Shown piece by piece: positions 1 to 64,000 of a DNA stretch of 64,000 nt. This DNA comes from Alkalilacustris brevis (GTDB lineage: Bacteria > Pseudomonadota > Alphaproteobacteria > Rhodobacterales > Rhodobacteraceae): positions 124,001-188,000 of the forward strand of contig NZ_QNVJ01000064.1 of NCBI RefSeq assembly GCF_003350345.1. The letters are read 5' to 3'. Both the position numbers and the translations under genes were made by a program. The notes beneath the pieces are model-generated. The model was not told the origin of the DNA, made no database searches, and saw nothing but the letters and a program-made list of their open reading frames with translations. Position 1 is the first letter of the stretch; each line of letters opens with the position of its first letter.

Positions 1-51
1 AAGTGCAACCGCGAACCCGGTCATGGCCCCGGCGATCCTGCTGCGATTCAT
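1..51 (-). CDS. 5' end of an unidentified gene with signal-peptide-like start (partial)
   Basis: Only the first 17 codons lie in the window; the gene runs off the left edge. They read MNRSRIAGAMTGFAVAL, two arginines then a hydrophobic run, which looks like the beginning of a Sec signal peptide or membrane anchor. A good ribosome site, GGGGAG, ends six bases before the ATG at 51, which supports the start. It lies downstream of the flagellar genes on the same strand but 327 bases away, so it may have its own promoter. A flagellar or envelope protein is likely, but the family cannot be told from this fragment. Confidence 0.5.
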   Translation of the reverse strand, partial: MNRSRIAGAMTGFAVAL

Positions 52-378
52 GGTGAACTCCCCGGTTTTGAATGTCACGCCTGACTTGTAACAAGAAAAA
101 CCAGAAACTTCTCAAATGTTCCAGCGTTTGCATCAGCCCGGTGCATTTACGGAACGCGTCGCGGCGCGGGACCGCACATGCCGCAGACGCGGTGTTTTTC
201 AAGCAGGGAGAAAACAGCATATTCAGAAGCGCCGCGCTGCGCTCGGCAGAGCAGGGCGGAATCGATGCCTCCGATCCAGTGGGCCCCGCGGACCAGGGAC
301 ACGCCCCGAACCGCCGGTTCACGGCGATCGGAATCATCAGGTGACATGCTACACGCTTGCCACTGCCCCCGCCCGGTT
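52..378. other. Intergenic region upstream of the partial gene
   Basis: About 327 bases between the end of the FlgN-like gene and the start of the partial gene. Open frames here overlap one another on both strands, have no good ribosome sites and look like chance frames in GC-rich DNA. It presumably holds the promoter of the partial gene. I could not pick out a convincing promoter pair or terminator. Confidence 0.4.
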
Positions 379-732
379 TCAGGCGCGGCGCACCGTTTGC
401 CCGCTTTCACTGCCAAGGGGCCGGCGCGCGCCGCGGCCGTCATAGGTTTGCAAGCTTTGCCCCCCAGCCCTTGCGTCGGCCAGCACCGCCAGCGCCGCGC
501 GTATGCCTCCCATGACCGCAGATGTCAGGGCCGTGTTTCGCTCGGCCAGCGCGCGCAACCGGCTGACTTCGGGCGCGGGGAGCGGGAAGGCCGCCAGTGT
601 ATCGGCGAGCCTTTCCTTGCGGGCCGCAATTCGGGACAGATCGGCGAACCGCCCGTCGCGCAGCGCCGCCGCTTCGTCGAGCAGAAGCTGCCTGATCGCA
701 TCAACTGGGCTTGGCGGCTCACTCCGGGGCAT
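379..732 (-). CDS. FlgN-like flagellar chaperone candidate
   Basis: A 117-residue, mostly helical, charged protein (MPRSEPPSPVDAIRQLL...). The ATG at 732 follows GGGGGA with seven bases spacing and overlaps the 3' end of the rod-binding gene by 14 bases, so the two are translated together. Small helical proteins in this position next to a FlgJ-type gene are usually FlgN-type export chaperones for the hook-associated proteins FlgK and FlgL. The sequence itself carries no decisive motif, so the name rests on size, composition and neighbours. It could also be another small flagellar assembly protein. Confidence 0.5.
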   Translation of the reverse strand: MPRSEPPSPVDAIRQLLLDEAAALRDGRFADLSRIAARKERLADTLAAFPLPAPEVSRLRALAERNTALTSAVMGGIRAALAVLADARAGGQSLQTYDGRGARRPLGSESGQTVRRA

Positions 733-1051
733 GGTCGCGTTCCCCCAGGGCGCGAAACAGGGCCTCACTCAGGCCGATCCCCCCGCGCTGAACCAGTGCT
801 TCGGCATGGGTCGCGACAAGGAAGGAGGAGAAATGCTCCTCTCCCGCGCCGCCGCCAAAAGATTCGCGGGCAGCCCCGAACCCCGCACTTTGCAGCATCA
901 CCGAAAGGAAGCTGGCCTCAAGCGCCGCAGCGGCGGCACGGCGCGCGGGGGCATCCCCCCCGCCGTGATGATCGCCCGATTCCGGCAGCGCCGGGTGCGC
1001 CCTGGCAGTGCGCGCCATCGGCGCGTTGAAGGAAAGTATCTGCTCAGCCAT
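719..1051 (-). CDS. flgJ: FlgJ-type rod-binding protein (no muramidase domain)
   Basis: A 110-residue protein whose C-terminal two thirds (ALEASFLSVMLQ..., then FSSFLVATHAEALVQRGG) match the rod-binding domain at the N-terminus of enterobacterial FlgJ. That domain acts as a scaffold or cap for the flagellar rod in the periplasm. The peptidoglycan hydrolase half of FlgJ is absent, as is usual in Rhodobacteraceae, where rod passage through the wall depends on a separate enzyme. The ATG at 1051 is preferred to the one at 1057, because GGAGG sits seven bases before 1051 but directly against 1057. It is divergent from fliK and coupled to the FlgN-like gene downstream. Confidence 0.72.
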   Translation of the reverse strand: MAEQILSFNAPMARTARAHPALPESGDHHGGGDAPARRAAAAALEASFLSVMLQSAGFGAARESFGGGAGEEHFSSFLVATHAEALVQRGGIGLSEALFRALGERDHAPE

Positions 1052-1161
1052 CCGCATACCTCCAATTGAACGCATTTTTCCGAAGTCTGCGCCGGCAAGG
1101 TAAAGAAGCAGTAAGGAAACGGCGCCAAGGATGGGGCAGAACCGGCAGAACGCGTGGTGAA

Positions 1162-2778
1162 ATGCCCGACCTTGTTCCAACGACCCCTTCAGGCGCCCCT
1201 CCCACGATGCGCGGCAACCGTGGGGAGCCGCCCGCCGATGGGGAACACGCCCCGTTCGTGCGGATCCTGGACGCACCGGACGACGATGCGGGCGCGCCCC
1301 GCGCCCCGGCCATCGGCGGCACGACCGATGCAATGCGGCCCGCCGACAGTGCGCCCTCGCTGCCAGCCTGGGCAGGCGCGGCACGGGGCACAGTGGAAGC
1401 AGGTGCTGCACTGCCCGCCCGCCAGAACCCTGCCCCGCGGCCTGGCAGCGCCATCATGGAAACCGATTCGGCAAACTCCCCGGTTGCACGCAATACGCGG
1501 CCCATCGGACAGGCGGGGCTAACTGCGCTGGCTGAGGGCGCCGGCCTTCCGCCCCCTTCCGCGCGCGATACCGCCGCCACGGCAGACCCCCTGTCACGAC
1601 GCGACGGGGCAACATCCCGTCCGGGCAAGATGGCGGAGCAACCGCTCTCCCCTCGCAGCGGCGACGGCCCTCGCTCAACGCGGGAGACGGGCGCGGCGGC
1701 CGAGGCTGCGCAATCAGGGTCTGCCGGGCGGGTAGCCCCCCCCATTGGAGGCAACGGGCACATGCCACTGCCCCGGCAGGCGGCGCGGCCAGACGCGGCG
1801 CCCCGCGGGCCCAAGGCCGCAGCCCCGCAGGCCGCCGCGCTGCAGGCAAGCCCGGATAGCGCGGCAGCGGCCTCTCTCACCCGATCCGATCCTGCAGCAC
1901 CCACGCGTGCAGACCGGGCGAAACACGCGCGGGGGCCGGCACCGCACACCCCCATCGCCGGCAAGGCACCTGCGTCCCACTTGCCTGCGGGCAACGCGGA
2001 AGGCAGCACGCATACCGGAAAATCTGCAAACGGCCAGACCGGCATGGCCGCCTTTGCCCAACCGCCACCCTCTGCCGCCCGGACATCGTCGCCCATGGCG
2101 CCAGGGGGCGCAAATGCCGGCAGCAACCACACCGGCAAAATGCCACCGGACGAAACGATCACAGCCAATGCACGAGGCGGGCAGTGGCGCCTTGCGCCCG
2201 AAGCAGGCGCGCCACAGGCCCGGTTGTCGCCGATCGCGCTGCCCCCCATGTCAGAGGATGCGCCAACTCCTACCGGGCAGCAGCCGCGTCTTCTCCCATC
2301 CGAGGCCCTGGCCGCCGCGTTTGCCGACACCCCGCGCAGTGTCGAACCGGTTTCGCCCCCCCCAACTTCCCCCGTGCCGCAGCCTTCGCCTGATCCGGGC
2401 CGAGCCGCGGCGCTACAGATCGCCGCGGCCGCCGGAAACCTGCATGGCGGCGGCCTGGAAATCACCCTCTCGCCCGAAGAGCTCGGGCGTGTGCGCCTGA
2501 CCATGAGCGGCACCGAAGGCGCATTGAGCATCACCATTCTGGCAGAGCGTGGCGAAACGCTCGACCTGCTGCGCCGAAATATCGAGCTTCTGGCCCAGGA
2601 GTTGCGCGACATGGGGTTCAGCAGCCTCAGTTTCAACTTTGGGCAGGGGCATCATGGCGCAGCCGATGACACCGCCCCGCCCGACCACGAACAGGGCGGC
2701 CAGCCTGCCGACCCCGTCCGGCCAGCCGAAACTCGGCACACCCTCGCGCACGAGGCCGGGCTGGACCTCAGGCTATGA
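1162..2778 (+). CDS. fliK: Flagellar hook-length control protein FliK
   Basis: A 538-residue protein with a long, low-complexity region rich in Pro, Ala, Gly and Arg (residues 1 to about 425) and a conserved C-terminal hook domain at about 430-500 (GGGLEITLSPEELGRVRL...). FliK is secreted and acts as a molecular ruler; its C-terminal domain switches the export gate from hook to filament substrates. The frame is open back to a TTG at 1066, but that start would leave only 14 bases between divergent genes, so the ATG at 1162 is chosen. The ribosome site is weak (GTGGTGA). Two runs of eight C lie inside the coding region (1736-1743 and 2356-2363). flgD follows 13 bases later. Confidence 0.85.
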   Translation: MPDLVPTTPSGAPPTMRGNRGEPPADGEHAPFVRILDAPDDDAGAPRAPAIGGTTDAMRPADSAPSLPAWAGAARGTVEAGAALPARQNPAPRPGSAIMETDSANSPVARNTRPIGQAGLTALAEGAGLPPPSARDTAATADPLSRRDGATSRPGKMAEQPLSPRSGDGPRSTRETGAAAEAAQSGSAGRVAPPIGGNGHMPLPRQAARPDAAPRGPKAAAPQAAALQASPDSAAAASLTRSDPAAPTRADRAKHARGPAPHTPIAGKAPASHLPAGNAEGSTHTGKSANGQTGMAAFAQPPPSAARTSSPMAPGGANAGSNHTGKMPPDETITANARGGQWRLAPEAGAPQARLSPIALPPMSEDAPTPTGQQPRLLPSEALAAAFADTPRSVEPVSPPPTSPVPQPSPDPGRAAALQIAAAAGNLHGGGLEITLSPEELGRVRLTMSGTEGALSITILAERGETLDLLRRNIELLAQELRDMGFSSLSFNFGQGHHGAADDTAPPDHEQGGQPADPVRPAETRHTLAHEAGLDLRL

Positions 2779-2791
2779 AAGGAGAGTTTTC

Positions 2792-3439
2792 ATGGACATC
2801 ACCGCACTCGCCCCTGCTGCGCAGCAAGGCGGCCTGTCACGCAACACCGCCGCGCTGAACTCCGATTTCGACACATTCCTGAAGATGCTGACGACCCAGA
2901 TGCAGCACCAGGATCCGTTCAACCCGATGGAGGCGACGGATTTTGCCGTGCAGCTGGCCACCTTTTCATCGGTCGAGCAGCAGGCGCGCACCAACACACT
3001 GCTCGAGGGGCTGGCAGCACAGGCCGGAGTGGCCGACCTGGCCGGGGTGATCGGCCTTTCGGTGCGCGCACCGGTTGCCGGGCTGTATGCCGGTGATCCG
3101 CTGGATGTGGTGTTCGCGCCAGCCCGCGCCGCTGACCATAACGAACTGGTCGTGCGCAACGCGATGGGGCGGGTGGTCGACACGGTCGCCCTGCCTGCCG
3201 ATGCAACGCAATACAGTTGGCCGGGGCTGGGCGAAGACGGGATGCCATTGCCCTTTGGCGCCTACAGCTTCGAACTGGTCAGCTATGCGGGCGATGACAT
3301 CCTGTCGAGCAGCCCGGCCGAGACCTACGCGCAGGTGGTCGAGGCACGGCGCGACCCGTCAGGCACGGTGCTGGTGCTTGCCGGCGGCGCCGAGATCGCC
3401 ACCGAAGATGTGCGTGCGCTGCGCCGCCCGTCCCCGTAA
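2792..3439 (+). CDS. flgD: Flagellar hook-assembly scaffold FlgD
   Basis: A 215-residue protein with the typical FlgD N-terminal segment at residues 27-65 (FDTFLKMLTTQMQHQDP, then the FSSVEQ motif) and a C-terminal Ig-like/tudor-like half. FlgD caps the growing hook in the periplasm and beyond, and leaves when the hook is finished. The ATG at 2792 follows GGAGAG by five bases. It lies 13 bases after fliK on the same strand, so the pair forms an operon, a common arrangement because the cap and the length ruler act at the same stage. It converges with aspS, 24 bases away. Confidence 0.92.
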   Translation: MDITALAPAAQQGGLSRNTAALNSDFDTFLKMLTTQMQHQDPFNPMEATDFAVQLATFSSVEQQARTNTLLEGLAAQAGVADLAGVIGLSVRAPVAGLYAGDPLDVVFAPARAADHNELVVRNAMGRVVDTVALPADATQYSWPGLGEDGMPLPFGAYSFELVSYAGDDILSSSPAETYAQVVEARRDPSGTVLVLAGGAEIATEDVRALRRPSP

Positions 3440-3463
3440 GCGCAGCACCCGCGCGTCTTCCGT

Positions 3464-5242
3464 TCAGCCCTCGCGCGGCAAAACGCGCAGGCCAAGCTCG
3501 CGCAGCTGCTCGTTTGTGGGCTCGCTGGGGGCGCCCAGCAGCAGATCCTCGGCGCGCTGAGTCATCGGGAACATGATGACCTCGCGGATGTTCACCTCAT
3601 CGGCCAGCAGCATCACAATCCGGTCGATGCCCGCCGCGCAACCGCCGTGGGGCGGCGCACCATAGCGGAAAGCCTTCACCATGCCACCGAAGCGCTTTTC
3701 GACTTCGTCATGCGGATAGCCGGCGATCTCGAAGGCCTTGAACATGATCTCGGGGCGGTGGTTGCGGATAGCGCCGGAAAGGATCTCGTATCCGTTGCAG
3801 GTCAGATCGTACTGATAGCCCAGCACCTTGAGCGGATCGCCCTCCAGCGCCTCCATCCCGCCCTGCGGCATCGAGAAGGGGTTGTGCGAAAAGTCGATGG
3901 CGCCGGTCTCGGCGTCTTTCTCATACATCGGGAAATCGACGATCCAGGCAAAGGCGAAGCGGTCTTCATCGGTCAGCTTCAACTCGCGCCCGATCTCGGT
4001 ACGGGCCTTGGCAGCGACGGCCTCGAAGCTTTCGGGCTTGCCGCCAAGGAAGAAGGCCGCATCACCCGCCTTGAGGCCAAGCTGCTGGCGGATCGCCTCG
4101 GTCCGCTCGGGACCGATATTCTTGGCAATTGGGCCGGCGCCGACGGTTTCGCCGCCTTCCTCCCGCCAGAAGATATACCCCATCCCCGGCAGACCCTCTT
4201 TCTGGGCAAAGGCGTTCATCCGGTCGCAGAAGGCGCGGCTGCCGCCCGTGGGCGCGGGAATGGCGCGGATTTCGGTGCCTTCATTCTCAAGCAGCTTGGC
4301 AAAGATGCCAAAGCCAGAGCCGCGGAAATGCTCGCTCACCACCTGCATCTCGATCGGGTTGCGCAGGTCGGGCTTGTCGGTGCCGTATTTCAGCAAGGCC
4401 TCGGCAAAGGGGATGCGCGGCCAGTCGGCATCGACGCGGCGGCCGCCGCCGAATTCCTCGAACACACCCTGGATTACCGGCTGGATGGCGGCAAAGACAT
4501 CCTCCTGCTCGACAAAGCTCATCTCCACGTCAAGCTGATAGAAATCGGTGGGCGAGCGGTCGGCGCGGGGGTCTTCGTCGCGAAAACAGGGCGCTATCTG
4601 GAAATACTTGTCAAACCCCGACACCATGATCAGCTGCTTGAACTGCTGCGGCGCCTGCGGCAGCGCATAGAACTTGCCCGGATGCAGCCGCGAGGGCACC
4701 AGGAAATCGCGCGCGCCCTCGGGGCTGGAGGCGGTGATGATCGGCGTCTGGAATTCGTTAAACTCGGCCGCCCACATCCGCTGGCGGAAGCTGCGCACCA
4801 CGTTCGAGCGCAGCACCATGTTATTATGCAACCCCTCGCGCCGCAGATCGAGGAAACGATAGGTCAGGCGGGTATCCTCGGGATAGTCCGGCTCGCCGAA
4901 CACGGGCAGCGGCAGCTCTTCGGCCGGGCCGAGGACAGTGATGTCACGGACATAGACCTCGATCTCGCCGGTGGGCAGCTTGGCATTGACCAGGTCGGCA
5001 TCGCGGGCCTTCACCTCACCGTCGATGCGGATCACCCATTCGGCACGCACCTTTTCGACCTGGGCAAAGACCGGGCTGTCCGGGTCGGCCAGCACCTGGG
5101 TGATGCCGTAATGATCGCGCAGGTCGATAAAGAGGATCCCGCCATGATCGCGCACCCGATGGACCCAGCCCGACAGGCGCACGGCCTGACCAACATGGGA
5201 TTTGTCGAGTTCCGCGCAGGTATGGCTGCGATAGACGTGCAT
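3464..5242 (-). CDS. aspS: Aspartate-tRNA ligase
   Basis: A 592-residue class IIb aminoacyl-tRNA synthetase of full bacterial length. It has an N-terminal OB-fold anticodon domain (about 15-105), class II motif 2 with [15 protein letters not shown] near residue 218, the bacterial GAD insertion domain in the middle, and motif 3 GIDRIVMLL near 537. It charges tRNA-Asp in the cytoplasm. In bacteria lacking asparaginyl-tRNA synthetase the enzyme can also mischarge tRNA-Asn; this window cannot settle that. Start at 5242 ([12 protein letters not shown]) because AGGGGAA precedes it; the frame extends 15 codons further upstream without a ribosome site. Confidence 0.97.
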
Positions 5243-5370
5243 GGCGCTTTCCCCTGAGACGGCAGTTTGCGGTTCGCGCCGATACACCTTCTGGAGCGCG
5301 GGAAGTCAAGCCCGCGCGCGGCGGCAGCCGCAATCCGGATGGGTTTGCGCAGAAAGCGATTTCGGGTAAT

Positions 5371-5417
5371 CTCACGTTTACGCGAGTTCTTGCCACCGGG
5401 GCGGACGGCCCCGGTGG
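5371..5417 (+). promoter_or_regulatory. cfa leader: near-palindrome and perfect hairpin
   Basis: At 5371-5386 lies an interrupted palindrome, CTCACGTTTACGCGAG, whose arms match at six of eight positions and which resembles a dimeric repressor site. At 5393-5417 a perfect 10-base stem (CCACCGGGGC with GCCCCGGTGG) closes a five-base loop, about a dozen bases before the ribosome site of the fatty-acid synthase gene. No T-tract follows, so it is not a standard terminator. Control of cfa transcription or translation is inferred from position. Confidence 0.4.
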
Positions 5418-5441
5418 TGCCTTGTCGCAGGGGGATAGCCC

Positions 5442-6674
5442 ATGTGGGACAAGCTTCTGGATTACATGCTGGGCAGATTCGTGCGTACGGGCACGCTAAT
5501 CCTGCACATGCCCGATGGGACCGTGCTGCATCACGGCGACGGGTCGCCGCCCGAGGTCGCTGTGCGCCTGCACGACGAAGGCCTGCCACGCAGGCTGGTC
5601 AGCAATGTCGAGCTGGTCGTGGGCGAGGCCTATATGGACGGCACCCTGACCATCGACGACGACGATCTTCACGCGCTGATCGAACTGGCCCTGCGCAACA
5701 TGGTTTCAGGCCATGGCGCACCCTGGCAGCGGACGCTGGTCGCCGCACGCAACTGGCTGCGCATCGCCGCGCAATTCAACCCCATCCACCGCGCGCGGCG
5801 CAACGTGGCGCATCATTACGATCTGTCGGGCGACCTTTACGATCTGTTTCTCGATGCCGACCGGCAGTATTCCTGCGCCTATTTCCGCAACCCCGACGAC
5901 ACGCTCGAGGCCGCCCAGGCGCATAAGAAGGCCCATATCGCCACCAAGCTGATGCTGGAGCCGGACATGCGCGTGCTCGATATCGGCTGCGGCTGGGGGG
6001 GCATGGCGCTGACGCTGGCGCGCGACCATGGCGTCAAGGTGCTGGGCATCACGCTTTCGCAGGAGCAGCTTTCGCGGGCCCGCGAAAGGGCGCACGAGGC
6101 CGGGCTGGAAGACAGGGTGGAGTTTCGCCTGACCGATTACCGCAGCCTCCTGGGGCAATTCGACCGCATCGTTTCGGTGGGTATGTTCGAACATGTGGGC
6201 GTGCCGCATTACCGCACCTACTTCCGCAAGCTGCGCACATTGCTCAGCGATGACGGCGTTGCCCTGATTCATACCATCGGGCGCAACATGCCGCCGGGCA
6301 GCGCCAACCCCTGGCTGAACAAATACATCTTTCCCGGCGGCTACACCCCGGCGATGTCAGAAGTGCTGAAAGCCATCGAAAAGGAAAACCTCTGGGCCAC
6401 CGATATCGAAATCTGGCGGCTGCACTATGCCCGGACGCTGCATCACTGGCAGCAACGTTTCGAGGCCAATATCGACGAAGTGCGCGCGCTTTACGATGAA
6501 CGATTCTGCCGGATGTGGCGCTTCTATCTGGTCGGTTGCGAACAGGCCTTCCGTTTTGGGCGCCAGTGCGTCTATCAGTTCCAGCTTGCAAAGCAGATCG
6601 ACGCGGTGCCGCTGACACGCGATTACATTTACGCCGCGCCCACCAGCCAGATGTCGCAAGCCGCCGCCGAGTAG
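5442..6674 (+). CDS. cfa: Cyclopropane-fatty-acyl-phospholipid synthase family methyltransferase
   Basis: A 410-residue SAM-dependent enzyme of the CFA/mycolic-acid synthase family that modifies the double bond of unsaturated acyl chains in membrane phospholipids. The SAM-binding motif [12 protein letters not shown] lies near residues 176-188, followed by the family signature [10 protein letters not shown]. The N-terminal 100 residues form the usual lipid-binding domain. Ribosome site AGGGGGA precedes the ATG. In Rhodobacteraceae, relatives of this enzyme either make cyclopropane acids or add the methyl branch used for furan fatty acids; sequence reading alone does not separate the two. The sigma-E lipid operon lies about 7 kb downstream. 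No sigma-E-like promoter was seen here. Confidence 0.88.
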
Positions 6675-6734
6675 GCCCCGCATTCCCGCGCCACCATCCG
6701 CCCTGTGCCCGCCCTGGTCTGGCAAGGACAGGGC

Positions 6735-6762
6735 TTGCGCCTGCGCTGGCCTTGGATATAAC
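6735..6762 (+). promoter_or_regulatory. Candidate sigma-70 promoter of carB
   Basis: TTGCGC at 6735-6740 and TATAAC at 6757-6762 are separated by 16 bases, about 30 bases ahead of the carB start. Both boxes are reasonable housekeeping matches for a GC-rich alphaproteobacterium. Start site not mapped. Confidence 0.42.
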
Positions 6763-6790
6763 CCCGCCAATTTGCGCGAAGGGGACTGCC

Positions 6791-9700
6791 ATGCCGAAGC
6801 GAACCGATATCTCCTCTATCCTGATCATCGGCGCCGGGCCCATCATCATCGGGCAGGCATGCGAGTTCGACTATTCCGGCGCCCAGGCCTGCAAGGCGCT
6901 GCGCGAGGAAGGGTATCGGGTGATCCTGGTCAACTCGAACCCGGCCACGATCATGACCGATCCGGGGCTGGCCGACGCCACCTATATCGAACCCATCACT
7001 CCCGAAACCGTCGCCCGCATCATCGAGAAAGAGCGCCCCGACGCGCTGCTGCCCACCATGGGCGGGCAGACCGGGCTGAACACCGCGCTGGCGCTGGCCG
7101 ACATGGGCGTGTTGGAAAAGTACAAGGTAGAGCTGATCGGCGCCAATCGCGAAGCCATCGAAATGGCCGAAGACCGAAAGCTGTTTCGCGAAGCGATGGA
7201 CCGCATTGGCCTGGAAAACCCACGCGCCACCATCGTTTCCGCGCCAAAGCGTGCAGATGGGAAATTTGATATCGCCACCGGGGTGGCCCGCGCGATGGAC
7301 GCCATCGAAGTGGTCGGCCTGCCCGCCATCATCCGTCCGGCCTACACCCTGGGCGGAACCGGCGGCGGCGTGGCCTATAACCGCGACGATTACGAACGCA
7401 TCTGCCGCGCGGGCCTCGATGCCTCGCCGGTGGCGCAGATCCTGGTCGACGAATCCCTTCTGGGCTGGAAGGAATTCGAAATGGAGGTCGTGCGCGACCG
7501 TGCCGACAACGCGATCATCATCTGCTCGATCGAGAACGTCGATCCGATGGGGGTGCATACGGGCGATTCGATCACCGTGGCGCCAGCCCTCACGCTGACC
7601 GACAAGGAATACCAGATGATGCGCTCGGCCTCGATCGCCGTGCTGCGCGAGATCGGGGTAGAGACCGGTGGCTCGAACGTGCAATGGGCGGTCGATCCGG
7701 ATACCGGGCGCATGGTGGTGATCGAGATGAACCCGCGGGTTTCGCGCTCGTCGGCGCTGGCCTCCAAGGCCACGGGCTTTCCCATCGCCAAGATCGCCGC
7801 AAAACTGGCCGTGGGCTATACGCTCGACGAGCTGGACAACGACATCACCAAGGTCACGCCGGCCAGCTTCGAGCCGACCATCGACTATGTCGTCACCAAG
7901 ATCCCGCGTTTCGCGTTTGAGAAATTCCCCGGCTCCAAGCCCGAGTTGACCACCGCCATGAAATCGGTGGGCGAGGCCATGTCGATTGGCCGCACCATCC
8001 ATGAATCGCTGCAAAAGGCGCTCGCCTCGATGGAAACGGGGCTTGATGGCTTCGACGAGATCGCGATCGAGGGCGCGCCCGAGAAATCGGCGGTGATCAA
8101 GGCCCTGTCGGCGCGCACTCCCGACCGGATGCGGCTGATCGCCCAGGCCATGCGACACGGCCTCACGGATGACGAGATTCAGGCCGCCACGGCCTATGAT
8201 CCCTGGTTCATCGCCCGTATCCGCGAAATCGTCGAGACTGAGGAAACCGTGCGCAAGAACGGCCTGCCGCTGGATGAACAGGGGCTGCGCGCGCTCAAGA
8301 TGATGGGTTTCACCGACGCGCGGCTTGCCACGCTGACCGGCCGCGACGAGGCGCAGATCCGCCGGGCGCGGCGCAATCTGGGGGTTCACCCGGTATTCAA
8401 ACGCATCGACACCTGTGCCGCCGAGTTCGAGGCGCAGACCCCTTACATGTATTCCACCTATGAGCACCCGGTGCTTGGCGATGCCGAATGCGAGGCCCGC
8501 CCCAGCAACCGCAAGAAGGTGGTGATCCTCGGCGGTGGCCCCAACCGGATCGGCCAGGGGATCGAGTTCGATTATTGCTGCTGTCACGCCTGTTTCTCGC
8601 TGACCGAGGCGGGCTACGAGACGATCATGGTCAACTGCAACCCCGAGACGGTCTCAACTGACTACGACACGTCCGACAGGCTGTATTTCGAGCCGCTGAC
8701 GCTGGAGCATGTGCTGGAAATCCTGGCGGTGGAGCAATCGAACGGCACGCTACATGGTGTTATCGTGCAATTCGGCGGGCAGACGCCGCTGAAACTCGCC
8801 CGCGCGCTTGAGGCCGAGGGCATCCCGATCCTGGGCACCACCCCCGACGCTATCGACCTGGCCGAGGATCGCGAGCGTTTTCAGGCCCTGCTCGGCAGGC
8901 TGGGGCTCAAGCAGCCGGTCAACGGCATCGCCCATTCCCAGGCCGAAGCCTTCCGTATCGCCGCCGATGTGGGCTACCCGCTGGTGATCCGCCCGTCCTA
9001 TGTGCTGGGCGGCCGCGCGATGGAGATCGTGCGCGACGATGCCCATCTTGAGCGCTACATCAACGAGGCGGTGGTGGTCTCCGGCACCTCGCCCGTGCTG
9101 CTTGACAGCTACCTCTCGGGCGCCATCGAGGTCGATGTCGATGCGCTGTGCGACGGCACGGATGTGCATGTGGCCGGGGTGATGCAGCATATCGAGGAGG
9201 CCGGCGTGCACTCGGGCGACAGCGCCTGTTCGCTGCCGCCCTATTCGCTGGACGCCGCCACCGTGGCCGAGCTGAAGGTCCAGACCCGCGCGATGGCGCT
9301 GGGGCTCAATGTGGTGGGGCTGATGAACGTGCAGTTCGCCATCAAGGACGGCGAAATCTACGTGCTGGAGGTCAATCCGCGCGCCTCGCGCACCGTGCCT
9401 TTCGTGGCCAAGGCGGTGAATTCGCCCATCGCCTCGATCGCCGCGCGGCTGATGGCGGGCGAAAAGCTTTCGCAGTTCGAGCTGCGCCCGGCCGAGACGC
9501 CCTATTTCTCGGTCAAGGAGGCCGTGCTGCCCTTTGCCCGCTTCCCCGGTGTCGATACCCTGCTTGGCCCCGAGATGCGCTCCACCGGCGAGGTGATGGG
9601 CCGCGACACTTCCTTCCCGCGCGCCTTCCTCAAGGCGCAGCTTGGCGCGGGCGTGAACCTGCCGCATGAGGGCCGGGTGTTCATCTCGATCCGCGATACC

Positions 9701-10060
9701 GACAAGACCGCGCAGATGGTCGAAACCGCACAAATCCTGTGCGAGCTTGGCCTGACCATCGTCGCCACACGCGGCACGGCGGCCTTCCTGCAAAAGGCCG
9801 GTGTGGAGTGCGAGACAGTCAACAAGGTCTACGAGGGGCGGCCCAACATCGTCGATCAGCTCAAGAATGGTGATATCGCGCTGGTGATGAACACCACCGA
9901 GGGCGCGCAGGCGGTCGAGGACAGCCGCGACATCCGCTCGGTCGCGCTTTATGAAAAGATCCCCTATTTCACCACCGCCGCTGCCAGCCACGCCGCAGCA
10001 CAGGCCATGCAAGCCCGGCGCGAGGGGGAATTTTCCGTGATCGCCCTGCAAGAGGTCTGA
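6791..10060 (+). CDS. carB: Carbamoyl-phosphate synthase large subunit
   Basis: A 1089-residue protein of normal CarB length. It makes carbamoyl phosphate from bicarbonate, ATP and ammonia channelled from the glutaminase subunit CarA, feeding arginine and pyrimidine synthesis. Two homologous halves each carry an ATP-grasp synthetase domain (about 128-320 and 680-860). The first half starts with [20 protein letters not shown] and the second with [20 protein letters not shown]. The C-terminal 130 residues form the MGS-like allosteric domain that binds UMP/IMP/ornithine in relatives. The ATG at 6791 follows AAGGGGA. carA is not in the window, so the two subunits are encoded apart. Confidence 0.97.
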
Positions 10061-10102
10061 TCCGCCTGCCACGCGGGGCACGCCTTGTGGTATCATGCGA
10101 GG

Positions 10103-11368
10103 ATGCACGCCGTTCCGACTGCCCTGTGCCGCGACTGCCTTGAGGTGACACGCCCTGCGCGACGTTGCTCGGCCTGCGGCTCGCCGCGCGTGCTGGCGCA
10201 TCCCGAGCTGTTTTCGCTGCGCATCGCCCACATGGATTGCGATGCCTTCTATGCCAGTGTCGAAAAGCGCGACGCGCCCGAGTTGCGCGACCGCCCCGTC
10301 ATCGTGGGCGGCGGGCGGCGCGGGGTGGTTTCGACCGCCTGCTATATCGCGCGCATCGATGGCGTGCGCTCGGCGATGCCGATGTTTCAGGCGCTCAGGC
10401 TCTGCCCCGAGGCCGTGGTAATAAAGCCCCGGCCAGCCGCCTATGCGACCGCCTCGGCCGAGATCCGCGCGATGATGGAGGCCCTCACCCCCGCGATCGA
10501 GCCGCTTTCGCTGGACGAGGCGTTTCTAGACCTTTCAGGAACCGAAAGACTGCACGGCGCGCCCCCGGCGCTGCTTATGGCGCGGCTGGCCCGCCGGATA
10601 GAGCAGGAGTTGGGACTGACCATCTCCATCGGACTGGCGCATAACAAGTTTCTGGCCAAGATCGCCTCTGACATGAACAAGCCGCGCGGGTTCTCGGTCA
10701 TCGGTCAGGCCGAGACACAGGCGTTCTTGCTTGACAAACCGGTGAGCATCATCTGGGGCGTCGGGGCGGCCACCCAGGCCAGCCTGCAAGAGGCGGGCAT
10801 TCACCGAATCTCCGACCTGCGACGCTGGGACAGCGCCGCGCTTCAGGCGCGTTTCGGGCAGGCGGGCGCACGGCTGTGGCAACTGGCGCAGGGCGAAGAC
10901 AGGCGGCGCGTCGCCCGCGATGCACCGGTAAAGTCAATCTCGAACGAAACCACCTTCCATGAGGATACCGCCGATCCCGACCTCCTCGATGGCCATATCT
11001 GGCGACTTTCCGAAAAAGTGGCCGACCGCGCCAAGGCCACGGGCCGCGCAGGGCGGGTGGTGACGCTCAAGCTCAAACATGCCAGCCACCGGCTGATCAC
11101 CCGCCGCAGCAGCCTGCGCGAGCCCACGCAACTGGCCGAAACGCTCTATCGCAGCGCGCGCGGGCTGCTCAGCCAAAGCGGGCAAAGCGGGCCTTTCCGG
11201 CTGATCGGCGTCGGGTTGAGCGACCTCGGTGCCGCCGAAGGCGCCGACCTGACGGTTGACCTGCTAGACCCGAACGCCGCCCGCCGCGCCAGGGCCGAGC
11301 GCGCGACCGACGCGATCCGCGCGCGTTTCGGCCCGGATGCGATCATCAAGGGCCGGGCGCTGCGGTAG
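10103..11368 (+). CDS. dinB: DNA polymerase IV with N-terminal Cys4 motif
   Basis: A 421-residue Y-family translesion polymerase. Catalytic acidic residues lie in MDCDAFYASVE (Asp45) and SLDEAFLDLSG, with finger, helix-hairpin-helix and little-finger domains following. Ahead of the polymerase core are about 40 extra residues with four cysteines (Cys9, Cys12, Cys22, Cys25, spacing CxxC-x9-CxxC), a likely zinc ribbon absent from E. coli DinB but, from memory, common in alphaproteobacterial copies. Starts are ATG 10103 or TTG 10085; ATG is chosen although both have modest ribosome sites. Stands alone, 42 bases after carB, convergent with hutG. No LexA-like box was recognised upstream. Confidence 0.9.
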   Translation: MHAVPTALCRDCLEVTRPARRCSACGSPRVLAHPELFSLRIAHMDCDAFYASVEKRDAPELRDRPVIVGGGRRGVVSTACYIARIDGVRSAMPMFQALRLCPEAVVIKPRPAAYATASAEIRAMMEALTPAIEPLSLDEAFLDLSGTERLHGAPPALLMARLARRIEQELGLTISIGLAHNKFLAKIASDMNKPRGFSVIGQAETQAFLLDKPVSIIWGVGAATQASLQEAGIHRISDLRRWDSAALQARFGQAGARLWQLAQGEDRRRVARDAPVKSISNETTFHEDTADPDLLDGHIWRLSEKVADRAKATGRAGRVVTLKLKHASHRLITRRSSLREPTQLAETLYRSARGLLSQSGQSGPFRLIGVGLSDLGAAEGADLTVDLLDPNAARRARAERATDAIRARFGPDAIIKGRALR

Positions 11369-11375
11369 CACGCCC

Positions 11376-12239
11376 CTATTCGGCGGCCAGCGTTTGCTCG
11401 CCAGCCTGTTCCTGCCCGGCAATCGCCGCGATCACGCCGTTCATTAGCTGCTGGAACTGCGTGAAATCGGCGCGCGGGTGCACGTTGCGTTCATCCATGT
11501 AAAGCGCGCGGTCAATCTCGATCTGGACGACATGCACCCCCCGCAACGGGCGGCCGTAATGCTCGGCCACGAAGACACCGGCGAAGGGCGCGTTGCGGGC
11601 CACGCGCAGCCCTGCGGCGCCAAGCGCGGCCTCGACCCGCGCGACCACCTCCCCTGAGGCTGAAGCCCCGTGCCGGTCGCCCAGCACCACGTCGGGGCAC
11701 TTGCCCGCCCCGCGCGCCGCCCCCTGAATCGCGTCATGGGGCATCGAGTGCCAGTCAATCACGACCGCTTCGCCGAAACGGGCAAGGTGATCGTCGATCA
11801 GCCCGCGAAGACAGGCATGATAGGGATCCCAGACCTGACGCAAACGCCTCTCGGCCTCGGACAGGGGCAGCTTGCCGCGATAGATCGCACGCCCGTTCGA
11901 GACCACGCGCGGAATCACCCCCAGCCCCGAGGCCACGCGCAGATTGGGAAGCGGGATGCGAACCCCCTCGATCAGGGCCGGGTCCAGTTCGTCACGGCCG
12001 CGATTGAGATCGACATATGCCCGCGGCACCCGCGCCGCCAGCAACGGCACCCCGTATTTCGGCGCCGTGCCAACCAGCTGGTCGACAAAGGCATCTTCGG
12101 AGGAACGCATCGCCAGCGGGCCAAGCACCGCGCGCTCCAGAAACTCGGGGGCATAATCGCTGCCGCTATGAGGCGACGCAAAGATCAGGCTTGAACTGCG
12201 GCATTCGGGAAGGTGCAGATGATACGGGGGCTGATGCAT
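11376..12239 (-). CDS. N-formylglutamate amidohydrolase family protein
   Basis: A 287-residue member of the N-formylglutamate deformylase family (HutG/FGase). These are metal-dependent enzymes that hydrolyse formylglutamate in histidine degradation. Family features include FASPHSGSDYAPEF at the N-terminus, SSEDAFVDQL, the ARVPRAYVDLNR stretch, VIDWHSMP with a metal-binding histidine, and VVQIEIDRALYMDE. No other hut gene is adjacent, so a different formyl- or acyl-amino-acid substrate is possible. The ATG at 12239 follows AAGGAAACCCG. A plausible promoter lies just upstream. It converges with dinB, with seven bases between stops. Confidence 0.85.
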   Translation of the reverse strand: MHQPPYHLHLPECRSSSLIFASPHSGSDYAPEFLERAVLGPLAMRSSEDAFVDQLVGTAPKYGVPLLAARVPRAYVDLNRGRDELDPALIEGVRIPLPNLRVASGLGVIPRVVSNGRAIYRGKLPLSEAERRLRQVWDPYHACLRGLIDDHLARFGEAVVIDWHSMPHDAIQGAARGAGKCPDVVLGDRHGASASGEVVARVEAALGAAGLRVARNAPFAGVFVAEHYGRPLRGVHVVQIEIDRALYMDERNVHPRADFTQFQQLMNGVIAAIAGQEQAGEQTLAAE

Positions 12240-12261
12240 TCGGGTTTCCTTGTCTACCCTG

Positions 12262-12289
12262 TTTATAGTGTGTTTCCTTCATCTTCCAA
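12262..12289 (-). promoter_or_regulatory. Candidate sigma-70 promoter of the formylglutamate amidohydrolase gene
   Basis: On the minus strand TTGGAA (12289-12284) and TATAAA (12267-12262) are separated by 16 bases. The -10 is 22 bases before the ATG at 12239, leaving a leader just long enough for the AAGGAA ribosome site. Confidence 0.5.
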
Positions 12290-12295
12290 AAGCCC

Positions 12296-12324
12296 TTGAA
12301 GCCTGCGGCGACTCCTTTTATAGA
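12296..12324 (+). promoter_or_regulatory. Candidate sigma-70 promoter of tRNA-Val / rpmJ
   Basis: TTGAAG at 12296-12301 and TATAGA at 12319-12324 are separated by the ideal 17 bases, about 65 bases before the tRNA. This would place a short leader before the mature 5' end. It sits back to back with the minus-strand promoter at 12262-12289. Confidence 0.55.
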
Positions 12325-12390
12325 CCCCTGCAGCCGACACGGCTTTGCCGGGTTCACGCCTCTTCGTGATCCGCGCATACCCGTCGTCAG

Positions 12391-12465
<75 letters not shown>

Positions 12466-12537
12466 TTCACCGCCGCCGGACGCTCCGGGGGCATCGGATT
12501 TCAGGGGCGCACGCGCGCCGCAGAGATGGAGAAGGCC

Positions 12538-12663
12538 ATGAAGGTCCGCAACTCGCTCCGCTCGCTCAAGCAGCGCCATCGCGACTGCCAGATCGTGCGC
12601 CGCAAGGGCCGCGTCTATGTGATCAACAAGACGCAGCGCAAGTTCAAAGCCCGCCAGGGCTGA
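12538..12663 (+). CDS. rpmJ: 50S ribosomal protein L36, cysteine-poor type
   Basis: A 41-residue basic protein beginning [17 protein letters not shown] and ending KFKARQG, the L36 fold of the large subunit. The ordinary L36 has three cysteines and a histidine that hold zinc. Here only Cys17 remains, so this is the zinc-independent (C-minus, YkgO-like) form. In many bacteria such a copy replaces the zinc form under zinc starvation; in alphaproteobacteria it is often the only copy. GGAGAAGG precedes the ATG. A stem-loop follows 25 bases after the stop. Confidence 0.92.
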
Positions 12664-12687
12664 AGCCGTAACAAGACAAATGGCAGC

Positions 12688-12718
12688 GGGTCGCCGGATA
12701 CATTCCGGCGGCCCGTTT
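12688..12718 (+). terminator. Rho-independent terminator after rpmJ
   Basis: GGGTCGCCGGA (12688-12698) pairs with TCCGGCGGCCC (12704-12714), with one G-T wobble across a five-base loop. A short GTTT follows. The T-run is short, so termination may be partial. Confidence 0.6.
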
Positions 12719-12767
12719 CGTGCTGCGCATCAGGGCAGGTCGTCGCGACAGCACAGCGCGCCCGGTA

Positions 12768-13085
12768 TCAGAGAAAATCCTCTTCCGCACCGGTGACATC
12801 GACACCCATCGCCTCGAGCCCTGCTTCCAGGTTTTCTGCCAGGTGAGGCATTCCCATCAGGTAATCGACGGTGGGTGTCGTGGCCTCGGACTGCGCGGTT
12901 GCCAGGGCATCGGCGAAATCCTCAGGCTCGAATGCACCGCGCCCAATCCAGGCCAGCGCGACAAGGCTGGTCTTTTCTTCCTCGTTCAGCGCATCGATGA
13001 ATGCGCGCACCTCAGCAGCGCCCCAATCCCCTTCACGCGCCTGAAAGATGATATGGACGACCTTGTTGGGGCTGATCTCAAGCAT
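12768..13085 (-). CDS. DUF3775 family protein
   Basis: A 105-residue acidic cytoplasmic protein beginning MLEISPNKVVHIIFQARE. It matches the small DUF3775 family as recalled from alphaproteobacteria; its function is unknown. The ATG at 13085 follows GGGAGG, which ends four bases before it. It lies downstream of the sigma-E-linked operon on the same strand, about 100 bases after the SDR gene, and could be read through from it or have its own promoter. Confidence 0.7.
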   Translation of the reverse strand: MLEISPNKVVHIIFQAREGDWGAAEVRAFIDALNEEEKTSLVALAWIGRGAFEPEDFADALATAQSEATTPTVDYLMGMPHLAENLEAGLEAMGVDVTGAEEDFL

Positions 13086-13184
13086 GGCGGCCTCCCGTAA
13101 CCTACCGCATCAGTGTCACCCCGACACAGATTCCTTGCAAGCCTTTCCGCAGGAATCCGCCACCCGGTCACATATATGCAGGTC

Positions 13185-13925
13185 TCAGCCGCGCGGGGAA
13201 AAGATGCGGTAATACAACCAGTCGGGCAGAAACTGGGACAGCCGGAAAAAGAGCGCGAAAAGCAGCGGGAAGCTGCGCTTGAAGGCATCGGTGTTCATGT
13301 GTTCGAAAATCCGCATCGCGGCGTCTTCCGGCTCCATCAGGAAGGGCATCGCGAAATCGTTCTTCGCGGTCAGCCTTGTCCGGACGAAGCCGGGATTGGC
13401 CAGTTGCACCATGATGCCACTACCGCGCAGGTCCGCATGCATGGATTCCGCCAGGTGCATCAGCCCCGCCTTGGAAGAACTGTAACCGATCGAGCCGGGC
13501 AGCCCCCGGAACCCGGAAAGCGACCCGACCAGCACGATATGCCCCGCGCCGCGCTCCAACAGGCCCGGCATCGCCGCACCTATCACCCGCACCGCGCCGG
13601 TAAAGTTGACATCCGCCATGACCTCGGCCTGCTCTGCGTTCCAGTCCTGCGCCGAAAATGGCCAGTAGGTGCCCGCAAGATAGATCAGCCCGTCGATTTC
13701 CCCCACGCGCTCCACCGCAGCCTGAACCGATTTGGCGTCGCGCACATCGACCGGCAGGCAGCTTGTCTTGCCGGGCAGATCCTGAGCCAGGCTTTGCAGG
13801 CGTTCCTCGTTGCGGGCGCTCAGAATCAGTTCGATCCCGGCACGGCTCATCACATCGGCAAGGGCGCGGCCCAGCCCCTCGCTTGCCCCAACCAGCCAGT
13901 AGCGTTTGCCTTGCCAGTCTCTCAC
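13185..13925 (-). CDS. Short-chain dehydrogenase/reductase of the sigma-E lipid operon
   Basis: A 246-residue classical SDR. It has the Rossmann nucleotide motif GASEGLGRA near residues 13-21, catalytic Ser in GSLSG and the YSSSK active-site motif (Tyr and Lys), and a hydrophobic, aromatic-rich C-terminus (LFALFFRLSQFLPDWLYY) that may touch the membrane. It begins at a GTG overlapping the stop of the DUF3833 gene (GTGA). Order and content match the operon next to rpoE in Rhodobacter sphaeroides (RSP_1091 to RSP_1087, recalled), where it would be the last gene. Substrate unknown; a lipid-linked oxidation or reduction is inferred. Confidence 0.82.
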   Translation of the reverse strand: MRDWQGKRYWLVGASEGLGRALADVMSRAGIELILSARNEERLQSLAQDLPGKTSCLPVDVRDAKSVQAAVERVGEIDGLIYLAGTYWPFSAQDWNAEQAEVMADVNFTGAVRVIGAAMPGLLERGAGHIVLVGSLSGFRGLPGSIGYSSSKAGLMHLAESMHADLRGSGIMVQLANPGFVRTRLTAKNDFAMPFLMEPEDAAMRIFEHMNTDAFKRSFPLLFALFFRLSQFLPDWLYYRIFSPRG

Positions 13926-14482
13926 GATTCCTTCTTCCTCACCGTCGCCACAAGTTCCGCAACCCTTATCCCGTATTTGCGAAACTGGCTACGATTGACC
14001 ACGGTTTCGTTCGCGGCAAGATACATCCAGTCAGTCGTGTCGAGTACATGCCCCCCCGCGCTTTCGGGCAGCCGGATTCGGTATTGCAACCGCATCGCAC
14101 TGCCCTGTTGCTGGCCGGTGCCGGTACCCACGATATCGTCGGCCTCGGCACTGAGGTTGCCGTCATTGCCCAGGGTCAGGCGCCACTCGCGCTGTTGTGT
14201 CGCACCGCTGTCATAGCGAAAATCCTCGGTCAGAACGCCGCGGTTGCCTTCCCAGCGCCCCTCCATGTCGGCCACGAATCGCGACACGACACGGCCGGTC
14301 GGGCCATAGATCACGCCTTCGCATAGCAGCGGGCCGGAAAGATGCTTGCGCAGGTCGAACTGCGGGCCGGTGCCGGCATAATCAGCCGGCTTCTGCGCAG
14401 CGAAACCAACAAGGCGAGATGCCAGCATCATCGCCGCCAGCGCCAGCAAAGCGCCAGTCAGGATCAGCAGGAGATTATCCAC
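13922..14482 (-). CDS. DUF3833 family membrane-anchored protein
   Basis: A 186-residue protein with an N-terminal hydrophobic segment (MDNLLLILTGALLALAAMM) followed by a beta-rich region containing repeated short strands (FRYDSGATQQREWRL, ADDIVGTGTGQQQGSAM), as in the DUF3833 family. It probably sits on the periplasmic face, anchored to the inner membrane. Function unknown; a lipocalin-like lipid-binding role is only a guess. Start is GTG at 14482, preceded by GAGGAATAGGA, three bases after the MFS gene stop. Fourth gene of the five-gene sigma-E-linked operon. Confidence 0.78.
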   Translation of the reverse strand: MDNLLLILTGALLALAAMMLASRLVGFAAQKPADYAGTGPQFDLRKHLSGPLLCEGVIYGPTGRVVSRFVADMEGRWEGNRGVLTEDFRYDSGATQQREWRLTLGNDGNLSAEADDIVGTGTGQQQGSAMRLQYRIRLPESAGGHVLDTTDWMYLAANETVVNRSQFRKYGIRVAELVATVRKKES

Positions 14483-14485
14483 GTC

Positions 14486-15775
14486 CTATTCCTCGTTCAT
14501 GCGAAGGGTTGCGAAAAGCGCGATTGCCACAAGCTTGAGCACACAAGGCACCAGCGCGTAGAGAAAACCGAGCGTCGCCAGCGCAGGCTCGGGGTTGTCG
14601 GCGCCGGCGCGAAAGCCCGAAGCCTCTAGCAGCGGCAAAAGCGTGATCGCCGCCAGCGCCAGTGTCGCCTTTGTCACGAAAGCCCAGAGCCCGAAGCCCA
14701 GCGCCTCGGCCTGGCCCAGTGCCGCCATGCGTCGGGCAAAGAGTGCGGGCAACAGCGTCAGGTCCGCCCCCACCGCCGCGCCTGATACCAGGCAGATCAC
14801 CGCGAAAGCCAGCAGGTCGCCCGCGCCCAGCGTCGCGGCAAAGCCGAAGGAAACCACCGCCAGGACCATAGCGCCGAGAAGCACGGGCCGGATGCCCCAA
14901 CGCTGCCCCGCCCGCGCCCAGATAGGCGCCGACCCTGCCGCCGCCAGAAAGAAGAGCAACAGGAACGCCCCCTCCCAACCGGGGGCTTGCAGGCGGCTTT
15001 CGACAAAGAACAGAAACAATGTCGAGGTCACGGCAACCGGCGCGGCATTGACCAGCGCCACCAGCAAGAGCCGGCGCGCCACGTCATCGGCCAGCACCGT
15101 GCCAAAGCCCTGCCAGCCAGTTGTTCCCGGCGCGGCCGGTGCGCCCCCCCATTCGCGCCGCATCGCCCAGACGGCGACAGCGGCGATCATGGCAAACAGC
15201 GCCGCAAAGATCGCAAAGGGGTCGTCGCTGAGCAGAGCCAGCACCGAAGGCGCCACCGCTGCCAGACACACGCCCAGAAGCGCGCCGGTCTCGCGCCAGC
15301 TTGCCAGCCGCAGGTGCCCGCCCGTGCCCAGCACGCCCGCTTTGACCACACCTTGGGCATAAAAGCTGATGGTCAGAAAGCTGAAGGCGCTGAACAGCAC
15401 CAGCAGCGAGCCTGCGAACCACCACAGCGGCGCCACCGGCGGCGTGACCGCAAACAGCGCCAGCATCGACAGCGCCATCAGTGCCGTCGCCCCGGCCACC
15501 GCCGCCGCGCGATGCCGTCGGGTCGCCTGCGCCAGCCAGCCCAGCAGCGGATCTTGCACGAAATCCACAAGCCGCAGCACAAACAGCGCCGTACCAAGTG
15601 CCGCGAGGCTGACACCGTGATTATCGACATAGAACTTCGGCGCGTGAATATAGATCGGCAGCCCCGCTACCGCGAGCAGCCCGGCAAAGAGCGCATATCC
15701 CGGAAGGCCAGCTACCCGAGTCGCAGGCCGGGTGCGCGCGGCGGTGCTGGGGGCCAAGGGCGCCGCGGCCATCAT
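14486..15775 (-). CDS. MFS transporter (sugar/cation symporter-like)
   Basis: A 429-residue, very hydrophobic protein with about 12 membrane segments. It has the layout of the GPH/MelB branch of the major facilitator superfamily, including LVDFVQDPLLGWLAQATRR, the equivalent of the MelB D-P-x-x-G-x-x-x-D loop. The ATG at 15775 overlaps the DUF1365 stop (ATGA), so it is translationally coupled; earlier frames would run into the DUF1365 gene. Third gene of the sigma-E-linked operon. MelB-like transporters in lipid-modification clusters may move lysolipids, as LplT and Mfsd2a do, but that is inference. Confidence 0.82.
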   Translation of the reverse strand: MMAAAPLAPSTAARTRPATRVAGLPGYALFAGLLAVAGLPIYIHAPKFYVDNHGVSLAALGTALFVLRLVDFVQDPLLGWLAQATRRHRAAAVAGATALMALSMLALFAVTPPVAPLWWFAGSLLVLFSAFSFLTISFYAQGVVKAGVLGTGGHLRLASWRETGALLGVCLAAVAPSVLALLSDDPFAIFAALFAMIAAVAVWAMRREWGGAPAAPGTTGWQGFGTVLADDVARRLLLVALVNAAPVAVTSTLFLFFVESRLQAPGWEGAFLLLFFLAAAGSAPIWARAGQRWGIRPVLLGAMVLAVVSFGFAATLGAGDLLAFAVICLVSGAAVGADLTLLPALFARRMAALGQAEALGFGLWAFVTKATLALAAITLLPLLEASGFRAGADNPEPALATLGFLYALVPCVLKLVAIALFATLRMNEE

Positions 15776-16536
15776 CGCGACACGTCCTGCGCGGGCGGCG
15801 CGGGGCGATGGTGAAACCGCGCGCCCTTCCACCACAGCTTGAACGCCTGCCAGTGGATCAGCCCCAGCACGCGGCGCGACCCGAAGGGGCGGCGCAACAT
15901 CGCGCCGATCAGGCCGAGGCTGGTGGCCGGGCGGCGCGGGCCACTCAGCGTGGCCAGCAGCCGCCTTTCGCCGGCGCGGTAGTCGATGCGGATCACCACC
16001 TGCCCCGGCCGGATGTCGAAGCGGAAGTCATAGCTGCCCTCGACCCCCTGGAAGGGCGAGACGTGAAACACCTTGGCCGCATGCAGCACCTCGTCGCCCC
16101 CGATCGGGCGCAGGTCGTCATGGTGGCACAAGTAGGAGTGGCGGTCGCCATAGGTGTTCGTCACCTCGGCGATGACCACGCGCAGCGTGCCCTGCCGGTC
16201 GTGGCATAACCAGAAACTGACCGGGTTGAACACATGCCCCAGCACCCTGGGTTGCGCCAGCAGCAGGATCTGCCCGTCTGCGGCGCCAAGACCCTGCGCG
16301 GCCAGAACCTCGCGCACCCAGGCCGCGCCCCGCCCCTGCCCCGGCGGGCCGCCGTGGTCGCAATCATGCAGCGCCACCAGCCCCGCGCGGTTGCGCCGGA
16401 ACAGCCAGGGCGCGCGCAGCGGCGCCTCGGGGTCAAGCAGCAGGTAGTCGACGCCATAGCTGAAGGCGTTTTCCACTGCCGCGCCCCTGCGCCCGTGAAA
16501 GGTGCGCCCGGCGATATGTTCCAACCGGTTGCTCAC
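15772..16536 (-). CDS. DUF1365 family protein
   Basis: A 254-residue protein of the DUF1365 family, recognised by LLDPEAPLRAPWLFRRNR, the FNPVSFWLCHD stretch, EVTNTYGDRHSY and KVFHVSPFQGVEGSYDF. The family nearly always travels with the adjacent FAD oxidoreductase and often with a CFA-type synthase, so it is thought to act on fatty acyl chains. In R. sphaeroides the operon belongs to the singlet-oxygen response. Start is GTG at 16536, overlapping the stop of the upstream gene (GTGA). Biochemical role not established from the sequence. Confidence 0.85.
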   Translation of the reverse strand: MSNRLEHIAGRTFHGRRGAAVENAFSYGVDYLLLDPEAPLRAPWLFRRNRAGLVALHDCDHGGPPGQGRGAAWVREVLAAQGLGAADGQILLLAQPRVLGHVFNPVSFWLCHDRQGTLRVVIAEVTNTYGDRHSYLCHHDDLRPIGGDEVLHAAKVFHVSPFQGVEGSYDFRFDIRPGQVVIRIDYRAGERRLLATLSGPRRPATSLGLIGAMLRRPFGSRRVLGLIHWQAFKLWWKGARFHHRPAPPAQDVSR

Positions 16537-17843
16537 GCGGCCACCCTTTGCAGTGCGCGGCGGGCCTCCAACCCTTCGGCAACGGCCACCGCGCTGGCAA
16601 AGCCGTCTTCGTGAAAGCCGTTGCGCATCCAGGCGCCGCAGAACCAGGTGTTCGCTGTGCCGTTCATCTCGACGATGGCCTCCTGCGCCTGCAAGGCAGC
16701 CAGATCATAGACCGGATGGCGGAAGGTGGTGGTGTCATAGATCAGCTCTTCGCGGATCGCGCGGGTGGTGTTGAGCGTGACGAAATGCGGATCATCCTGC
16801 GGGATCGGCTGGAGCGAATTCATCCAGTAGGTCAGGTCGATCCCGGAAGAACGCTTTTCCGCCTCTTCGGAATAGATCCAGCTTGACCAGACCTTGTGCC
16901 GGCGCGGCATCAGCGAAGGATCGGCATGGAGCACGGCCTCGTTGGGCTGGTAGCGCACCGCGCCCAGCGCGGCGGCCTCCAGCGGCGAGGCATCGGCAAG
17001 CATGGCCAGCGTGTCATCGGCATGGGTGGCGAAGACCACCTCGTCGAAGCCCTCCCAGTCGCCGCCCACGGGGCGCAGCATGATCGGCGCGCGCCCCGTT
17101 CCACCCGCGCGGCGCACCCCGGCAATCGGGCTGCCGGTGCGGATATCCACCCCCTGGCGGCGCAGCGCGGCCTCGAGTCTGCGCACATATTCAATGGAAC
17201 CACCCTTCACCGTGTACCACTGGTGCTGGCCCGAGTATCCCATCAGCGCGTGATTGCGGAAAAACCGCACCAGTGCCCCGGCGGGGAAATCCAACACATC
17301 CTGCGTCGGCGTCGACCAGATCGCCCCTGACAGCGGCAGCAGGTAACGGTCGCGAAACCACTCGCCCGTCCGAAGCACCGCCAGCAGCTCGCGAATGGTC
17401 ATGCTCGGGTCGCGCTCGGCCATGGCGGCGCGGGCGTTGAAACGGAAGATGTCGCGCAGCATTCCCAGGTATTTCGGGTTGGCCAGGTTGCGCCGCTGGG
17501 CGAACACAGTGTCCAGGCTGGTCAGGCTGTATTCGAACCGCCCACCGCCAAAGGACGCGCCGAAGCTCATGTTGCTGGGCACGGTGGGCACGCCGAGATT
17601 GTCGAATAGCCGGGTGAGATGCGGATAGGTCGCGTGATTGAAGACGATGAAACCGGTATCAACGGGCTGATCGCCCCGTTTGCCAGCCATCACCGTGCGG
17701 GCATGGCCGCCCAGGCGCCGCTCGGCCTCGAACAGCACGACATCGCTGTTGCCCGCCAGAAGATAAGCGGCGGAAAGGCCGGAAATTCCCGCGCCGATGA
17801 CCGCGATGCGTGGCCGCGCGGCGCTGGCTGTCTCGAATGGCAT
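16533..17843 (-). CDS. FAD-dependent oxidoreductase of the sigma-E operon (RSP_1091-like)
   Basis: A 436-residue flavoprotein of the amine-oxidase/desaturase-like family (COG2907 type). The N-terminal dinucleotide motif IAVIGAGISGLSAAYLL binds FAD. GGHARTV, the VDTGFIVFNHATYP stretch and the C-terminal NTWFCGAWMRNGFHEDGFASA signature follow. The R. sphaeroides relative next to rpoE (RSP_1091) is, from memory, needed for furan fatty-acid formation from methylated acyl chains, probably as a lipid desaturase. The ATG at 17843 follows GGGAGA. It is first in a five-gene coupled operon and has its own sigma-E-like promoter, divergent from rpoE. Confidence 0.87.
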   Translation of the reverse strand: MPFETASAARPRIAVIGAGISGLSAAYLLAGNSDVVLFEAERRLGGHARTVMAGKRGDQPVDTGFIVFNHATYPHLTRLFDNLGVPTVPSNMSFGASFGGGRFEYSLTSLDTVFAQRRNLANPKYLGMLRDIFRFNARAAMAERDPSMTIRELLAVLRTGEWFRDRYLLPLSGAIWSTPTQDVLDFPAGALVRFFRNHALMGYSGQHQWYTVKGGSIEYVRRLEAALRRQGVDIRTGSPIAGVRRAGGTGRAPIMLRPVGGDWEGFDEVVFATHADDTLAMLADASPLEAAALGAVRYQPNEAVLHADPSLMPRRHKVWSSWIYSEEAEKRSSGIDLTYWMNSLQPIPQDDPHFVTLNTTRAIREELIYDTTTFRHPVYDLAALQAQEAIVEMNGTANTWFCGAWMRNGFHEDGFASAVAVAEGLEARRALQRVAA

Positions 17844-17879
17844 TCAGCCGTCTCCCGTAATGAACTTGTGTCAAAAGGT

Positions 17880-17907
17880 TCTACGCCGTTGTACCCCCGA
17901 TGGATCA
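17880..17907 (-). promoter_or_regulatory. Sigma-E-type promoter of the lipid/redox operon
   Basis: On the minus strand TGATCC (17907-17902), 16 bases, then CGTAGA (17885-17880), 37 bases before the first ATG of the operon. TGATC at -35 is the known mark of RpoE promoters in R. sphaeroides. The divergent rpoE promoter has the same -35, the same 16-base spacing and nearly the same -10. Confidence 0.78.
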
Positions 17908-17916
17908 TCTGAAAAC

Positions 17917-17944
17917 TGATCCACCCCGGGCGCATTACCGTAAC
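17917..17944 (+). promoter_or_regulatory. Sigma-E-type promoter of rpoE-chrR (autoregulatory)
   Basis: TGATCC at 17917-17922, 16 bases, then CGTAAC at 17939-17944. It mirrors the promoter of the divergent operon; the two -35 boxes are nine bases apart. Self-activation of rpoE fits the R. sphaeroides case. Transcription would start near 17951, giving a leader of about 100 bases if translation starts at 18053. Confidence 0.78.
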
Positions 17945-18052
17945 AATGTCATGACCAGCGCCTGCCAGATCGCAAACAAACCGGATGCATCGCCCGTCCC
18001 GCCCCTGTATGCAAGGGTGTATGGAAACGTGCGATCCGGTGAAGACTTCGCG

Positions 18053-18610
18053 ATGAGGCAGGTAAACGGCACCAAGGAAATGGAATGGGTCGCCCAGATT
18101 CGGCGCGTGTGCGACGACCGGGACGAAGCGGCCTTTGCGGAACTGTTCGCGCATTTCGCGCCCCGGGTGAAGGCGTTCCTGATGAAATCGGGCGCCAGCA
18201 GCAGCCTGGCCGAGGAATGTGCGCAGGATGTGATGGCGACAGTCTGGCACAAGGCGCAACTGTTTGATCCCGCAAGGGCGAGCGTTGCGACATGGATCTT
18301 CACCATCGCCCGCAACCGGCGGATCGACGCGTTGCGCAAGCAGCGCCGCCCCGAACCCGAAGATCTGGGCTGGGGTCCCGAACCCGAACCGGATCAAAGC
18401 GAGGTTCTGGGCCTGCAACAGGAAAGCGAAAAGCTCACAAAGGCCCTGCGCCAATTGCCCGAAAAGCAGCGGGAACTGGTGGAAAAGGCCTATTACGGCG
18501 AGCTTTCCCACACGGAAATCGCCGAACAGACGGGTTTGCCCCTTGGCACGATCAAATCGCGCATCAGATTGGCACTTGAAAGGCTACGCCACGCAATGGC
18601 GCAGGGTTGA
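18053..18610 (+). CDS. rpoE: ECF sigma factor RpoE (singlet-oxygen response)
   Basis: A 185-residue extracytoplasmic-function sigma factor. Region 2 covers about residues 20-90 (EAAFAELFAHFAPRVKAFL, then ASVATWIFTIARNRRIDALRK). A linker follows, then region 4 with LPEKQRELVEKAYYGELSHTE and GTIKSRIRLALERLR, which reads the -35. It directs polymerase to TGATC-type promoters when ChrR releases it. Candidate starts are 17951, 18053 and 18080. 18053 is chosen because GGTGAAG lies eight bases upstream and the length fits the family, while 17951 would be leaderless. chrR begins two bases after the stop. Confidence 0.93.
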   Translation: MRQVNGTKEMEWVAQIRRVCDDRDEAAFAELFAHFAPRVKAFLMKSGASSSLAEECAQDVMATVWHKAQLFDPARASVATWIFTIARNRRIDALRKQRRPEPEDLGWGPEPEPDQSEVLGLQQESEKLTKALRQLPEKQRELVEKAYYGELSHTEIAEQTGLPLGTIKSRIRLALERLRHAMAQG

Positions 18611-18612
18611 CG

Positions 18613-19278
18613 ATGACAATACGACACCACCTCTCGGACCAGCTATTGATGGCCTATTCGGCCGGGCAACTGCCCGAAGCGTTCAACCTTGTCGTGGCGA
18701 CGCATATCTCGCTGTGCGACGAATGCCGGGCGCGGCTGGCCAGTTTCGACGCAGTCGGCGGCGCTGTTCTGGAAGAATGCGAAGCCGCCCCCATGTCGGA
18801 AGACAGCCTGATGGCAACCCTTGCGCGCCTGCGTGATGCCCCGCCCGAGCCTCGCCGCGAGCGTAATTCAGCGGGCACGGCACAGGCGCAGGTCCGCAAG
18901 GTGTTTCCCACCCCCCTGCAGGACTATGTCGGCGGCGGTCTCGACGCGGTCAAATGGCGCCCGCTCGGCGGCGGCGTCCGGCAGGCGATCCTGCCGACCT
19001 CGCGCGAGGCGCGTGTGCGGCTGCTGCATATTCCGGCGGGACTCGCCGTGCCCGATCACGGGCACCGCGGCATTGAGCTGACGCAGGTGCTGCAAGGCGC
19101 CTTTCGTGACGAGCATGACCGTTTCGGCCCAGGCGATATCGAGATCGCCACCGAGGCCGATGTGCACACCCCGGTGGCAGAACCCGGCGTGGATTGCATC
19201 TGCCTTGCCGCAACCGATGCACCGCTGCGCTTCAGCGCGCTACTGCCGCGGCTGGCGCAGCCCTTCTTCCGGATCTGA
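18613..19278 (+). CDS. chrR: Zinc anti-sigma factor ChrR
   Basis: A 221-residue two-domain anti-sigma factor that holds RpoE inactive and lets go when singlet oxygen appears. The N-terminal zinc domain has His6, His31, Cys35 and Cys38, the same numbers recalled for R. sphaeroides ChrR, which also supports the ATG at 18613 over the upstream TTG. The C-terminal cupin domain carries His149, His151, Glu155 and His185 as the second metal site (VPDHGHRGIE, then DVHTP). It sits two bases after rpoE, so sensor and sigma factor are made together. All known metal ligands are present, so the switch should be functional. Confidence 0.95.
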   Translation: MTIRHHLSDQLLMAYSAGQLPEAFNLVVATHISLCDECRARLASFDAVGGAVLEECEAAPMSEDSLMATLARLRDAPPEPRRERNSAGTAQAQVRKVFPTPLQDYVGGGLDAVKWRPLGGGVRQAILPTSREARVRLLHIPAGLAVPDHGHRGIELTQVLQGAFRDEHDRFGPGDIEIATEADVHTPVAEPGVDCICLAATDAPLRFSALLPRLAQPFFRI

Positions 19279-19291
19279 ACGGCGCGCGGGC

Positions 19292-20665
19292 CTACTCGGC
19301 CTCGTTCTTGCCATCGGTGAATTCCGAGGCCGTAAGCTTGCGCGGCTCGGCCTCGACGGTTTCGGCGGGCTTGATCTGAGCATGTGAGCCCACGACCCCC
19401 ATCGCCTCGAACCGCCGCGCCGAGGGCAGTACGCGCCCTTCCAGCGAGCCGACGGCGCGGTTGTAATGCTCGACCGAGCTGCCAAGACTGCGGCCCATCT
19501 TGTCGAGATGTTCGGCAAAAGTGCCCAGCCGGTCATACAGCTCCTTGGCAAGGCTCTGCACCTCTGCGGCGTTCTCGGCCATCTTCTCCTGCTGCCAGCC
19601 ATAGGCAATGGCCTTGATCAGCGCCATCAGCGTGGTGGGCGTGGCGATCAGCACTTTGCGCTCAAACGCAAATTCGATCAGGTCCGGCGCGGCCTCGACC
19701 GCGGCGGATACGAAGGTTTCGCCGGGGATGAACATGACAACGAAATCGGGGGTCGTCGCGATCGAGTCGAAATAGGCCTTGCCGGAAAGCGATTTCACAT
19801 GCTCGCGCACATGGCTTGCATGGCGGAGAATATGCTGTTGCTGCAATTCTGGCGTGTCAGCCTCCAGCGCGTCCAGATACGCCTCAAGCGGGGTCTTGGC
19901 ATCGACCACGATGCTCTTGCCGCCCGGAATGCTGACGATCGCGTCGGGGCGGCGCCGGCCTGCATCGGTATCGAGCGTGCTTTCGGTGACGTAATCCACA
20001 TGCTCGGTCATGCCGGCCATCTCGAAAACCTGGCGCAGCTGCATCTCGCCCCAGCGGCCGCGGGTCTTGGGCGCGCGCAGCGCCTGCACCAGGCGGCGGG
20101 TCTCCTGTCCCAGCGATTGCTGACCCTGCGCCAATTGTTCGACCTGGGTGCGGATGGCGCCGTAGGCCTCGTTGCGGGCCTTTTCGATCTCGTTGATGCG
20201 GGCGTCGAACTTGCCCAGCTTTTCATCCAGCGGCTTGACCAGATCGTGAATGGCCGCCTGCCGCTTGGCGAGGTCCTCCTCGGCGCTGGCCTTGTGCGTC
20301 TTGAAGCGTTCGCTGACCAGTTCGAGAAACCGCTCGGAGTTGGAATTCAGCACGCCGGATGCGAGCGCGTGAAACCTGTCCTCGAGGTCTTTCTTGACGC
20401 CGCGCAACTCTTCCAGCCGGGCCTCGTGGCTTTGCCGCAGCACATCGAGTTCGCGCTCGAGCGAGGCCTTTTCGGACTGCGCCTGTGACAGGCTTTGCTG
20501 CAATTCCGCGTTCAGTGCCTGCACCTCGGGCAGGCGACGCGCGTCGCCGCGCAGGGCCGCCGCTTCCTCGCGCAGCGCCGCATTGCGCCGCCCCAGCCAC
20601 AGCATCCCCGCCAGAAGCCCCAGTAACAGCCCGGCCCCAAGGCCCAGCAGGGTGTCGATCTGCAT
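19292..20665 (-). CDS. rmuC: RmuC family DNA recombination protein
   Basis: A 457-residue protein with an N-terminal membrane helix (IDTLLGLGAGLLLGLLAGML), a long coiled coil (about 35-180, rich in Glu, Arg, Gln and Ala) and a conserved C-terminal RmuC domain. That domain contains RGRWGEMQLRQVFEMAGM, VVDAKTPLEAYLDAL and FVVMFIPGETFVSAA, a PD-(D/E)xK nuclease-like core. RmuC limits inversions at short repeats in E. coli. The ATG at 20665 follows AGGA by five bases; another ATG two codons upstream is possible. It follows mutL by 34 bases, so the two genome-maintenance genes may be co-transcribed. Confidence 0.92.
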   Translation of the reverse strand: MQIDTLLGLGAGLLLGLLAGMLWLGRRNAALREEAAALRGDARRLPEVQALNAELQQSLSQAQSEKASLERELDVLRQSHEARLEELRGVKKDLEDRFHALASGVLNSNSERFLELVSERFKTHKASAEEDLAKRQAAIHDLVKPLDEKLGKFDARINEIEKARNEAYGAIRTQVEQLAQGQQSLGQETRRLVQALRAPKTRGRWGEMQLRQVFEMAGMTEHVDYVTESTLDTDAGRRRPDAIVSIPGGKSIVVDAKTPLEAYLDALEADTPELQQQHILRHASHVREHVKSLSGKAYFDSIATTPDFVVMFIPGETFVSAAVEAAPDLIEFAFERKVLIATPTTLMALIKAIAYGWQQEKMAENAAEVQSLAKELYDRLGTFAEHLDKMGRSLGSSVEHYNRAVGSLEGRVLPSARRFEAMGVVGSHAQIKPAETVEAEPRKLTASEFTDGKNEAE

Positions 20666-20699
20666 GATCATCCTGTCAATCCTGCCTGTCGCCTGCGTC

Positions 20700-22592
20700 T
20701 CAGCGCCGGCCGAAAAGCCGCTCGATATCGGCCAGGTCCAGCGCCACCCAGGTGGGGCGGCCATGGTTGCACTGGCCCGAATGCGGCGTGGCCTCCATCT
20801 CGCGCAGTAGCGCGTTCATCTCGTCGGCGCGCATCCGGCGGCCCGACCTGACCGACCCGTGGCACGCCATCCGGCTGAGCACGGCATCTATGCGCGCGCG
20901 CAAGGTGCCGGTTTCGCCCATGTCAGCCAGCTCGTCCAGAATGTCGCGCAGCAAGGCCTCGGCATCAACCACACCCAGCAGCGCCGGGGTTTCGCGCACG
21001 GCCACGGCGCCGGGGCCGAAGGGTTCGATCACCAGGCCCAGCTCGGCCAGGTCATCGGCTTTTTCCAGCAGTTGCCCGGCTTCCTCGGTCGATAGCTCGA
21101 CAATCTCGGGGATCAGCAGCGCCTGGGCACGCACGCCGTTCTCGGCGGCCTGTCGCTTCAGCCGTTCATAGACCAGCCGTTCATGGGCGGCATGCTGATC
21201 GACAATCACCAGCCCCGTTTCAGTCTGCGCGACGATATAGTTTTCATGGAGTTGCGCGCGGGCGGCCCCCAGCGGATAAGCCTGCGCCGCGATGTCGGCG
21301 CTGTCATTCGGGGCCGCATCCGGCAGGTCGAACCGGGATGATGCGCCTTCGGCCAGCCCAAGCCCTGCCTGACCTGCACCGGCGGGCGCATAGTCACCCT
21401 GTCCGGGCGCCTGGGCGATGCGGGCCGCCTGCAAGGCCCCCGCCGAGGGGCGCTGCGGCATCTGATAGGCCCGCGGCGGCGCGTTGCCGGCCTCGGGGCG
21501 CATCGCCCCCAGCATCGCGCCCGACACGGTTGAAGATGCCCGGTGCCCGGCCCCGGCCAGGGCATGGCGCAGCGCCGAAACCACCAGCCCGCGCGCCAGA
21601 CCCGGCTCGCGAAAGCGCACCTCGGCCTTGGCGGGGTGAACATTGACATCGACGCGCTGCGGGTCGCAATCGAGAAACAGCGCCGCCACCGGGTGGCGAT
21701 CCCGGCTGAGGAAATCGGCATAGGCCGCGCGCAGCGCCCCGATCAGCAGCTTGTCGCGCACCGGGCGGCCATTGACGAACAGATACTGCGACACCGCCGC
21801 GCCCCGCGAATAGGTGGGCAACGCCGCATAGCCGGTCAGGCGCAGCCCGTCGCGCTCGGCCTCGATGGGCAAGGCGTTCTCGGTGAATTCCGCGCCGATG
21901 ATCGCCGCAAGCCGCCCGCGCAGCGCATCGAACATGTCGCCGGTTTCGGCGTCGGCGCGAAAGACCACGCGCCCCTCGCCCCCGCCCGAGACATCGCACA
22001 GCGTGAACCCGGCATGCGGCGCCGCCATCGCCAGCCGGCGCAGCACCTCGCCGATGGCCTGTGCCTCGGCCCGGTCGGTGCGCAGGAACTTCAGCCGCGC
22101 GGGCGTGGCGTAGAACAGATCGCGCAACTCTATCACCGTGCCGCGCGACAACGCTGCGGGGCGCACCGCCGCCATCCGCCCGCCCGTCACCGACAGGCTT
22201 GCCGCGTCGCTGCCCGCCGCACGCGAGGTTATCGTCAACCGCCCCACGGCCCCCAGCGAGGCCAGCGCCTCGCCGCGAAAGCCGAAACTGGCAATGTTGA
22301 GCAGATCGCTGCCGTCGATCTTGGACGTCGCGTGCCGCGCCACAGCAAGCGGCAGGTCATCGGGTGTCATGCCATGGCCGTCATCGGTGACGCGAATCAG
22401 CGTCTTGCCCCCGTCGGCATAAGCCACGTCGATGCGCGTGGCCCCCGCATCGAGCGCGTTCTCGACCAGTTCCTTGACTGCCGAGGCCGGGCGCTCCACC
22501 ACTTCGCCCGCGGCGATACGGTTGATTGCCGCCTCGTCCAGCGGACGAATGGCAGCGCGCACGGCGCTTATATTGGGGTCGGGGGCATTCAT
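20700..22592 (-). CDS. mutL: DNA mismatch repair protein MutL, endonuclease type
   Basis: A 630-residue MutL. The N-terminal GHKL ATPase has motifs [14 protein letters not shown] and [13 protein letters not shown] variable linker (about 345-440) and a C-terminal dimerisation/nuclease domain follow. The metal-binding endonuclease motif [12 protein letters not shown] lies near residue 465, with ACHGSVRSG and GQCNHGRPT near the end. So this protein nicks the new strand itself, as expected in bacteria without MutH. The ATG at 22592 is preceded by AGGGATTGGGG. It lies 52 bases downstream of the M16 peptidase pair and ahead of rmuC. Confidence 0.96.
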
Positions 22593-22644
22593 ACCCCAAT
22601 CCCTAGCATGGCAAGCCAGATTCGGCCAAGGCGGTTGTTGAGGT

Positions 22645-23979
22645 TCAGCCGTCTTCCGCTTCAAGCCCCTCGGGCTGGCCGACCACCACGAAATGCAGCC
22701 CCTCGGGATCGAGCAGCCGCGCGGCGATGGCGCGCACATCGTCCAGCGTGACAGCCTCGACCTTGTCATTGCGGGTCAGGATGTAATCGGCGGGCAGGCC
22801 CTGCATCTGCATTCCCACCAGAATGCGTGCGATGCTGGAATTGCCGTCGAAACGCAACGGATACTCGCCCGTGAGATAGGTCTTGATCGCCGAAAGTTCG
22901 GCCTCGCTGATACCTTCCTCGGCCATGCGCCGCCATTCCTCGCGCACGATCCCGATGGCCTCGGCCACGCGGTCATTGGCTGTGGAAAACCGCCCCTGGA
23001 GCGTATCGCCGAACTGTTGCGAGGCCAGGAAACTGCCAACCCCATAAGTCAGCCCGCGACGTTCGCGCAATTCGCGCATCAGGCGGGTGCCGAAACGGCC
23101 ACCGCCCAGCACCTCGTTCATCAGGTAAGCGGCGAAGAAATCAGGATCATCGCGCGCGATCCCCGCATGACCAAAGGCGATCACCGATTGCGGGCCGTCA
23201 AAGGGCACCACCGTCACCCCACCTTCAAGCCCGACCTCGGCATAAGGGGGCAGATCGGCCGTTGCCTCGGGCAGCCCCGCAAGCAGGGCATCGATGGCCG
23301 CGCCCAGGGCCTCGGCAGATATGTCGCCCACGGCAGCCACAAGAACCCGGTCGCGCGCCACAGTACGCTGGTGCGCGACAAGCAGATCATCGCGCGACAA
23401 CGCGGCAACGCTTTCCTCGGTGCCATCCGAAGGGCGGGCATAGGGGTGATCGCCGTAAGCCAGCCGCGCAAAAACCTCGCCCGCCAGCGCATTGGGGTTT
23501 CGCTGATCGGAGCGGATACCCGAGATGATGCGCGCCCGCGCGCGCTCCAGCGTCGCCTCGTCGAAACGGGGCGCGCGCAGGGCCGCGCCCAGCAATGAAA
23601 GCGCCTCGTCCTGGCGATCGGTCAGGAAACGGGCCGAGACCGACACCGCATCGCGCGAAGCCGAAAAGCCGAAACGCGCGGCAAGCGCCTCGGTTGCCTC
23701 GGCATAGGCCTGTTCATCCAGATCATCCGCGCCCTGCCCCATCAGCCCGGCCATCAGGCTTGTCACGCCCTCCTGCCCGTCCGGGTCCAGGCTGGTGCCA
23801 CCGAGGAAGCGCAACTCAAGCGCGACGAAAGGCAGCGAGTCCTCCTCGACCAGCCAAGCCTCCACCCCGCCGGGCGAGGTGATTTCCTGCACCTCGACCT
23901 GCGCCCTGAGCGGCAACGCCAGCACAAGGGCCGCGCCTAGGCCAAGGGTCAGCGACAACATGCGACTTACGGCAATCAT
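22645..23979 (-). CDS. M16 peptidase-like protein lacking the zinc motif
   Basis: A 444-residue exported M16-family protein with a signal peptide ([17 protein letters not shown]). Where active members have HxxEH, this copy reads [10 protein letters not shown], so it cannot bind catalytic zinc. It keeps the Arg...Tyr pair ([11 protein letters not shown]) found in the non-catalytic partner of two-subunit M16 peptidases. Its ATG overlaps the stop of the active paralogue (ATGA), so the two are made together and very likely form a periplasmic heterodimer. The substrate is not known; related pairs degrade short peptides. Confidence 0.9.
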
Positions 23980-25397
23980 TGCGACACCTCGCTCATCGGG
24001 GCCTCGACGCCGGGGGCCGAAGACGGTGCTGCCACGCCGGTATCGCCATCCGGCCCCATCAGCCAGCCGGTTACCGAACGGTTGCGGTCGAGCACGCGCT
24101 GGGCCGCCGTCATCACATCATCCGGCGTGACCGACGTCAGCGCCTCGGTCCAGCCTTGCTCATCCGCTACAGTCAGCCCACTGGACAATGCCGCACCATA
24201 GCTGCGCGCACGGCTTTGCACATTGTCGCGGCCATAGATTTCCGCGGCGCGGATCTGGGTCTGCACCCGCTCGAACTGCTCGGGCGCGATGCCGTCTTCC
24301 AGGAATTCAGCCAGCGCAGTATCCAGCGCATCTTCGGCCTCCTGCAGCGAAACACCCTCGGCCGGCACCACTGCCAGGCCAAAGGTCGTGCCGTCCACCG
24401 CGACCGGGCTGTAAAAGGCCGAGGCAGAGATCGCCAGGGCAGGCTTTTCAAAAGTGAGCTTGCGCCCCAGCACCGAAGTCGCGCGATTGCCCCCCAGCAC
24501 CTCGGCCAGCACCAGCAACGCGGCGGCATCCTCCTGCGCGCCGCTGCGGCGCGGTTCGGTCAGATACTGGCGCAGCAGATAAGGCTGGGCGACGCGCGGG
24601 TCAGTCATGCTGAGGCGGCGCTCGGCCAGATGCGGCGGTTCTTGCGGGCGCACGCGGTCGGGGCGCTCGGGGTTTGCCGGGATCGGGCCGTAATGGGCCT
24701 CGGCCAAGGCGCGCACCTCGTCGGGGTCAATCGCGCCGGCCACCACCAGCACCGCGTTGTCGGGGCTGTAATGACGGGCGTAGAATTCCATTGCATCCTC
24801 GTCGGTCAGCCCTTCGATCTCGTGTCGCCAACCGATGATCGGGATGCCATAGGGGTGGTTCTGGAACATCGCCGCGGCAAGCTGCTCCTGAAACAGCCGG
24901 CCCGGCCGCGCCTCGACCACCTGGCCGCGCTCTTCCAGCACTACGGCGCGCTCGGGGCGCCAGTCGTCTTCGGTGAAGGCGAGGTTGGCCATTCGGTCGG
25001 CCTCAAGCTCCATCATCCGGCCCAGATGCTCGACCGCGACACGCTGGAAATACCCCGTGTAATCCCACGAGGTGAAGGCATTGTCGCGCCCGCCCAGCGC
25101 CTCGACGATGGCCGAGAACTCGCCCGCGTCGCGGCTATCGGTGCCCTTGAACATCAGGTGTTCGAGGAAATGCGCGATTCCCGATTTGCCCGGCGGCTCA
25201 TCCGCTGCGCCCACACGATACCAGAGCATATGCGTAACGGCAGGCGCACGGTGATCTTCGATCACAACCACTTCGAGCCCGTTGTCCAGCGCGAAGCCCG
25301 TCACCGGCTCGGCCCGCAGCGGCAGTGCCAGCATCACCAGCGCCGCGATCAGGGCCAGCGGCCACGTCCTGCGCAAGGCGTCCGTCGAGAATGTCAT
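23976..25397 (-). CDS. M16 zinc peptidase, catalytic subunit
   Basis: A 473-residue exported metallopeptidase. An N-terminal hydrophobic segment (PLALIAALVMLALPLRA) serves as signal peptide. The inverted zinc motif is His76-Phe-Leu-Glu79-His80, with the distal glutamate expected in the RPERAVVLEERGQ stretch. The frame is open 28 codons further upstream, but the ATG at 25397 has GGGGAAGG and begins the signal peptide. With the coupled non-catalytic paralogue it forms an insulinase/PqqL-like periplasmic peptidase pair. It lies 104 bases downstream of a lipoprotein gene and lspA. Confidence 0.93.
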   Translation of the reverse strand: MTFSTDALRRTWPLALIAALVMLALPLRAEPVTGFALDNGLEVVVIEDHRAPAVTHMLWYRVGAADEPPGKSGIAHFLEHLMFKGTDSRDAGEFSAIVEALGGRDNAFTSWDYTGYFQRVAVEHLGRMMELEADRMANLAFTEDDWRPERAVVLEERGQVVEARPGRLFQEQLAAAMFQNHPYGIPIIGWRHEIEGLTDEDAMEFYARHYSPDNAVLVVAGAIDPDEVRALAEAHYGPIPANPERPDRVRPQEPPHLAERRLSMTDPRVAQPYLLRQYLTEPRRSGAQEDAAALLVLAEVLGGNRATSVLGRKLTFEKPALAISASAFYSPVAVDGTTFGLAVVPAEGVSLQEAEDALDTALAEFLEDGIAPEQFERVQTQIRAAEIYGRDNVQSRARSYGAALSSGLTVADEQGWTEALTSVTPDDVMTAAQRVLDRNRSVTGWLMGPDGDTGVAAPSSAPGVEAPMSEVSQ

Positions 25398-25501
25398 GCT
25401 GCCTTCCCCATCGCGTTGATCTTGTGCGTTCTGTCCTGCGGCCAAGGTACGCCCCAGGCTGCGCGGTTCAAGATACGCCACGCCGATGTGAGGAAAGGGG
25501 A

Positions 25502-26044
25502 TCAGTCCGCCTCAAGCCGCGGGTCGGGCGGGGCGGCGGGCGTGCGTGCCCCGGCAGCGCGCCAGCGCTCCAGCTCGGCGTAACGGTCGAGCGCCATGAC
25601 GCGATAGGCGCGGTAATAGACATTCACGTTGAACAGCCGCTCAAGCAGCAGGCCGCGATTCTGGCGGCGGAACTCCAGATCCTCGGCGGCAAGCTGGTCG
25701 CGAATCCCCGATTGCACGCCAAACCGTGTGGCGTGGTTTATCAGGCTGCCGTCGGACACGGGCGCAGCGCTGGCCGCCAACAGGGCAGGATTGCCACCCA
25801 GCGCGGCCACGGCCTCGGCACGAGGTTGCGGATCGGTCCGGTTGCTGCCGCCCGGCGTCGGCTCGGGCAGCGCGGCCAGATCGTCGGGCATCTGGAGCGG
25901 GCGCGAGGGAAGGATTGCAAACTCGTCCGGACCATCGGAACTGGCCGCCAGGTTCATCAGCGGGCCGTCATCGCCCGAGGAACACCCTGCAAGCGTCACC
26001 AGCCCGGCCAGCGCAACCGCGATAATGCCATGCCTTGCCCGCAT
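25502..26044 (-). CDS. DUF3035 family lipoprotein
   Basis: A 180-residue predicted lipoprotein. The N-terminus MRARHGIIAVALAGLVTLAGC ends in a clear lipobox (LAGC), so the cysteine should be lipidated after cleavage by LspA, whose gene is directly upstream. The mature part is disordered and proline/alanine-rich, then ends in a conserved helical segment (RNRGLLLERLFNVNVYYRAYRVMALDRYAE) typical of DUF3035. The ATG at 26044 has the ideal AAGGAGG. Function unknown; an envelope role is likely. The frame runs further upstream without a ribosome site. Confidence 0.85.
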   Translation of the reverse strand: MRARHGIIAVALAGLVTLAGCSSGDDGPLMNLAASSDGPDEFAILPSRPLQMPDDLAALPEPTPGGSNRTDPQPRAEAVAALGGNPALLAASAAPVSDGSLINHATRFGVQSGIRDQLAAEDLEFRRQNRGLLLERLFNVNVYYRAYRVMALDRYAELERWRAAGARTPAAPPDPRLEAD

Positions 26045-26097
26045 CCGGACCTCCTTCGCACTTCCTGACCCGTCTTTAGCGCATCCGGCAGGGCGCG

Positions 26098-26568
26098 TCA
26101 CGGGGTCTTGTTGCGGCCGGCAAACAGCACCAGCCCGACGGCGCCCGCAAAGATCGCCACGTCAGCGACATTGAAGGCATAGGGATTGCTGATTCCGCAA
26201 CAGGACATGTTGATGAAATCGGCCACCGCGCCATAGGCAAGCCGGTCGATCACATTGCCCAGCGCGCCGCCCACCAGTAGCCCGGTGGAAAGCTGCACCC
26301 GCGTCAGATGCGCCTCGCGCCGGGTCCAGAGCCAGACCCAGAGCGCGATTGCCAGCGCAACCGCGATCAGCACCCAGCGCATGATTTCGGCATCGTTGGA
26401 GAACAACCCGAAGTTCACACCCCTGTTCCAGGCCATGCGCAAGTTGAAAAACGGCGGCCAGACATCGATCGCCAGCCGCCGGTCAAGCGCGAGCACATGC
26501 ACGACATAGAACTTCGACGCCTGATCCAGCGCCAGAACCATCCCCGCCGTGAGTGTCGCAATCCGCAT
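26098..26568 (-). CDS. lspA: Lipoprotein signal peptidase II
   Basis: A 156-residue inner-membrane aspartyl protease with four membrane helices that cleaves prolipoproteins before the lipidated cysteine. Signature blocks are LDQASKFYV near the N-terminus, [29 protein letters not shown] with the first catalytic Asp, and FNVADVAIF with the second. ATG 26568 and GTG 26571 are adjacent possible starts; there is no strong ribosome site, so coupling to purH (stop at 26577) is likely. A DUF3035 lipoprotein, a probable substrate, follows 53 bases later. Confidence 0.95.
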
Positions 26569-26576
26569 CACCCGAC

Positions 26577-28166
26577 TCAGTGCCTGAAATGCCGCTGGCC
26601 GGTGAAGACCATGGCAAGCCCGGCCTCGTCGGCGGCCTTGATGACCTCGTCGTCGCGCATCGAGCCGCCCGGCTGGATCACGGCGCGGGCGCCGGCCTCG
26701 GCCGCGGCCAGAAGGCCGTCGGGAAAGGGGAAGAACGCATCTGATGCCACCACCGAGCCCTGCGTGAGCGGCGCATCCAGCCCCAGTGCCTCAGCCATGT
26801 CCTGCGCCTTGCGGGCCGCGATGCGGGTGGAATCGACACGGCTCATCTGCCCCGCACCTACGCCCACGGTGGCCTGGTCCTTCACATAAACGATGGCGTT
26901 CGACTTGACGTGCTTGGCCACTTTCCAGGCAAACAGCAGGTCGGCCAGTTCGGCATCCCTGGGCGCGCGTCTGGTGACGACTCGCAAATCATCGGCTGCG
27001 ATCATGCCATTGTCGCGATCCTGCACCAGAAACCCGCCCGCAACCTGCCGGAACGCCAGCCCCGGCAGCGCCGGATTGGCCAACCCCGGCGTCGTCAGCA
27101 GGCGCAGGTTCTTCTTGCTGGCGAAATGCTCGATAGCGTCGTCATCGGCCCCGGGCGCGATCACGACCTCGGTGAAAATGCCCGTGATGGCCTGGGCCGT
27201 CGCGAGATCAAGCTTCATGTTGAGCGCGATGATCCCGCCAAAGGCAGAAGTCCTGTCGCAGTCATAGGCGCGCCCGTAAGCCTCGGCCAGCGTCGCACCA
27301 CGGGCCACGCCACAGGGGTTGGCGTGCTTGATGATCGCGCAGGCCGGCCCGTCCGTGGGCAGGAATTCCGACACCAGCTCGAACGCGGCGTCGGTGTCGT
27401 TGATGTTGTTGTAGCTCAACTCCTTGCCCTGATGCTGGCGCGCAGTGGCAACGCCGGGGCGGTCGCTGCCATCGCGGTAGAATGCCGCGCCCTGATGCGG
27501 GTTCTCGCCATAGCGCAGGCTTTGCACCAGCGTGCCGGCAAAGGCACGGCGGCGCGGATTAGGCATCTCAAGCGCCCCGGCCATCCAGTTCGACACCGCC
27601 GCGTCATAGGCGGCGGTGCGCCCATAGGCGGTTTGCGCAAGGCGCTGGCGGAAGGCATGGCTGGTCGCACCGTCATTCGCGGCGATCTCCTCCAGCAGCG
27701 CGGAATAATCCTCGGGGTCGGTCACGACCGCGACAAAACCGTGGTTCTTCGCCGCTGCGCGAATCATCGCAGGCCCGCCGATGTCGATATTCTCGACGCA
27801 GTCGTCATAGCCCGCGCCCGAGGCCACCGTAGCCTCGAACGGGTAAAGGTTGACCACCAGCAGGTCGATCGCCGGGATGCCATGCTCTTGCATTGCCGCC
27901 ACATGGCTGCCCTCGTCGCGCAGCGCCAACAGCCCGCCATGGACCATCGGGTGCAGGGTCTTGACCCGGCCATCCATCATCTCGGGAAATCCCGTGATTT
28001 CAGATACATCGCGCACGTCGAGCCCTGCCTGGCGCAACGCGCGCGCTGTGCCGCCGGTCGAGACCAGCTCGACCCCGCGCGCAGCCAAAGCGCGGCCAAG
28101 GTCAACCAGCCCGGTCTTGTCGGAAACGGAAATCAGCGCACGGCGCAGGGGGGCAAGATCTTGCAT
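26577..28166 (-). CDS. purH: Bifunctional AICAR formyltransferase / IMP cyclohydrolase
   Basis: A 529-residue enzyme for the last two steps of purine synthesis: formyl transfer to AICAR, then ring closure to IMP. The N-terminal MGS-like cyclohydrolase domain (about 1-150) starts [18 protein letters not shown]. The C-terminal formyltransferase domain contains [13 protein letters not shown], holding the catalytic Lys-His pair. Full family length. AAGGAGAAT precedes the ATG at 28166, which overlaps the stop of the heparinase-like gene by one base (TAATG), so the two are coupled. lspA follows after eight bases. Confidence 0.97.
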
Positions 28167-29929
28167 TATTCTCCTTCGGGCGAGACGGCCCTGTCCTCGT
28201 CATCATCGGTTGCGAAATCGCGGATGCCGACGGGACTATCCTGCGCTTTCGACAAGGTCCAGATGAACTGGCTGGCAGGCTGGCGCTGCAACAGGCTCAG
28301 AACGATCTGCTGCGCAGGCCGCGGCCGCAGCCGCCCCCTTTCCAGATAGACAGAAGGGGCCAGCGCAAGCGGCACCCCCTCGGCCCGGAAAATCCAGACC
28401 TCACCGCTGCGCAACAGAATCGACACCGCCTTGCCGCCCATGTCGAGCGTGGCATCGATATCCGGATGCAGATGAAAGCGCAGCGCCACCGGCACACCTT
28501 CAAGCCCTGTGTGATCCAGCGCGCGGTCGAACTGGCGGCGCTGAGCCGGTGTCATCGTGGCCAGCGAGTCCTCGCCCATCAGGGCGCGCCCGTCCTGGCT
28601 GAGATCGAGCCGGCGGACATGCACCAGCCCATGCGTGCGGGCATAGCCATCATGGCTTAGCAACAGCCCCGCGCCCTGGGGCACCTCGTCACGCCCGACC
28701 GTCACCTCTGCGGGCCGCTCGGCCAGGATCTCTTCGTCCCCCCCGGCGATGCGGCGCCCGCGCCCCAGCCGCGACGAGGAATACCCCTCGATCGAAAGCG
28801 TCGAATGCGAGGCCGTCGCCCGCCCCGCCCGGCGCCATTCGGGGCCAAACGGCCCACCGGCGCCGCAATTCACGATCAGCGGGCGGCGCCCCGAAGTCAG
28901 CTCGAACGCCAGGGTCGAGGCATGGGCATTGCGCGAGGCCGGCCCGGAAGGCGGCTGCGCGGCATCCACGATGACTGTCGTGCGCCCGGCGGCAAGGCGC
29001 GCATAGCCCATCGCCGCCACCCCACGCGCCCCGGCCCGCATGCCAGAGGCCGCAAGCGCCTGATCCAGCTGCCCCTCGGCCCCGCGGCCGCCACCGTGAA
29101 ACCGCGCAAGCCCGCCATCGGCATGGCGCAGACTGCGCAGGGTGGGGGCAATTCGCTCGATCGCCGCGACATGGGGCATGTCGGGTCTGTGTCCGGCTTC
29201 GCGCAACGCCGTATCGGCCCATGTGAGCAGGGTGAAAACCTCAAGCAGCTCCTCGGGATTGCGGCTTTCCAAACCGCCTTCGGCGTCGATACAGGCGTCG
29301 CATTCACGCGAAAGCCCGGCAACCGCGGGCCCGACATGTTCTTCCATGCCGCGCAGCGAAAGCCCGGCATACAGCAACCCCGTAAGCGCCTCGAAACGCG
29401 GCAGGCCGGAGGAAGCCGCAAGCCAGCGCCGCGCCAGAAAATGCGTCTGCTGCGCAAGTACGGCAAAGAAGGCCTCGGCCTCGGCCTGCTCCTGCCCGGC
29501 CAGAAGGAAAAGCCCGTGATGCACCCAACGGATCAGCCGCCTCCCGGCGATCTCCGGCGTCCAGCCCGGCCCCCTGCCACTGCCATAGCGTGCGATCCAG
29601 TCCCCCAGCCAGGCCTGCGCGCGCATCCGGGCCGGCCCGTCGCCAACCGCCGCCAGATCGTCAAGCCAGTCGAAGGCCTGGAGCGCGGCCTCGAATTCGG
29701 GGCTGGGGCTTTCGACATCCCATACCGAAACCCCCGGCGCCTCGACATGATATCCGGCAAACAGGAAGTTCCCTGCCAACAGCTGCTTGCCGCCGGCAAA
29801 ACGGCCCATACCGCGCGGCTCGGGGCGCGCGACAAAGCCCGTCGCGGCGCGCATGCGGCCACTGCGACGCGCCTGAACGCGGTTCATCAGGCGGACACGC
29901 CGCGCAGACCAGCCATGAAGAAGCGACAC
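28166..29929 (-). CDS. Heparinase II/III family protein
   Basis: A 587-residue protein of the heparinase II/III (polysaccharide lyase 8/12/21-like) class. It has a helical N-terminal toroid (about 1-330) and a C-terminal beta-sandwich domain (about 345-560) with [42 protein letters not shown] and [10 protein letters not shown]. Start is GTG at 29929, with GGGGAAGGCAGG just upstream. No signal peptide is obvious. It overlaps purH by one base. Alphaproteobacteria keep this gene next to purH/rsmB without any polysaccharide cluster, so the true substrate is unclear; an intracellular or periplasmic glycan role is a guess. Confidence 0.85.
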
Positions 29930-30041
29930 GCCTGCCTTCCCCGTCCAGACCCGGGCCAGATTGTCATGCCCCGGGATTTTGTTGCTGCTCGGGGCGCACC
30001 ATAGCCCACCGGGGCCGGAAGTGTCACCGGCGAAAACCCCC

Positions 30042-31412
30042 TCAGGCGGCCGCCCACCGCAGCCGGATCATGTAGAATCCGTCCATGCCGCCGCGCTCGG
30101 GCCAGTAATCGGGGCGCAGGCGCAGACCGCCCTCGGGCGTGATCCAGCCCGGATCGAAACCCGCTGCCTGCTCTGTCGGGGCGGGCGGCCGCGCCTCCAT
30201 CCCGGTGTGCCGCGCCAACGCCGCGCGGGCCTGCTCCTCGCCCTCGGCAGGCAGGAGCGAACAGACACAATAGACCAGCACGCCACCGGGCGCGAGCCAG
30301 CCCAGCGCCCGGTCCAGCAGCGCCGCCTGCAGTGGCAGCAGCGTCTCCAACACGCTCGCATCGCGGATATGCGGCAGATCGGGATGGCGGCGGATCGTGC
30401 CCGTGGCCGAACAGGGCGCATCCAGCACGATCACATCAAAAGGCGCATCGGGCTGCCAGTGCAGCGCATCGGCCACCACACAATCGGCGGACAGCCCGGT
30501 GCGCGCAAGGTTCGCGCGCAGCCGCTCCATCCGCGGGCCCGAGATATCGAGCGCCGTCACCGCACAGCCCGCCGCCGCAAGCTGCAGCGCCTTGCCCCCC
30601 GGCGCCGCGCAAAGGTCAAGCACCCGCGCGCCGGCGCTCATCCCCGTCAGCGCAAGCCGCGCCGGCAGCGCGGCGGCTGCGTCCTGCACCCACCATTGCC
30701 CGGCATCATACTCGGGCAGGGCCGAGATCGCGCCCGAAGGCCTGGCAATGCGAATGCTGCCGGTTGGCAGAACCTCGCCGCCAAGCTGCTCGGCCAGGGC
30801 CTCGACCTGCGCCGCGTCGCGTGGCGTGAGGTCAAGCGGCACCGGCCCCAGATGCGCAGCTTCCATGGCCGCCACCGCACGTTTGCCCCAGGCGCTGCGC
30901 AGCGGCTTGCGCAACCATCCGGGCAGCCGCGGCGGCGGCAGGGCATCCCATTCGGCCTGTGGCGTGGACAGGGCGCGGCGCAACACGGCATTGACCATGC
31001 CCGCCAAAGCGCTGCCGCGCGGGCCAAGCCGCGCCAGATCGACGGCCTCCTTGACCACGGCATGGGCCGGGGCACCTTCCACGTAATGCTCCACCACCGC
31101 CAGCCGCAGGATCGCCCTGATACGGGCGGGCGGGGGTTTGCGCAGATGCGGATCCAGCAACGCATCGGCGCGGGCAAGGTGACGCAAGGTGCCTGTCGCG
31201 AGCCGCTGCGCCCGGGCGCGCGCAGGCGGGTCCAGCCGCTCCAGCGGCCCTTCGGACGCAACCAGCAGATCGGAAAGCGGCTTGCGGGCTTCCAGCACCC
31301 CGCCCAGCAGGTCAACCGCTGCCGCACGCGGGCCACCACCCGGCCCGGCCCCGCCGCCGGCACCGCGCCGCGCACCGTCACCACGGCCCCGCTGATCGCC
31401 CTTGTCGTTCAT
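30042..31412 (-). CDS. rsmB: 16S rRNA m5C967 methyltransferase RsmB
   Basis: A 456-residue RNA cytosine-C5 methyltransferase. An N-terminal NusB-like RNA-binding domain (about 25-160) precedes the SAM-binding Rossmann domain (VLDLCAAPGGKALQLA). It has both conserved cysteines of the family: DAPCSATGTIRRHPD, which releases product, and VYCVCSLLPAEGE, which attacks the base. The ATG at 31412 follows GAGG. The heparinase-family gene follows after 112 bases. The first 25 residues are a Gly/Arg-rich tail (DKGDQRGRGDGARRGAGGG) not seen in E. coli RsmB. Confidence 0.94.
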   Translation of the reverse strand: MNDKGDQRGRGDGARRGAGGGAGPGGGPRAAAVDLLGGVLEARKPLSDLLVASEGPLERLDPPARARAQRLATGTLRHLARADALLDPHLRKPPPARIRAILRLAVVEHYVEGAPAHAVVKEAVDLARLGPRGSALAGMVNAVLRRALSTPQAEWDALPPPRLPGWLRKPLRSAWGKRAVAAMEAAHLGPVPLDLTPRDAAQVEALAEQLGGEVLPTGSIRIARPSGAISALPEYDAGQWWVQDAAAALPARLALTGMSAGARVLDLCAAPGGKALQLAAAGCAVTALDISGPRMERLRANLARTGLSADCVVADALHWQPDAPFDVIVLDAPCSATGTIRRHPDLPHIRDASVLETLLPLQAALLDRALGWLAPGGVLVYCVCSLLPAEGEEQARAALARHTGMEARPPAPTEQAAGFDPGWITPEGGLRLRPDYWPERGGMDGFYMIRLRWAAA

Positions 31413-31497
31413 GGCTGCCTCGCTCAACGCCCCGGCCACCTTGCCGCCGGGGGCTTACGGCGTATATCACGGCCAAAGGATGCACAAGGAACCGCCG

Positions 31498-31719
31498 ATG
31501 CAAGACACCCCAGACAGCCCGGATCGGCCCCGAGAGGCGCCGCAAACATCAGACTTCAGCACCCTGCCCCCCGCTGCGCGACGCGCGCTGGCCGAAGCCG
31601 AGGAACGCCGCCGCAAGGCCGATGCGCAGAAGATGCCGCGCGAACTGGGCGGCCGCGACGGGCCCGAACCCGTGCGCTTTGGCGATTGGGAGCGCAAGGG
31701 CATCGCCGTCGATTTCTGA
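31498..31719 (+). CDS. DUF1674 protein, SDHAF4-like
   Basis: A 73-residue protein that ends in the DUF1674 signature GGRDGPEPVRFGDWERKGIAVDF, split here as GGRDGPEPVRFGDWERKG plus IAVDF. The eukaryotic relative SDHAF4 binds the flavinylated subunit of succinate dehydrogenase and helps complex II assembly; the bacterial role is assumed by homology. The N-terminal half is charged and probably disordered. The ATG at 31498 has AAGGA seven bases upstream; the frame is open for 32 earlier codons, which overlap the start of the divergent rsmB. Confidence 0.88.
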   Translation: MQDTPDSPDRPREAPQTSDFSTLPPAARRALAEAEERRRKADAQKMPRELGGRDGPEPVRFGDWERKGIAVDF

Positions 31720-31733
31720 GCCGCGCAGCGGGG

Positions 31734-32108
31734 TCAGCGCAGCCGCAGATCGGCGAACTCCCCCTGCCCCTGGTCGGAGATGAAGCGCAGCGTATCGCCA
31801 CGCAGCAATACCGCCTGGCAATTGTATCCGACCGGATTGCGCCCGTAGGCCATGTCGCGGCAGAAATATCCCCCTTCCCAATCCCAGGCGCCGGTGACCG
31901 TATAGCCAAAGGCGCGGCCACGGATCTCGCCATCCGGCGTCACCTCCAGCCGGATACCGAAACGCCGCAACTCCCGTCCCTCGACCAGTCGCAGGAAGGT
32001 TTCTCGCTCGCTCACCTGCCTGAATTCGGAGGCCGCCGGGGCCGGCACGGCCAGGATCAGCAGAAAGGACAATGCGACAAGCAGGGTGGAAACCGAACGC
32101 GCGGGCAT
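31734..32108 (-). CDS. Small secreted protein of unknown function next to dapB
   Basis: A 124-residue protein with a clear signal peptide (STLLVALSFLLILAVPAPAA, cleaved after APA-A), so it is exported. The mature domain is about 95 residues with two cysteines (YFCRDMAYG and GYNCQAVLL) that could form a disulfide. Starts are ATG 32108 (GGAG seven bases upstream) or TTG 32126. Similar small secreted proteins in this group are sometimes labelled dihydrodipicolinate reductase, probably by neighbourhood with dapB; nothing in this sequence supports that activity. Convergent with the DUF1674 gene. Confidence 0.72.
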   Translation of the reverse strand: MPARSVSTLLVALSFLLILAVPAPAASEFRQVSERETFLRLVEGRELRRFGIRLEVTPDGEIRGRAFGYTVTGAWDWEGGYFCRDMAYGRNPVGYNCQAVLLRGDTLRFISDQGQGEFADLRLR

Positions 32109-32205
32109 CGACAGGCTCCTTCGCAATGGAGGTGATATTGCCTGTCTACGTCCACCCCCGCCGATCGGATCACCCCGGCCGCCGCCAGCCGCGCCGCGCG
32201 CGCCC

Positions 32206-32247
32206 CTTCACCTTGGTGAAAATATCCTCGCCGAAGGCATCCGCGCG
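32206..32247 (+). repeat. Degenerate intergenic repeat, copy 1
   Basis: Contains the core TTGGTGAAAATATCCTCGCC followed by GAAGGCAT, between the secreted protein gene and dapB. Three related sequences occur in other intergenic gaps (36046, 48437, 57645 on minus), all with CTTGG/CTGG, an AAATATC-type centre and, in most, a CGCCG(N)AGGC tail. Confidence 0.45.
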
Positions 32248-32302
32248 CCGCCAAAGGCGCCGACGCGAGCAGCCGGGCGGTCAGCCGGCAAGAGGCCCCC
32301 GG

Positions 32303-33112
32303 TCACAACCCCAGCACGTCAAGCATCGTGTATTCGCCGGGCGCGCGCCCCTGCCCCCAAAGCGCGGCCTTGAGCGCCCCGCGGGCGAATATCGCCCGGT
32401 CGGTCGCGACATGCCGCAGCACGATCCGCTCGCCCGCGCCGGCGAAGATCACATCATGCTCGCCCACCACGTCGCCGCCCCGAATCGCGGCAAAGCCGAT
32501 ATGGCCGCGCGCCCGCGCCCCGGTAATTCCGTCGCGGCCACGGTCCGCCACCGCACCTAGTTCCACGCCGCGCCCCTCGGCCGCGGCCTCGCCCAGCATC
32601 AGCGCCGTACCCGAGGGCGCATCGACCTTGTGGCGGTGATGCGCCTCGACCACCTCGATATCGAAATCCTCGTCCAGCGCCGCGGCGACCTGTCTCGTGA
32701 GCTGCACCAGAAGGTTGACGCCCAGGCTCATGTTGCCCGCGCGGATCACCGGAACGCGCCGCGCCGCCTCGGCGATCGCATCAAGCTGCACCTTGTCGAA
32801 ACCCGTCGTGCCGATCACATGCACCACCCCGGCCTGCGCCGCCGCCTGCGCCAGCGCCACGCTGGCGGGGGGGGCCGTGAAATCGATCACCGCGTGCGCA
32901 CCGTCGAGCGCCGCTGCCACATCGTCGCCCACGCGCACGCCCAGCGGCGCGGCGCCCATCGCCTCGCCCGCATCGCGGCCGATCCAGCCATGCCCCGGCC
33001 GTTCGATACAGGCAGCCAGCCGCGCGCGACCGCTTTCGCCGACCGTGCGGATCAGCATCTGCCCCATGCGCCCGGAGGCCCCCGCAATCACGATGCCCGG
33101 CTGCTCTGTCAT
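32303..33112 (-). CDS. dapB: 4-hydroxy-tetrahydrodipicolinate reductase
   Basis: A 269-residue enzyme of normal length. It reduces hydroxy-tetrahydrodipicolinate to tetrahydrodipicolinate with NAD(P)H in the lysine/diaminopimelate route. The Rossmann motif [13 protein letters not shown] lies at the start, [11 protein letters not shown] in the middle, and the family signature [15 protein letters not shown] holds the catalytic His pair and Lys. The ATG at 33112 has AAAGGAAAGG upstream; an ATG at 33127 is possible but lacks spacing. dapE and dapD lie 18-21 kb further on. A run of eight G occurs at 32867-32874. Confidence 0.96.
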
Positions 33113-33213
33113 GGCCTTTCCTTTCATCAACTTTGCGGCATTCCTTATCTGCTGGCCCGGCGCTTGGCAAAGCCCCCGTTGCGGCGGCGGGCGGTTTGGC
33201 CTACATCGCATCT

Positions 33214-33633
33214 ATGGCAAGGGAACGTTTCTCTCGGGGCTCCGGCCCGTCGCAACGTCAGCTCCGGGTGGCGGAGTTGATCCGCCGCAGGCTTTCCGAG
33301 GTTCTGGCCCGCGGCGAGGTGCATGACCCCGAACTCAACGCGCTGTCGATCACCGTGGGCGAAGTGCGCACCTCGCCCGATCTCAAGATCGCCACTGCCT
33401 TCGTGATGCCGCTGGGCGGGCAGGCGCTTGAGACTGCGCTAGGCGCACTTACGCGCAACCGGGCCGAGTTGCGGCGCGCCGTGGCGCGCGGGCTCGAATT
33501 GAAATATGCGCCCGAGCTGCGCTTCCTCGCCGATGAAACCTTCGACCAGATGGACAAGACCCGCCGCCTGTTTCAGGATGAAACCGTGCGCCGCGATGTC
33601 GAAGGCGGCGACCCTCCGCAAGGCGGAGCCTGA
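33214..33633 (+). CDS. rbfA: 30S ribosome-binding factor RbfA
   Basis: A 139-residue KH-like protein that binds the late 30S subunit near the 5' helix of 16S rRNA and helps its maturation, especially in the cold. Family features are [39 protein letters not shown] and [18 protein letters not shown]. The ATG at 33214 begins the conserved N-terminus; its ribosome site is poor. First of a plus-strand run with a phosphodiester glycosidase and truB, so rbfA and truB, both acting on RNA, are kept near each other as in most bacteria. Confidence 0.94.
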
Positions 33634-33638
33634 GCACG

Positions 33639-34409
33639 ATGCGGCCGGGCGCGCTGGCACCGATCCTGGCGCTGGGCTGGCTTGCCGCCGCCGCGAATCC
33701 GGCCCCGGCAAGCGAAAACGCTTCCCTGCCCTGTGTAGCCCACAGCCATGAGGGGCGCGCCTATACGGTATGCGCCGCGCACGCCGGACAGGATGACATC
33801 AGGCTCTGGCACACCGCACCCGATGGCATGGTCTATGGCAGTTTTGACCGGATCGAGGCCACGCTGGCCGAATCGGATGAAAGCCTGGCCTTTGCCATGA
33901 ACGCCGGCATGTATCACCCCGACCGCGCGCCCGTGGGCCTTTATGTGGAAGACGGGGTTGAAGCCATGCGGCTGATCACGGCCCGCGGGCCGGGCAATTT
34001 CGGAATGTTGCCCAATGGCGTGTTCTGCGTGGCCCCTTCGGGCTTCGCGGTGATCGAATCCCGCAGCTTCGCCGAAACCGCCCCCGCCTGCGATCATGCC
34101 ACCCAGTCGGGCCCCATGCTGGTGATCGACGGAGAGCTGCACCCGCGCTTCATCGCCGACTCCACCTCGCGGCTGATGCGCAACGGTGTCGGCGTCAGCG
34201 CCGATGGCCGGACCGCCTATTTCGCCATCACCGAACAGGGTGTCAATTTTCACGAGTTCGCCCAGTTCTTTCGCGAGGCGCTGGACACCCCCAATGCGCT
34301 CTACTTCGATGGCAATGTCTCGCGCCTGCACGCGCCCGCGCTGGGGCGATCGGACGGCGGGCGGCAAATGGGGCCGGTCGTGGGCCTGGTGCAGCCCGCC
34401 GCCCGTTGA
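33639..34409 (+). CDS. Exported phosphodiester glycosidase (NAGPA-like) domain protein
   Basis: A 256-residue protein with an N-terminal signal sequence (ALAPILALGWLAAAANPAPA, cleaved near PAPAS) and a single NAGPA/DUF2233-type domain: FAMNAGMYHPDRAPVGLYVE, NFGMLPNGVFCV, SGPMLVIDGELHP, RNGVGVSADGRTAYFAIT and ALYFDGNVSRLHAP. In vertebrates this fold removes N-acetylglucosamine from a phosphodiester; bacterial members are thought to act on wall or envelope phosphodiesters. It starts five bases after rbfA and sits between rbfA and truB. The substrate here is unknown. Confidence 0.85.
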   Translation: MRPGALAPILALGWLAAAANPAPASENASLPCVAHSHEGRAYTVCAAHAGQDDIRLWHTAPDGMVYGSFDRIEATLAESDESLAFAMNAGMYHPDRAPVGLYVEDGVEAMRLITARGPGNFGMLPNGVFCVAPSGFAVIESRSFAETAPACDHATQSGPMLVIDGELHPRFIADSTSRLMRNGVGVSADGRTAYFAITEQGVNFHEFAQFFREALDTPNALYFDGNVSRLHAPALGRSDGGRQMGPVVGLVQPAAR

Positions 34410-34472
34410 CCCGCACAGCACGCGGCTGTAGGGGGCGTGCCCTGGGCATCAAGACAAGCATGAGGATGGCGC

Positions 34473-35378
34473 ATGGGACGCAGGCGCAAGGGGCGTGACA
34501 TTTCCGGCTGGCTGGTAGTCGACAAGCCCGCGGGTGTGACCTCGACCACGGTGGTGGGCAAGGTGCGCTGGGCGCTGGATGCGCGCAAGGCGGGCCATGC
34601 CGGCACGCTCGATCCGGCGGCAACCGGTGTGCTGGCCATCGCGCTGGGCGAGGCCACAAAGACCGTGCCTTATGTGACAGACGCGCTGAAATGCTATCGT
34701 TTCACCGTGCGATTGGGCCAGGCCACCAATACCGACGATGCCGAGGGCGAAGTGATCGCCGAATCCGACCTGCGCCCGAGTGACGCGCAGATCGCTGCGG
34801 CGTTGGCAGGCTTTCGCGGCGAGATCATGCAAGTACCGCCCCAGTATTCGGCGGTGAAGGTCGATGGCGAACGCGCTTATGCCCGCGCCCGCGATGGCGA
34901 AGAGATGGAGCTTGCCGCGCGCGCGCTCTGGGTGGAAAGCCTTGAAATGATCGCCCGCCCGGACCCTGATCATGTCGAGCTTGAGATGGTTTGCGGCAAG
35001 GGCGGCTATGTGCGCGCGATCGCGCGCGACCTGGGGCGCGCGCTGGGCTGCGAAGGGCATGTCGTCTCGCTGCGGCGCACGTGGTCGGGCCCGTTCGACG
35101 CCGAAGACGGCGTCACACTGGAACAGATCGAGGCCGAGGCACGCAGCCCCGCGCTGGAGGCGCGCCTGCTGCCGCTGGAGGCCGGGCTGGCCGATCTGCC
35201 CGAACTGCCCGCCACCCCCGAGGGCGCCGCCCGGCTGCGCAACGGCAACCCCGGCATGGTGATCGCCAGCGACGTGGAATATGGCGAGGAGGCCTGGGCC
35301 AGCCTTGATGGCCGTGCCGTCGCCGTGGGCCAGTACCGGGCCGGCGAACTGCACCCCAGCCGCGTATTCGTGAACTGA
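34473..35378 (+). CDS. truB: tRNA pseudouridine-55 synthase
   Basis: A 301-residue enzyme that converts U55 in the T-loop of nearly all tRNAs to pseudouridine. The catalytic aspartate lies in [15 protein letters not shown] near residue 47. [38 protein letters not shown] and [12 protein letters not shown] are the other family blocks. A C-terminal PUA-like segment follows. GAGG lies seven bases before the ATG. Sixty-three bases separate it from the glycosidase gene. Confidence 0.96.
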
Positions 35379-35425
35379 GCGCGGCGGGGATTGCCAATCG
35401 CGCCAGGGCTTTCTATCCCGACAGC

Positions 35426-36010
35426 ATGACAGACCACACCGCCAGCATCCGCCCCGACGCCAGCCGCCTGCACGACCCTGGCGGCAAGGTGCGGCTAGAG
35501 CTGCCTGACGGCGTGCGGGGCGAAGCGCAGTTTTCGCCATGCGGGCGTTACCGGCAGGCGCTGATCCGCGACTGGACCGCAACAGACACCGCACCGCGCA
35601 CGATCTTCTTCATCGGGCAGAACCCGTCCGTCGCCGATGCCGAGGTCAGCGACCCGACCTGCCACAAGGAACTGGGCATGGCGCGGCGCTGGGGCTACAC
35701 GCGCTATCTGAAGGCGAACATGCTGGACTGGCGCGCCACATCGCCGCGCGACGTGCCGAAGGACCCGGCCATTGCCTGCAGCCCCGCCAATATTACCGCC
35801 ATTCTGGAAATGGCCGCCGAGGCGGAAACCCTGGTTCTGGCCTATGGCCGATTGCATCCACGCTATCAGCCGATCATCACCGAGATTATCGCTCGGCTGC
35901 GGGGCGCGGGGCATGGGCTGCATTGCCTCGGGTTGAACAAGGACGGCTCGGCCAAGCATCCTCTCTACCTGCGCAACGACACCCCCCTGCGCCCCTTTCC
36001 GACAGGCTGA
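35426..36010 (+). CDS. DUF1643 family protein
   Basis: A 194-residue cytoplasmic protein of the DUF1643 family, recognised by FIGQNPSVADAEVSDPTC, RWGYTRYLKANMLDWRATSP and GLNKDGSAKHPLYL. The blocks around Asn-Pro-Ser and Asn-Lys-Asp-Gly are reminiscent of uracil-DNA-glycosylase-like folds, but no activity is known. It follows truB by 47 bases, with no strong ribosome site. The gene ends about 110 bases before the convergent RTX-type gene. Confidence 0.82.
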   Translation: MTDHTASIRPDASRLHDPGGKVRLELPDGVRGEAQFSPCGRYRQALIRDWTATDTAPRTIFFIGQNPSVADAEVSDPTCHKELGMARRWGYTRYLKANMLDWRATSPRDVPKDPAIACSPANITAILEMAAEAETLVLAYGRLHPRYQPIITEIIARLRGAGHGLHCLGLNKDGSAKHPLYLRNDTPLRPFPTG

Positions 36011-36045
36011 CACCGCGCGGCGTGGCCCGCCTGGAAACGCAATCC

Positions 36046-36094
36046 ATTTCTTCTTGGCCCAAATATCCACGATACTGCGGCCGCCGCAGGCAAG
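36046..36094 (+). repeat. Degenerate intergenic repeat, copy 2
   Basis: Reads TTCTTCTTGGCCCAAATATC followed by a GC-rich tail (GGCCGCCGCAGGC). It lies between two convergent genes. It shares TTCTTCTTGGC and the AAATATCC centre with the copy at 57645-57681 read on the minus strand. Confidence 0.5.
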
Positions 36095-36119
36095 GCCTCG
36101 GGCCCGGTGCGCCGGCAGA

Positions 36120-37208
36120 TCAGCCTGCGTGCATCAGGATCGGCGGCAATTCGTCGATCAGGTCGATATCCTGCGCCGTCAGCCCAGCGCCGCCCTGCAC
36201 CTTGGCCAGCGGCACACCGTCCAGCCGTACGATCACCGCGCCCGGATCATCCGGCACGCTGTCCAGCGTGATCTGCGGGTCGGGATGCACCGCCGGGTCA
36301 TAGGCCAGCACCAGCCGGTCCTGCGCCTGATCGAAATCCTGGATCAGGGCCGTGCCTTCCTCGTCAAGCCAGCTGCCCAGCATGAAACTGTCGGCGCCGC
36401 TGCCACCATGGGCAATATCCCCCTGCCCGAGTATCAACAGATCGTCGCCCGCGCCACCGTTGAGGAAATTGGCACCGCCCACATCGCGCCCCGCGTCATC
36501 GAGCACCGCGCCGACCAACGTATCGTCGCCGGCCCCGCCGAACAGGGTCTGCCCGCCCGTGCCGGCCCGCAACAGGTCGTCGCCATACCCGCCCATCAGC
36601 GAATCCGCCCCGTCGCCGCCGATCAGCACATCATCGCCCGCGCCGCCGCGCAGCAAGTTGTCGCCGCCGCCCGCGACCAGCGTGTCACTACCCGGCCCGC
36701 CATCGAGCGTGTCATTGCCCGACCCGCCACGCAGCACATCGTCGCCGGCGCCGCCCAGCAGGTGATTGCTGCCGTCGCCCGCGTGCAAAACATCGTCGCC
36801 CACGCCGCCCGACAACGTGTCATCCCCCGCCCCGCCCCAGAGCGTATCATCGCCGTCGCCACCGGCCAGAAACGCGCCATCCGTTCCGGCGTGGAGCTCC
36901 AGGTCGGGGATGCTGACCGGCAGATCGCTGCTTTCAGGGGCATCGGGGAAAAGGCCGAGAGCGGGCTCTTCGAGGCTGTCATCCTCCCAAAGGTCAAGCA
37001 GCAGGAAATCCCATTCCGACAGCCCTTCCTCGCCGGTATCCGGCCCCAAGTCCAGGGCTCCTGCGCCCTGCGGCGTCATGGGCGCCCCGTCGCCGAACGG
37101 GTCGTCATCGTCCTCTGCCGATGCGTCGGACGTCACCGCCCCGCGCACGAACGAATCGGCGAAAACACCCGCCGCGATCAAGCCCAACACCCCTGTCAAA
37201 GCCAGCAT
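36120..37208 (-). CDS. Membrane-anchored RTX-type calcium-binding protein
   Basis: A 362-residue acidic protein. The first 20 residues form one hydrophobic helix (LALTGVLGLIAAGVFADSFV), then an acidic spacer, then at about 115-285 a dozen or so glycine-rich nonapeptides of the type GGxGxDxLx (GGDGDDTLWGGAGDDTL...) that fold into a calcium beta-roll. A C-terminal beta domain (SFMLGSWLDEEG..., LIQDFDQAQDRLVL) resembles the end domain of type I secreted RTX proteins. The N-terminal helix is unusual for a type I substrate, which needs no N-terminal signal. No ABC exporter is adjacent. Divergent from rpsO. Confidence 0.82.
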   Translation of the reverse strand: MLALTGVLGLIAAGVFADSFVRGAVTSDASAEDDDDPFGDGAPMTPQGAGALDLGPDTGEEGLSEWDFLLLDLWEDDSLEEPALGLFPDAPESSDLPVSIPDLELHAGTDGAFLAGGDGDDTLWGGAGDDTLSGGVGDDVLHAGDGSNHLLGGAGDDVLRGGSGNDTLDGGPGSDTLVAGGGDNLLRGGAGDDVLIGGDGADSLMGGYGDDLLRAGTGGQTLFGGAGDDTLVGAVLDDAGRDVGGANFLNGGAGDDLLILGQGDIAHGGSGADSFMLGSWLDEEGTALIQDFDQAQDRLVLAYDPAVHPDPQITLDSVPDDPGAVIVRLDGVPLAKVQGGAGLTAQDIDLIDELPPILMHAG

Positions 37209-37369
37209 CGGCCCGCACCCCGTTCAGATATAGAGAAACGCGTGCCAGGCCCGCCCGTATATGGCGGCCAGTTCTGTCACCCGAGGCAAGCCTAGCACAG
37301 GCCGGGGCGCCGCCCGCCGGGATTCGCGCCAGTTGGTTAACGCGCCCTCTGCATGCAAGCCGCGCCCCC

Positions 37370-37398
37370 TTTTCATCGGCGCGGTTTTCCCCTATAGG
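37370..37398 (+). promoter_or_regulatory. Candidate sigma-70 promoter of rpsO
   Basis: TTTTCA at 37370-37375 and TATAGG at 37393-37398 with a 17-base spacer, about 100 bases before rpsO. The leader between them is long enough for translational feedback by S15, but no specific fold was established. Confidence 0.4.
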
Positions 37399-37497
37399 CA
37401 GCCATCCTCACGCGCAGCCGCGCGCTGCGGACACCTCCACGGGCCCTGCTGGACGACATCCCGGCTTGTGCCTTAACCCTTTGAACAGGAGACCCCG

Positions 37498-37767
37498 ATG
37501 TCGATCACTGCCGAAGAGAAAGCCCAGACCATCAAGGATTTCGCCACCAAGGACGGCGACACCGGCTCGCCCGAGGTGCAGGTCGCGATCCTGACCAAGC
37601 GCATCACCACGCTGACCGAGCACTTCAAGACGCACAAGAAAGACAATCATTCGCGCCGCGGGCTGCTGATGATGGTCGCCCAGCGCCGCAAGCTGCTGGA
37701 CTATGTGCGCGCCAAGGACGAAGAGCGCTACAAGTCGCTCATCAGCCGCCTCGGCATCCGCCGCTGA
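37498..37767 (+). CDS. rpsO: 30S ribosomal protein S15
   Basis: An 89-residue basic helical protein, the exact usual S15 length, starting [20 protein letters not shown] and containing the conserved [16 protein letters not shown] and [21 protein letters not shown]. It binds the central domain of 16S rRNA early in 30S assembly. AGGAGA precedes the ATG. A strong terminator follows within 25 bases, separating it from the acyltransferase gene and from pnp, which in many bacteria is its direct neighbour. Confidence 0.98.
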
Positions 37768-37790
37768 GGCCTGCCGCGACAAGGATAAGG

Positions 37791-37817
37791 AACGCCCGCC
37801 CCTTCGGCGGGCGTTTT
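37791..37817 (+). terminator. Rho-independent terminator after rpsO
   Basis: AACGCCCGCC (37791-37800) and GGCGGGCGTT (37806-37815) form a perfect 10-base stem with loop CCTTC, followed by TT. This is a strong intrinsic terminator. Confidence 0.88.
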
Positions 37818-38145
37818 GTATTGAGGGGCACTATTGATGGCCAGATGCCGCCGCTTGCCGGCATCGCGATGTGCCAATGTGATGTGTATCGAAACCATCG
37901 CGTTAGAATTGGGTATCCACGCCATCATCATAGCCGAGCAGATGCAAAGGTATTCTTCAAGGGCGACGGCTCGCTGAACAAATTCATTGGCGCATACGAC
38001 GCGCCGCTGCGCCGCTCGGCATGTGGATAAGTTCGCCACAGCCTTGAACCCACGGAAAAGCAAGGTTGATCGGACGGTCTGCGCTCAGCGCATTTCTGCG
38101 GCCCGGTCCCGGTTTGGCCTTGGTGAATCCAGGAAAAACGACCAT
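37818..38145. other. Intergenic region with lower GC and no recognisable gene
   Basis: A 328-base gap between the rpsO terminator and the acyltransferase start. Its composition is visibly less GC-rich than the neighbours (stretches such as GGTATTCTTCAAGGGCG and GCGTTAGAATTGGGTATCC). Short frames exist on both strands (37821-38030 plus, 37728-38063 minus), but none has a family resemblance or ribosome site. It could be the worn-out edge of an inserted segment. Confidence 0.45.
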
Positions 38146-39030
38146 ATGCATCATATGCTTCCCCGGCGACTCATCTCTTACTGGCAGCATGTCAGGTACC
38201 TGCCGCTGCTGTCGGCGCTGACCTATTCGCGATGGCGGACATTCGAGACGCGTTCGCGCGCCCTGGGGTCGGCCATTGGCTGGGTCATGCGCTGGTTCCC
38301 CCCGGCCAGACGGAAATTCGAACGCGAACTGCTGCGCGTCTATCCCGACATGCCGCGTGGCAGAAGGGCGATACTGAGCCGCGAGATGGGCCGCAACATG
38401 GGTCGGACGCTGTTCGAGATCTACCACTGTGCCGAGTTCCAGACCCAAGGAAAAAAATTCAACGCCTCCGGCCCCGGCCTTGCAGCGCTGGAAGCAGCCC
38501 GCGCGGCCGGAAAGGGCGCCATCATCGTCTCTGGTCATTTCGGGCAATGGGAGGCGGTGCGCGCCGTGTTGAAGGCGCGCGACCTGGAAACCGGCGCCGT
38601 CTACCGGCCGCAGACCAACCTCCATTATCAACGCCGGCTGCTGGCCGGTATCGAAGCGGGCGGCAAGCCAATCCTTGAAACCGGAACGATCGGAACGAAG
38701 GCGCTTGTGCGCCATCTGCGCAGCGGCGGTTTCATCGCGATCCTCCTTGACGAAAAATATGCCGAAGGCGTGCGTATTCCCTTCCTCGGGATGCCGGCAC
38801 TGACATCTCTGGCCGCCGCACAGCTCGCGTTGAAATATGACCTGCCGATGGTCCCGGCCTACGGCACGCGCACGGGAGATGGCAGCACCTTCAACGTGGA
38901 GTTCGAGGAGGCCGTTCCCCACACTGACAGCCTCACCATGACGCAGGCCTTCAATGACAGCCTGTCGAAACGCATCCGTGCCAATCCCGATCAGTGGTAC
39001 TGGCTTCTGGGTCGCTGGAAAGGGGCGTGA
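38146..39030 (+). CDS. Lauroyl/lysophospholipid acyltransferase family protein
   Basis: A 294-residue HtrB/LpxL-family acyltransferase, which transfers an acyl chain to lipid A or a lysolipid at the inner membrane. The catalytic HxxxxE motif is HFGQWE (IIVSGHFGQWEAV). GAVYRPQTNLHYQRRL and IAILLDEKYAEGVRIPFLG are further family blocks, and PDQWYWLLGRWK near the C-terminus is the HtrB-type end. The N-terminus has a short hydrophobic stretch. The ATG at 38146 is chosen (AGGA ten bases before); the frame is open 53 codons upstream. It stands between rpsO and pnp. Confidence 0.85.
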   Translation: MHHMLPRRLISYWQHVRYLPLLSALTYSRWRTFETRSRALGSAIGWVMRWFPPARRKFERELLRVYPDMPRGRRAILSREMGRNMGRTLFEIYHCAEFQTQGKKFNASGPGLAALEAARAAGKGAIIVSGHFGQWEAVRAVLKARDLETGAVYRPQTNLHYQRRLLAGIEAGGKPILETGTIGTKALVRHLRSGGFIAILLDEKYAEGVRIPFLGMPALTSLAAAQLALKYDLPMVPAYGTRTGDGSTFNVEFEEAVPHTDSLTMTQAFNDSLSKRIRANPDQWYWLLGRWKGA

Positions 39031-39434
39031 CGGCGTCCCGGACGGGTCCGCTTCGAAATGGCCACGCATATTCTGCCGCTTGCGCCAAGCTCGCCCTCGG
39101 CCCGCCCGACGACCAGAGATCTGGTGACGGGGTGATCGTGCCTTTCCTTGTTCCGCACCGTTCATTGCCGGGGCAGAAATCCAGCGGCAAGCACGGCTGA
39201 TCGCGTCGGGGACGTCGCCTTCAGTTGCCGACTGTCGGTCAAGGACCGAAAGGCCACCACCCCCCACGCCCCCACTTCCCAAACCCTCGTTTTTCCTGTA
39301 TGGCCCCGACCATCTGAGACGTGACGCTCTGACCCCGGCGTGATGCGAAGGATTGGGGTCGGCGGCAATGGGGCCGCCACAGGAACGGGAGACCCGGGAT
39401 GGGCCCGGGAGCGCTCCCTTACAGGATACGTTGA
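39031..39434. other. Intergenic region and pnp leader
   Basis: About 400 bases between the acyltransferase and pnp. Overlapping short frames on both strands show no family likeness. The last 75 bases form a run of hairpins, annotated separately. No convincing promoter pair was found, although pnp must start here or be read from upstream. Confidence 0.5.
39361..39418 (+). promoter_or_regulatory. Structured pnp leader with competing hairpins
   Basis: Three stems lie in 58 bases. GGCGGC (39361-39366) pairs with GCCGCC (39373-39378). CCCGGG (39393-39398) pairs with CCCGGG (39404-39409). The perfect palindrome GGGAGCGCTCCC occupies 39407-39418. The second and third share 39407-39409, so they exclude each other. 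The ribosome site AGGAT (39423) begins five bases later. In E. coli pnp is autocontrolled through an RNase III-cut leader stem; a similar role is inferred. Confidence 0.5.
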
Positions 39435-41555
39435 ATGTTCAAAACTACCACGAAATCCATGCAATGGGGCGAGGAAACCCTCACCCTGGAAACGGGCAAG
39501 GTTGCCCGTCAGGCTGACGGCTCGGTCATCGCCACGATGGGCGAGACCTCGGTCATGGCCAATGTCACTTTCGCCCGGCAGGCGAAGCCCGGTCAGGACT
39601 TTTTCCCGCTGACCGTGCATTACCAGGAACGCTATTACGCCGCGGGCAAGGTGCCCGGCGGCTTCTTCAAGCGCGAGGCGCGCCCGTCTGAGAAGGAAAC
39701 GCTGACCTCCCGCCTGATCGACCGCCCGATCCGCCCGCTGTTTGTGGACGGCTTCAAGAACGAGGTTCTGGTCATCTGCACGGTGCTCAGCCACGATCTG
39801 GTGAACGAGCCCGACATGGTGGCGATGATCGCCGCCTCGGCCGCGCTGACCATTTCGGGCGTGCCCTTCATGGGGCCGATCGCCGCCTGCCGCGTGGGCT
39901 ATGCCGATGGGGAATACATCCTCAACCCCGAAGTCGACGACATGCAGAAGCTGCGCGAGAATTCCGAGCAGCGGCTCGACCTGGTCGTCGCCGGCACCAA
40001 GGACGCGGTGATGATGGTCGAATCCGAAGCCTACGAGCTTTCGGAAGAGGAAATGCTGGGCGCGATCAAGTTCGGCCACGAAGCCATGCAGCCGGTGATC
40101 GACCTGATCATCGACCTGGCCGAAGATGCCGCGAAAGAGCCGTTCGATTTTCAGCCGCCCGATTACAGCGCGCTTTATGAGCGGGTGAAATCGCTGGGCG
40201 AAGCGCAGATGCGCGCCGCATTCGCGATCCGCGACAAGCAGGAGCGCACCACGGCCATTTCCGCCGCGCGCGACGCCGTGAAGGCACAACTGACCGAGGA
40301 AGAGCTGGAAGACAGCAATCTCGGCGCGGCCTTCAAGAAGCTCGAATCCGCCATCCTGCGTGGCGACATCATCTCGGGCGGCGCCCGTATCGATGGCCGT
40401 GACAACCAGACCATCCGGCCGATCGTGGCCGAGGTGGGGATGCTGCCGCGCACGCATGGCTCGGCGCTGTTCACCCGTGGCGAGACCCAGGCGCTGGTCG
40501 TCTCCACGCTGGGCACCGGCGAGGACGAGCAGTTCATCGACGCGCTGACCGGCAACTCCAAGTCGAACTTCCTGCTGCACTACAACTTCCCCCCCTACTC
40601 GGTGGGCGAGGTCGGGCGCTTTGGCCCTCCGGGACGGCGCGAGATCGGCCATGGCAAGCTCGCCTGGCGGGCGCTGCAGGCAGTGCTGCCGATGGCGACC
40701 GATTTCCCCTACACCATCCGCGTCGTGTCGGAGATCACCGAGTCCAACGGGTCGTCGTCGATGGCCACGGTCTGCGGGGCGTCGCTGTCGATGATGGATG
40801 CAGGCGTGCCGCTCAAGGCGCCGGTTGCCGGTGTGGCGATGGGCCTGATCCTCGAAGAAGACGGCCGCTGGGCCGTGCTGAGCGATATTCTCGGCGACGA
40901 GGATCACCTGGGCGACATGGATTTCAAGGTCGCCGGGACCGAAGCTGGCATCACCTCGCTGCAGATGGACATCAAGGTCGCGGGCATCACCCCCGCGATC
41001 ATGGAGCAGGCGCTGGACCAGGCCAAGGCCGGGCGGATGCACATTCTCGGCGAGATGAACAAGGCGCTTTCGGCACCGCAGGGATTCTCGGAATATGCCC
41101 CGCGCATCGAGACCATGACCGTGCCCTCCGACAAGATCCGTGAAGTGATCGGCACCGGCGGCAAGGTGATCCGCGAGATTGTCGAGGTGTCGGGCGCCAA
41201 GGTCGACATCAACGACGATGGCGTGATCAAGATCGCCTCGAACAATGCCGAGGCCATCAAGAAGGCCCATGACATGATCTATGCGATCGTGGCCGAGCCC
41301 GAAGTGGGGCAGATCTATACCGGCAAGGTCGTTAAGATCGTCGATTTCGGCGCCTTCGTGAACTTCTTCGGCAAGCGCGACGGGCTGGTGCATGTCAGCC
41401 AGATCGCCAACAAGCGGCTCAACCACCCCTCCGATCTGCTCCAGGAAGGGCAGGAGGTGAAGGTCAAGCTGCTGGGCTTTGATGATCGTGGCAAGGTTCG
41501 CCTGGCGATGAAGATGGTCGACCAGGAAACCGGCGAGGAAATCGCCGCCGAGTAA
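39435..41555 (+). CDS. pnp: Polyribonucleotide nucleotidyltransferase (PNPase)
   Basis: A 706-residue phosphorolytic 3'-to-5' exoribonuclease, a trimer and usual partner of RNase E in the degradosome. It has two RNase PH domains (about 1-230 and 310-540) linked by a helical domain, a KH domain at about 555-615 with its GxxG loop in [15 protein letters not shown], and an S1 domain at about 620-695 ([20 protein letters not shown]). [20 protein letters not shown] in the second PH domain is the phosphate/active-site region. Full length, ATG at 39435 with AGGAT. A structured leader precedes it and a terminator follows. Confidence 0.98.
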
Positions 41556-41591
41556 TACCCGAAAGGCGACGCCTTTCCGCATGAACCAAGC

Positions 41592-41621
41592 AAACCCCCG
41601 GACGCTGTCGTCCGGGGGTTT
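41592..41621 (+). terminator. Rho-independent terminator after pnp
   Basis: AAACCCCCGGAC (41592-41603) pairs perfectly with GTCCGGGGGTTT (41610-41621) over a six-base loop. The symmetric A/T ends let it work on both strands, which suits the convergent CHAT gene ending at 41678. Confidence 0.85.
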
Positions 41622-41677
41622 CGCATTGCCGGCACGGGCCTGCACGGCGGGCCGAACGCCCCGTGTCGCCACTGGGG

Positions 41678-44600
41678 TCAGGGTTTGCCGAACACGCTGA
41701 ATCCCGACCAGTAGCCGGGCAGCGACATCGCATCGCTTCGGGCGATCATCGCCCGCTGCGCCCGGGCCAGCGCAAACGCCGATCCACCCTCTTCCTGACG
41801 AGCCGCGTAGAAGCCCAGCGCCAGTTCCCGCGTGGCGGTATCCTCCACCTCCCAATGCGTGGCGATGATGCTTGGCGCGCCGGCATGGTTGAAGGCCTGC
41901 GCGATCGTGCGGTGTTCGATGCCGCTGACGCCCAGCCCCGTCTCGCAGGCCGAAAGGAACACCAGTTCCGCGTTCGCAAGCGGCAGGGTCATGATTTGCG
42001 GCAGGGTCAGGCGGTGCCCGTCGGCCAGCAGCAGATAGCTGTTGCGCGGATCGCGATGATCGAGCTTGCCGTGCATCGCCAGATGCAGAAACCGCGCATC
42101 GCGCGCCCCGTCGATCAGCGCGTCGATCGTGGCGGTTTCACCGATCTTCAGATCGACGGGATCGTCAGCCAGCAGTCGGGCGATTTCCTCTGCCTCGCTG
42201 CGGGCGCCGGGCAAGCTGCCGTCGGGGTCGCCAAAGACGAGATGCCCGAAGGCGAAACCGGGCACATGCCGCAGGTGCGACTGGAGCGAATAAAGCGAGC
42301 TGGCCTTGCCGAAGGTGAAATCCTGCACGGCGTAGCGGGGGCGCGGGCCCGACAGATCGCGCACCAGCGCCCCGGCAGGAACATAGCTGAGCACCCCGGT
42401 CGGCGCCACGAGAACCAGATCAAAGGGTGCAAGCGCGTGTTCGACCGGCCGCAGAAGCTGATCGTAAAGCCACGCCAGATCGCGGTTGAGCCGTTCAGCG
42501 GCCGCATCGTCGAGCCCTGGCACACCAAGCGCAACCCCCGAACGCATCTGCCCGCCGGCGCCCCCCTCGTCGGGCGCGGGTTGGTCATTGCCGCCCGAAA
42601 GACCGCCGGACTGCGCACCAGAGAGCAAAGTCGCCAGATCGCTCAGGTCGCCGCCGTCAGGCAAGGCGTCGCCCCCCCTGCCCGCCGCGCCGCCAATCCG
42701 CCCCGCGGCCTGTTCAGCAAGCGCGGTCGCAGCACGGCGTGTGACCGCCTCAAGCTCCTGGCGCGTCACGTCGACCTGACGGATCTCCTGCCCCTCGCGC
42801 GAGATCAGGTTGAGATAGAGCGCCCGCTCGCCCGGCAGGAACTGAAGCACCGCAACACCATCAGGAAGCTCGCGGCCCAGCGCCTGCAAGTCCAGCGGGT
42901 TGATCTGAAGCATCGCGAAAAGCGCGGGCTCGCTTCGCTCCAGATCGGCAAGAAAGGCGATGTCGCGCTGCCGGAGTTGCGCGATGCGGCGCTCGATCTG
43001 GCCGGCGCCGCTGCCGCCGCGATCCCCGCCCAGGGCCAGTTCCTCCTCCAGCCTTGCAAGCTGACGGCGGATTTCGCGAAACGCCTCCAGCCGCTGCCCT
43101 GCGTCGCTGTCGGGCGGAAGCGCCTCAAGCAGGATATCGCTCACTTCGGCCATCTTGCGGCTTTCAAGGGCCGAAAAGGCAAAATTTCCCTGCGCCTCGC
43201 CGATCAGGAATGCCTCCGGCCCGGCGCCGCGCGGGTCGTAAACGGTCACGCCGAAATCGGTCGCCATGTAGATCCGGCCCAGCGGGTCGGTCTCGATGCC
43301 GCGCATTGCGCGCCCACCATAGGCGGCGTGCTGCTGCGCGGGCAGCATCCAGTTCAGGCGCTCGGGGTAAAACCAGACCCCATCGCGATACCCGACGACA
43401 CCGCCCGCGGTTCCGAAAAGATAAAGGCCATCCCCCAGGTGCACGCCCTCGGTCCCCAGGTGCAGCGCCAGTTCCCGGCTGCGAAGCGCGAGGTAGCTGG
43501 CATCCTCGGCAAGACGCAGGTCCTGAAACCTTGCCTGCGAATGAATGGCAAAACCGCTGTTTGTCCCGACGATGGCACGGCCGTCTTCCAACGGCGTGTA
43601 GCCGGTAAGAAACCAGCCGCCGATGACATCATCGCCCACCGGATGGAAACCCTCGCCATCATATTCGAACAACCCGCCTGACAGGATGATGCCGTTCCAG
43701 ATGCGATGGGCCTCGTTCGAGGCCACCAGCAGGATGCGCCCATCGGTCGTTTCCACAAGCCGCGAGAGCATGTCGGAGCGGACATCGAAATAGGGCTGAC
43801 GCAGGAAAACGCTGAATTCCTTCGCCTGGCTTTCGCCTTCGCGCAGCCTGAAAAGGCTGGGGCCGGTCAGCACCCATATGGTGTTTTCGCGATCGACGAG
43901 AATCTGCCGCACCTCGGTCGAAGTGCCGGTGATGCTCTGCCCAGGGCGCGCGTCAAACAGTTCCAACGTGTCAAACTGGCCGTCATCGCGCGGGGTCATG
44001 CGCAGGATGCGCGCGCCGTCATTCACAAGCAGCGTGCCATCGGGGCCGCTGGTCATGGCCGTCGTCTCGGTGAAGGTGACAGGCTGGGGCGGCGCGAAAG
44101 GGTCCTGGTGGTCAATCGCGCGTATGCCGCCCCATGAGCTGGCCACAAGTGTCGCGCCAAGGTCGGGCCGCGTCAGCATGGCGGTGACGTCGGCTTCCAG
44201 CACCAGCCGCGCATCGGCTTCCTCCAGCACCGAAACACCCCGTTGGGTGGCCAGCAACAGCCGGTGCCCCGACACGTCAAGCGCCGAGACGGGCTCGATC
44301 CGGTCCTGGCCGGGCAGTTCGAAATGCTCGAAACGCTCGTCACGATAGAGCGAGACCCCCTGATCGGTGCGCACACCGAGCGCTGTTTCCCCCTCGAAGA
44401 CCGGCACTTCCGAGAAACCGTATATCCGCCCGCCCTGGGCGATGGTTTCCTGCTCGGGCAGCACCCTGAAACGCAGCGGCCCCTCGGGCATTACGGCCCC
44501 CTCAAGAACCTGCGCGCCCCGAATGGCCAGTATCCGCCCCTGCCACACAATGATGTCTGTCAATTGCTCGTCACTCAGCAAGCGGATGCCGTCGGGGCCG

Positions 44601-47600
44601 ATCAACTCAACACGGTCCTGCCGGCCGATGACCAGCTCATCCTCGTTGATCGCACGCAACCAGAGGACGGCCTCGCGGCTTTCCAGAGCCGGCACGGCAT
44701 CCGGCTGCATCGACACCCGCGCAAGCCCGCCCGCGCCGCCGACCCACAGTGTTTCACCTGTCGCAGCCATGGCGCTTACGGCGCCCTCGGGCATACCGGT
44801 GCTCCCCTGCGCGCGGATTTCAGGCGGATCGGTATAATCGCCCCCCAGCCGCATCAGGCCACCGGCAGTGCCCAGCCAGAGCGCACCGCCATCATCCTCG
44901 AACATCGCATGAATGGTCGAATAGGCCTCGGCCCGGTCATAATCCAGATTGGGCGAAAACCTGCCCGCCGAGCGGTCGAATCCGTGCCACTCCCAGAACC
45001 CGCGGCGCATGACCGAGAGGCCGCGCTGCGTGCCCACCAGCAGATCGCCGTTTGCACGCACCAGAACCGCATTGGTCGCCGCAAGCCCCTCGAGCGCGGG
45101 CGGAACAACGGCCCCCTGCCGGTGATGCCGCCACAAGCCGGGATTCGACAGGAAAGAGTTGCGCAGCCACCCGCCCGTCGAAAGCCTGCGCAGCGGGGCC
45201 TCGGCAAAGGCTGCGGCAAGCGCGCGGGCCTCGTCCGTGCCCTGTTCCAACGCCCAGTCGCGCATCTCGAGCCAGTTTCGCCATTCATCCTGCGGCAGCC
45301 CCTCATCAAAGACATCGCGCGCCATGGCGTGCCACAGCCCGACCGCCTCAAGCCCCTGGGCAGACGTTGCTCCCGGACGGCCGTCGATCGCGTCAAAGAT
45401 CAGCGGCCGGACAGTATCGAATAGTTCCGCCGCATGGCCGGGCTGCGCAGCACGCTTTGCATAAAGGTCACGAGCAAGCGCAAGCGCTGCCTCAGGCTCG
45501 ACGCCGAGGTCGCTCCAATACCCGTCACGCAACGCATCAAGTTCTTCGTCTTCAAAGGGCAGTTCGCTGAAGTTTGCCTGCTGCTCGGCAAGCTGGATCA
45601 TCGAAAGCAATTGCTGAAAGGCCTGCGTCACCTGCAGGGCGATCCGCGTGTCGCTGCCCCCTTCGCCCTCTGCCTTGCCCTCCACGCGCAGAATTTCGCC
45701 ATGCGCATCATACTCCACGCTGATCGCACCAATGCCCTCAATGCGGATGTGAACCGGGAGCCCCTGTTCGTTATACGTGAAATACAGTGCCTCATGGCCG
45801 TCAGCCTGAAGCTCCACGATATTGCGGCCGGCCATCGGATCAAGCGGCCCGTCGTCATAGCCAAGGCGCACCGATTGGCCCGTTCCGGTGCGAATCTCTG
45901 TCAGATGCAGCCCGTCCCGATAGGTGAACTCGACCCAGGCGGCCCCGACGCGCAGATAGGTCAGAGCGCCCGTAACCGGGTGGTAGCGGCGTTCTTCCAT
46001 GATCCCGTCGGGACGGCGAAGCACGACAGTTGCCGCCTCGAAATCGATCCGGCTGAGAACATTATGCGCGCCACCATGCGCGCTTGCGCGCGCGCTCTCC
46101 AGCCAGCGCACATACCTGTCACTTGGCGAGACCGAACCGGCACGGGAATAGCGAAGCTCGTAAGCCTCGCGATACAGGCCAAGGCTGCTCAGGGCCGAGC
46201 CGCGAATGCTGTCATTGCCTGTGCCGGGGTTTGCACGGTCATTCCGCTCGAGCAGATCCAGCGCCACCACTGGCGATCCCCCCCAGCGCGCGTGGCGCTC
46301 GGCCACTTCGCGCAGGCGGCTGCCGTCACGGGGCGCACGGTCGAGGTATTCATGGGCCGCCACGAAGGCATAACCGCCGATCCTCAGATTCTCGCGCACG
46401 TCGGCATCGAAAAACCGCTTCCAGGCCTCTTCGTCATTCAAGGTGTGGGCTTTCAACACCGCCTCGGTCGACTCCGACGAGGGGCCTATCCGCCCCAGCG
46501 TCAGGCGGCGTTGCAGCCAGTAGTTCCTCGCGCCCAGACCGTGGTGACGCGCCATCTCGATATCGTCCAGCACCTGCTCCGCATGTGGCTGCGCCTCCAC
46601 GCGTCGGTGCCGGATCGCGCCATCGCGGGTAATCGCACGGGCATCGTAGAGGCGGCTCAGTTCGCCCGAAAGCGCCTGTCCGGCCTCAAGCGCCGTGATG
46701 CCCTCGTTAAGTATTGCGACCGCTTCAGCCCAGTTTTCGAGTTCGTCACCCTGAACTTCGCGGGCCTCTTCCACCCAGCCGAACGCGGAGCGCGGCGCCG
46801 CTTCGCGTGCGCGTTGCCAGATAGCCCCGGCATCAGGCGAAAGGCGGGCAAGCTCACGCCACATATGGAGCGAATGGGGAAACTGCCGAAGCGCCGCCTC
46901 AAGCACCTCTCTTGCTTCGTCCTCGCGCCCGGTGTCGCGGGCATAATCAGCCAGGCGGGCCAGGGTCCAGCCGGTGAACCGCCCCTGCGCGGTCATACCC
47001 GCCAGCAATTCAAACGCCTCCGGGCTGCGACCGGCGGCATTCAGATCGAAAGCGAAATTGCCCTCGACCCAGACCGCGTCCGGGGCATCCCGCCGGACCA
47101 GAGGCAAGAGTTGTGGCGTATCGCCCGCCCGGCCCAGCGATAAAAGCGCAGAGCGCCAGGTGTTGATCTGCTCTACCGTCAGCCGTTGCCCCGATTGCAG
47201 CCACGCCTGCGCCAACCCCGCACCTTCGGCATGGCGCCCGGCCTGGTTCAGAGCTGTGGCAAGCTCTTGATGGGCCAGGCGGAAGGCCGGATCGGCGGTT
47301 GCCACGGGCATCAGCAGTTCCACGACCTCGTCGGGGCGAGCCTCGTCACGAACGACAAGGGCCAACGCCAGGGCCAGGTCCGGGTCATCGGGGAAAGCCT
47401 CGAGCACCTCCAGCGCCACCGCGCGGGCTTTGCCAAGCTCCCCGGCGATGCGCAGCCCGGTGATCATGCTCAGCGCGGCCTGCCTGTCGCGGGCCTCCGG
47501 CGCGAAACTGCGCGCGGCACGCTGTTCGATTTCGCCGGGCAAGTCATCGAAACGACGCGTCAATGCCAACCCGCGCGCGACAAGCGCGGTGTTGAACCGT

Positions 47601-48430
47601 ATGAAAGGGTAGGCCTGCTCGGCCCGCAGCATGTAATCGAGCGCCGTTTCGAAATCCTGCGTGTCGATATATTGGTAATACATCCGCCGCAGCGCGTTGG
47701 TGTCATTTGGCGTGTGTTCCAGCCAGGCATGCACCGCCTGGCGGATATCGGCCGCCTCGGCGCGCGGGGTCGCGGCGCGCCAGTCGCGAAACGTCTGCGC
47801 CGCGCCGCCGCCAACGGTCGCGCCATCCAGCCCGGAGGCCGGTATGGACCAGGCCAGGCCGAAATCACCCGGGTAAAGCGTCGCGGCGCGTGCCTGTATC
47901 TGCTGCAGTTCTGCGCCCTGCGCGGACCCGGCAAGTTCGAACATGGACCAGTAGTCCGACACCCCCAGATCGAGCGCCGCCTGCGCAAGTTCGGTCACAT
48001 CGTCGTCTTGGCGATACTGCTCACTCTGAAAGATGCGCAGGGCGATCTCCTTGCGCCGGGCACGCTCGGGCGGCAATGCGCCGGGCAGCTCGGGCAGTTG
48101 GGTTGCGCTGACCTCACCCTGCGCCTGTTTCAACGAGAACCAGACATGGATGCTCATCGGGTGGGTCTCGTTCCCCAGCAGATCGGCCTCGACCTCTTGG
48201 ACAAGGGTTTGCAGATCATCCGGCCCCTGCAGGAACGCCGCTGACCACCTCCTGATCCGCGGGTCTGCGAAAAGGTCGGTGGCGCCCTCCAGCTGTGCGG
48301 ACGCAAGCCTCTGCGGCAGGTAGAGCCCGGCGCCCTCGGCCCGTGCCACCGAGGCAAGCGCGGTCGCGGCGACAACAAGCACACTCAGAAATGCAATGAT
48401 CCGGCAATTCATCGTTTGAAGGGGATGCAT
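41678..48430 (-). CDS. Giant exported TPR / beta-propeller / CHAT (caspase-like) protein
   Basis: A 2250-residue protein. A signal peptide (MNCRIIAFLSVLVVAATALA, ending SVARA near residue 31) indicates export. Residues about 40-780 are helical TPR-like repeats. About 800-915 is a beta-rich YD/RHS-like stretch (RRPDGIMEERRYHPVTGALTYL, split as RRPDGIMEERRYH and PVTGALTYL; also YFTYNEQGLPVHIRIEG). About 1115-1730 is a propeller of two-component-sensor type (GALWLGTAGGLMRLGGDY). After a coiled segment and a Gly-rich linker, the C-terminal CHAT domain (about 1840-2250) has catalytic His2120 (HLAMHGKLDH) and Cys2162 (FLSACETGLG). CHAT domains are caspase/separase-like proteases. Start 48430 has AAGG six bases upstream. 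No partner gene is adjacent; the target is unknown. Confidence 0.88.
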   Translation of the reverse strand: MHPLQTMNCRIIAFLSVLVVAATALASVARAEGAGLYLPQRLASAQLEGATDLFADPRIRRWSAAFLQGPDDLQTLVQEVEADLLGNETHPMSIHVWFSLKQAQGEVSATQLPELPGALPPERARRKEIALRIFQSEQYRQDDDVTELAQAALDLGVSDYWSMFELAGSAQGAELQQIQARAATLYPGDFGLAWSIPASGLDGATVGGGAAQTFRDWRAATPRAEAADIRQAVHAWLEHTPNDTNALRRMYYQYIDTQDFETALDYMLRAEQAYPFIRFNTALVARGLALTRRFDDLPGEIEQRAARSFAPEARDRQAALSMITGLRIAGELGKARAVALEVLEAFPDDPDLALALALVVRDEARPDEVVELLMPVATADPAFRLAHQELATALNQAGRHAEGAGLAQAWLQSGQRLTVEQINTWRSALLSLGRAGDTPQLLPLVRRDAPDAVWVEGNFAFDLNAAGRSPEAFELLAGMTAQGRFTGWTLARLADYARDTGREDEAREVLEAALRQFPHSLHMWRELARLSPDAGAIWQRAREAAPRSAFGWVEEAREVQGDELENWAEAVAILNEGITALEAGQALSGELSRLYDARAITRDGAIRHRRVEAQPHAEQVLDDIEMARHHGLGARNYWLQRRLTLGRIGPSSESTEAVLKAHTLNDEEAWKRFFDADVRENLRIGGYAFVAAHEYLDRAPRDGSRLREVAERHARWGGSPVVALDLLERNDRANPGTGNDSIRGSALSSLGLYREAYELRYSRAGSVSPSDRYVRWLESARASAHGGAHNVLSRIDFEAATVVLRRPDGIMEERRYHPVTGALTYLRVGAAWVEFTYRDGLHLTEIRTGTGQSVRLGYDDGPLDPMAGRNIVELQADGHEALYFTYNEQGLPVHIRIEGIGAISVEYDAHGEILRVEGKAEGEGGSDTRIALQVTQAFQQLLSMIQLAEQQANFSELPFEDEELDALRDGYWSDLGVEPEAALALARDLYAKRAAQPGHAAELFDTVRPLIFDAIDGRPGATSAQGLEAVGLWHAMARDVFDEGLPQDEWRNWLEMRDWALEQGTDEARALAAAFAEAPLRRLSTGGWLRNSFLSNPGLWRHHRQGAVVPPALEGLAATNAVLVRANGDLLVGTQRGLSVMRRGFWEWHGFDRSAGRFSPNLDYDRAEAYSTIHAMFEDDGGALWLGTAGGLMRLGGDYTDPPEIRAQGSTGMPEGAVSAMAATGETLWVGGAGGLARVSMQPDAVPALESREAVLWLRAINEDELVIGRQDRVELIGPDGIRLLSDEQLTDIIVWQGRILAIRGAQVLEGAVMPEGPLRFRVLPEQETIAQGGRIYGFSEVPVFEGETALGVRTDQGVSLYRDERFEHFELPGQDRIEPVSALDVSGHRLLLATQRGVSVLEEADARLVLEADVTAMLTRPDLGATLVASSWGGIRAIDHQDPFAPPQPVTFTETTAMTSGPDGTLLVNDGARILRMTPRDDGQFDTLELFDARPGQSITGTSTEVRQILVDRENTIWVLTGPSLFRLREGESQAKEFSVFLRQPYFDVRSDMLSRLVETTDGRILLVASNEAHRIWNGIILSGGLFEYDGEGFHPVGDDVIGGWFLTGYTPLEDGRAIVGTNSGFAIHSQARFQDLRLAEDASYLALRSRELALHLGTEGVHLGDGLYLFGTAGGVVGYRDGVWFYPERLNWMLPAQQHAAYGGRAMRGIETDPLGRIYMATDFGVTVYDPRGAGPEAFLIGEAQGNFAFSALESRKMAEVSDILLEALPPDSDAGQRLEAFREIRRQLARLEEELALGGDRGGSGAGQIERRIAQLRQRDIAFLADLERSEPALFAMLQINPLDLQALGRELPDGVAVLQFLPGERALYLNLISREGQEIRQVDVTRQELEAVTRRAATALAEQAAGRIGGAAGRGGDALPDGGDLSDLATLLSGAQSGGLSGGNDQPAPDEGGAGGQMRSGVALGVPGLDDAAAERLNRDLAWLYDQLLRPVEHALAPFDLVLVAPTGVLSYVPAGALVRDLSGPRPRYAVQDFTFGKASSLYSLQSHLRHVPGFAFGHLVFGDPDGSLPGARSEAEEIARLLADDPVDLKIGETATIDALIDGARDARFLHLAMHGKLDHRDPRNSYLLLADGHRLTLPQIMTLPLANAELVFLSACETGLGVSGIEHRTIAQAFNHAGAPSIIATHWEVEDTATRELALGFYAARQEEGGSAFALARAQRAMIARSDAMSLPGYWSGFSVFGKP

Positions 48431-48757
48431 CTCCGGCCTTCTCCCTGGCAAAAATATCTCGGGTCTGCTCTCGCCCGGCCAATCGGGAACGATCCTAAGC
48501 CGATTCAATCGGCTGGCGGAAAGAAAAAATGTATCAACACCGCATGATCAGCCGTGAAGCCGATCGTGATGCGCGGATTTGAAAAGCACCAGCCGCGCCC
48601 GATATCATAACCTGTATTCCACAGGCAGGCAGGCAGTTGCTCGCAGGCGCGGCGGCCCAGCACCTCTGGGCGTGCCAAACGCCTGCCGACGCTGCGAGGC
48701 ACCCTTGCCACTGCTGCGCGGGGGTGCCAAGTTGCTGCCAAACCACAGGAGGCCCGA
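48431..48757. other. Divergent promoter region between the CHAT gene and aldehyde dehydrogenase
   Basis: A 327-base gap holding the starts of two divergent transcripts. Apart from the degenerate repeat at 48437-48468, I see no further gene. Frames on the minus strand that extend the CHAT protein upstream lack a ribosome site. No clear -35/-10 pair was identified for either gene. Confidence 0.5.
48437..48468 (+). repeat. Degenerate intergenic repeat, copy 3
   Basis: Contains TTCTCCCTGGCAAAAATATC then TCGGG, next to the CHAT gene start. It shares CTGGCAAAAATATC with the other copies, but its CGCCGGAGGC tail is not preserved, so this is the weakest member. Confidence 0.38.
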
Positions 48758-50200
48758 ATGCACGACAGGCGTGAATTCTACATTGATGGCGCATGGGTAG
48801 CCCCGCGCGAGGGGCGCGATTTCGAGGTGATCGACCCTTCAACCGAAGAAGTCTGCGGCATGATCTCGCTTGGCGGGCAGGCCGATACCGATGCCGCTGT
48901 CGCCGCCGCGCGCGCGGCTTTCGACGACTGGATGCTGAGCGACCCACGCGAACGGTTGGAACTGGTGAAGCGCATCGGCGAGGTCTATGAGGCCCGCAAG
49001 GATGACATGGCGCGCACCATCAGCCTTGAAATGGGCGCGCCCATCAACCTGTCGCGCCGTAGCCAGGCGCAATCGGGGCTAAACCACATCCGCGCCTTCA
49101 TCGAGGCCTTCGAGAAGGTCGAATTCATCGCGCCGCTTGGCCCGCACGCCCCCGAGGACCGGATCATCAAGGAGGGCGTCGGCGTCTGCGCGCTGATCAC
49201 ACCGTGGAACTGGCCGATGAACCAGATCACGCTCAAGACGATCCCGGCCTTGCTGGCGGGCTGCACGATGATCCTCAAACCCTCCGAGATCGCGCCGCTT
49301 TCGGCGCACCTCTATGCCGAAATCCTGCACGAGGCCGGCGTGCCCACAGGGGTGTTCAACCTGGTCCATGGTGACGGCCCCGGCGTGGGCACGCAGCTTT
49401 CGGGGCACAGGGATGTCGATATGGTCAGCTTCACCGGCTCGACCCGCGCAGGCATCGCAATTTCCAAGAACGCGGCCGATACGCTCAAGCGTGTGCATCT
49501 TGAGCTGGGCGGCAAGGGCGCGAACCTGATCTTCGCCGATGCCGACGACGATGCCGTCGCGCGTGGTGCCCGGCACTGTTTCAACAACAGCGGCCAGAGC
49601 TGCAACGCGCCCACCCGGATGCTGGTGCAGCGCGATGTCTATGACGCAGCGGTGGAGACCGCGCGCGAGGTGGCCGAGGCCACGCGCGTGGCGGCCGCAA
49701 GCACCGAGGGGCCGCATATCGGCCCCGTCGTCAGCGCGGCGCAGTTCGAAAAGATCCAGGGCCTGATCCAGGCCGGCATCGACGAGGGCGCGCGGCTGGT
49801 TGCCGGTGGGCTGGGCCGGCCCGAGGGGCTCAACCGCGGCCATTTCGTGCGCCCGACGGTATTCGCCGATGTGAATAATCAGATGACCATCGCGCGCGAG
49901 GAAATCTTCGGCCCCGTCCTGTCGATCATCCCCTTCGAGAGCGAGGAAGAGGCCATCCGCATCGCCAATGATACGCCCTATGGCCTGACCAATTACGTCC
50001 AGAGCCAGGACGATGCACGCCGGCACCGCGTGGCGCGGCGGCTGCGCTCGGGTATGGTCGAGATGAACGGCAAGCCACGTGGCCGTGGCGCGCCCTTTGG
50101 CGGAATGAAGCAATCGGGCAACGGGCGCGAAGGCGGCGTCTGGGGGATCGAGGATTTCCTCGAGGTCAAGGCCGTCTCGGGCTGGGGCGCCGAGGATTGA
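48758..50200 (+). CDS. Aldehyde dehydrogenase family protein
   Basis: A 480-residue NAD(P)-dependent aldehyde dehydrogenase. Catalytic Cys lies in NNSGQSCNAPTR near residue 282 and the general-base Glu in LELGGKGA near 248. The cofactor loop ITPWNWPMNQITLK and FTGSTRAGIAI are clear. GAPFGGMKQSGNGREGG near the end is the oligomerisation signature. Broad family; the aldehyde cannot be named from sequence. AGGAGG precedes the ATG. It is a single-gene unit, divergent from the CHAT gene and convergent with rsmD. Confidence 0.92.
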   Translation: MHDRREFYIDGAWVAPREGRDFEVIDPSTEEVCGMISLGGQADTDAAVAAARAAFDDWMLSDPRERLELVKRIGEVYEARKDDMARTISLEMGAPINLSRRSQAQSGLNHIRAFIEAFEKVEFIAPLGPHAPEDRIIKEGVGVCALITPWNWPMNQITLKTIPALLAGCTMILKPSEIAPLSAHLYAEILHEAGVPTGVFNLVHGDGPGVGTQLSGHRDVDMVSFTGSTRAGIAISKNAADTLKRVHLELGGKGANLIFADADDDAVARGARHCFNNSGQSCNAPTRMLVQRDVYDAAVETAREVAEATRVAAASTEGPHIGPVVSAAQFEKIQGLIQAGIDEGARLVAGGLGRPEGLNRGHFVRPTVFADVNNQMTIAREEIFGPVLSIIPFESEEEAIRIANDTPYGLTNYVQSQDDARRHRVARRLRSGMVEMNGKPRGRGAPFGGMKQSGNGREGGVWGIEDFLEVKAVSGWGAED

Positions 50201-50216
50201 GCCACGCATGACGAAC

Positions 50217-50237
50217 GCCCGGCCCCTGCGGCCGGGC
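50217..50237. terminator. Short GC hairpin between convergent aldehyde dehydrogenase and rsmD
   Basis: GCCCGGCC (50217-50224) and GGCCGGGC (50230-50237) form a perfect eight-base stem over CCTGC, between two convergent stop codons. There is no T-run, so it may act as a barrier rather than a full intrinsic terminator. Confidence 0.5.
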
Positions 50238-50240
50238 CAT

Positions 50241-50807
50241 TCATTGCGGGCGATATTCCAGGATGGTCAGCCAAGTCTCGCCATAGCGGCGCGCATCGCG
50301 CAAGGCAAAGCCCTGGGGCGGCTCCATCGTGGCGGCCTCTTCCCAGACGATCACCGCCCCCGGCGCAAGCCAGCCGCCCGCCACCGCCGACGCCAGCGCC
50401 TGCTCCCCCAGCCCCTTGCCATAGGGCGGGTCGAGAAACACCAGCGTGAACGGCGCGCCGTGGTGCTCGCCCAGCCGCGTGGCATCGCGCCGCCACACCT
50501 TGGTGCCCCCCATCGCGCGCATCCTCTCGATGTTCTGACGCAACAGCGCGCGCGCCTTGGTGCCATCATCGATGAAGGTCACATGCACCGCCCCGCGCGA
50601 AAGCGCCTCAAGCCCCAGCGCACCAGTGCCGGCGAAGAGATCAAGCACCCGCGCGCCCGGCACCGGATCGCCTTGGGGTGCGTGTTGCAGCAGGTTGAAC
50701 AGGCTCTCGCGCACCCGGTCCGAGGTGGGGCGCAGATGCGCCGCTGCATCGCCGGCCCCGAGGTCGGCCAGTGCCATACCCTTGTGGCGCCCGCCAATGA
50801 TTCGCAT
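50241..50807 (-). CDS. rsmD: 16S rRNA m2G966 methyltransferase RsmD
   Basis: A 188-residue SAM-dependent methyltransferase acting on the 30S subunit. MRIIGGRHKGMAL at the N-terminus, LRPTSDRVRESLFNLL, the SAM loop VLDLFAGTGALGLEALSRG and the catalytic DPPYGKG motif (LVFLDPPYGKGLG) are all present. Normal length. It follows dapE by three bases on the minus strand, so the two are probably co-transcribed although unrelated in function. Confidence 0.95.
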   Translation of the reverse strand: MRIIGGRHKGMALADLGAGDAAAHLRPTSDRVRESLFNLLQHAPQGDPVPGARVLDLFAGTGALGLEALSRGAVHVTFIDDGTKARALLRQNIERMRAMGGTKVWRRDATRLGEHHGAPFTLVFLDPPYGKGLGEQALASAVAGGWLAPGAVIVWEEAATMEPPQGFALRDARRYGETWLTILEYRPQ

Positions 50808-50810
50808 GGC

Positions 50811-51986
50811 TCAGCCCTGCCCGCCGGCGAACCAGTCGCCCAGAATGCGCCGGTAGATCGCCGTGAGTTGCCGGATGTGCTCCAGTTCCGCGCGCTCATT
50901 GGCCTGGTGCATGGTCTGGCCGACAAGGCCGAACTCCACCACCGGGCAGTGATCCTTGATGAAACGCGCATCCGACGTGCCGCCAGACGTGGAAAGCTCC
51001 GGGCGCAGGCACGTTTCAGCCTCGACGGCGCGGACGACAAGATCGGGGAAAGGGCCCGGCGGGGTGAGGAAACTTTCGCCCGAAATCTCGCAGGCCAGGT
51101 CGATCGCAACGCCGGTTTCAGTGGCGACCCGCGCAGCCTCGTCGCGCAGCCAGTCGGACAGGCTGGCCCCGCTATGGGTGTCGTTGAAGCGGATGTTGAG
51201 CGTGGCGCGGGCCTCGGCGGGGACCAGATTGGTGGCGGGGTTGCCCACGTCGATGGTGGTGATCTCAAGGTTGGACGGGTCGAAATGCGCGGTGCCGCGG
51301 TCAAGCTCATGCCCGGCCAGCCCGCCCAGCAGGCGCACCAGCGCCCCTGCCGCGTTGCGCGCCCGGTGCGGGTAGGCCACATGCCCCTGCACCCCTGTCG
51401 CGGTGATCCGCGCGGTGAGCGAGCCGCGCCGCCCGATCTTGATCATCTCGCCCATGCGGGCGGGGCAGGTCGGTTCGCCGACAAGGCACACGCTCATCGC
51501 CTCGCCCTGCGTGCGCATCCAGTCCAGCAGGGCCAGGGTGCCGTCGCGGGCATCGCCCTCCTCATCGCCGGTGATGGCGATCACGATCGCACCGTCAGGC
51601 GGGGCGGTCTGCACCATATCGATGGCCGCCGCGACAAAGGCCGCCACCCCGGATTTCATGTCGGCCGCACCGCGCCCCCAGATATGGCCGTCGCGGATTT
51701 CGGCGCCGAACGGATCGACGCTCCAGCCCGCAAGGTCGCCCGGCGGCACCACATCAGTATGCCCGTTGAAGCCGAATGTGCGCGGATGCCCGCGCACGCC
51801 CCAGCGGGCAAAGAGGTTCTGCACACCGCCGCGCGCGACGCGGGTGCAGGTGAACCCCGCAGCCTTGAGCGGACCTTCGATCACCGCCAGTGCGCCGGCA
51901 TCCTCGGGCGTGACCGAGGGGCAGCGGATCAGATCAGCGGTCAGTGCGACCGGGTCGGGGGCGGTTCGCTTATTGGTGGCAGGCAT
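50811..51986 (-). CDS. dapE: Succinyl-diaminopimelate desuccinylase
   Basis: A 391-residue zinc peptidase of the M20 family that removes succinate from N-succinyl-diaminopimelate on the way to meso-DAP and lysine. Metal and catalytic motifs are [36 protein letters not shown] with the catalytic Glu, and [13 protein letters not shown]. The ATG at 51986 (GGAG nine bases upstream) gives the normal length; the frame runs 51 codons further without family similarity. dapD lies about 1 kb upstream on the same strand, with two small genes between. Confidence 0.95.
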
Positions 51987-52187
51987 GCCGGAGAGCTCCA
52001 TCTGGGCGTCAGGGCGCCGTCTATAGCGTGTCGCGCTTGATCGCCCTCGTTCGAGTCCGAACATAGGGCATGCGGCTGCCCGAGGTGGGCGCATGCCCGG
52101 ACCGCAAGCGGCCCGGGCGGGGTGAAACCGATCAGGCACAACATGCCATAGGTAGCCTGCGCGCGGCCCCGGCGCAATCGCGCGGCG

Positions 52188-52523
52188 TTAGTCGTCAAAC
52201 GGGGTCATCTGCGCGACGATCACGGCGTTCTCGTCGGCGGCGCGCTGCATCAGGGCGCGCTCGTCGTCGCTGATGTCATGCCCGGCGGCGCGGCGCTCGG
52301 CCTCGGTGCCGTAGCTGGTCACGTCAAGTGGTGCCAGGTCGGCCTGCTTGAGCACCGCGACGGTTTCGCGCACGGCTTCGCCCTCGTCGACGCCCGAGGC
52401 AAAGCACATCAGCGCCGCGCCGGTGGCACCTTCGGGCAGCCCGTCGCCCGGCGACCGGCCAACCTGCACGACAAGGGTGAACACCTGCTGCGGGCGCCTT
52501 GGCTTTTTCGGGGTGTCGGTCAT
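52188..52523 (-). CDS. Small conserved-looking protein of unknown function
   Basis: A 111-residue acidic protein, MTDTPKKPRRPQQVFTLVVQ..., with no signal peptide or membrane helix and one cysteine. The central part GATGAALMCFASGVDEGEAV and the acidic C-terminus are ordered-looking, and codon use fits the genome (GC at third positions). GGAG precedes the ATG at 52523. It lies between dapE and a GNAT gene on the same strand. I do not recognise the family. Confidence 0.7.
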   Translation of the reverse strand: MTDTPKKPRRPQQVFTLVVQVGRSPGDGLPEGATGAALMCFASGVDEGEAVRETVAVLKQADLAPLDVTSYGTEAERRAAGHDISDDERALMQRAADENAVIVAQMTPFDD

Positions 52524-52553
52524 GGGGGCTCCGAGTTGATGCGGTGGCGCGCG

Positions 52554-52961
52554 TCAACGCGCCCTTGGGTAAAGGAAGGCCCGATCGCAGGCGGGCATTC
52601 CGATACGTTCATAAAATGACACCGCATCGGGCGAGGCCACCAGCAGGCACATGCTTTCCTCGCCGGCGTGGTCGCGCGTCAACTCGATCAGGCGCCGGCC
52701 GATCCCCTGCCCCGCATATGCCGCATCCACAGCCAGATCCGACAGGTAACAGGCATAGGACCAATCGGTGAGCGACCGCGCGACACCAACAAGCTGGCCG
52801 GTTTCAGAATCGCGCGCCGTGATCAGAAGGTTGGCGTGATCGAGCATCCGCTGCAAGCGACCAATGTCATCCACCGGCCGCCGCACCGCCAGCCCCGAGC
52901 GCCGCAGGATATCTGCAAAGGCCTGCACGTCGATTTCTTCGCGCTGATAGCGCACGCCCAT
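52554..52961 (-). CDS. GNAT family N-acetyltransferase
   Basis: A 135-residue acetyl-CoA-dependent acetyltransferase. The family core is LSDLAVDAAYAGQGIGRRLIE, holding the acetyl-CoA motif A (Q/RxxGxG/A, here QGIGRR), preceded by beta strand GVARSLTDWSYACYL and followed by VASPDAVSFYERIGM. Substrate unknown; small GNATs may modify amino acids, antibiotics or protein N-termini. It follows dapD by 40 bases, and the small unknown gene follows it by 30 bases. Confidence 0.85.
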   Translation of the reverse strand: MGVRYQREEIDVQAFADILRRSGLAVRRPVDDIGRLQRMLDHANLLITARDSETGQLVGVARSLTDWSYACYLSDLAVDAAYAGQGIGRRLIELTRDHAGEESMCLLVASPDAVSFYERIGMPACDRAFLYPRAR

Positions 52962-53001
52962 GGCACAGCCCTCCCGGTCGCAGGTGCAAGGCCTCCGCGG
53001 A

Positions 53002-53841
53002 TCAATCCCGCAACAACTCGTTGATGCCGACCTTGGCGCGGGTCTTGGCGTCGACCTTCTTGACGATCACGGCGCAGTAGAGGTTCACGCCGCCGGTCGA
53101 GGGCATGGTGCCCGAAACCACCACAGCCCCCGCGGGCACCTCGCCATAGCTGACCTTGCCGGTCTCGCGATCGACGATCTTGGTGGACTGGCCGATATAG
53201 ACGCCCATGCCCAGCACCGCACCCTCGCGCACGATCACGCCTTCGACGACCTCCGAGCGCGCGCCGATAAAGCAGTTGTCCTCGATAATGGTGGGGCCGG
53301 CCTGCATGGGCTCCAGCACGCCGCCGATGCCGACGCCGCCCGACAGGTGCACGCCCTTGCCGATCTGCGCGCAGCTGCCCACGGTGGCCCAGGTATCGAC
53401 CATCGTGCCCTCGTCCACATAGGCGCCCAGGTTCACGAAGCTGGGCATGAGCACAACACCCGGCGCGATATAGGCCGAGTGGCGCACCACGCAGTTGGGC
53501 ACGGCGCGAAAGCCCGCTTCCTTCCACTCGGTCGGACCCCAGCCCTTGAACTTGCTGTCGACCTTGTCCCACCAGCCGCCACCTTGCGGGCCGCCCGACT
53601 GCGGCTCCATGTCCTTCAGGCGGAAGCCCAGCAGCACCGCCTTCTTGGCCCATTGGTTCACATGCCAGTCACCGTTCGCGCGCCGTTCAGCCACGCGCAG
53701 CTTGCCCGAATCCAGCGCATTGAGCGTGGCTTCGATGGCATCGCGTGTCTCGCCCCGCGTCTCGGGGGTGATCTGGTCGCGGGCATCCCAGGCCGCTTCG
53801 ATGGCGGTTTCGAGTTGCGCGTTGGCGGCAGTGCTGGACAT
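53002..53841 (-). CDS. dapD: 2,3,4,5-tetrahydropyridine-2,6-dicarboxylate N-succinyltransferase
   Basis: A 279-residue trimeric enzyme that succinylates tetrahydrodipicolinate, the branch step of the succinylase DAP route. The N-terminal helical domain is followed by a left-handed beta-helix of hexapeptide repeats (about 110-240: [40 protein letters not shown]). [12 protein letters not shown] at the start is typical. AAGGGGAAG precedes the ATG at 53841, and a good promoter lies 45-70 bases upstream. With dapB and dapE it provides three steps of one pathway in this window. Confidence 0.97.
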
Positions 53842-53882
53842 GGTTCTTCCCCTTGCTCGTCTCTGGTCATGCGGCGCCCGAG

Positions 53883-53911
53883 GCTATAAACGCAAGGGAA
53901 AAGACGCGCAA
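53883..53911 (-). promoter_or_regulatory. Candidate sigma-70 promoter of dapD
   Basis: On the minus strand TTGCGC (53911-53906), 17 bases, TATAGC (53888-53883), about 40 bases before the dapD ATG. Spacing is ideal. Confidence 0.5.
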
Positions 53912-53932
53912 TGCAGGCAAGGACAGCACCTG

Positions 53933-54769
53933 ATGGACAAGGAACGCCGCAAACACCCTTTTCGCGACTCCCGCGAGGATGTGGAAGCCGCACGGCACAT
54001 ACCGGATACGGCGCAGACTCGCTCGCCTGCATACAAGCTGGCATTTACTGATGACGAGTTTCTGCGCCGCTCAGAATTGCGTCCGGTGCGGTTGCAACTG
54101 GAGCTTCTCAAGCCCGAACTCGGGCTCGATGCCATGGGGATCGTCTCGACGGTGGTGATGTTCGGCGGGGCGCGCATTCCTGCGCCCGCCAACCGTGACA
54201 GCGCGCGCACCGAAACGCTGGCGGACCTGTCACACTATTACGAGGAAGCCCGGCGTTTTGCCCGGCAGATCACCGAAAAGAACCTGCCCAATGGCGGGCG
54301 TGAAAACGTGATCGTCACCGGCGGCGGCCCCGGCGTGATGGAGGCGGGGAACCTGGGCGCCGAAGAGGCTGGCGGAGTCTCGATCGGGCTGAACATCGTT
54401 CTGCCGCACGAACAGGCGCCCAACCTGCATGTCACGCCCGAGCTGTGCTTCAACTTTCACTATTTCGGCATCCGCAAGATGCATTTCCTCATGCGCGCGG
54501 CGGCCATCGCGATTTTTCCGGGTGGGTTCGGCACGCTCGACGAGTTGTTCGAATCGCTCACCCTGATCCAGAGCGGTCGGATGAAGCCGGTACCTTTCTT
54601 GCTGTTCGGCGAAGAATTCTGGCGCCGCATCATCAACTGGGAGGCTCTGGCCGACGCAGGCACCATCGCCGCCGAGGACCTGGACCTCTTCCGCTTTGTC
54701 GAAACCGCCGAAGAAGCCGTGGAATTGATCGACAACTGGCCGGAACTCGCCCCTCGCCAGCAAGCCTGA
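53933..54769 (+). CDS. LOG family protein (nucleotide 5'-monophosphate nucleosidase type)
   Basis: A 278-residue Rossmann-fold protein of the LOG/TIGR00730 family. The signatures are VTGGGPGVMEAGNLGAEEAG and PGGFGTLDELFE (PGGxGTxxE), which bind the nucleotide phosphate. Members cleave the N-glycosidic bond of nucleoside monophosphates: cytokinin ribotides in plants, purine and pyrimidine nucleotides for PpnN in bacteria. The family core starts near residue 70, so about 70 extra N-terminal residues are present. The ATG at 53933 is the first in frame that avoids overlap with divergent dapD. Confidence 0.87.
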   Translation: MDKERRKHPFRDSREDVEAARHIPDTAQTRSPAYKLAFTDDEFLRRSELRPVRLQLELLKPELGLDAMGIVSTVVMFGGARIPAPANRDSARTETLADLSHYYEEARRFARQITEKNLPNGGRENVIVTGGGPGVMEAGNLGAEEAGGVSIGLNIVLPHEQAPNLHVTPELCFNFHYFGIRKMHFLMRAAAIAIFPGGFGTLDELFESLTLIQSGRMKPVPFLLFGEEFWRRIINWEALADAGTIAAEDLDLFRFVETAEEAVELIDNWPELAPRQQA

Positions 54770-54879
54770 AAAACGGCGGCATGCGGGGCGCCTGGCCCGC
54801 CCTAGGCACGCTGACGCGTTTTCGGTTCGCTTTTCGGCGATGACGGATTAACTGTTCTGGCAGTGGAAAGGACAAGACC

Positions 54880-55083
54880 ATGCTGAACGATCCATTGTTC
54901 ATCGTCGCGGCCATTGCCTCGCTCGGGGTGCTGGTGATCCTCATGATCGGTATCGCGGGCTTTGCCAAGGGCGGTGAGTTCAACCGCAAGCACGCCAATC
55001 GCCTGATGCGCTACCGCATCTACGCGCAGGCCGGGGCGGTGCTGCTGATACTGCTGTTCGTTTTCCTGCGGGGGGGGGGCTGA
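54880..55083 (+). CDS. HIG1-domain twin-transmembrane protein
   Basis: A 67-residue protein with two membrane helices (LFIVAAIASLGVLVILMIG and AQAGAVLLILLFVFL) joined by a basic loop with NRKHANRLMRYRIYAQ, the R-x-x-x-Q motif of the HIG1 (hypoxia-induced) family. Mitochondrial relatives stabilise cytochrome oxidase supercomplexes; a similar bacterial role is inferred. GGAAAGGA lies upstream of the ATG. The last codons are a run of ten G (55070-55079) that also forms the ribosome site of the next gene, whose ATG is one base past the stop. Confidence 0.85.
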   Translation: MLNDPLFIVAAIASLGVLVILMIGIAGFAKGGEFNRKHANRLMRYRIYAQAGAVLLILLFVFLRGGG

Positions 55084-55084
55084 C

Positions 55085-55657
55085 ATGGTGGTGCTCAACC
55101 GCATCTACACGCGCACCGGCGACGCGGGCGAAACCGCCCTGGGTGACGGCACACGGGTAGGCAAAGCCTCGGCCCGGGTAGAATCCTATGGCACCGTGGA
55201 TGAACTGAACTCGACGCTGGGCCTTGCACGGCTGCATGCCGAGGGCGAAACCGACGCCCAGCTTGCCCGCATCCAGAACGATCTGTTCGATCTGGGCGCC
55301 GATCTGTGCCGCCCCGACATGGCGGCTGATGCCGAAAGCCCCTACCCGGTGCTACGGATGCAGCCGCAACAGGTCGAGCGACTGGAACGCGAGATCGACG
55401 CCATGACCAGCCAGCTTGAGCCGCTGCGCAGCTTTGTCCTGCCCGGCGGCGGCCCGCTGGCCGCGCATCTGCACCTGTGTCGCACGGTCGCACGGCGCGC
55501 CGAGCGCCTGGTCGTGGAACTGGCCGGGCACGAGGAAATCAATTCCGACGCGCTGCGCTATCTCAACCGGCTGTCCGACTGGTTTTTCTGTGCGGCGCGC
55601 ATGGCGAATGACACGGGTCGCGGCGATGTCCTGTGGGTGCCGGGCGCAAACCGCTGA
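55085..55657 (+). CDS. PduO-type cob(I)alamin adenosyltransferase
   Basis: A 190-residue enzyme that transfers adenosyl from ATP to cob(I)alamin, giving adenosylcobalamin. Blocks are the ATP-binding N-terminus IYTRTGDAGETALGDGTRV, SYGTVDELNSTLGLAR, FVLPGGGPLAAHLHLCRTVARRAER split as FVLPGGGPLAAHLH and CRTVARRAERLV, and LNRLSDWFFCAAR. It starts one base after the HIG1 stop, so it is tightly coupled. No other cobalamin gene and no B12 riboswitch are nearby. etfB begins about 190 bases downstream. Confidence 0.94.
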   Translation: MVVLNRIYTRTGDAGETALGDGTRVGKASARVESYGTVDELNSTLGLARLHAEGETDAQLARIQNDLFDLGADLCRPDMAADAESPYPVLRMQPQQVERLEREIDAMTSQLEPLRSFVLPGGGPLAAHLHLCRTVARRAERLVVELAGHEEINSDALRYLNRLSDWFFCAARMANDTGRGDVLWVPGANR

Positions 55658-55848
55658 AACAACCGCGGCGCGGCGGGTGACGCGCACGCCTCCTGGCGCG
55701 TCGATTTTTCACTGTTTTCCGCAGCGCAGAGAGGCTAAACCTGCGCCGAGTCCACGCGCAGCCTTTCGGGGCGGCGCGCGTGCCCTGCGGGGAAATCGTG
55801 GTGCCGCCTGCACCCGTCAGCGTGGCGGTCAAAGAGGAGTAATTGCCG

Positions 55849-56610
55849 ATGAAGGTCTTGGTGCCTGTCAAGCGGGTTATTGACTACAACGTGAAGGTCC
55901 GGGTGAAGGCGGACGGGAGCGGGGTTGATCTGGCCAATGTGAAGATGTCGATGAACCCGTTCGACGAGATTGCCGTGGAAGAGGCGATCCGCCTGCGCGA
56001 GGCTGGCACGGCGAGCGAGGTTGTCGTGGTCTCGATCGGCGTCAAGCAGGCGCAGGAGACGCTGCGCACCGGCCTCGCGATGGGGGCCGACCGCGCGATC
56101 CTGATCGTGGCCGCCGAGGACGTGCACCAGGACATCGAGCCGCTCGCCGTGGCCAAGCTTTTGACGGCCGTCATCGCCGAGGAGGAGCCGGGCCTGGTGA
56201 TCTGCGGCAAGCAGGCGATCGACAATGACATGAACGCCACCGGGCAGATGCTGGCGGCACTGCTGGGCTGGCCGCAGGCGACCTTCGCCTCCAAGCTCGA
56301 GTTGGGAGACGGCCGCGCCACCGTGACGCGCGAGGTCGATGGCGGCTTGCAGACCATCGCGGTGAAGCTGCCCGCGATCGTCACTGCCGACCTGCGCCTT
56401 AACGAGCCGCGCTATGCCTCGCTGCCCAATATCATGAAGGCCAAGAAAAAGCCGCTCGTGGAAAAGACACCCGCCGATTACGGCGTTGATGTCACCCCGC
56501 GGCTTGAGATCGTGAAGACCGCCGAGCCCGAAGGCCGCAAGGCCGGGGTGATGGTGGCCTCGGTCGACGAGCTGGTTGCGAAACTGAAAGACGAAGCGGG
56601 GGTGCTGTGA
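55849..56610 (+). CDS. etfB: Electron transfer flavoprotein beta subunit
   Basis: A 253-residue subunit that binds AMP and pairs with EtfA to carry electrons from acyl-CoA and other dehydrogenases to ETF-ubiquinone oxidoreductase. [20 protein letters not shown] at the start, [40 protein letters not shown] (nucleotide site) and [15 protein letters not shown] (partner-recognition loop) are diagnostic. GAGGAG lies nine bases before the ATG at 55849; a TTG two codons earlier is possible. Its stop overlaps the etfA start (TGATG). Confidence 0.97.
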
Positions 56611-57539
56611 TGGCTGTTCTTCTTCTGGGTGAGGTCACCGACGGCAAGCTCAATCTCGACGCCACCTCCAAGGCGGTCGCAGGCGCGCAGACGCTGGGCG
56701 AGGTGACGGTGCTCTGCGCTGGCGCCAGCGCGGCCGATGCGGCGGGCGAGGCCGCGAAGATCGAAGGCGTGGCAAAAGTGCTCTGCGCCGAGGATGCAAG
56801 CCTTGGCCACCGGCTGGCCGAAGCCACCGCCGCGCTGATCGTCAGCCTTGCGGGCGATTACAGCCATGTGGTGGCGCCGGCGACCACGGACGCCAAGAAC
56901 ATCCTGCCGCGGGTCGCGGCACTGCTCGACGTGATGGTGATTTCCGATGTCTCGGGGGTGGTGGATGCCGACACGTTCGAGCGCCCGGTCTATGCCGGCA
57001 ATGCCATCCAGACGGTAAAATCGGCCGATCCGGTCAAGGTGCTGACCCTGCGCACCGCCAGTTTCGAGGCCGCCGCCACAGGCAACGACGCGGCCCCCGT
57101 CGAGACCGTGGCAGTGCCCGAGGCGCCGGGGCTGAGCGAATGGGTCGAGGATCATGTCGCGGCCTCGGACCGGCCCGAGCTGACCTCGGCCAAGCGTGTG
57201 GTCTCGGGCGGGCGCGGCGTTGGCTCGGACGAGAATTTCGCGCTGATCGAGAAGCTGGCCGACAAGCTGGGCGCCGCCGTGGGCGCCAGCCGCGCGGCTG
57301 TGGATTCGGGCTATGCGCCCAATGACTGGCAGGTCGGGCAGACCGGCAAGGTGGTCGCGCCCGAACTTTACATCGCGGTGGGCATTTCCGGCGCGATCCA
57401 GCATCTGGCGGGGATGAAGGACAGCAAGATCATCGTCGCCATCAACAAGGACGAGGAAGCACCGATCTTCCAGATCGCCGACTACGGCCTCGCCGCCGAC
57501 CTGTTCACCGCCGTGCCGGAACTGACCGAAAAGCTGTAG
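56610..57539 (+). CDS. etfA: Electron transfer flavoprotein alpha subunit
   Basis: A 309-residue FAD-binding partner of EtfB. The C-terminal FAD domain contains [60 protein letters not shown] and [21 protein letters not shown], the ETF-alpha signature. The N-terminal half is the Rossmann-like part shared with EtfB. The ATG overlaps the etfB stop, so subunits are made one to one. A strong terminator follows within 30 bases. Confidence 0.98.
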
Positions 57540-57564
57540 GTGCGGGCCAGAAAGCAGATTACAG

Positions 57565-57593
57565 CGCCCCGCCGGTACTGGCGGGGCGTTTTT
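57565..57593 (+). terminator. Rho-independent terminator after etfA
   Basis: CGCCCCGCC (57565-57573) and GGCGGGGCG (57580-57588) form a perfect nine-base stem over a six-base loop, followed by TTTTT. A textbook intrinsic terminator. Confidence 0.92.
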
Positions 57594-57644
57594 CTTCGGT
57601 CGGTTGTCTCCAGGGTCTGACACCTGCACCTCCGGCCGATGGCA

Positions 57645-57681
57645 GATGCCTCCGGCGGGGATACTTTTGCCAAGAAGAAGG
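57645..57681 (-). repeat. Degenerate intergenic repeat, copy 4
   Basis: Read on the minus strand: CTTCTTCTTGGCAAAAGTAT then CCCCGCCGGAGGCATC. It lies between the etfA terminator and galE. It is the best-preserved copy, with both the TTCTTGGCAAAA part and the CGCCGGAGGC tail. Confidence 0.5.
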
Positions 57682-57722
57682 GGCCGCGTGCGAGAGGCCC
57701 ACCGTGGCGAGGGAGACAAGGC

Positions 57723-58730
57723 TCAGGTCCGGGCGGCGCTGATCCAGGCCCAGCTCGAGGCGCACATCTCGTCGAGCGTGCGGCAGGCGCGAAAGCCCAG
57801 AAAATCGGCAGCGCGCGAGGGATCCGCGTAGCAGGCCGCCACATCGCCGGGGCGGCGCGGGGCGATCACATGCGGCAGGTCGCGGCCGCAGGCCCGGCTG
57901 TAGGCGCGCAGCACCTCGAGCACCGAATACCCTTGCCCCGTGCCCAGGTTGACCAGGTGCCCGGCGCCTTGCTCCAGCAGCGCGCCGAGTGAAAGCACAT
58001 GCCCGCGGGCAAGGTCTTCGACATGGATGTAATCGCGCAGGCCGGTGCCGTCGGGGGTGTCATAGTCATCGCCAAAGACCTGCAGCGCGGGCAGCTCGCC
58101 CGTCGCCACGCGCGCCAGATAGGGCATCAGGTTGTTGGGGGTGTCGCGCGGGTCTTCCCCGAGCAGGGCCGAGTGATGGGCGCCGGCGGGGTTGAAATAC
58201 CGCAGGATGCCGAAGCACCAGCGCGGATCACTGGCGGCAAGCTGCTGCAGGATCTGTTCGCAGGTGAGCTTGGTGAAGCCATAGGGGTTGGTGTGCCCCA
58301 CGGGGGCGGTCTCGGGGATCGGCAGGGTTTGCGGCGCGCCGTAGACGGTGGCCGAGGACGAAAACACCAGCCGGTGCAAGCCGGCCTCGCCCATCACCCG
58401 CAGCAATGTCATCAGCCCGCCGATATTGGTCTCGGTGTAATCGAGCGGGCGCGCCACCGACTCCCCCACGGATTTGAGAGCCGCGAAATGGATTACCGCA
58501 TCGATCCTTTCGGCCGCGAAGACGCGGTGCAGCGCGGTTGCATCGCGAATATCGGCGCGGTGGCACGACACCGGCGCCCCCGTGAGCCGCGCCAGTCGCT
58601 CCGGCACATCATCGCGGGCATTGACGAAACTGTCGAGGATCACCGGCCGATAGCCGGCCTCGGCCAGCGCGACATAGGTATGCGATCCGATATATCCGGC
58701 GCCACCGGTCAGAAGAACTGTCTGCGGCAT
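57723..58730 (-). CDS. galE: UDP-glucose 4-epimerase
   Basis: A 335-residue extended SDR that interconverts UDP-glucose and UDP-galactose, supplying galactose residues for surface glycans. The NAD loop TGGAGYIGSHTYVAL lies at residues 8-22, SSSATVYGAP holds the catalytic Ser, and NPYGFTKLTCEQ is the YxxxK active site. LRYFNPAGAHHSALLGEDP and GTGLRDYIHVEDLARGH are typical GalE blocks. Start at 58730; only GAGG as ribosome site. It stands alone between two well-defined neighbours, with no glycan cluster beside it. Confidence 0.93.
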   Translation of the reverse strand: MPQTVLLTGGAGYIGSHTYVALAEAGYRPVILDSFVNARDDVPERLARLTGAPVSCHRADIRDATALHRVFAAERIDAVIHFAALKSVGESVARPLDYTETNIGGLMTLLRVMGEAGLHRLVFSSSATVYGAPQTLPIPETAPVGHTNPYGFTKLTCEQILQQLAASDPRWCFGILRYFNPAGAHHSALLGEDPRDTPNNLMPYLARVATGELPALQVFGDDYDTPDGTGLRDYIHVEDLARGHVLSLGALLEQGAGHLVNLGTGQGYSVLEVLRAYSRACGRDLPHVIAPRRPGDVAACYADPSRAADFLGFRACRTLDEMCASSWAWISAART

Positions 58731-58800
58731 GGCCTCGCGCCCCCTTTTCGCCGTGCCACGCCCGTTCTTCCGCCTGCGGGGAGGGCGCGCGCGCCTGATC

Positions 58801-59610
58801 TCAGAAATTCACGTCGACCCCGGGCAAGCTGAGCGCTGCCATCACCTCGCGCAATTCCTGCCGTGCGGCGATATTCGACATGTTGAGTTGTTCGATCCCG
58901 ATTTCCTTGAGATCGAGCAAGGTGAGCCCGCGCGGGAACAGCTCGCGGAAAATCACCCGCTCGCTGAACCCCGGCACGACGCGAAAGCCGATGCGGCGCG
59001 AGAGGTCTTCGAGCGCGGCACCGACCTTGCGCTTGTTGTGCATCTGCTGCGGGCCAAGCCGGTTGCGCAGAACAATCCAGTCGATCGGTTTCAACCCGGC
59101 GCGCGAACGCAGCTGCCGCGCATTCCAGACCATTTCCGAATAGATCGACGGCCCTTTCACCTTGTTGGTGGCGGCGTCGATCCGGGCAAGCAGATCGAAA
59201 TCGACAAAACTGTCATTGAGTGGCGTCACCAGCGTATCGGCCAGTGAGTGGGCGATCTGGCTTAGCCGGGTATGCGAACCGGGGCAGTCGATCAGGATGA
59301 AATCGGCCTCGGCCTCAAGCCCGGCCATCGCCATGGAAAGGCGGTGGTCAAGAATGTTCTCACCCGGCGGCAGGCTTTCGCGGTCGACCTCGGGCAGGTC
59401 GCGGTAGGCCGGGCTTGGCAGATCGACACCCTCCGCTTCGGCAAAGGCGCGGCGGTTCTCGACATAGCGCGCGAAACTCTTCTGGCGCAGGTCAAGATCG
59501 AGCGCCCCCACCTTGTGCCCCATCCGCGCCAGCGCCGTCGCGATATGCATCGATGTGGTCGATTTGCCCGACCCCCCCTTTTCGTTGCCGACGACGATGA
59601 TATGGGCCAT
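58801..59610 (-). CDS. mipZ: Division-plane positioning ATPase MipZ
   Basis: A 269-residue ParA/MinD-family ATPase with the deviant Walker A motif NEKGGSGKSTTSMHIA (signature lysine Lys11). ALDLDLRQKSFARYVENR and ILIDCPGSHTRLSQ carry the Walker A' and B equivalents. In Caulobacter and relatives MipZ forms a gradient from the chromosome poles through ParB and blocks FtsZ, placing the division septum at midcell. The N-terminus MAHIIVVGNEKGG and the LRSRAGLKPIDWIVLRNR stretch distinguish it from ParA. AGGAAGA precedes the ATG. Confidence 0.93.
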   Translation of the reverse strand: MAHIIVVGNEKGGSGKSTTSMHIATALARMGHKVGALDLDLRQKSFARYVENRRAFAEAEGVDLPSPAYRDLPEVDRESLPPGENILDHRLSMAMAGLEAEADFILIDCPGSHTRLSQIAHSLADTLVTPLNDSFVDFDLLARIDAATNKVKGPSIYSEMVWNARQLRSRAGLKPIDWIVLRNRLGPQQMHNKRKVGAALEDLSRRIGFRVVPGFSERVIFRELFPRGLTLLDLKEIGIEQLNMSNIAARQELREVMAALSLPGVDVNF

Positions 59611-59842
59611 TGGCCGGTCTTCCTGAATGATGCTGTTGTTGCTGATAAAGCCTTACGAATCTTGGCGGGTCTTCACAAGCCTGCGCAACCGGTGCGTTCG
59701 ATCCGGCGCAGACCTGTTGCAGTTGCGATTCTATTGGAGGGCCTGATCGGGCAAGGCAGGCGCCGCCCGTTGACCATCGCATCGCAATCTGCCGTTTTGC
59801 TGGGGCGGCACCAGCAAGGCGTCGCCAATCGGAGGCGGGTGT

Positions 59843-61498
59843 ATGCGCAGGTTTGTCGAACGTTCGGCATTGATCCAAATTGTGTTTCTGTCAGCCATGT
59901 TCTACGCCGCGATCCCTGTGATCGTCTCGTTGGGCTCTCCGGCGCTCAAGAACACACTGCCCACGCTGTTGCCGCTGCTGTCAGGCCTGCTCTCGTTGCC
60001 GGTGTTCCTGTCGGCGCCGCTGCGCAGGGCGGTAATGCAGATCATGCGCTCGACCCGGTTGTTGGTGTTCTTCCTTGGAAATGGGATCACTTTGGTGGCC
60101 AGTTTGCTGTTTCTCGCCCTGGCGATCGAACTGAGCAACGCGCCAACTGCGATCCTGATCGTGGAAAGCTGGCCGCTGTTTACCGCGCTGATCCTGGCGC
60201 CCTTGCTGGCCGGGCAGGTGCGCAAACTGAACGCGGGAGAGGCGTTTTGGGGCGCGGTCGCTGTGTTGGGCGTGGGGCTCGCCCTCAAACCCGAAGGCGC
60301 GATGACCGATCTGGTACGCGACAACTGGCTGGGGGTCGTGATGGCCTTGATCTCGGCTATGATGATGGGCGCGGCAGTCGGATTCAAGGCCTGGTGCACC
60401 CGGTATCTCAAGCACGAACATGGCATAAACCCGCTGGGCGGCTATTTCGTGATGCAGCTGTACTATCTGCCGGTAACGCTATTGGCGCTGCCGCTGCTTT
60501 TGATGAACCTGCCCGATGAGAGGCCGGTTTCCTTAGCGGCAATAGTGACCGGATGGGATGCCGGGCTGATTGCGCTGGTCGTGGCAGTAAACATCGCGTC
60601 GGGGGTGCTGTTTTCCTATGCGACGCTGCGGATGCGCAATGCCTCGGACACCTATCTGTGGTTCTTTGCCCCGGCGATCGCCTTTGGGCTTTATGCATTG
60701 TTCGGGCCGACCAACCTGCGGGCCGAAGAACTGCTGGGCCTCAGTTTCGTGGTCAGCGCCAATCTGATCAGCGCCATCCGCAAGGATACCAGCCTGTCAT
60801 TCCGGGCGCTGATCGTGGCCTTGCTGGCCATCGGCACATGGTGTTTTCTGGCACCCGTCAATTCGGGCTTTGCGTATTACTTCGAGGCACTCGGAGTGCT
60901 CAGCATCTTTTTCGTGATCCTGCTGTCCTTTGCGCTGGATTGGCTGCAGCGCCAGCGCGAAACCCTGCAACAGCACATGATCGAGCTGCGCGCAATGATC
61001 GCCGCCCTGCCCCAGCCGCTGCGCACCCAGGGCGAGGATTATCTGACGCGTATGGATCACGCCGAACACCCCAGCCTGTACCGCCGGGCCTATCACCTGA
61101 TGGCGCGCATGCTGGCACAGCACGGCGCCGAGGACACCGCCGCCAAGCTGGGCAGCGCCGTCGCCATCCGCAGGCATGACCTGCGCATCGGCTATTTCGT
61201 GGCCCTGGGGGCGATCCTCATGGCCTCGCTGGTGATTGGGCTGGGCGCGCGCAGCGACGGCTGGGTGCATGATTTCTTTGCAACGATCTATCTGTCGGCG
61301 ATGGTCTTTGTCTTTTGCTTCCTGATCGAGAGCATGGCCGCGCGCAACGCCCCTGTCTATCGCCGCAAGCCCACACTGGCCGGCGTGCCCGAAATCGACC
61401 TGCCGCCGGGGCGCCGGCTGGATGTATCAAGCTTCTGGACGCTGGTTCTGTCGCTGTTTCTCGTGACAGTGTTCGCGATCTTGTTCATCTTTTACTGA
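59843..61498 (+). CDS. DMT/EamA-type transporter with long C-terminal membrane extension
   Basis: A 551-residue membrane protein, nearly twice the usual 300. Residues 1 to about 290 have the ten-helix drug/metabolite (EamA) layout: FLGNGITLVASLLFLALAIE, PTAILIVESWPLFTALILAP, LGVVMALISAMMMGAAVGFK, ASDTYLWFFAPAIAFGLYAL. Then come two more helices, a cytoplasmic charged segment of about 90 residues (WLQRQRETLQQHMIELRAMI...), and three further helices ending FWTLVLSLFLVTVFAILFIF. Start ATG follows GGAGGCGGG. The extension is unfamiliar; it could be a regulatory or partner domain. Substrate unknown. Divergent from mipZ. Confidence 0.8.
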   Translation: MRRFVERSALIQIVFLSAMFYAAIPVIVSLGSPALKNTLPTLLPLLSGLLSLPVFLSAPLRRAVMQIMRSTRLLVFFLGNGITLVASLLFLALAIELSNAPTAILIVESWPLFTALILAPLLAGQVRKLNAGEAFWGAVAVLGVGLALKPEGAMTDLVRDNWLGVVMALISAMMMGAAVGFKAWCTRYLKHEHGINPLGGYFVMQLYYLPVTLLALPLLLMNLPDERPVSLAAIVTGWDAGLIALVVAVNIASGVLFSYATLRMRNASDTYLWFFAPAIAFGLYALFGPTNLRAEELLGLSFVVSANLISAIRKDTSLSFRALIVALLAIGTWCFLAPVNSGFAYYFEALGVLSIFFVILLSFALDWLQRQRETLQQHMIELRAMIAALPQPLRTQGEDYLTRMDHAEHPSLYRRAYHLMARMLAQHGAEDTAAKLGSAVAIRRHDLRIGYFVALGAILMASLVIGLGARSDGWVHDFFATIYLSAMVFVFCFLIESMAARNAPVYRRKPTLAGVPEIDLPPGRRLDVSSFWTLVLSLFLVTVFAILFIFY

Positions 61499-61528
61499 GG
61501 CGGTCGCAGGCGTGGGCAGCCCAACGAA

Positions 61529-61558
61529 AAAGGGCGCAGCCCGCTGGCTGCGCCCTTT
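61529..61558. terminator. Bidirectional terminator between the DMT gene and rpmE
   Basis: AAAGGGCGCAGCC (61529-61541) pairs perfectly with GGCTGCGCCCTTT (61546-61558) over a four-base loop. T-runs on both strands make it fit to end both convergent transcripts. Confidence 0.9.
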
Positions 61559-61583
61559 CGCAAAAACTTGTGCCTGGCGGCGA

Positions 61584-61805
61584 TCAGAAGCCCAGGCCGG
61601 CGTACTTGTTCTTGAACTTCGACACGCGGCCGCCGGTGTCCATCAGGCGGGCGCCGCCGCCCGTCCAGGCGGGGTGAACAGTGGGGTCGATATCGAGCGT
61701 CAGGGTATCGCCCTCGGCGCCCCAGGTTGACCGCATCTGGATCACGGTGCCATCCGTCATCTTGACGTTGATGGTGTGATATTCGGGGTGGATTTCGGCT
61801 TTCAT
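61584..61805 (-). CDS. rpmE: 50S ribosomal protein L31, zinc-free type
   Basis: A 73-residue L31, starting [20 protein letters not shown], with [17 protein letters not shown] and [10 protein letters not shown] at the end. It has no cysteine, so it is the C-minus form that does not bind zinc. L31 bridges the subunits at the central protuberance. AAGGAG lies eight bases before the ATG. Last gene of the rimM-trmD-rplS-rpmE order; 12 bases separate it from rplS. Confidence 0.96.
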
Positions 61806-61817
61806 CGGACCCGCTCC

Positions 61818-62201
61818 TTACGCGCTGGCTTCGCCCAGCGGGCGATAGTTGGTTTTCTCGGCGATCCGGGCCGACTTGCCCCGGCGCGAACGCAGATAAT
61901 ACAGCTTGGCGCGGCGCACCTGGCCACGGCGCACGACCTCGATCGAGTCGATATTGGTCGAGTAAAGCGGGAAGACACGCTCCACCCCTTCACCAAACGA
62001 TATCTTGCGCACGGTGAAGCTGGCACCGATGCCCTTGCCGCCCTTGCGCGAAATGCAGACGCCTTCAAAGGCCTGCACGCGCGAACGGGTGCCCTCGGTC
62101 ACCTTGTAGCCCACACGGATGGTATCGCCCGCCTTGAAATCGGGGATGTTCTTGCCAAGCTCGGCGATCTGCTCGGCTTCGATCTGCGCGATCAGGTTCA
62201 T
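61818..62201 (-). CDS. rplS: 50S ribosomal protein L19
   Basis: A 127-residue protein of the large subunit, located at the interface with 30S. Blocks are [40 protein letters not shown] split as [15 protein letters not shown] and [20 protein letters not shown], and [16 protein letters not shown]. Normal length with a short C-terminal tail. AAAGGAA precedes the ATG. Between trmD and rpmE in the conserved ribosomal operon. Confidence 0.98.
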
Positions 62202-62251
62202 CGCGATGTTCCTTTGCTATGGCGCGGTTCTTTCCGCGACGTGATGCCCCC

Positions 62252-63082
62252 TCAGAGCTCTTGGTCTCCATCCGGGTCCCTACCGCGCGTTTCGCAGTAA
62301 GCCCGCCAGAGGTCAGGGCGGCGTTCTCTTGTCAGCCTTTCGGCCTCGGCCCGGCGCCAGGCGGCGATCTTCGCGTGATGGCCCGAAAGGAGAATTTCGG
62401 GGATCTCGCGGCCCTTCCAGACGGCGGGTTTCGTATATTGCGGGTGTTCCAGAAGCCCCGCGGAGAATGACTCCTCGCCCAGCGACTCCTGATTCCCGAG
62501 CACGCGCGGTATAAGCCGGACAGTCGCGTCAATCAAGACCTGCGCGGCCACCTCGCCGCCGGTGAGGACAAAGTCACCCAGGCTGATCTCCTCGATGGCG
62601 TAATGATCGAGCACACGCTGGTCCACCCCTTCGAACCGGCCGCACAACAGCGTGACCCCTTCGGCCTGCGACAGCCGCTCGGCCGTGGCCTGGTCGAAGC
62701 GCCGCCCGCGCGGGCTGAGGTAGATCACCGGCCAGCGGGCGCGGTCACCAGGGGTGCCGATCGCGGCGATGTCGAGCGCGCGGCCCAGCACATCGGCGCG
62801 CATCACCATACCCGCGCCGCCGCCTGCGGGCGTGTCATCGACATTGCGATGCCGGCCTTCGCCGAAGGGGCGCAGATCGATGGTTTCCAGCGCCCAGAGC
62901 CCTTCGTCGCGCGCGCGGCCCAGCAGCGACAGCCCCAGCGTACCGGGGAAGGCCTCGGGGAACAGGGTGACGATCCTGGCCGTCCAGGCGCCTTTCAGGC
63001 GCGGCGGCTCGGCCAGCAGGTCGCGCGGCTTCAGCGTGGGCGAGACGGCAAGCCGCCCGTGCGAGCGCGGCTTATCAGCCAT
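62252..63082 (-). CDS. trmD: tRNA (guanine-N1-)-methyltransferase TrmD
   Basis: A 276-residue SPOUT methyltransferase that makes m1G37 next to the anticodon and prevents +1 frameshifting. The trefoil-knot SAM site includes [32 protein letters not shown] and [15 protein letters not shown]. It is some 20-30 residues longer at the N-terminus than E. coli TrmD ([20 protein letters not shown] precedes the core [15 protein letters not shown]), as I recall for this family. The ATG at 63082 overlaps the stop of the membrane-protein gene by eight bases. Confidence 0.95.
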
Positions 63083-63974
63083 CGCCGCCGGCGCCTTCGT
63101 CCGGATCGCGCCGCAGATATTCGGCCAGGCGGCGCAGCCCCTGGGCGACCTCGGCCTTGCCGTCTGCCTCGAATTTCCCGGCGTACTCATCCAGTTCATC
63201 GGGCTCGGGCAGGTCGGGCGCGGCGTGGGGGACCTTGGCCAGCAGTTCATAAGCGGCCTTGATTGCACCTTCGACAATGCCAGGCACACCGCTGTCGAGC
63301 GCACGCAACATCCCCTCCCGTGCGAGTTCCCGGCCGAGGGTCTCGTCGGCCGGGCCGGGCGAGAGGGCGAAGGTCACATGCGCCTGCACATAGGGAAGAT
63401 GCGCGTCATCGGTATCCGCGAGCTGCTTGAGCACCGCCGCAGGGCGCCCCAACTTGTTGAGCCGACGCAGGAGCGGGTTGAGATGCCGCGCCTCGGCACC
63501 TTCGGCGGGAAGCGTGCCGATCGCTTCGACCACGCCTTCCAGTTCTTCGGCATCAAGGCGCGCGGCCTCCTGGGCGGCGCGGGCGGCCTTGTCATTGGCT
63601 TCCTGCAATTCCTGCGTGATGCGCTGCAGCTCGGCGGTTTCCTCGGGCGTGGGGTTGAGGTAGCGCGCAAAGCCCATCGCCACCACAGCCATCACCAGCG
63701 GCACCTCGGGCCCGAAATTCGAGCCGAACAGAACACCCAGGCCATGCCCGATCAGCAGGCAAAGCCCCGAAATCAGCGCATGAACGCCGATCACGGCAAA
63801 CCAGCTGACCTTTTGCGTGGTGTCGTGCATGAGCAGGTGCCACAGAAAGAACAGCAGCATCGCCACCAGCCACAAGGTGGTGCTGAAACCGCTGCCCATC
63901 CCCAGCGCGATGATGGCGAAGTAAAACACCCCCGCCAGCCCCATGACAGCCCGCACACGTCGCGCAATGCTCAT
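63075..63974 (-). CDS. Membrane protein of unknown function between rimM and trmD
   Basis: A 299-residue protein. The N-terminal third (1-110) has about four membrane helices ([77 protein letters not shown]). A coiled segment (about 112-150, [20 protein letters not shown]) and a soluble helical C-terminus with acidic ends follow. The ATG at 63974 overlaps the stop of the upstream gene (ATGA), and its 3' end overlaps trmD, so it is locked into the ribosomal operon. I do not recognise a family. Confidence 0.8.
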
Positions 63975-64000
63975 TCAAACAACCCCTCAGGCGGGTCGGC
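63971..64000 (-). CDS. rimM: 3' end of an upstream gene, probably rimM (partial)
   Basis: Only the last nine codons and stop are visible (ADPPEGLFE). They overlap the start of the membrane-protein gene by four bases. The operon order rimM-X-trmD-rplS-rpmE and the acidic D-P-P-E-G tail, which recalls RimM ends in this family, suggest the 16S processing factor RimM. The call rests mainly on position. Confidence 0.45.
   Translation of the reverse strand, partial: ADPPEGLFE

Follow-up and report, generated by a model that had tools for sequence, protein, structure and literature searches.

A giant gene of Alkalilacustris brevis encodes an exported-type protein that joins a TPR-type solenoid and a sensor-type propeller to a C-terminal CHAT protease domain, and it is coupled at the gene level to an exported DUF900 alpha/beta hydrolase. 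The two genes have an operon-like order in five genomes, and an orthologue of the hydrolase lies elsewhere in the genome of the window (the whole 64,000-nucleotide stretch of DNA analyzed here). This coupling suggests an undescribed extracytoplasmic system made up of a protease and a hydrolase. Our literature search returned no paper joining the CHAT domain with DUF900, and the matches for CHAT domain and beta hydrolase, judged by title and abstract, contained none that was relevant. The new elements are the pairing of exported CHAT or C14 proteases with DUF900 hydrolases and the giant sensor architecture.

We located the gene at 41678..48430 on the minus strand, where an ATG at 48430 opens a frame of 2250 amino acids (stop codon included in the coordinates). 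An earlier, sequence-only reading had described a frame of this length and left the strand unnamed; our ORF check confirmed the frame and placed it on the minus strand, as stops close the plus strand over the same interval. Counted from an in-frame TTG at 48508, the ORF covers 41678-48508 and gains 26 amino acids. The downstream gene, pnp, is convergent and the upstream gene, aldehyde-dehydrogenase-like, is divergent, and thus the CHAT gene stands alone. We weighed an 897-amino-acid ORF at 39162-41855 on the minus strand as a possible operon partner and discarded it because it is the antisense of pnp. A GC-rich hairpin read from the sequence at 41592..41620 (minus strand), in the gap that separates the stop codon from pnp, is a probable terminator common to both genes; a pattern-based promoter and terminator scan missed it. 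Elsewhere in the window, 36120-37208 on the minus strand encodes a protein with an N-terminal hydrophobic segment and many GGDGDD-type (RTX-like calcium-binding) repeats.

The Pfam scan and the N-terminus score bore out the proposed order of signal peptide, TPR region, sensor-type propeller and C-terminal CHAT domain, with curated cut-offs exceeded for CHAT (E 1.2e-50), Reg_prop (E 1.6e-6) and TPR_14 (E 4e-6). AlphaFold2 was run on two halves with an alignment of only six sequences, and gave a mean pLDDT of 75.6 for the N-terminal half, which is usable, and of 54 for the C-terminal half, which is mostly of low confidence. Because the C-terminal model is poor, Foldseek supports only the propeller there, and active-site geometry is left unclaimed. 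The alpha-solenoid spans approximately residues 70-784 (46079..48223, minus strand, as are all features below), based on the AlphaFold2 model (pLDDT of 80-94 for most of the stretch before about residue 640), Foldseek matches to TPR solenoids, and TPR_14. It is followed in the model by a region of antiparallel beta strands with a YD/Rhs-like look and no Pfam match (approximately residues 791-920; 45671..46060) and by a helical connector (approximately residues 927-1077; 45200..45652).

The propeller region covers approximately residues 1119-1734 (43229..45076), based on Reg_prop, a sequence-profile match to 4a2l (E 1.5e-14), and a Foldseek match to BT4663 (E 5.6e-18) obtained from the low-confidence model. 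Its length would suit about 14 blades, that is, two seven-bladed propellers, and its nearest solved relatives by profile search and Foldseek are the periplasmic sensors BT4663, BT3049, and BT4673. A helical (coiled) segment and the first strands of the CHAT region follow at approximately residues 1737-1908 (42707..43222), as predicted by the low-confidence C-terminal model, and are strongly conserved in sequence (RQRDIA.LA.LE and MLQ.NPLDL). A long Gly-rich insertion (GRIGGAAGRGGDALPDGGDLS...GGAGGQ) lies before the CHAT core, at 42500-42690; its length differs among orthologues, and it could be a processing site. The CHAT domain itself comprises residues 1984-2248 (41687..42481; PF12770, 173 bits against a cut-off of 24).

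Six full-length orthologues are known including the window protein, all from Rhodobacteraceae. A scan of 84,980 species, queried with a four-sequence alignment and possibly leaving out the window genome's own records, returned five loci, in Shimia aestuarii, bacterium Alg231_30, Roseovarius sp. ZX-A-9, Shimia litoralis, and Rhodobacter aestuarii; it relies on short conserved patterns, so relatives can be missed. A scan of genome contigs with the single window sequence as query gave no loci, and a plasmid search with the whole protein gave no full-length relative, the matches listed spanning the CHAT domain only. The orthologues align across their whole length at 37-40% identity, and full comparison of four of them gave 38-56% identity. 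Among 391 sampled genomes of the order, four carry the giant gene, the window's own counted, and the one congener sampled (G199) lacks it.

The absence of a partner gene, as first reported for this DNA, holds at the window locus and fails elsewhere: in all five other orthologous loci, the gene for an exported DUF900 hydrolase lies directly upstream of the giant on the same strand, with a gap of 28-160 nt. The family assignment is PF05990 (E 1.5e-44; E 2.1e-39 for the copy in the window's genome). All eight hydrolases have the nucleophile elbow AHSMGN, along with conserved Ser/Asp/His-type motifs, and the three first compared are 59-67% identical. The closest orthologue in the window's genome, on another contig, has 53% identity (E 2.8e-155). 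A close hydrolase occurs in 5 of the 391 genomes, including all 4 that bear the giant (Fisher p 5e-9, a test that ignores relatedness and linkage), so the unlinked case in the window's genome has the most independent weight. One copy, in S. litoralis (L040), lacks a neighboring protease. DUF900 is described as a family of unknown function (PMC11878206), so the label "lipase" reflects the fold alone.

The protease beside the hydrolase can also be of another family. In the fifth hydrolase genome, which lacks the giant (G507), the hydrolase gene lies about 4 nt from that of a C14 caspase with a Tat-type (twin-arginine) signal. An orthologue of this caspase (45% over 758 amino acids) is present in the window's genome, where its gene, also Tat-type, follows that of a trypsin-type protease (contig C97, L112:7091-10495). 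Two Sulfitobacter plasmids carry CHAT, C14, and a more distant DUF900 hydrolase together, in SK012 with a WD40 protein that has a caspase-like C-terminal end and in THAF37 with an MscS channel and a WD40-C14 fusion. The THAF37 fusion (L102:11431-15849) is of exported type, has a WD40 propeller, and ends in a C14 caspase, an architectural parallel to the propeller-CHAT fusion of the window. N-termini resembling signal peptides are present on the Sulfitobacter proteases and hydrolases. The Sulfitobacter and G507 loci thus resemble those of the giant in placing an exported caspase-fold protease side by side with an exported DUF900 hydrolase, and differ in that their proteases belong to family C14 of the caspase clan instead of CHAT and are shorter. 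Plasmids of Hymenobacter GOD-10R and Streptomyces canus share the adjacency, with a CHAT gene next to and divergent from the gene of a likewise more distant DUF900 hydrolase, but as annotated these pairs have no evident signal peptide and are apparently cytoplasmic versions.

Generic DUF900 genes lack this proximity to a caspase-fold protease. The control covered 121 genomes of the order and counted DUF900 genes only where C14 or CHAT is encoded as well; of 86 such genes, none lay within 15 kb of a C14 or CHAT gene. In the subfamily of the present hydrolase, 6 of 8 loci did (Fisher p 1e-9 against a fuller control count of 149, which was made by eye, the 8 loci not being phylogenetically independent). 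The other nine plasmid DUF900 matches inspected show no CHAT or C14 neighbor in their annotation. More distant relatives from the same order (37-41% identity; L041-L049) had no CHAT by local profile and were excluded from the supporting evidence. One of these loci (L044:5114-11784) holds another protease-hydrolase cluster, in which the distant DUF900 hydrolase has as neighbors a patatin, a metallo-beta-lactamase-fold protein, and a protease of the subtilase family (S8).

The reading we prefer, to which we give about an even chance, is that a periplasmic (or outer) sensor-protease acts with the exported DUF900 hydrolase, most likely its substrate or co-effector, and that cleavage by the CHAT domain activates or releases the hydrolase. 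A Sec signal peptide would take the giant across the inner membrane into the periplasm, and possibly farther. There, the TPR solenoid and the propeller, which is of the type found in hybrid two-component systems, may bind a protein or ligand, and together they may restrain the C-terminal protease or present its substrate. On a trigger, the CHAT domain would cleave the separately encoded hydrolase, which would then attack envelope lipids or other esters. We infer the protease activity, the hydrolase as substrate, its action on lipids, and the trigger. Activation of the hydrolase is the most economical account because this partner is kept while the protease changes from CHAT to C14. Against it, the giant and the hydrolase are unlinked in the window's genome, where either of two other exported CHAT proteins or the Tat-exported C14 caspase might pair with the hydrolase instead. 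Our analysis turned up neither a cleavage site nor an inhibitory segment or interface.

Protease and hydrolase may instead be parallel effectors that each hit a third party (a phage, predator, competitor, or host) and are co-encoded for shared timing, an explanation we consider possible but distinctly less probable than activation. In Sulfitobacter and Shimia, genes for several exported proteases (CHAT, C14, trypsin) lie together with those for exported lipid hydrolases (DUF900 or patatin), in loci that resemble effector arsenals, but tight two-gene pairing and the exchange of CHAT for C14 beside the same hydrolase are more specific than a mixed arsenal. The Shimia loci in question are separate from those of the giant. 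In S. aestuarii (L120:3267-15916), a trypsin, two C14 caspases, a patatin, a histidine kinase, and a CHAT protein are encoded together, and S. litoralis (L121:1346-18449) has the same set with a single C14 caspase; most of these proteins have export-type N-termini, and that of the patatin phospholipase is lipoprotein-like.

We consider it unlikely that the genes form a module for quality control in the periplasm or for osmotic stress, with the protease processing envelope proteins and an MscS-type channel taking part. Such a channel gene does adjoin the hydrolase gene in Sulfitobacter THAF37 (L102:9345-11345), at the second S. litoralis copy (L040:7003-9084), and in S. aestuarii and Rh. aestuarii (which account for L024:2711-4768 and L020:2639-4705), but none lies near the window CHAT gene or near the unlinked hydrolase of its genome, and the patchy distribution of the giant, present in so few sampled genomes and absent from the congener, speaks against housekeeping.

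The catalytic residues proposed for the CHAT domain were both found at their positions in the 2250-residue numbering: His2120 in HLAMHGKLDH (codon 42071..42073) and Cys2162 in LSACETGLG (codon 41945..41947). The profile cut-off and this His/Cys pair both assign the protein to CHAT (PF12770). We looked for loss of the pair in orthologues, which would have spoken against a protease, and found both residues kept in 6 of 6. HetF, the CHAT namesake, is a predicted membrane protein with one transmembrane segment and acts through binding of the divisome (PMC8406250). By this precedent, the giant solenoid-propeller protein, scaffold-like as it is, could have little or no protease activity, with the CHAT fold serving complex assembly. 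This is improbable given that the His and Cys are invariant in six otherwise distant orthologues and that the catalytic Cys is the sole Cys of the mature window protein.

Export is predicted by a signal peptide at residues 1-31 (48338..48430; MNCRIIAFLSVLVVAATALASVARA) with an A-R-A cleavage motif and predicted cleavage after Ala31 (between VARA and EG). Of 5000 shuffles of this N-terminus, 4 attained its simple signal-peptide score. The score is crude, reaching 3.5 or more in 14 of 99 called genes of four regions, so it was used together with orthologue conservation and Cys content and never alone. A signal-peptide-like N-terminus is present in all six orthologues, window protein included, and our search for cases without one found none among them. 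The mature window protein has 1 Cys, the catalytic one, against about 20 expected from the window's other genes; mature orthologues have either the catalytic Cys alone or the catalytic Cys plus one pair spaced by eight residues. The composition fits an oxidizing compartment, as would be expected for an exported cysteine protease, although exported proteins commonly contain few Cys. The export-type N-termini of six divergent orthologues, the Cys depletion, and the periplasmic relatives of the propeller make it very improbable, despite the in-frame TTG upstream, that the hydrophobic stretch is an uncleaved anchor or that the true start lies elsewhere, with the protein not released to the periplasm.

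The initial view of an exported sensor-plus-CHAT fusion is therefore supported by the N-termini, the retained His/Cys pair, the propeller relatives, and the Cys content. Its view of CHAT export as exceptional did not survive: of 20 CHAT proteins sampled from Rhodobacterales, at least 11 have signal-peptide-like N-termini (two judged by eye), and the same holds for the other two encoded in the window's genome (3 of 3 with the giant). Given how common CHAT export is in this order, the surprise lies in the pairing of protease and hydrolase and not in export alone.

Among solved CHAT sequences, the nearest is Csx29 of the type III-E CRISPR system (Craspase), which likewise has a TPR-type helical part and a C-terminal CHAT domain with a His/Cys pair. 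Csx29 is cytosolic and bound to Cas7-11, whereas the window protein has an export signal and a propeller. It scores 26.3 bits against the cut-off of 300 for the Csx29 family model NF041237, and no Cas7-11 (gRAMP) gene is present among its adjacent genes, pnp and the aldehyde-dehydrogenase-like gene (judged by reading). Like the periplasmic sensor domains of hybrid two-component systems (BT4663, BT3049, BT4673), it has a Reg_prop propeller in an exported part. Unlike these sensors, it has no transmembrane kinase, and its Pfam scan contains no histidine kinase output domain; the output would be a protease on the same polypeptide.

In gasdermin systems, a protease activates a membrane-attacking partner, and the CHAT protease of the window could act in the same way. 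Such gasdermin-activating and conflict-system proteases act inside the cell and are often associated with NTPases or adaptor domains. We recognized no NTPases or adaptor domains among the orthologue neighbors scanned, which were a part of all neighbors, and the window protein had no confident match to the anti-phage defense families of PADLOC-DB (only BovA, E 0.066). Caspase-like effectors of conflict systems are attributed to Kaur et al. 2020 in PMC8195603, and alpha/beta hydrolases have been proposed as membrane-lipid effectors (PMC8195603).

A broader reading, which we offer tentatively, is that exported caspase-fold proteases (CHAT or C14 with solenoid or propeller sensors) switch on exported lipid-cleaving hydrolases of the DUF900 or patatin type in the envelope, with MscS as an accessory, possibly in cell death or defense. 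Such a system would be an extracytoplasmic counterpart of protease-activated membrane attack.

Bacterial caspase-fold proteases have been studied mostly as cytosolic effectors. Here, an exported protease bears its own sensor modules, gene order ties it to a hydrolase family of unknown function, and the protease part is exchangeable between CHAT and C14. The targets of exported caspase-like proteins and the role of DUF900 hydrolases, two separate questions, thus become one testable pair.
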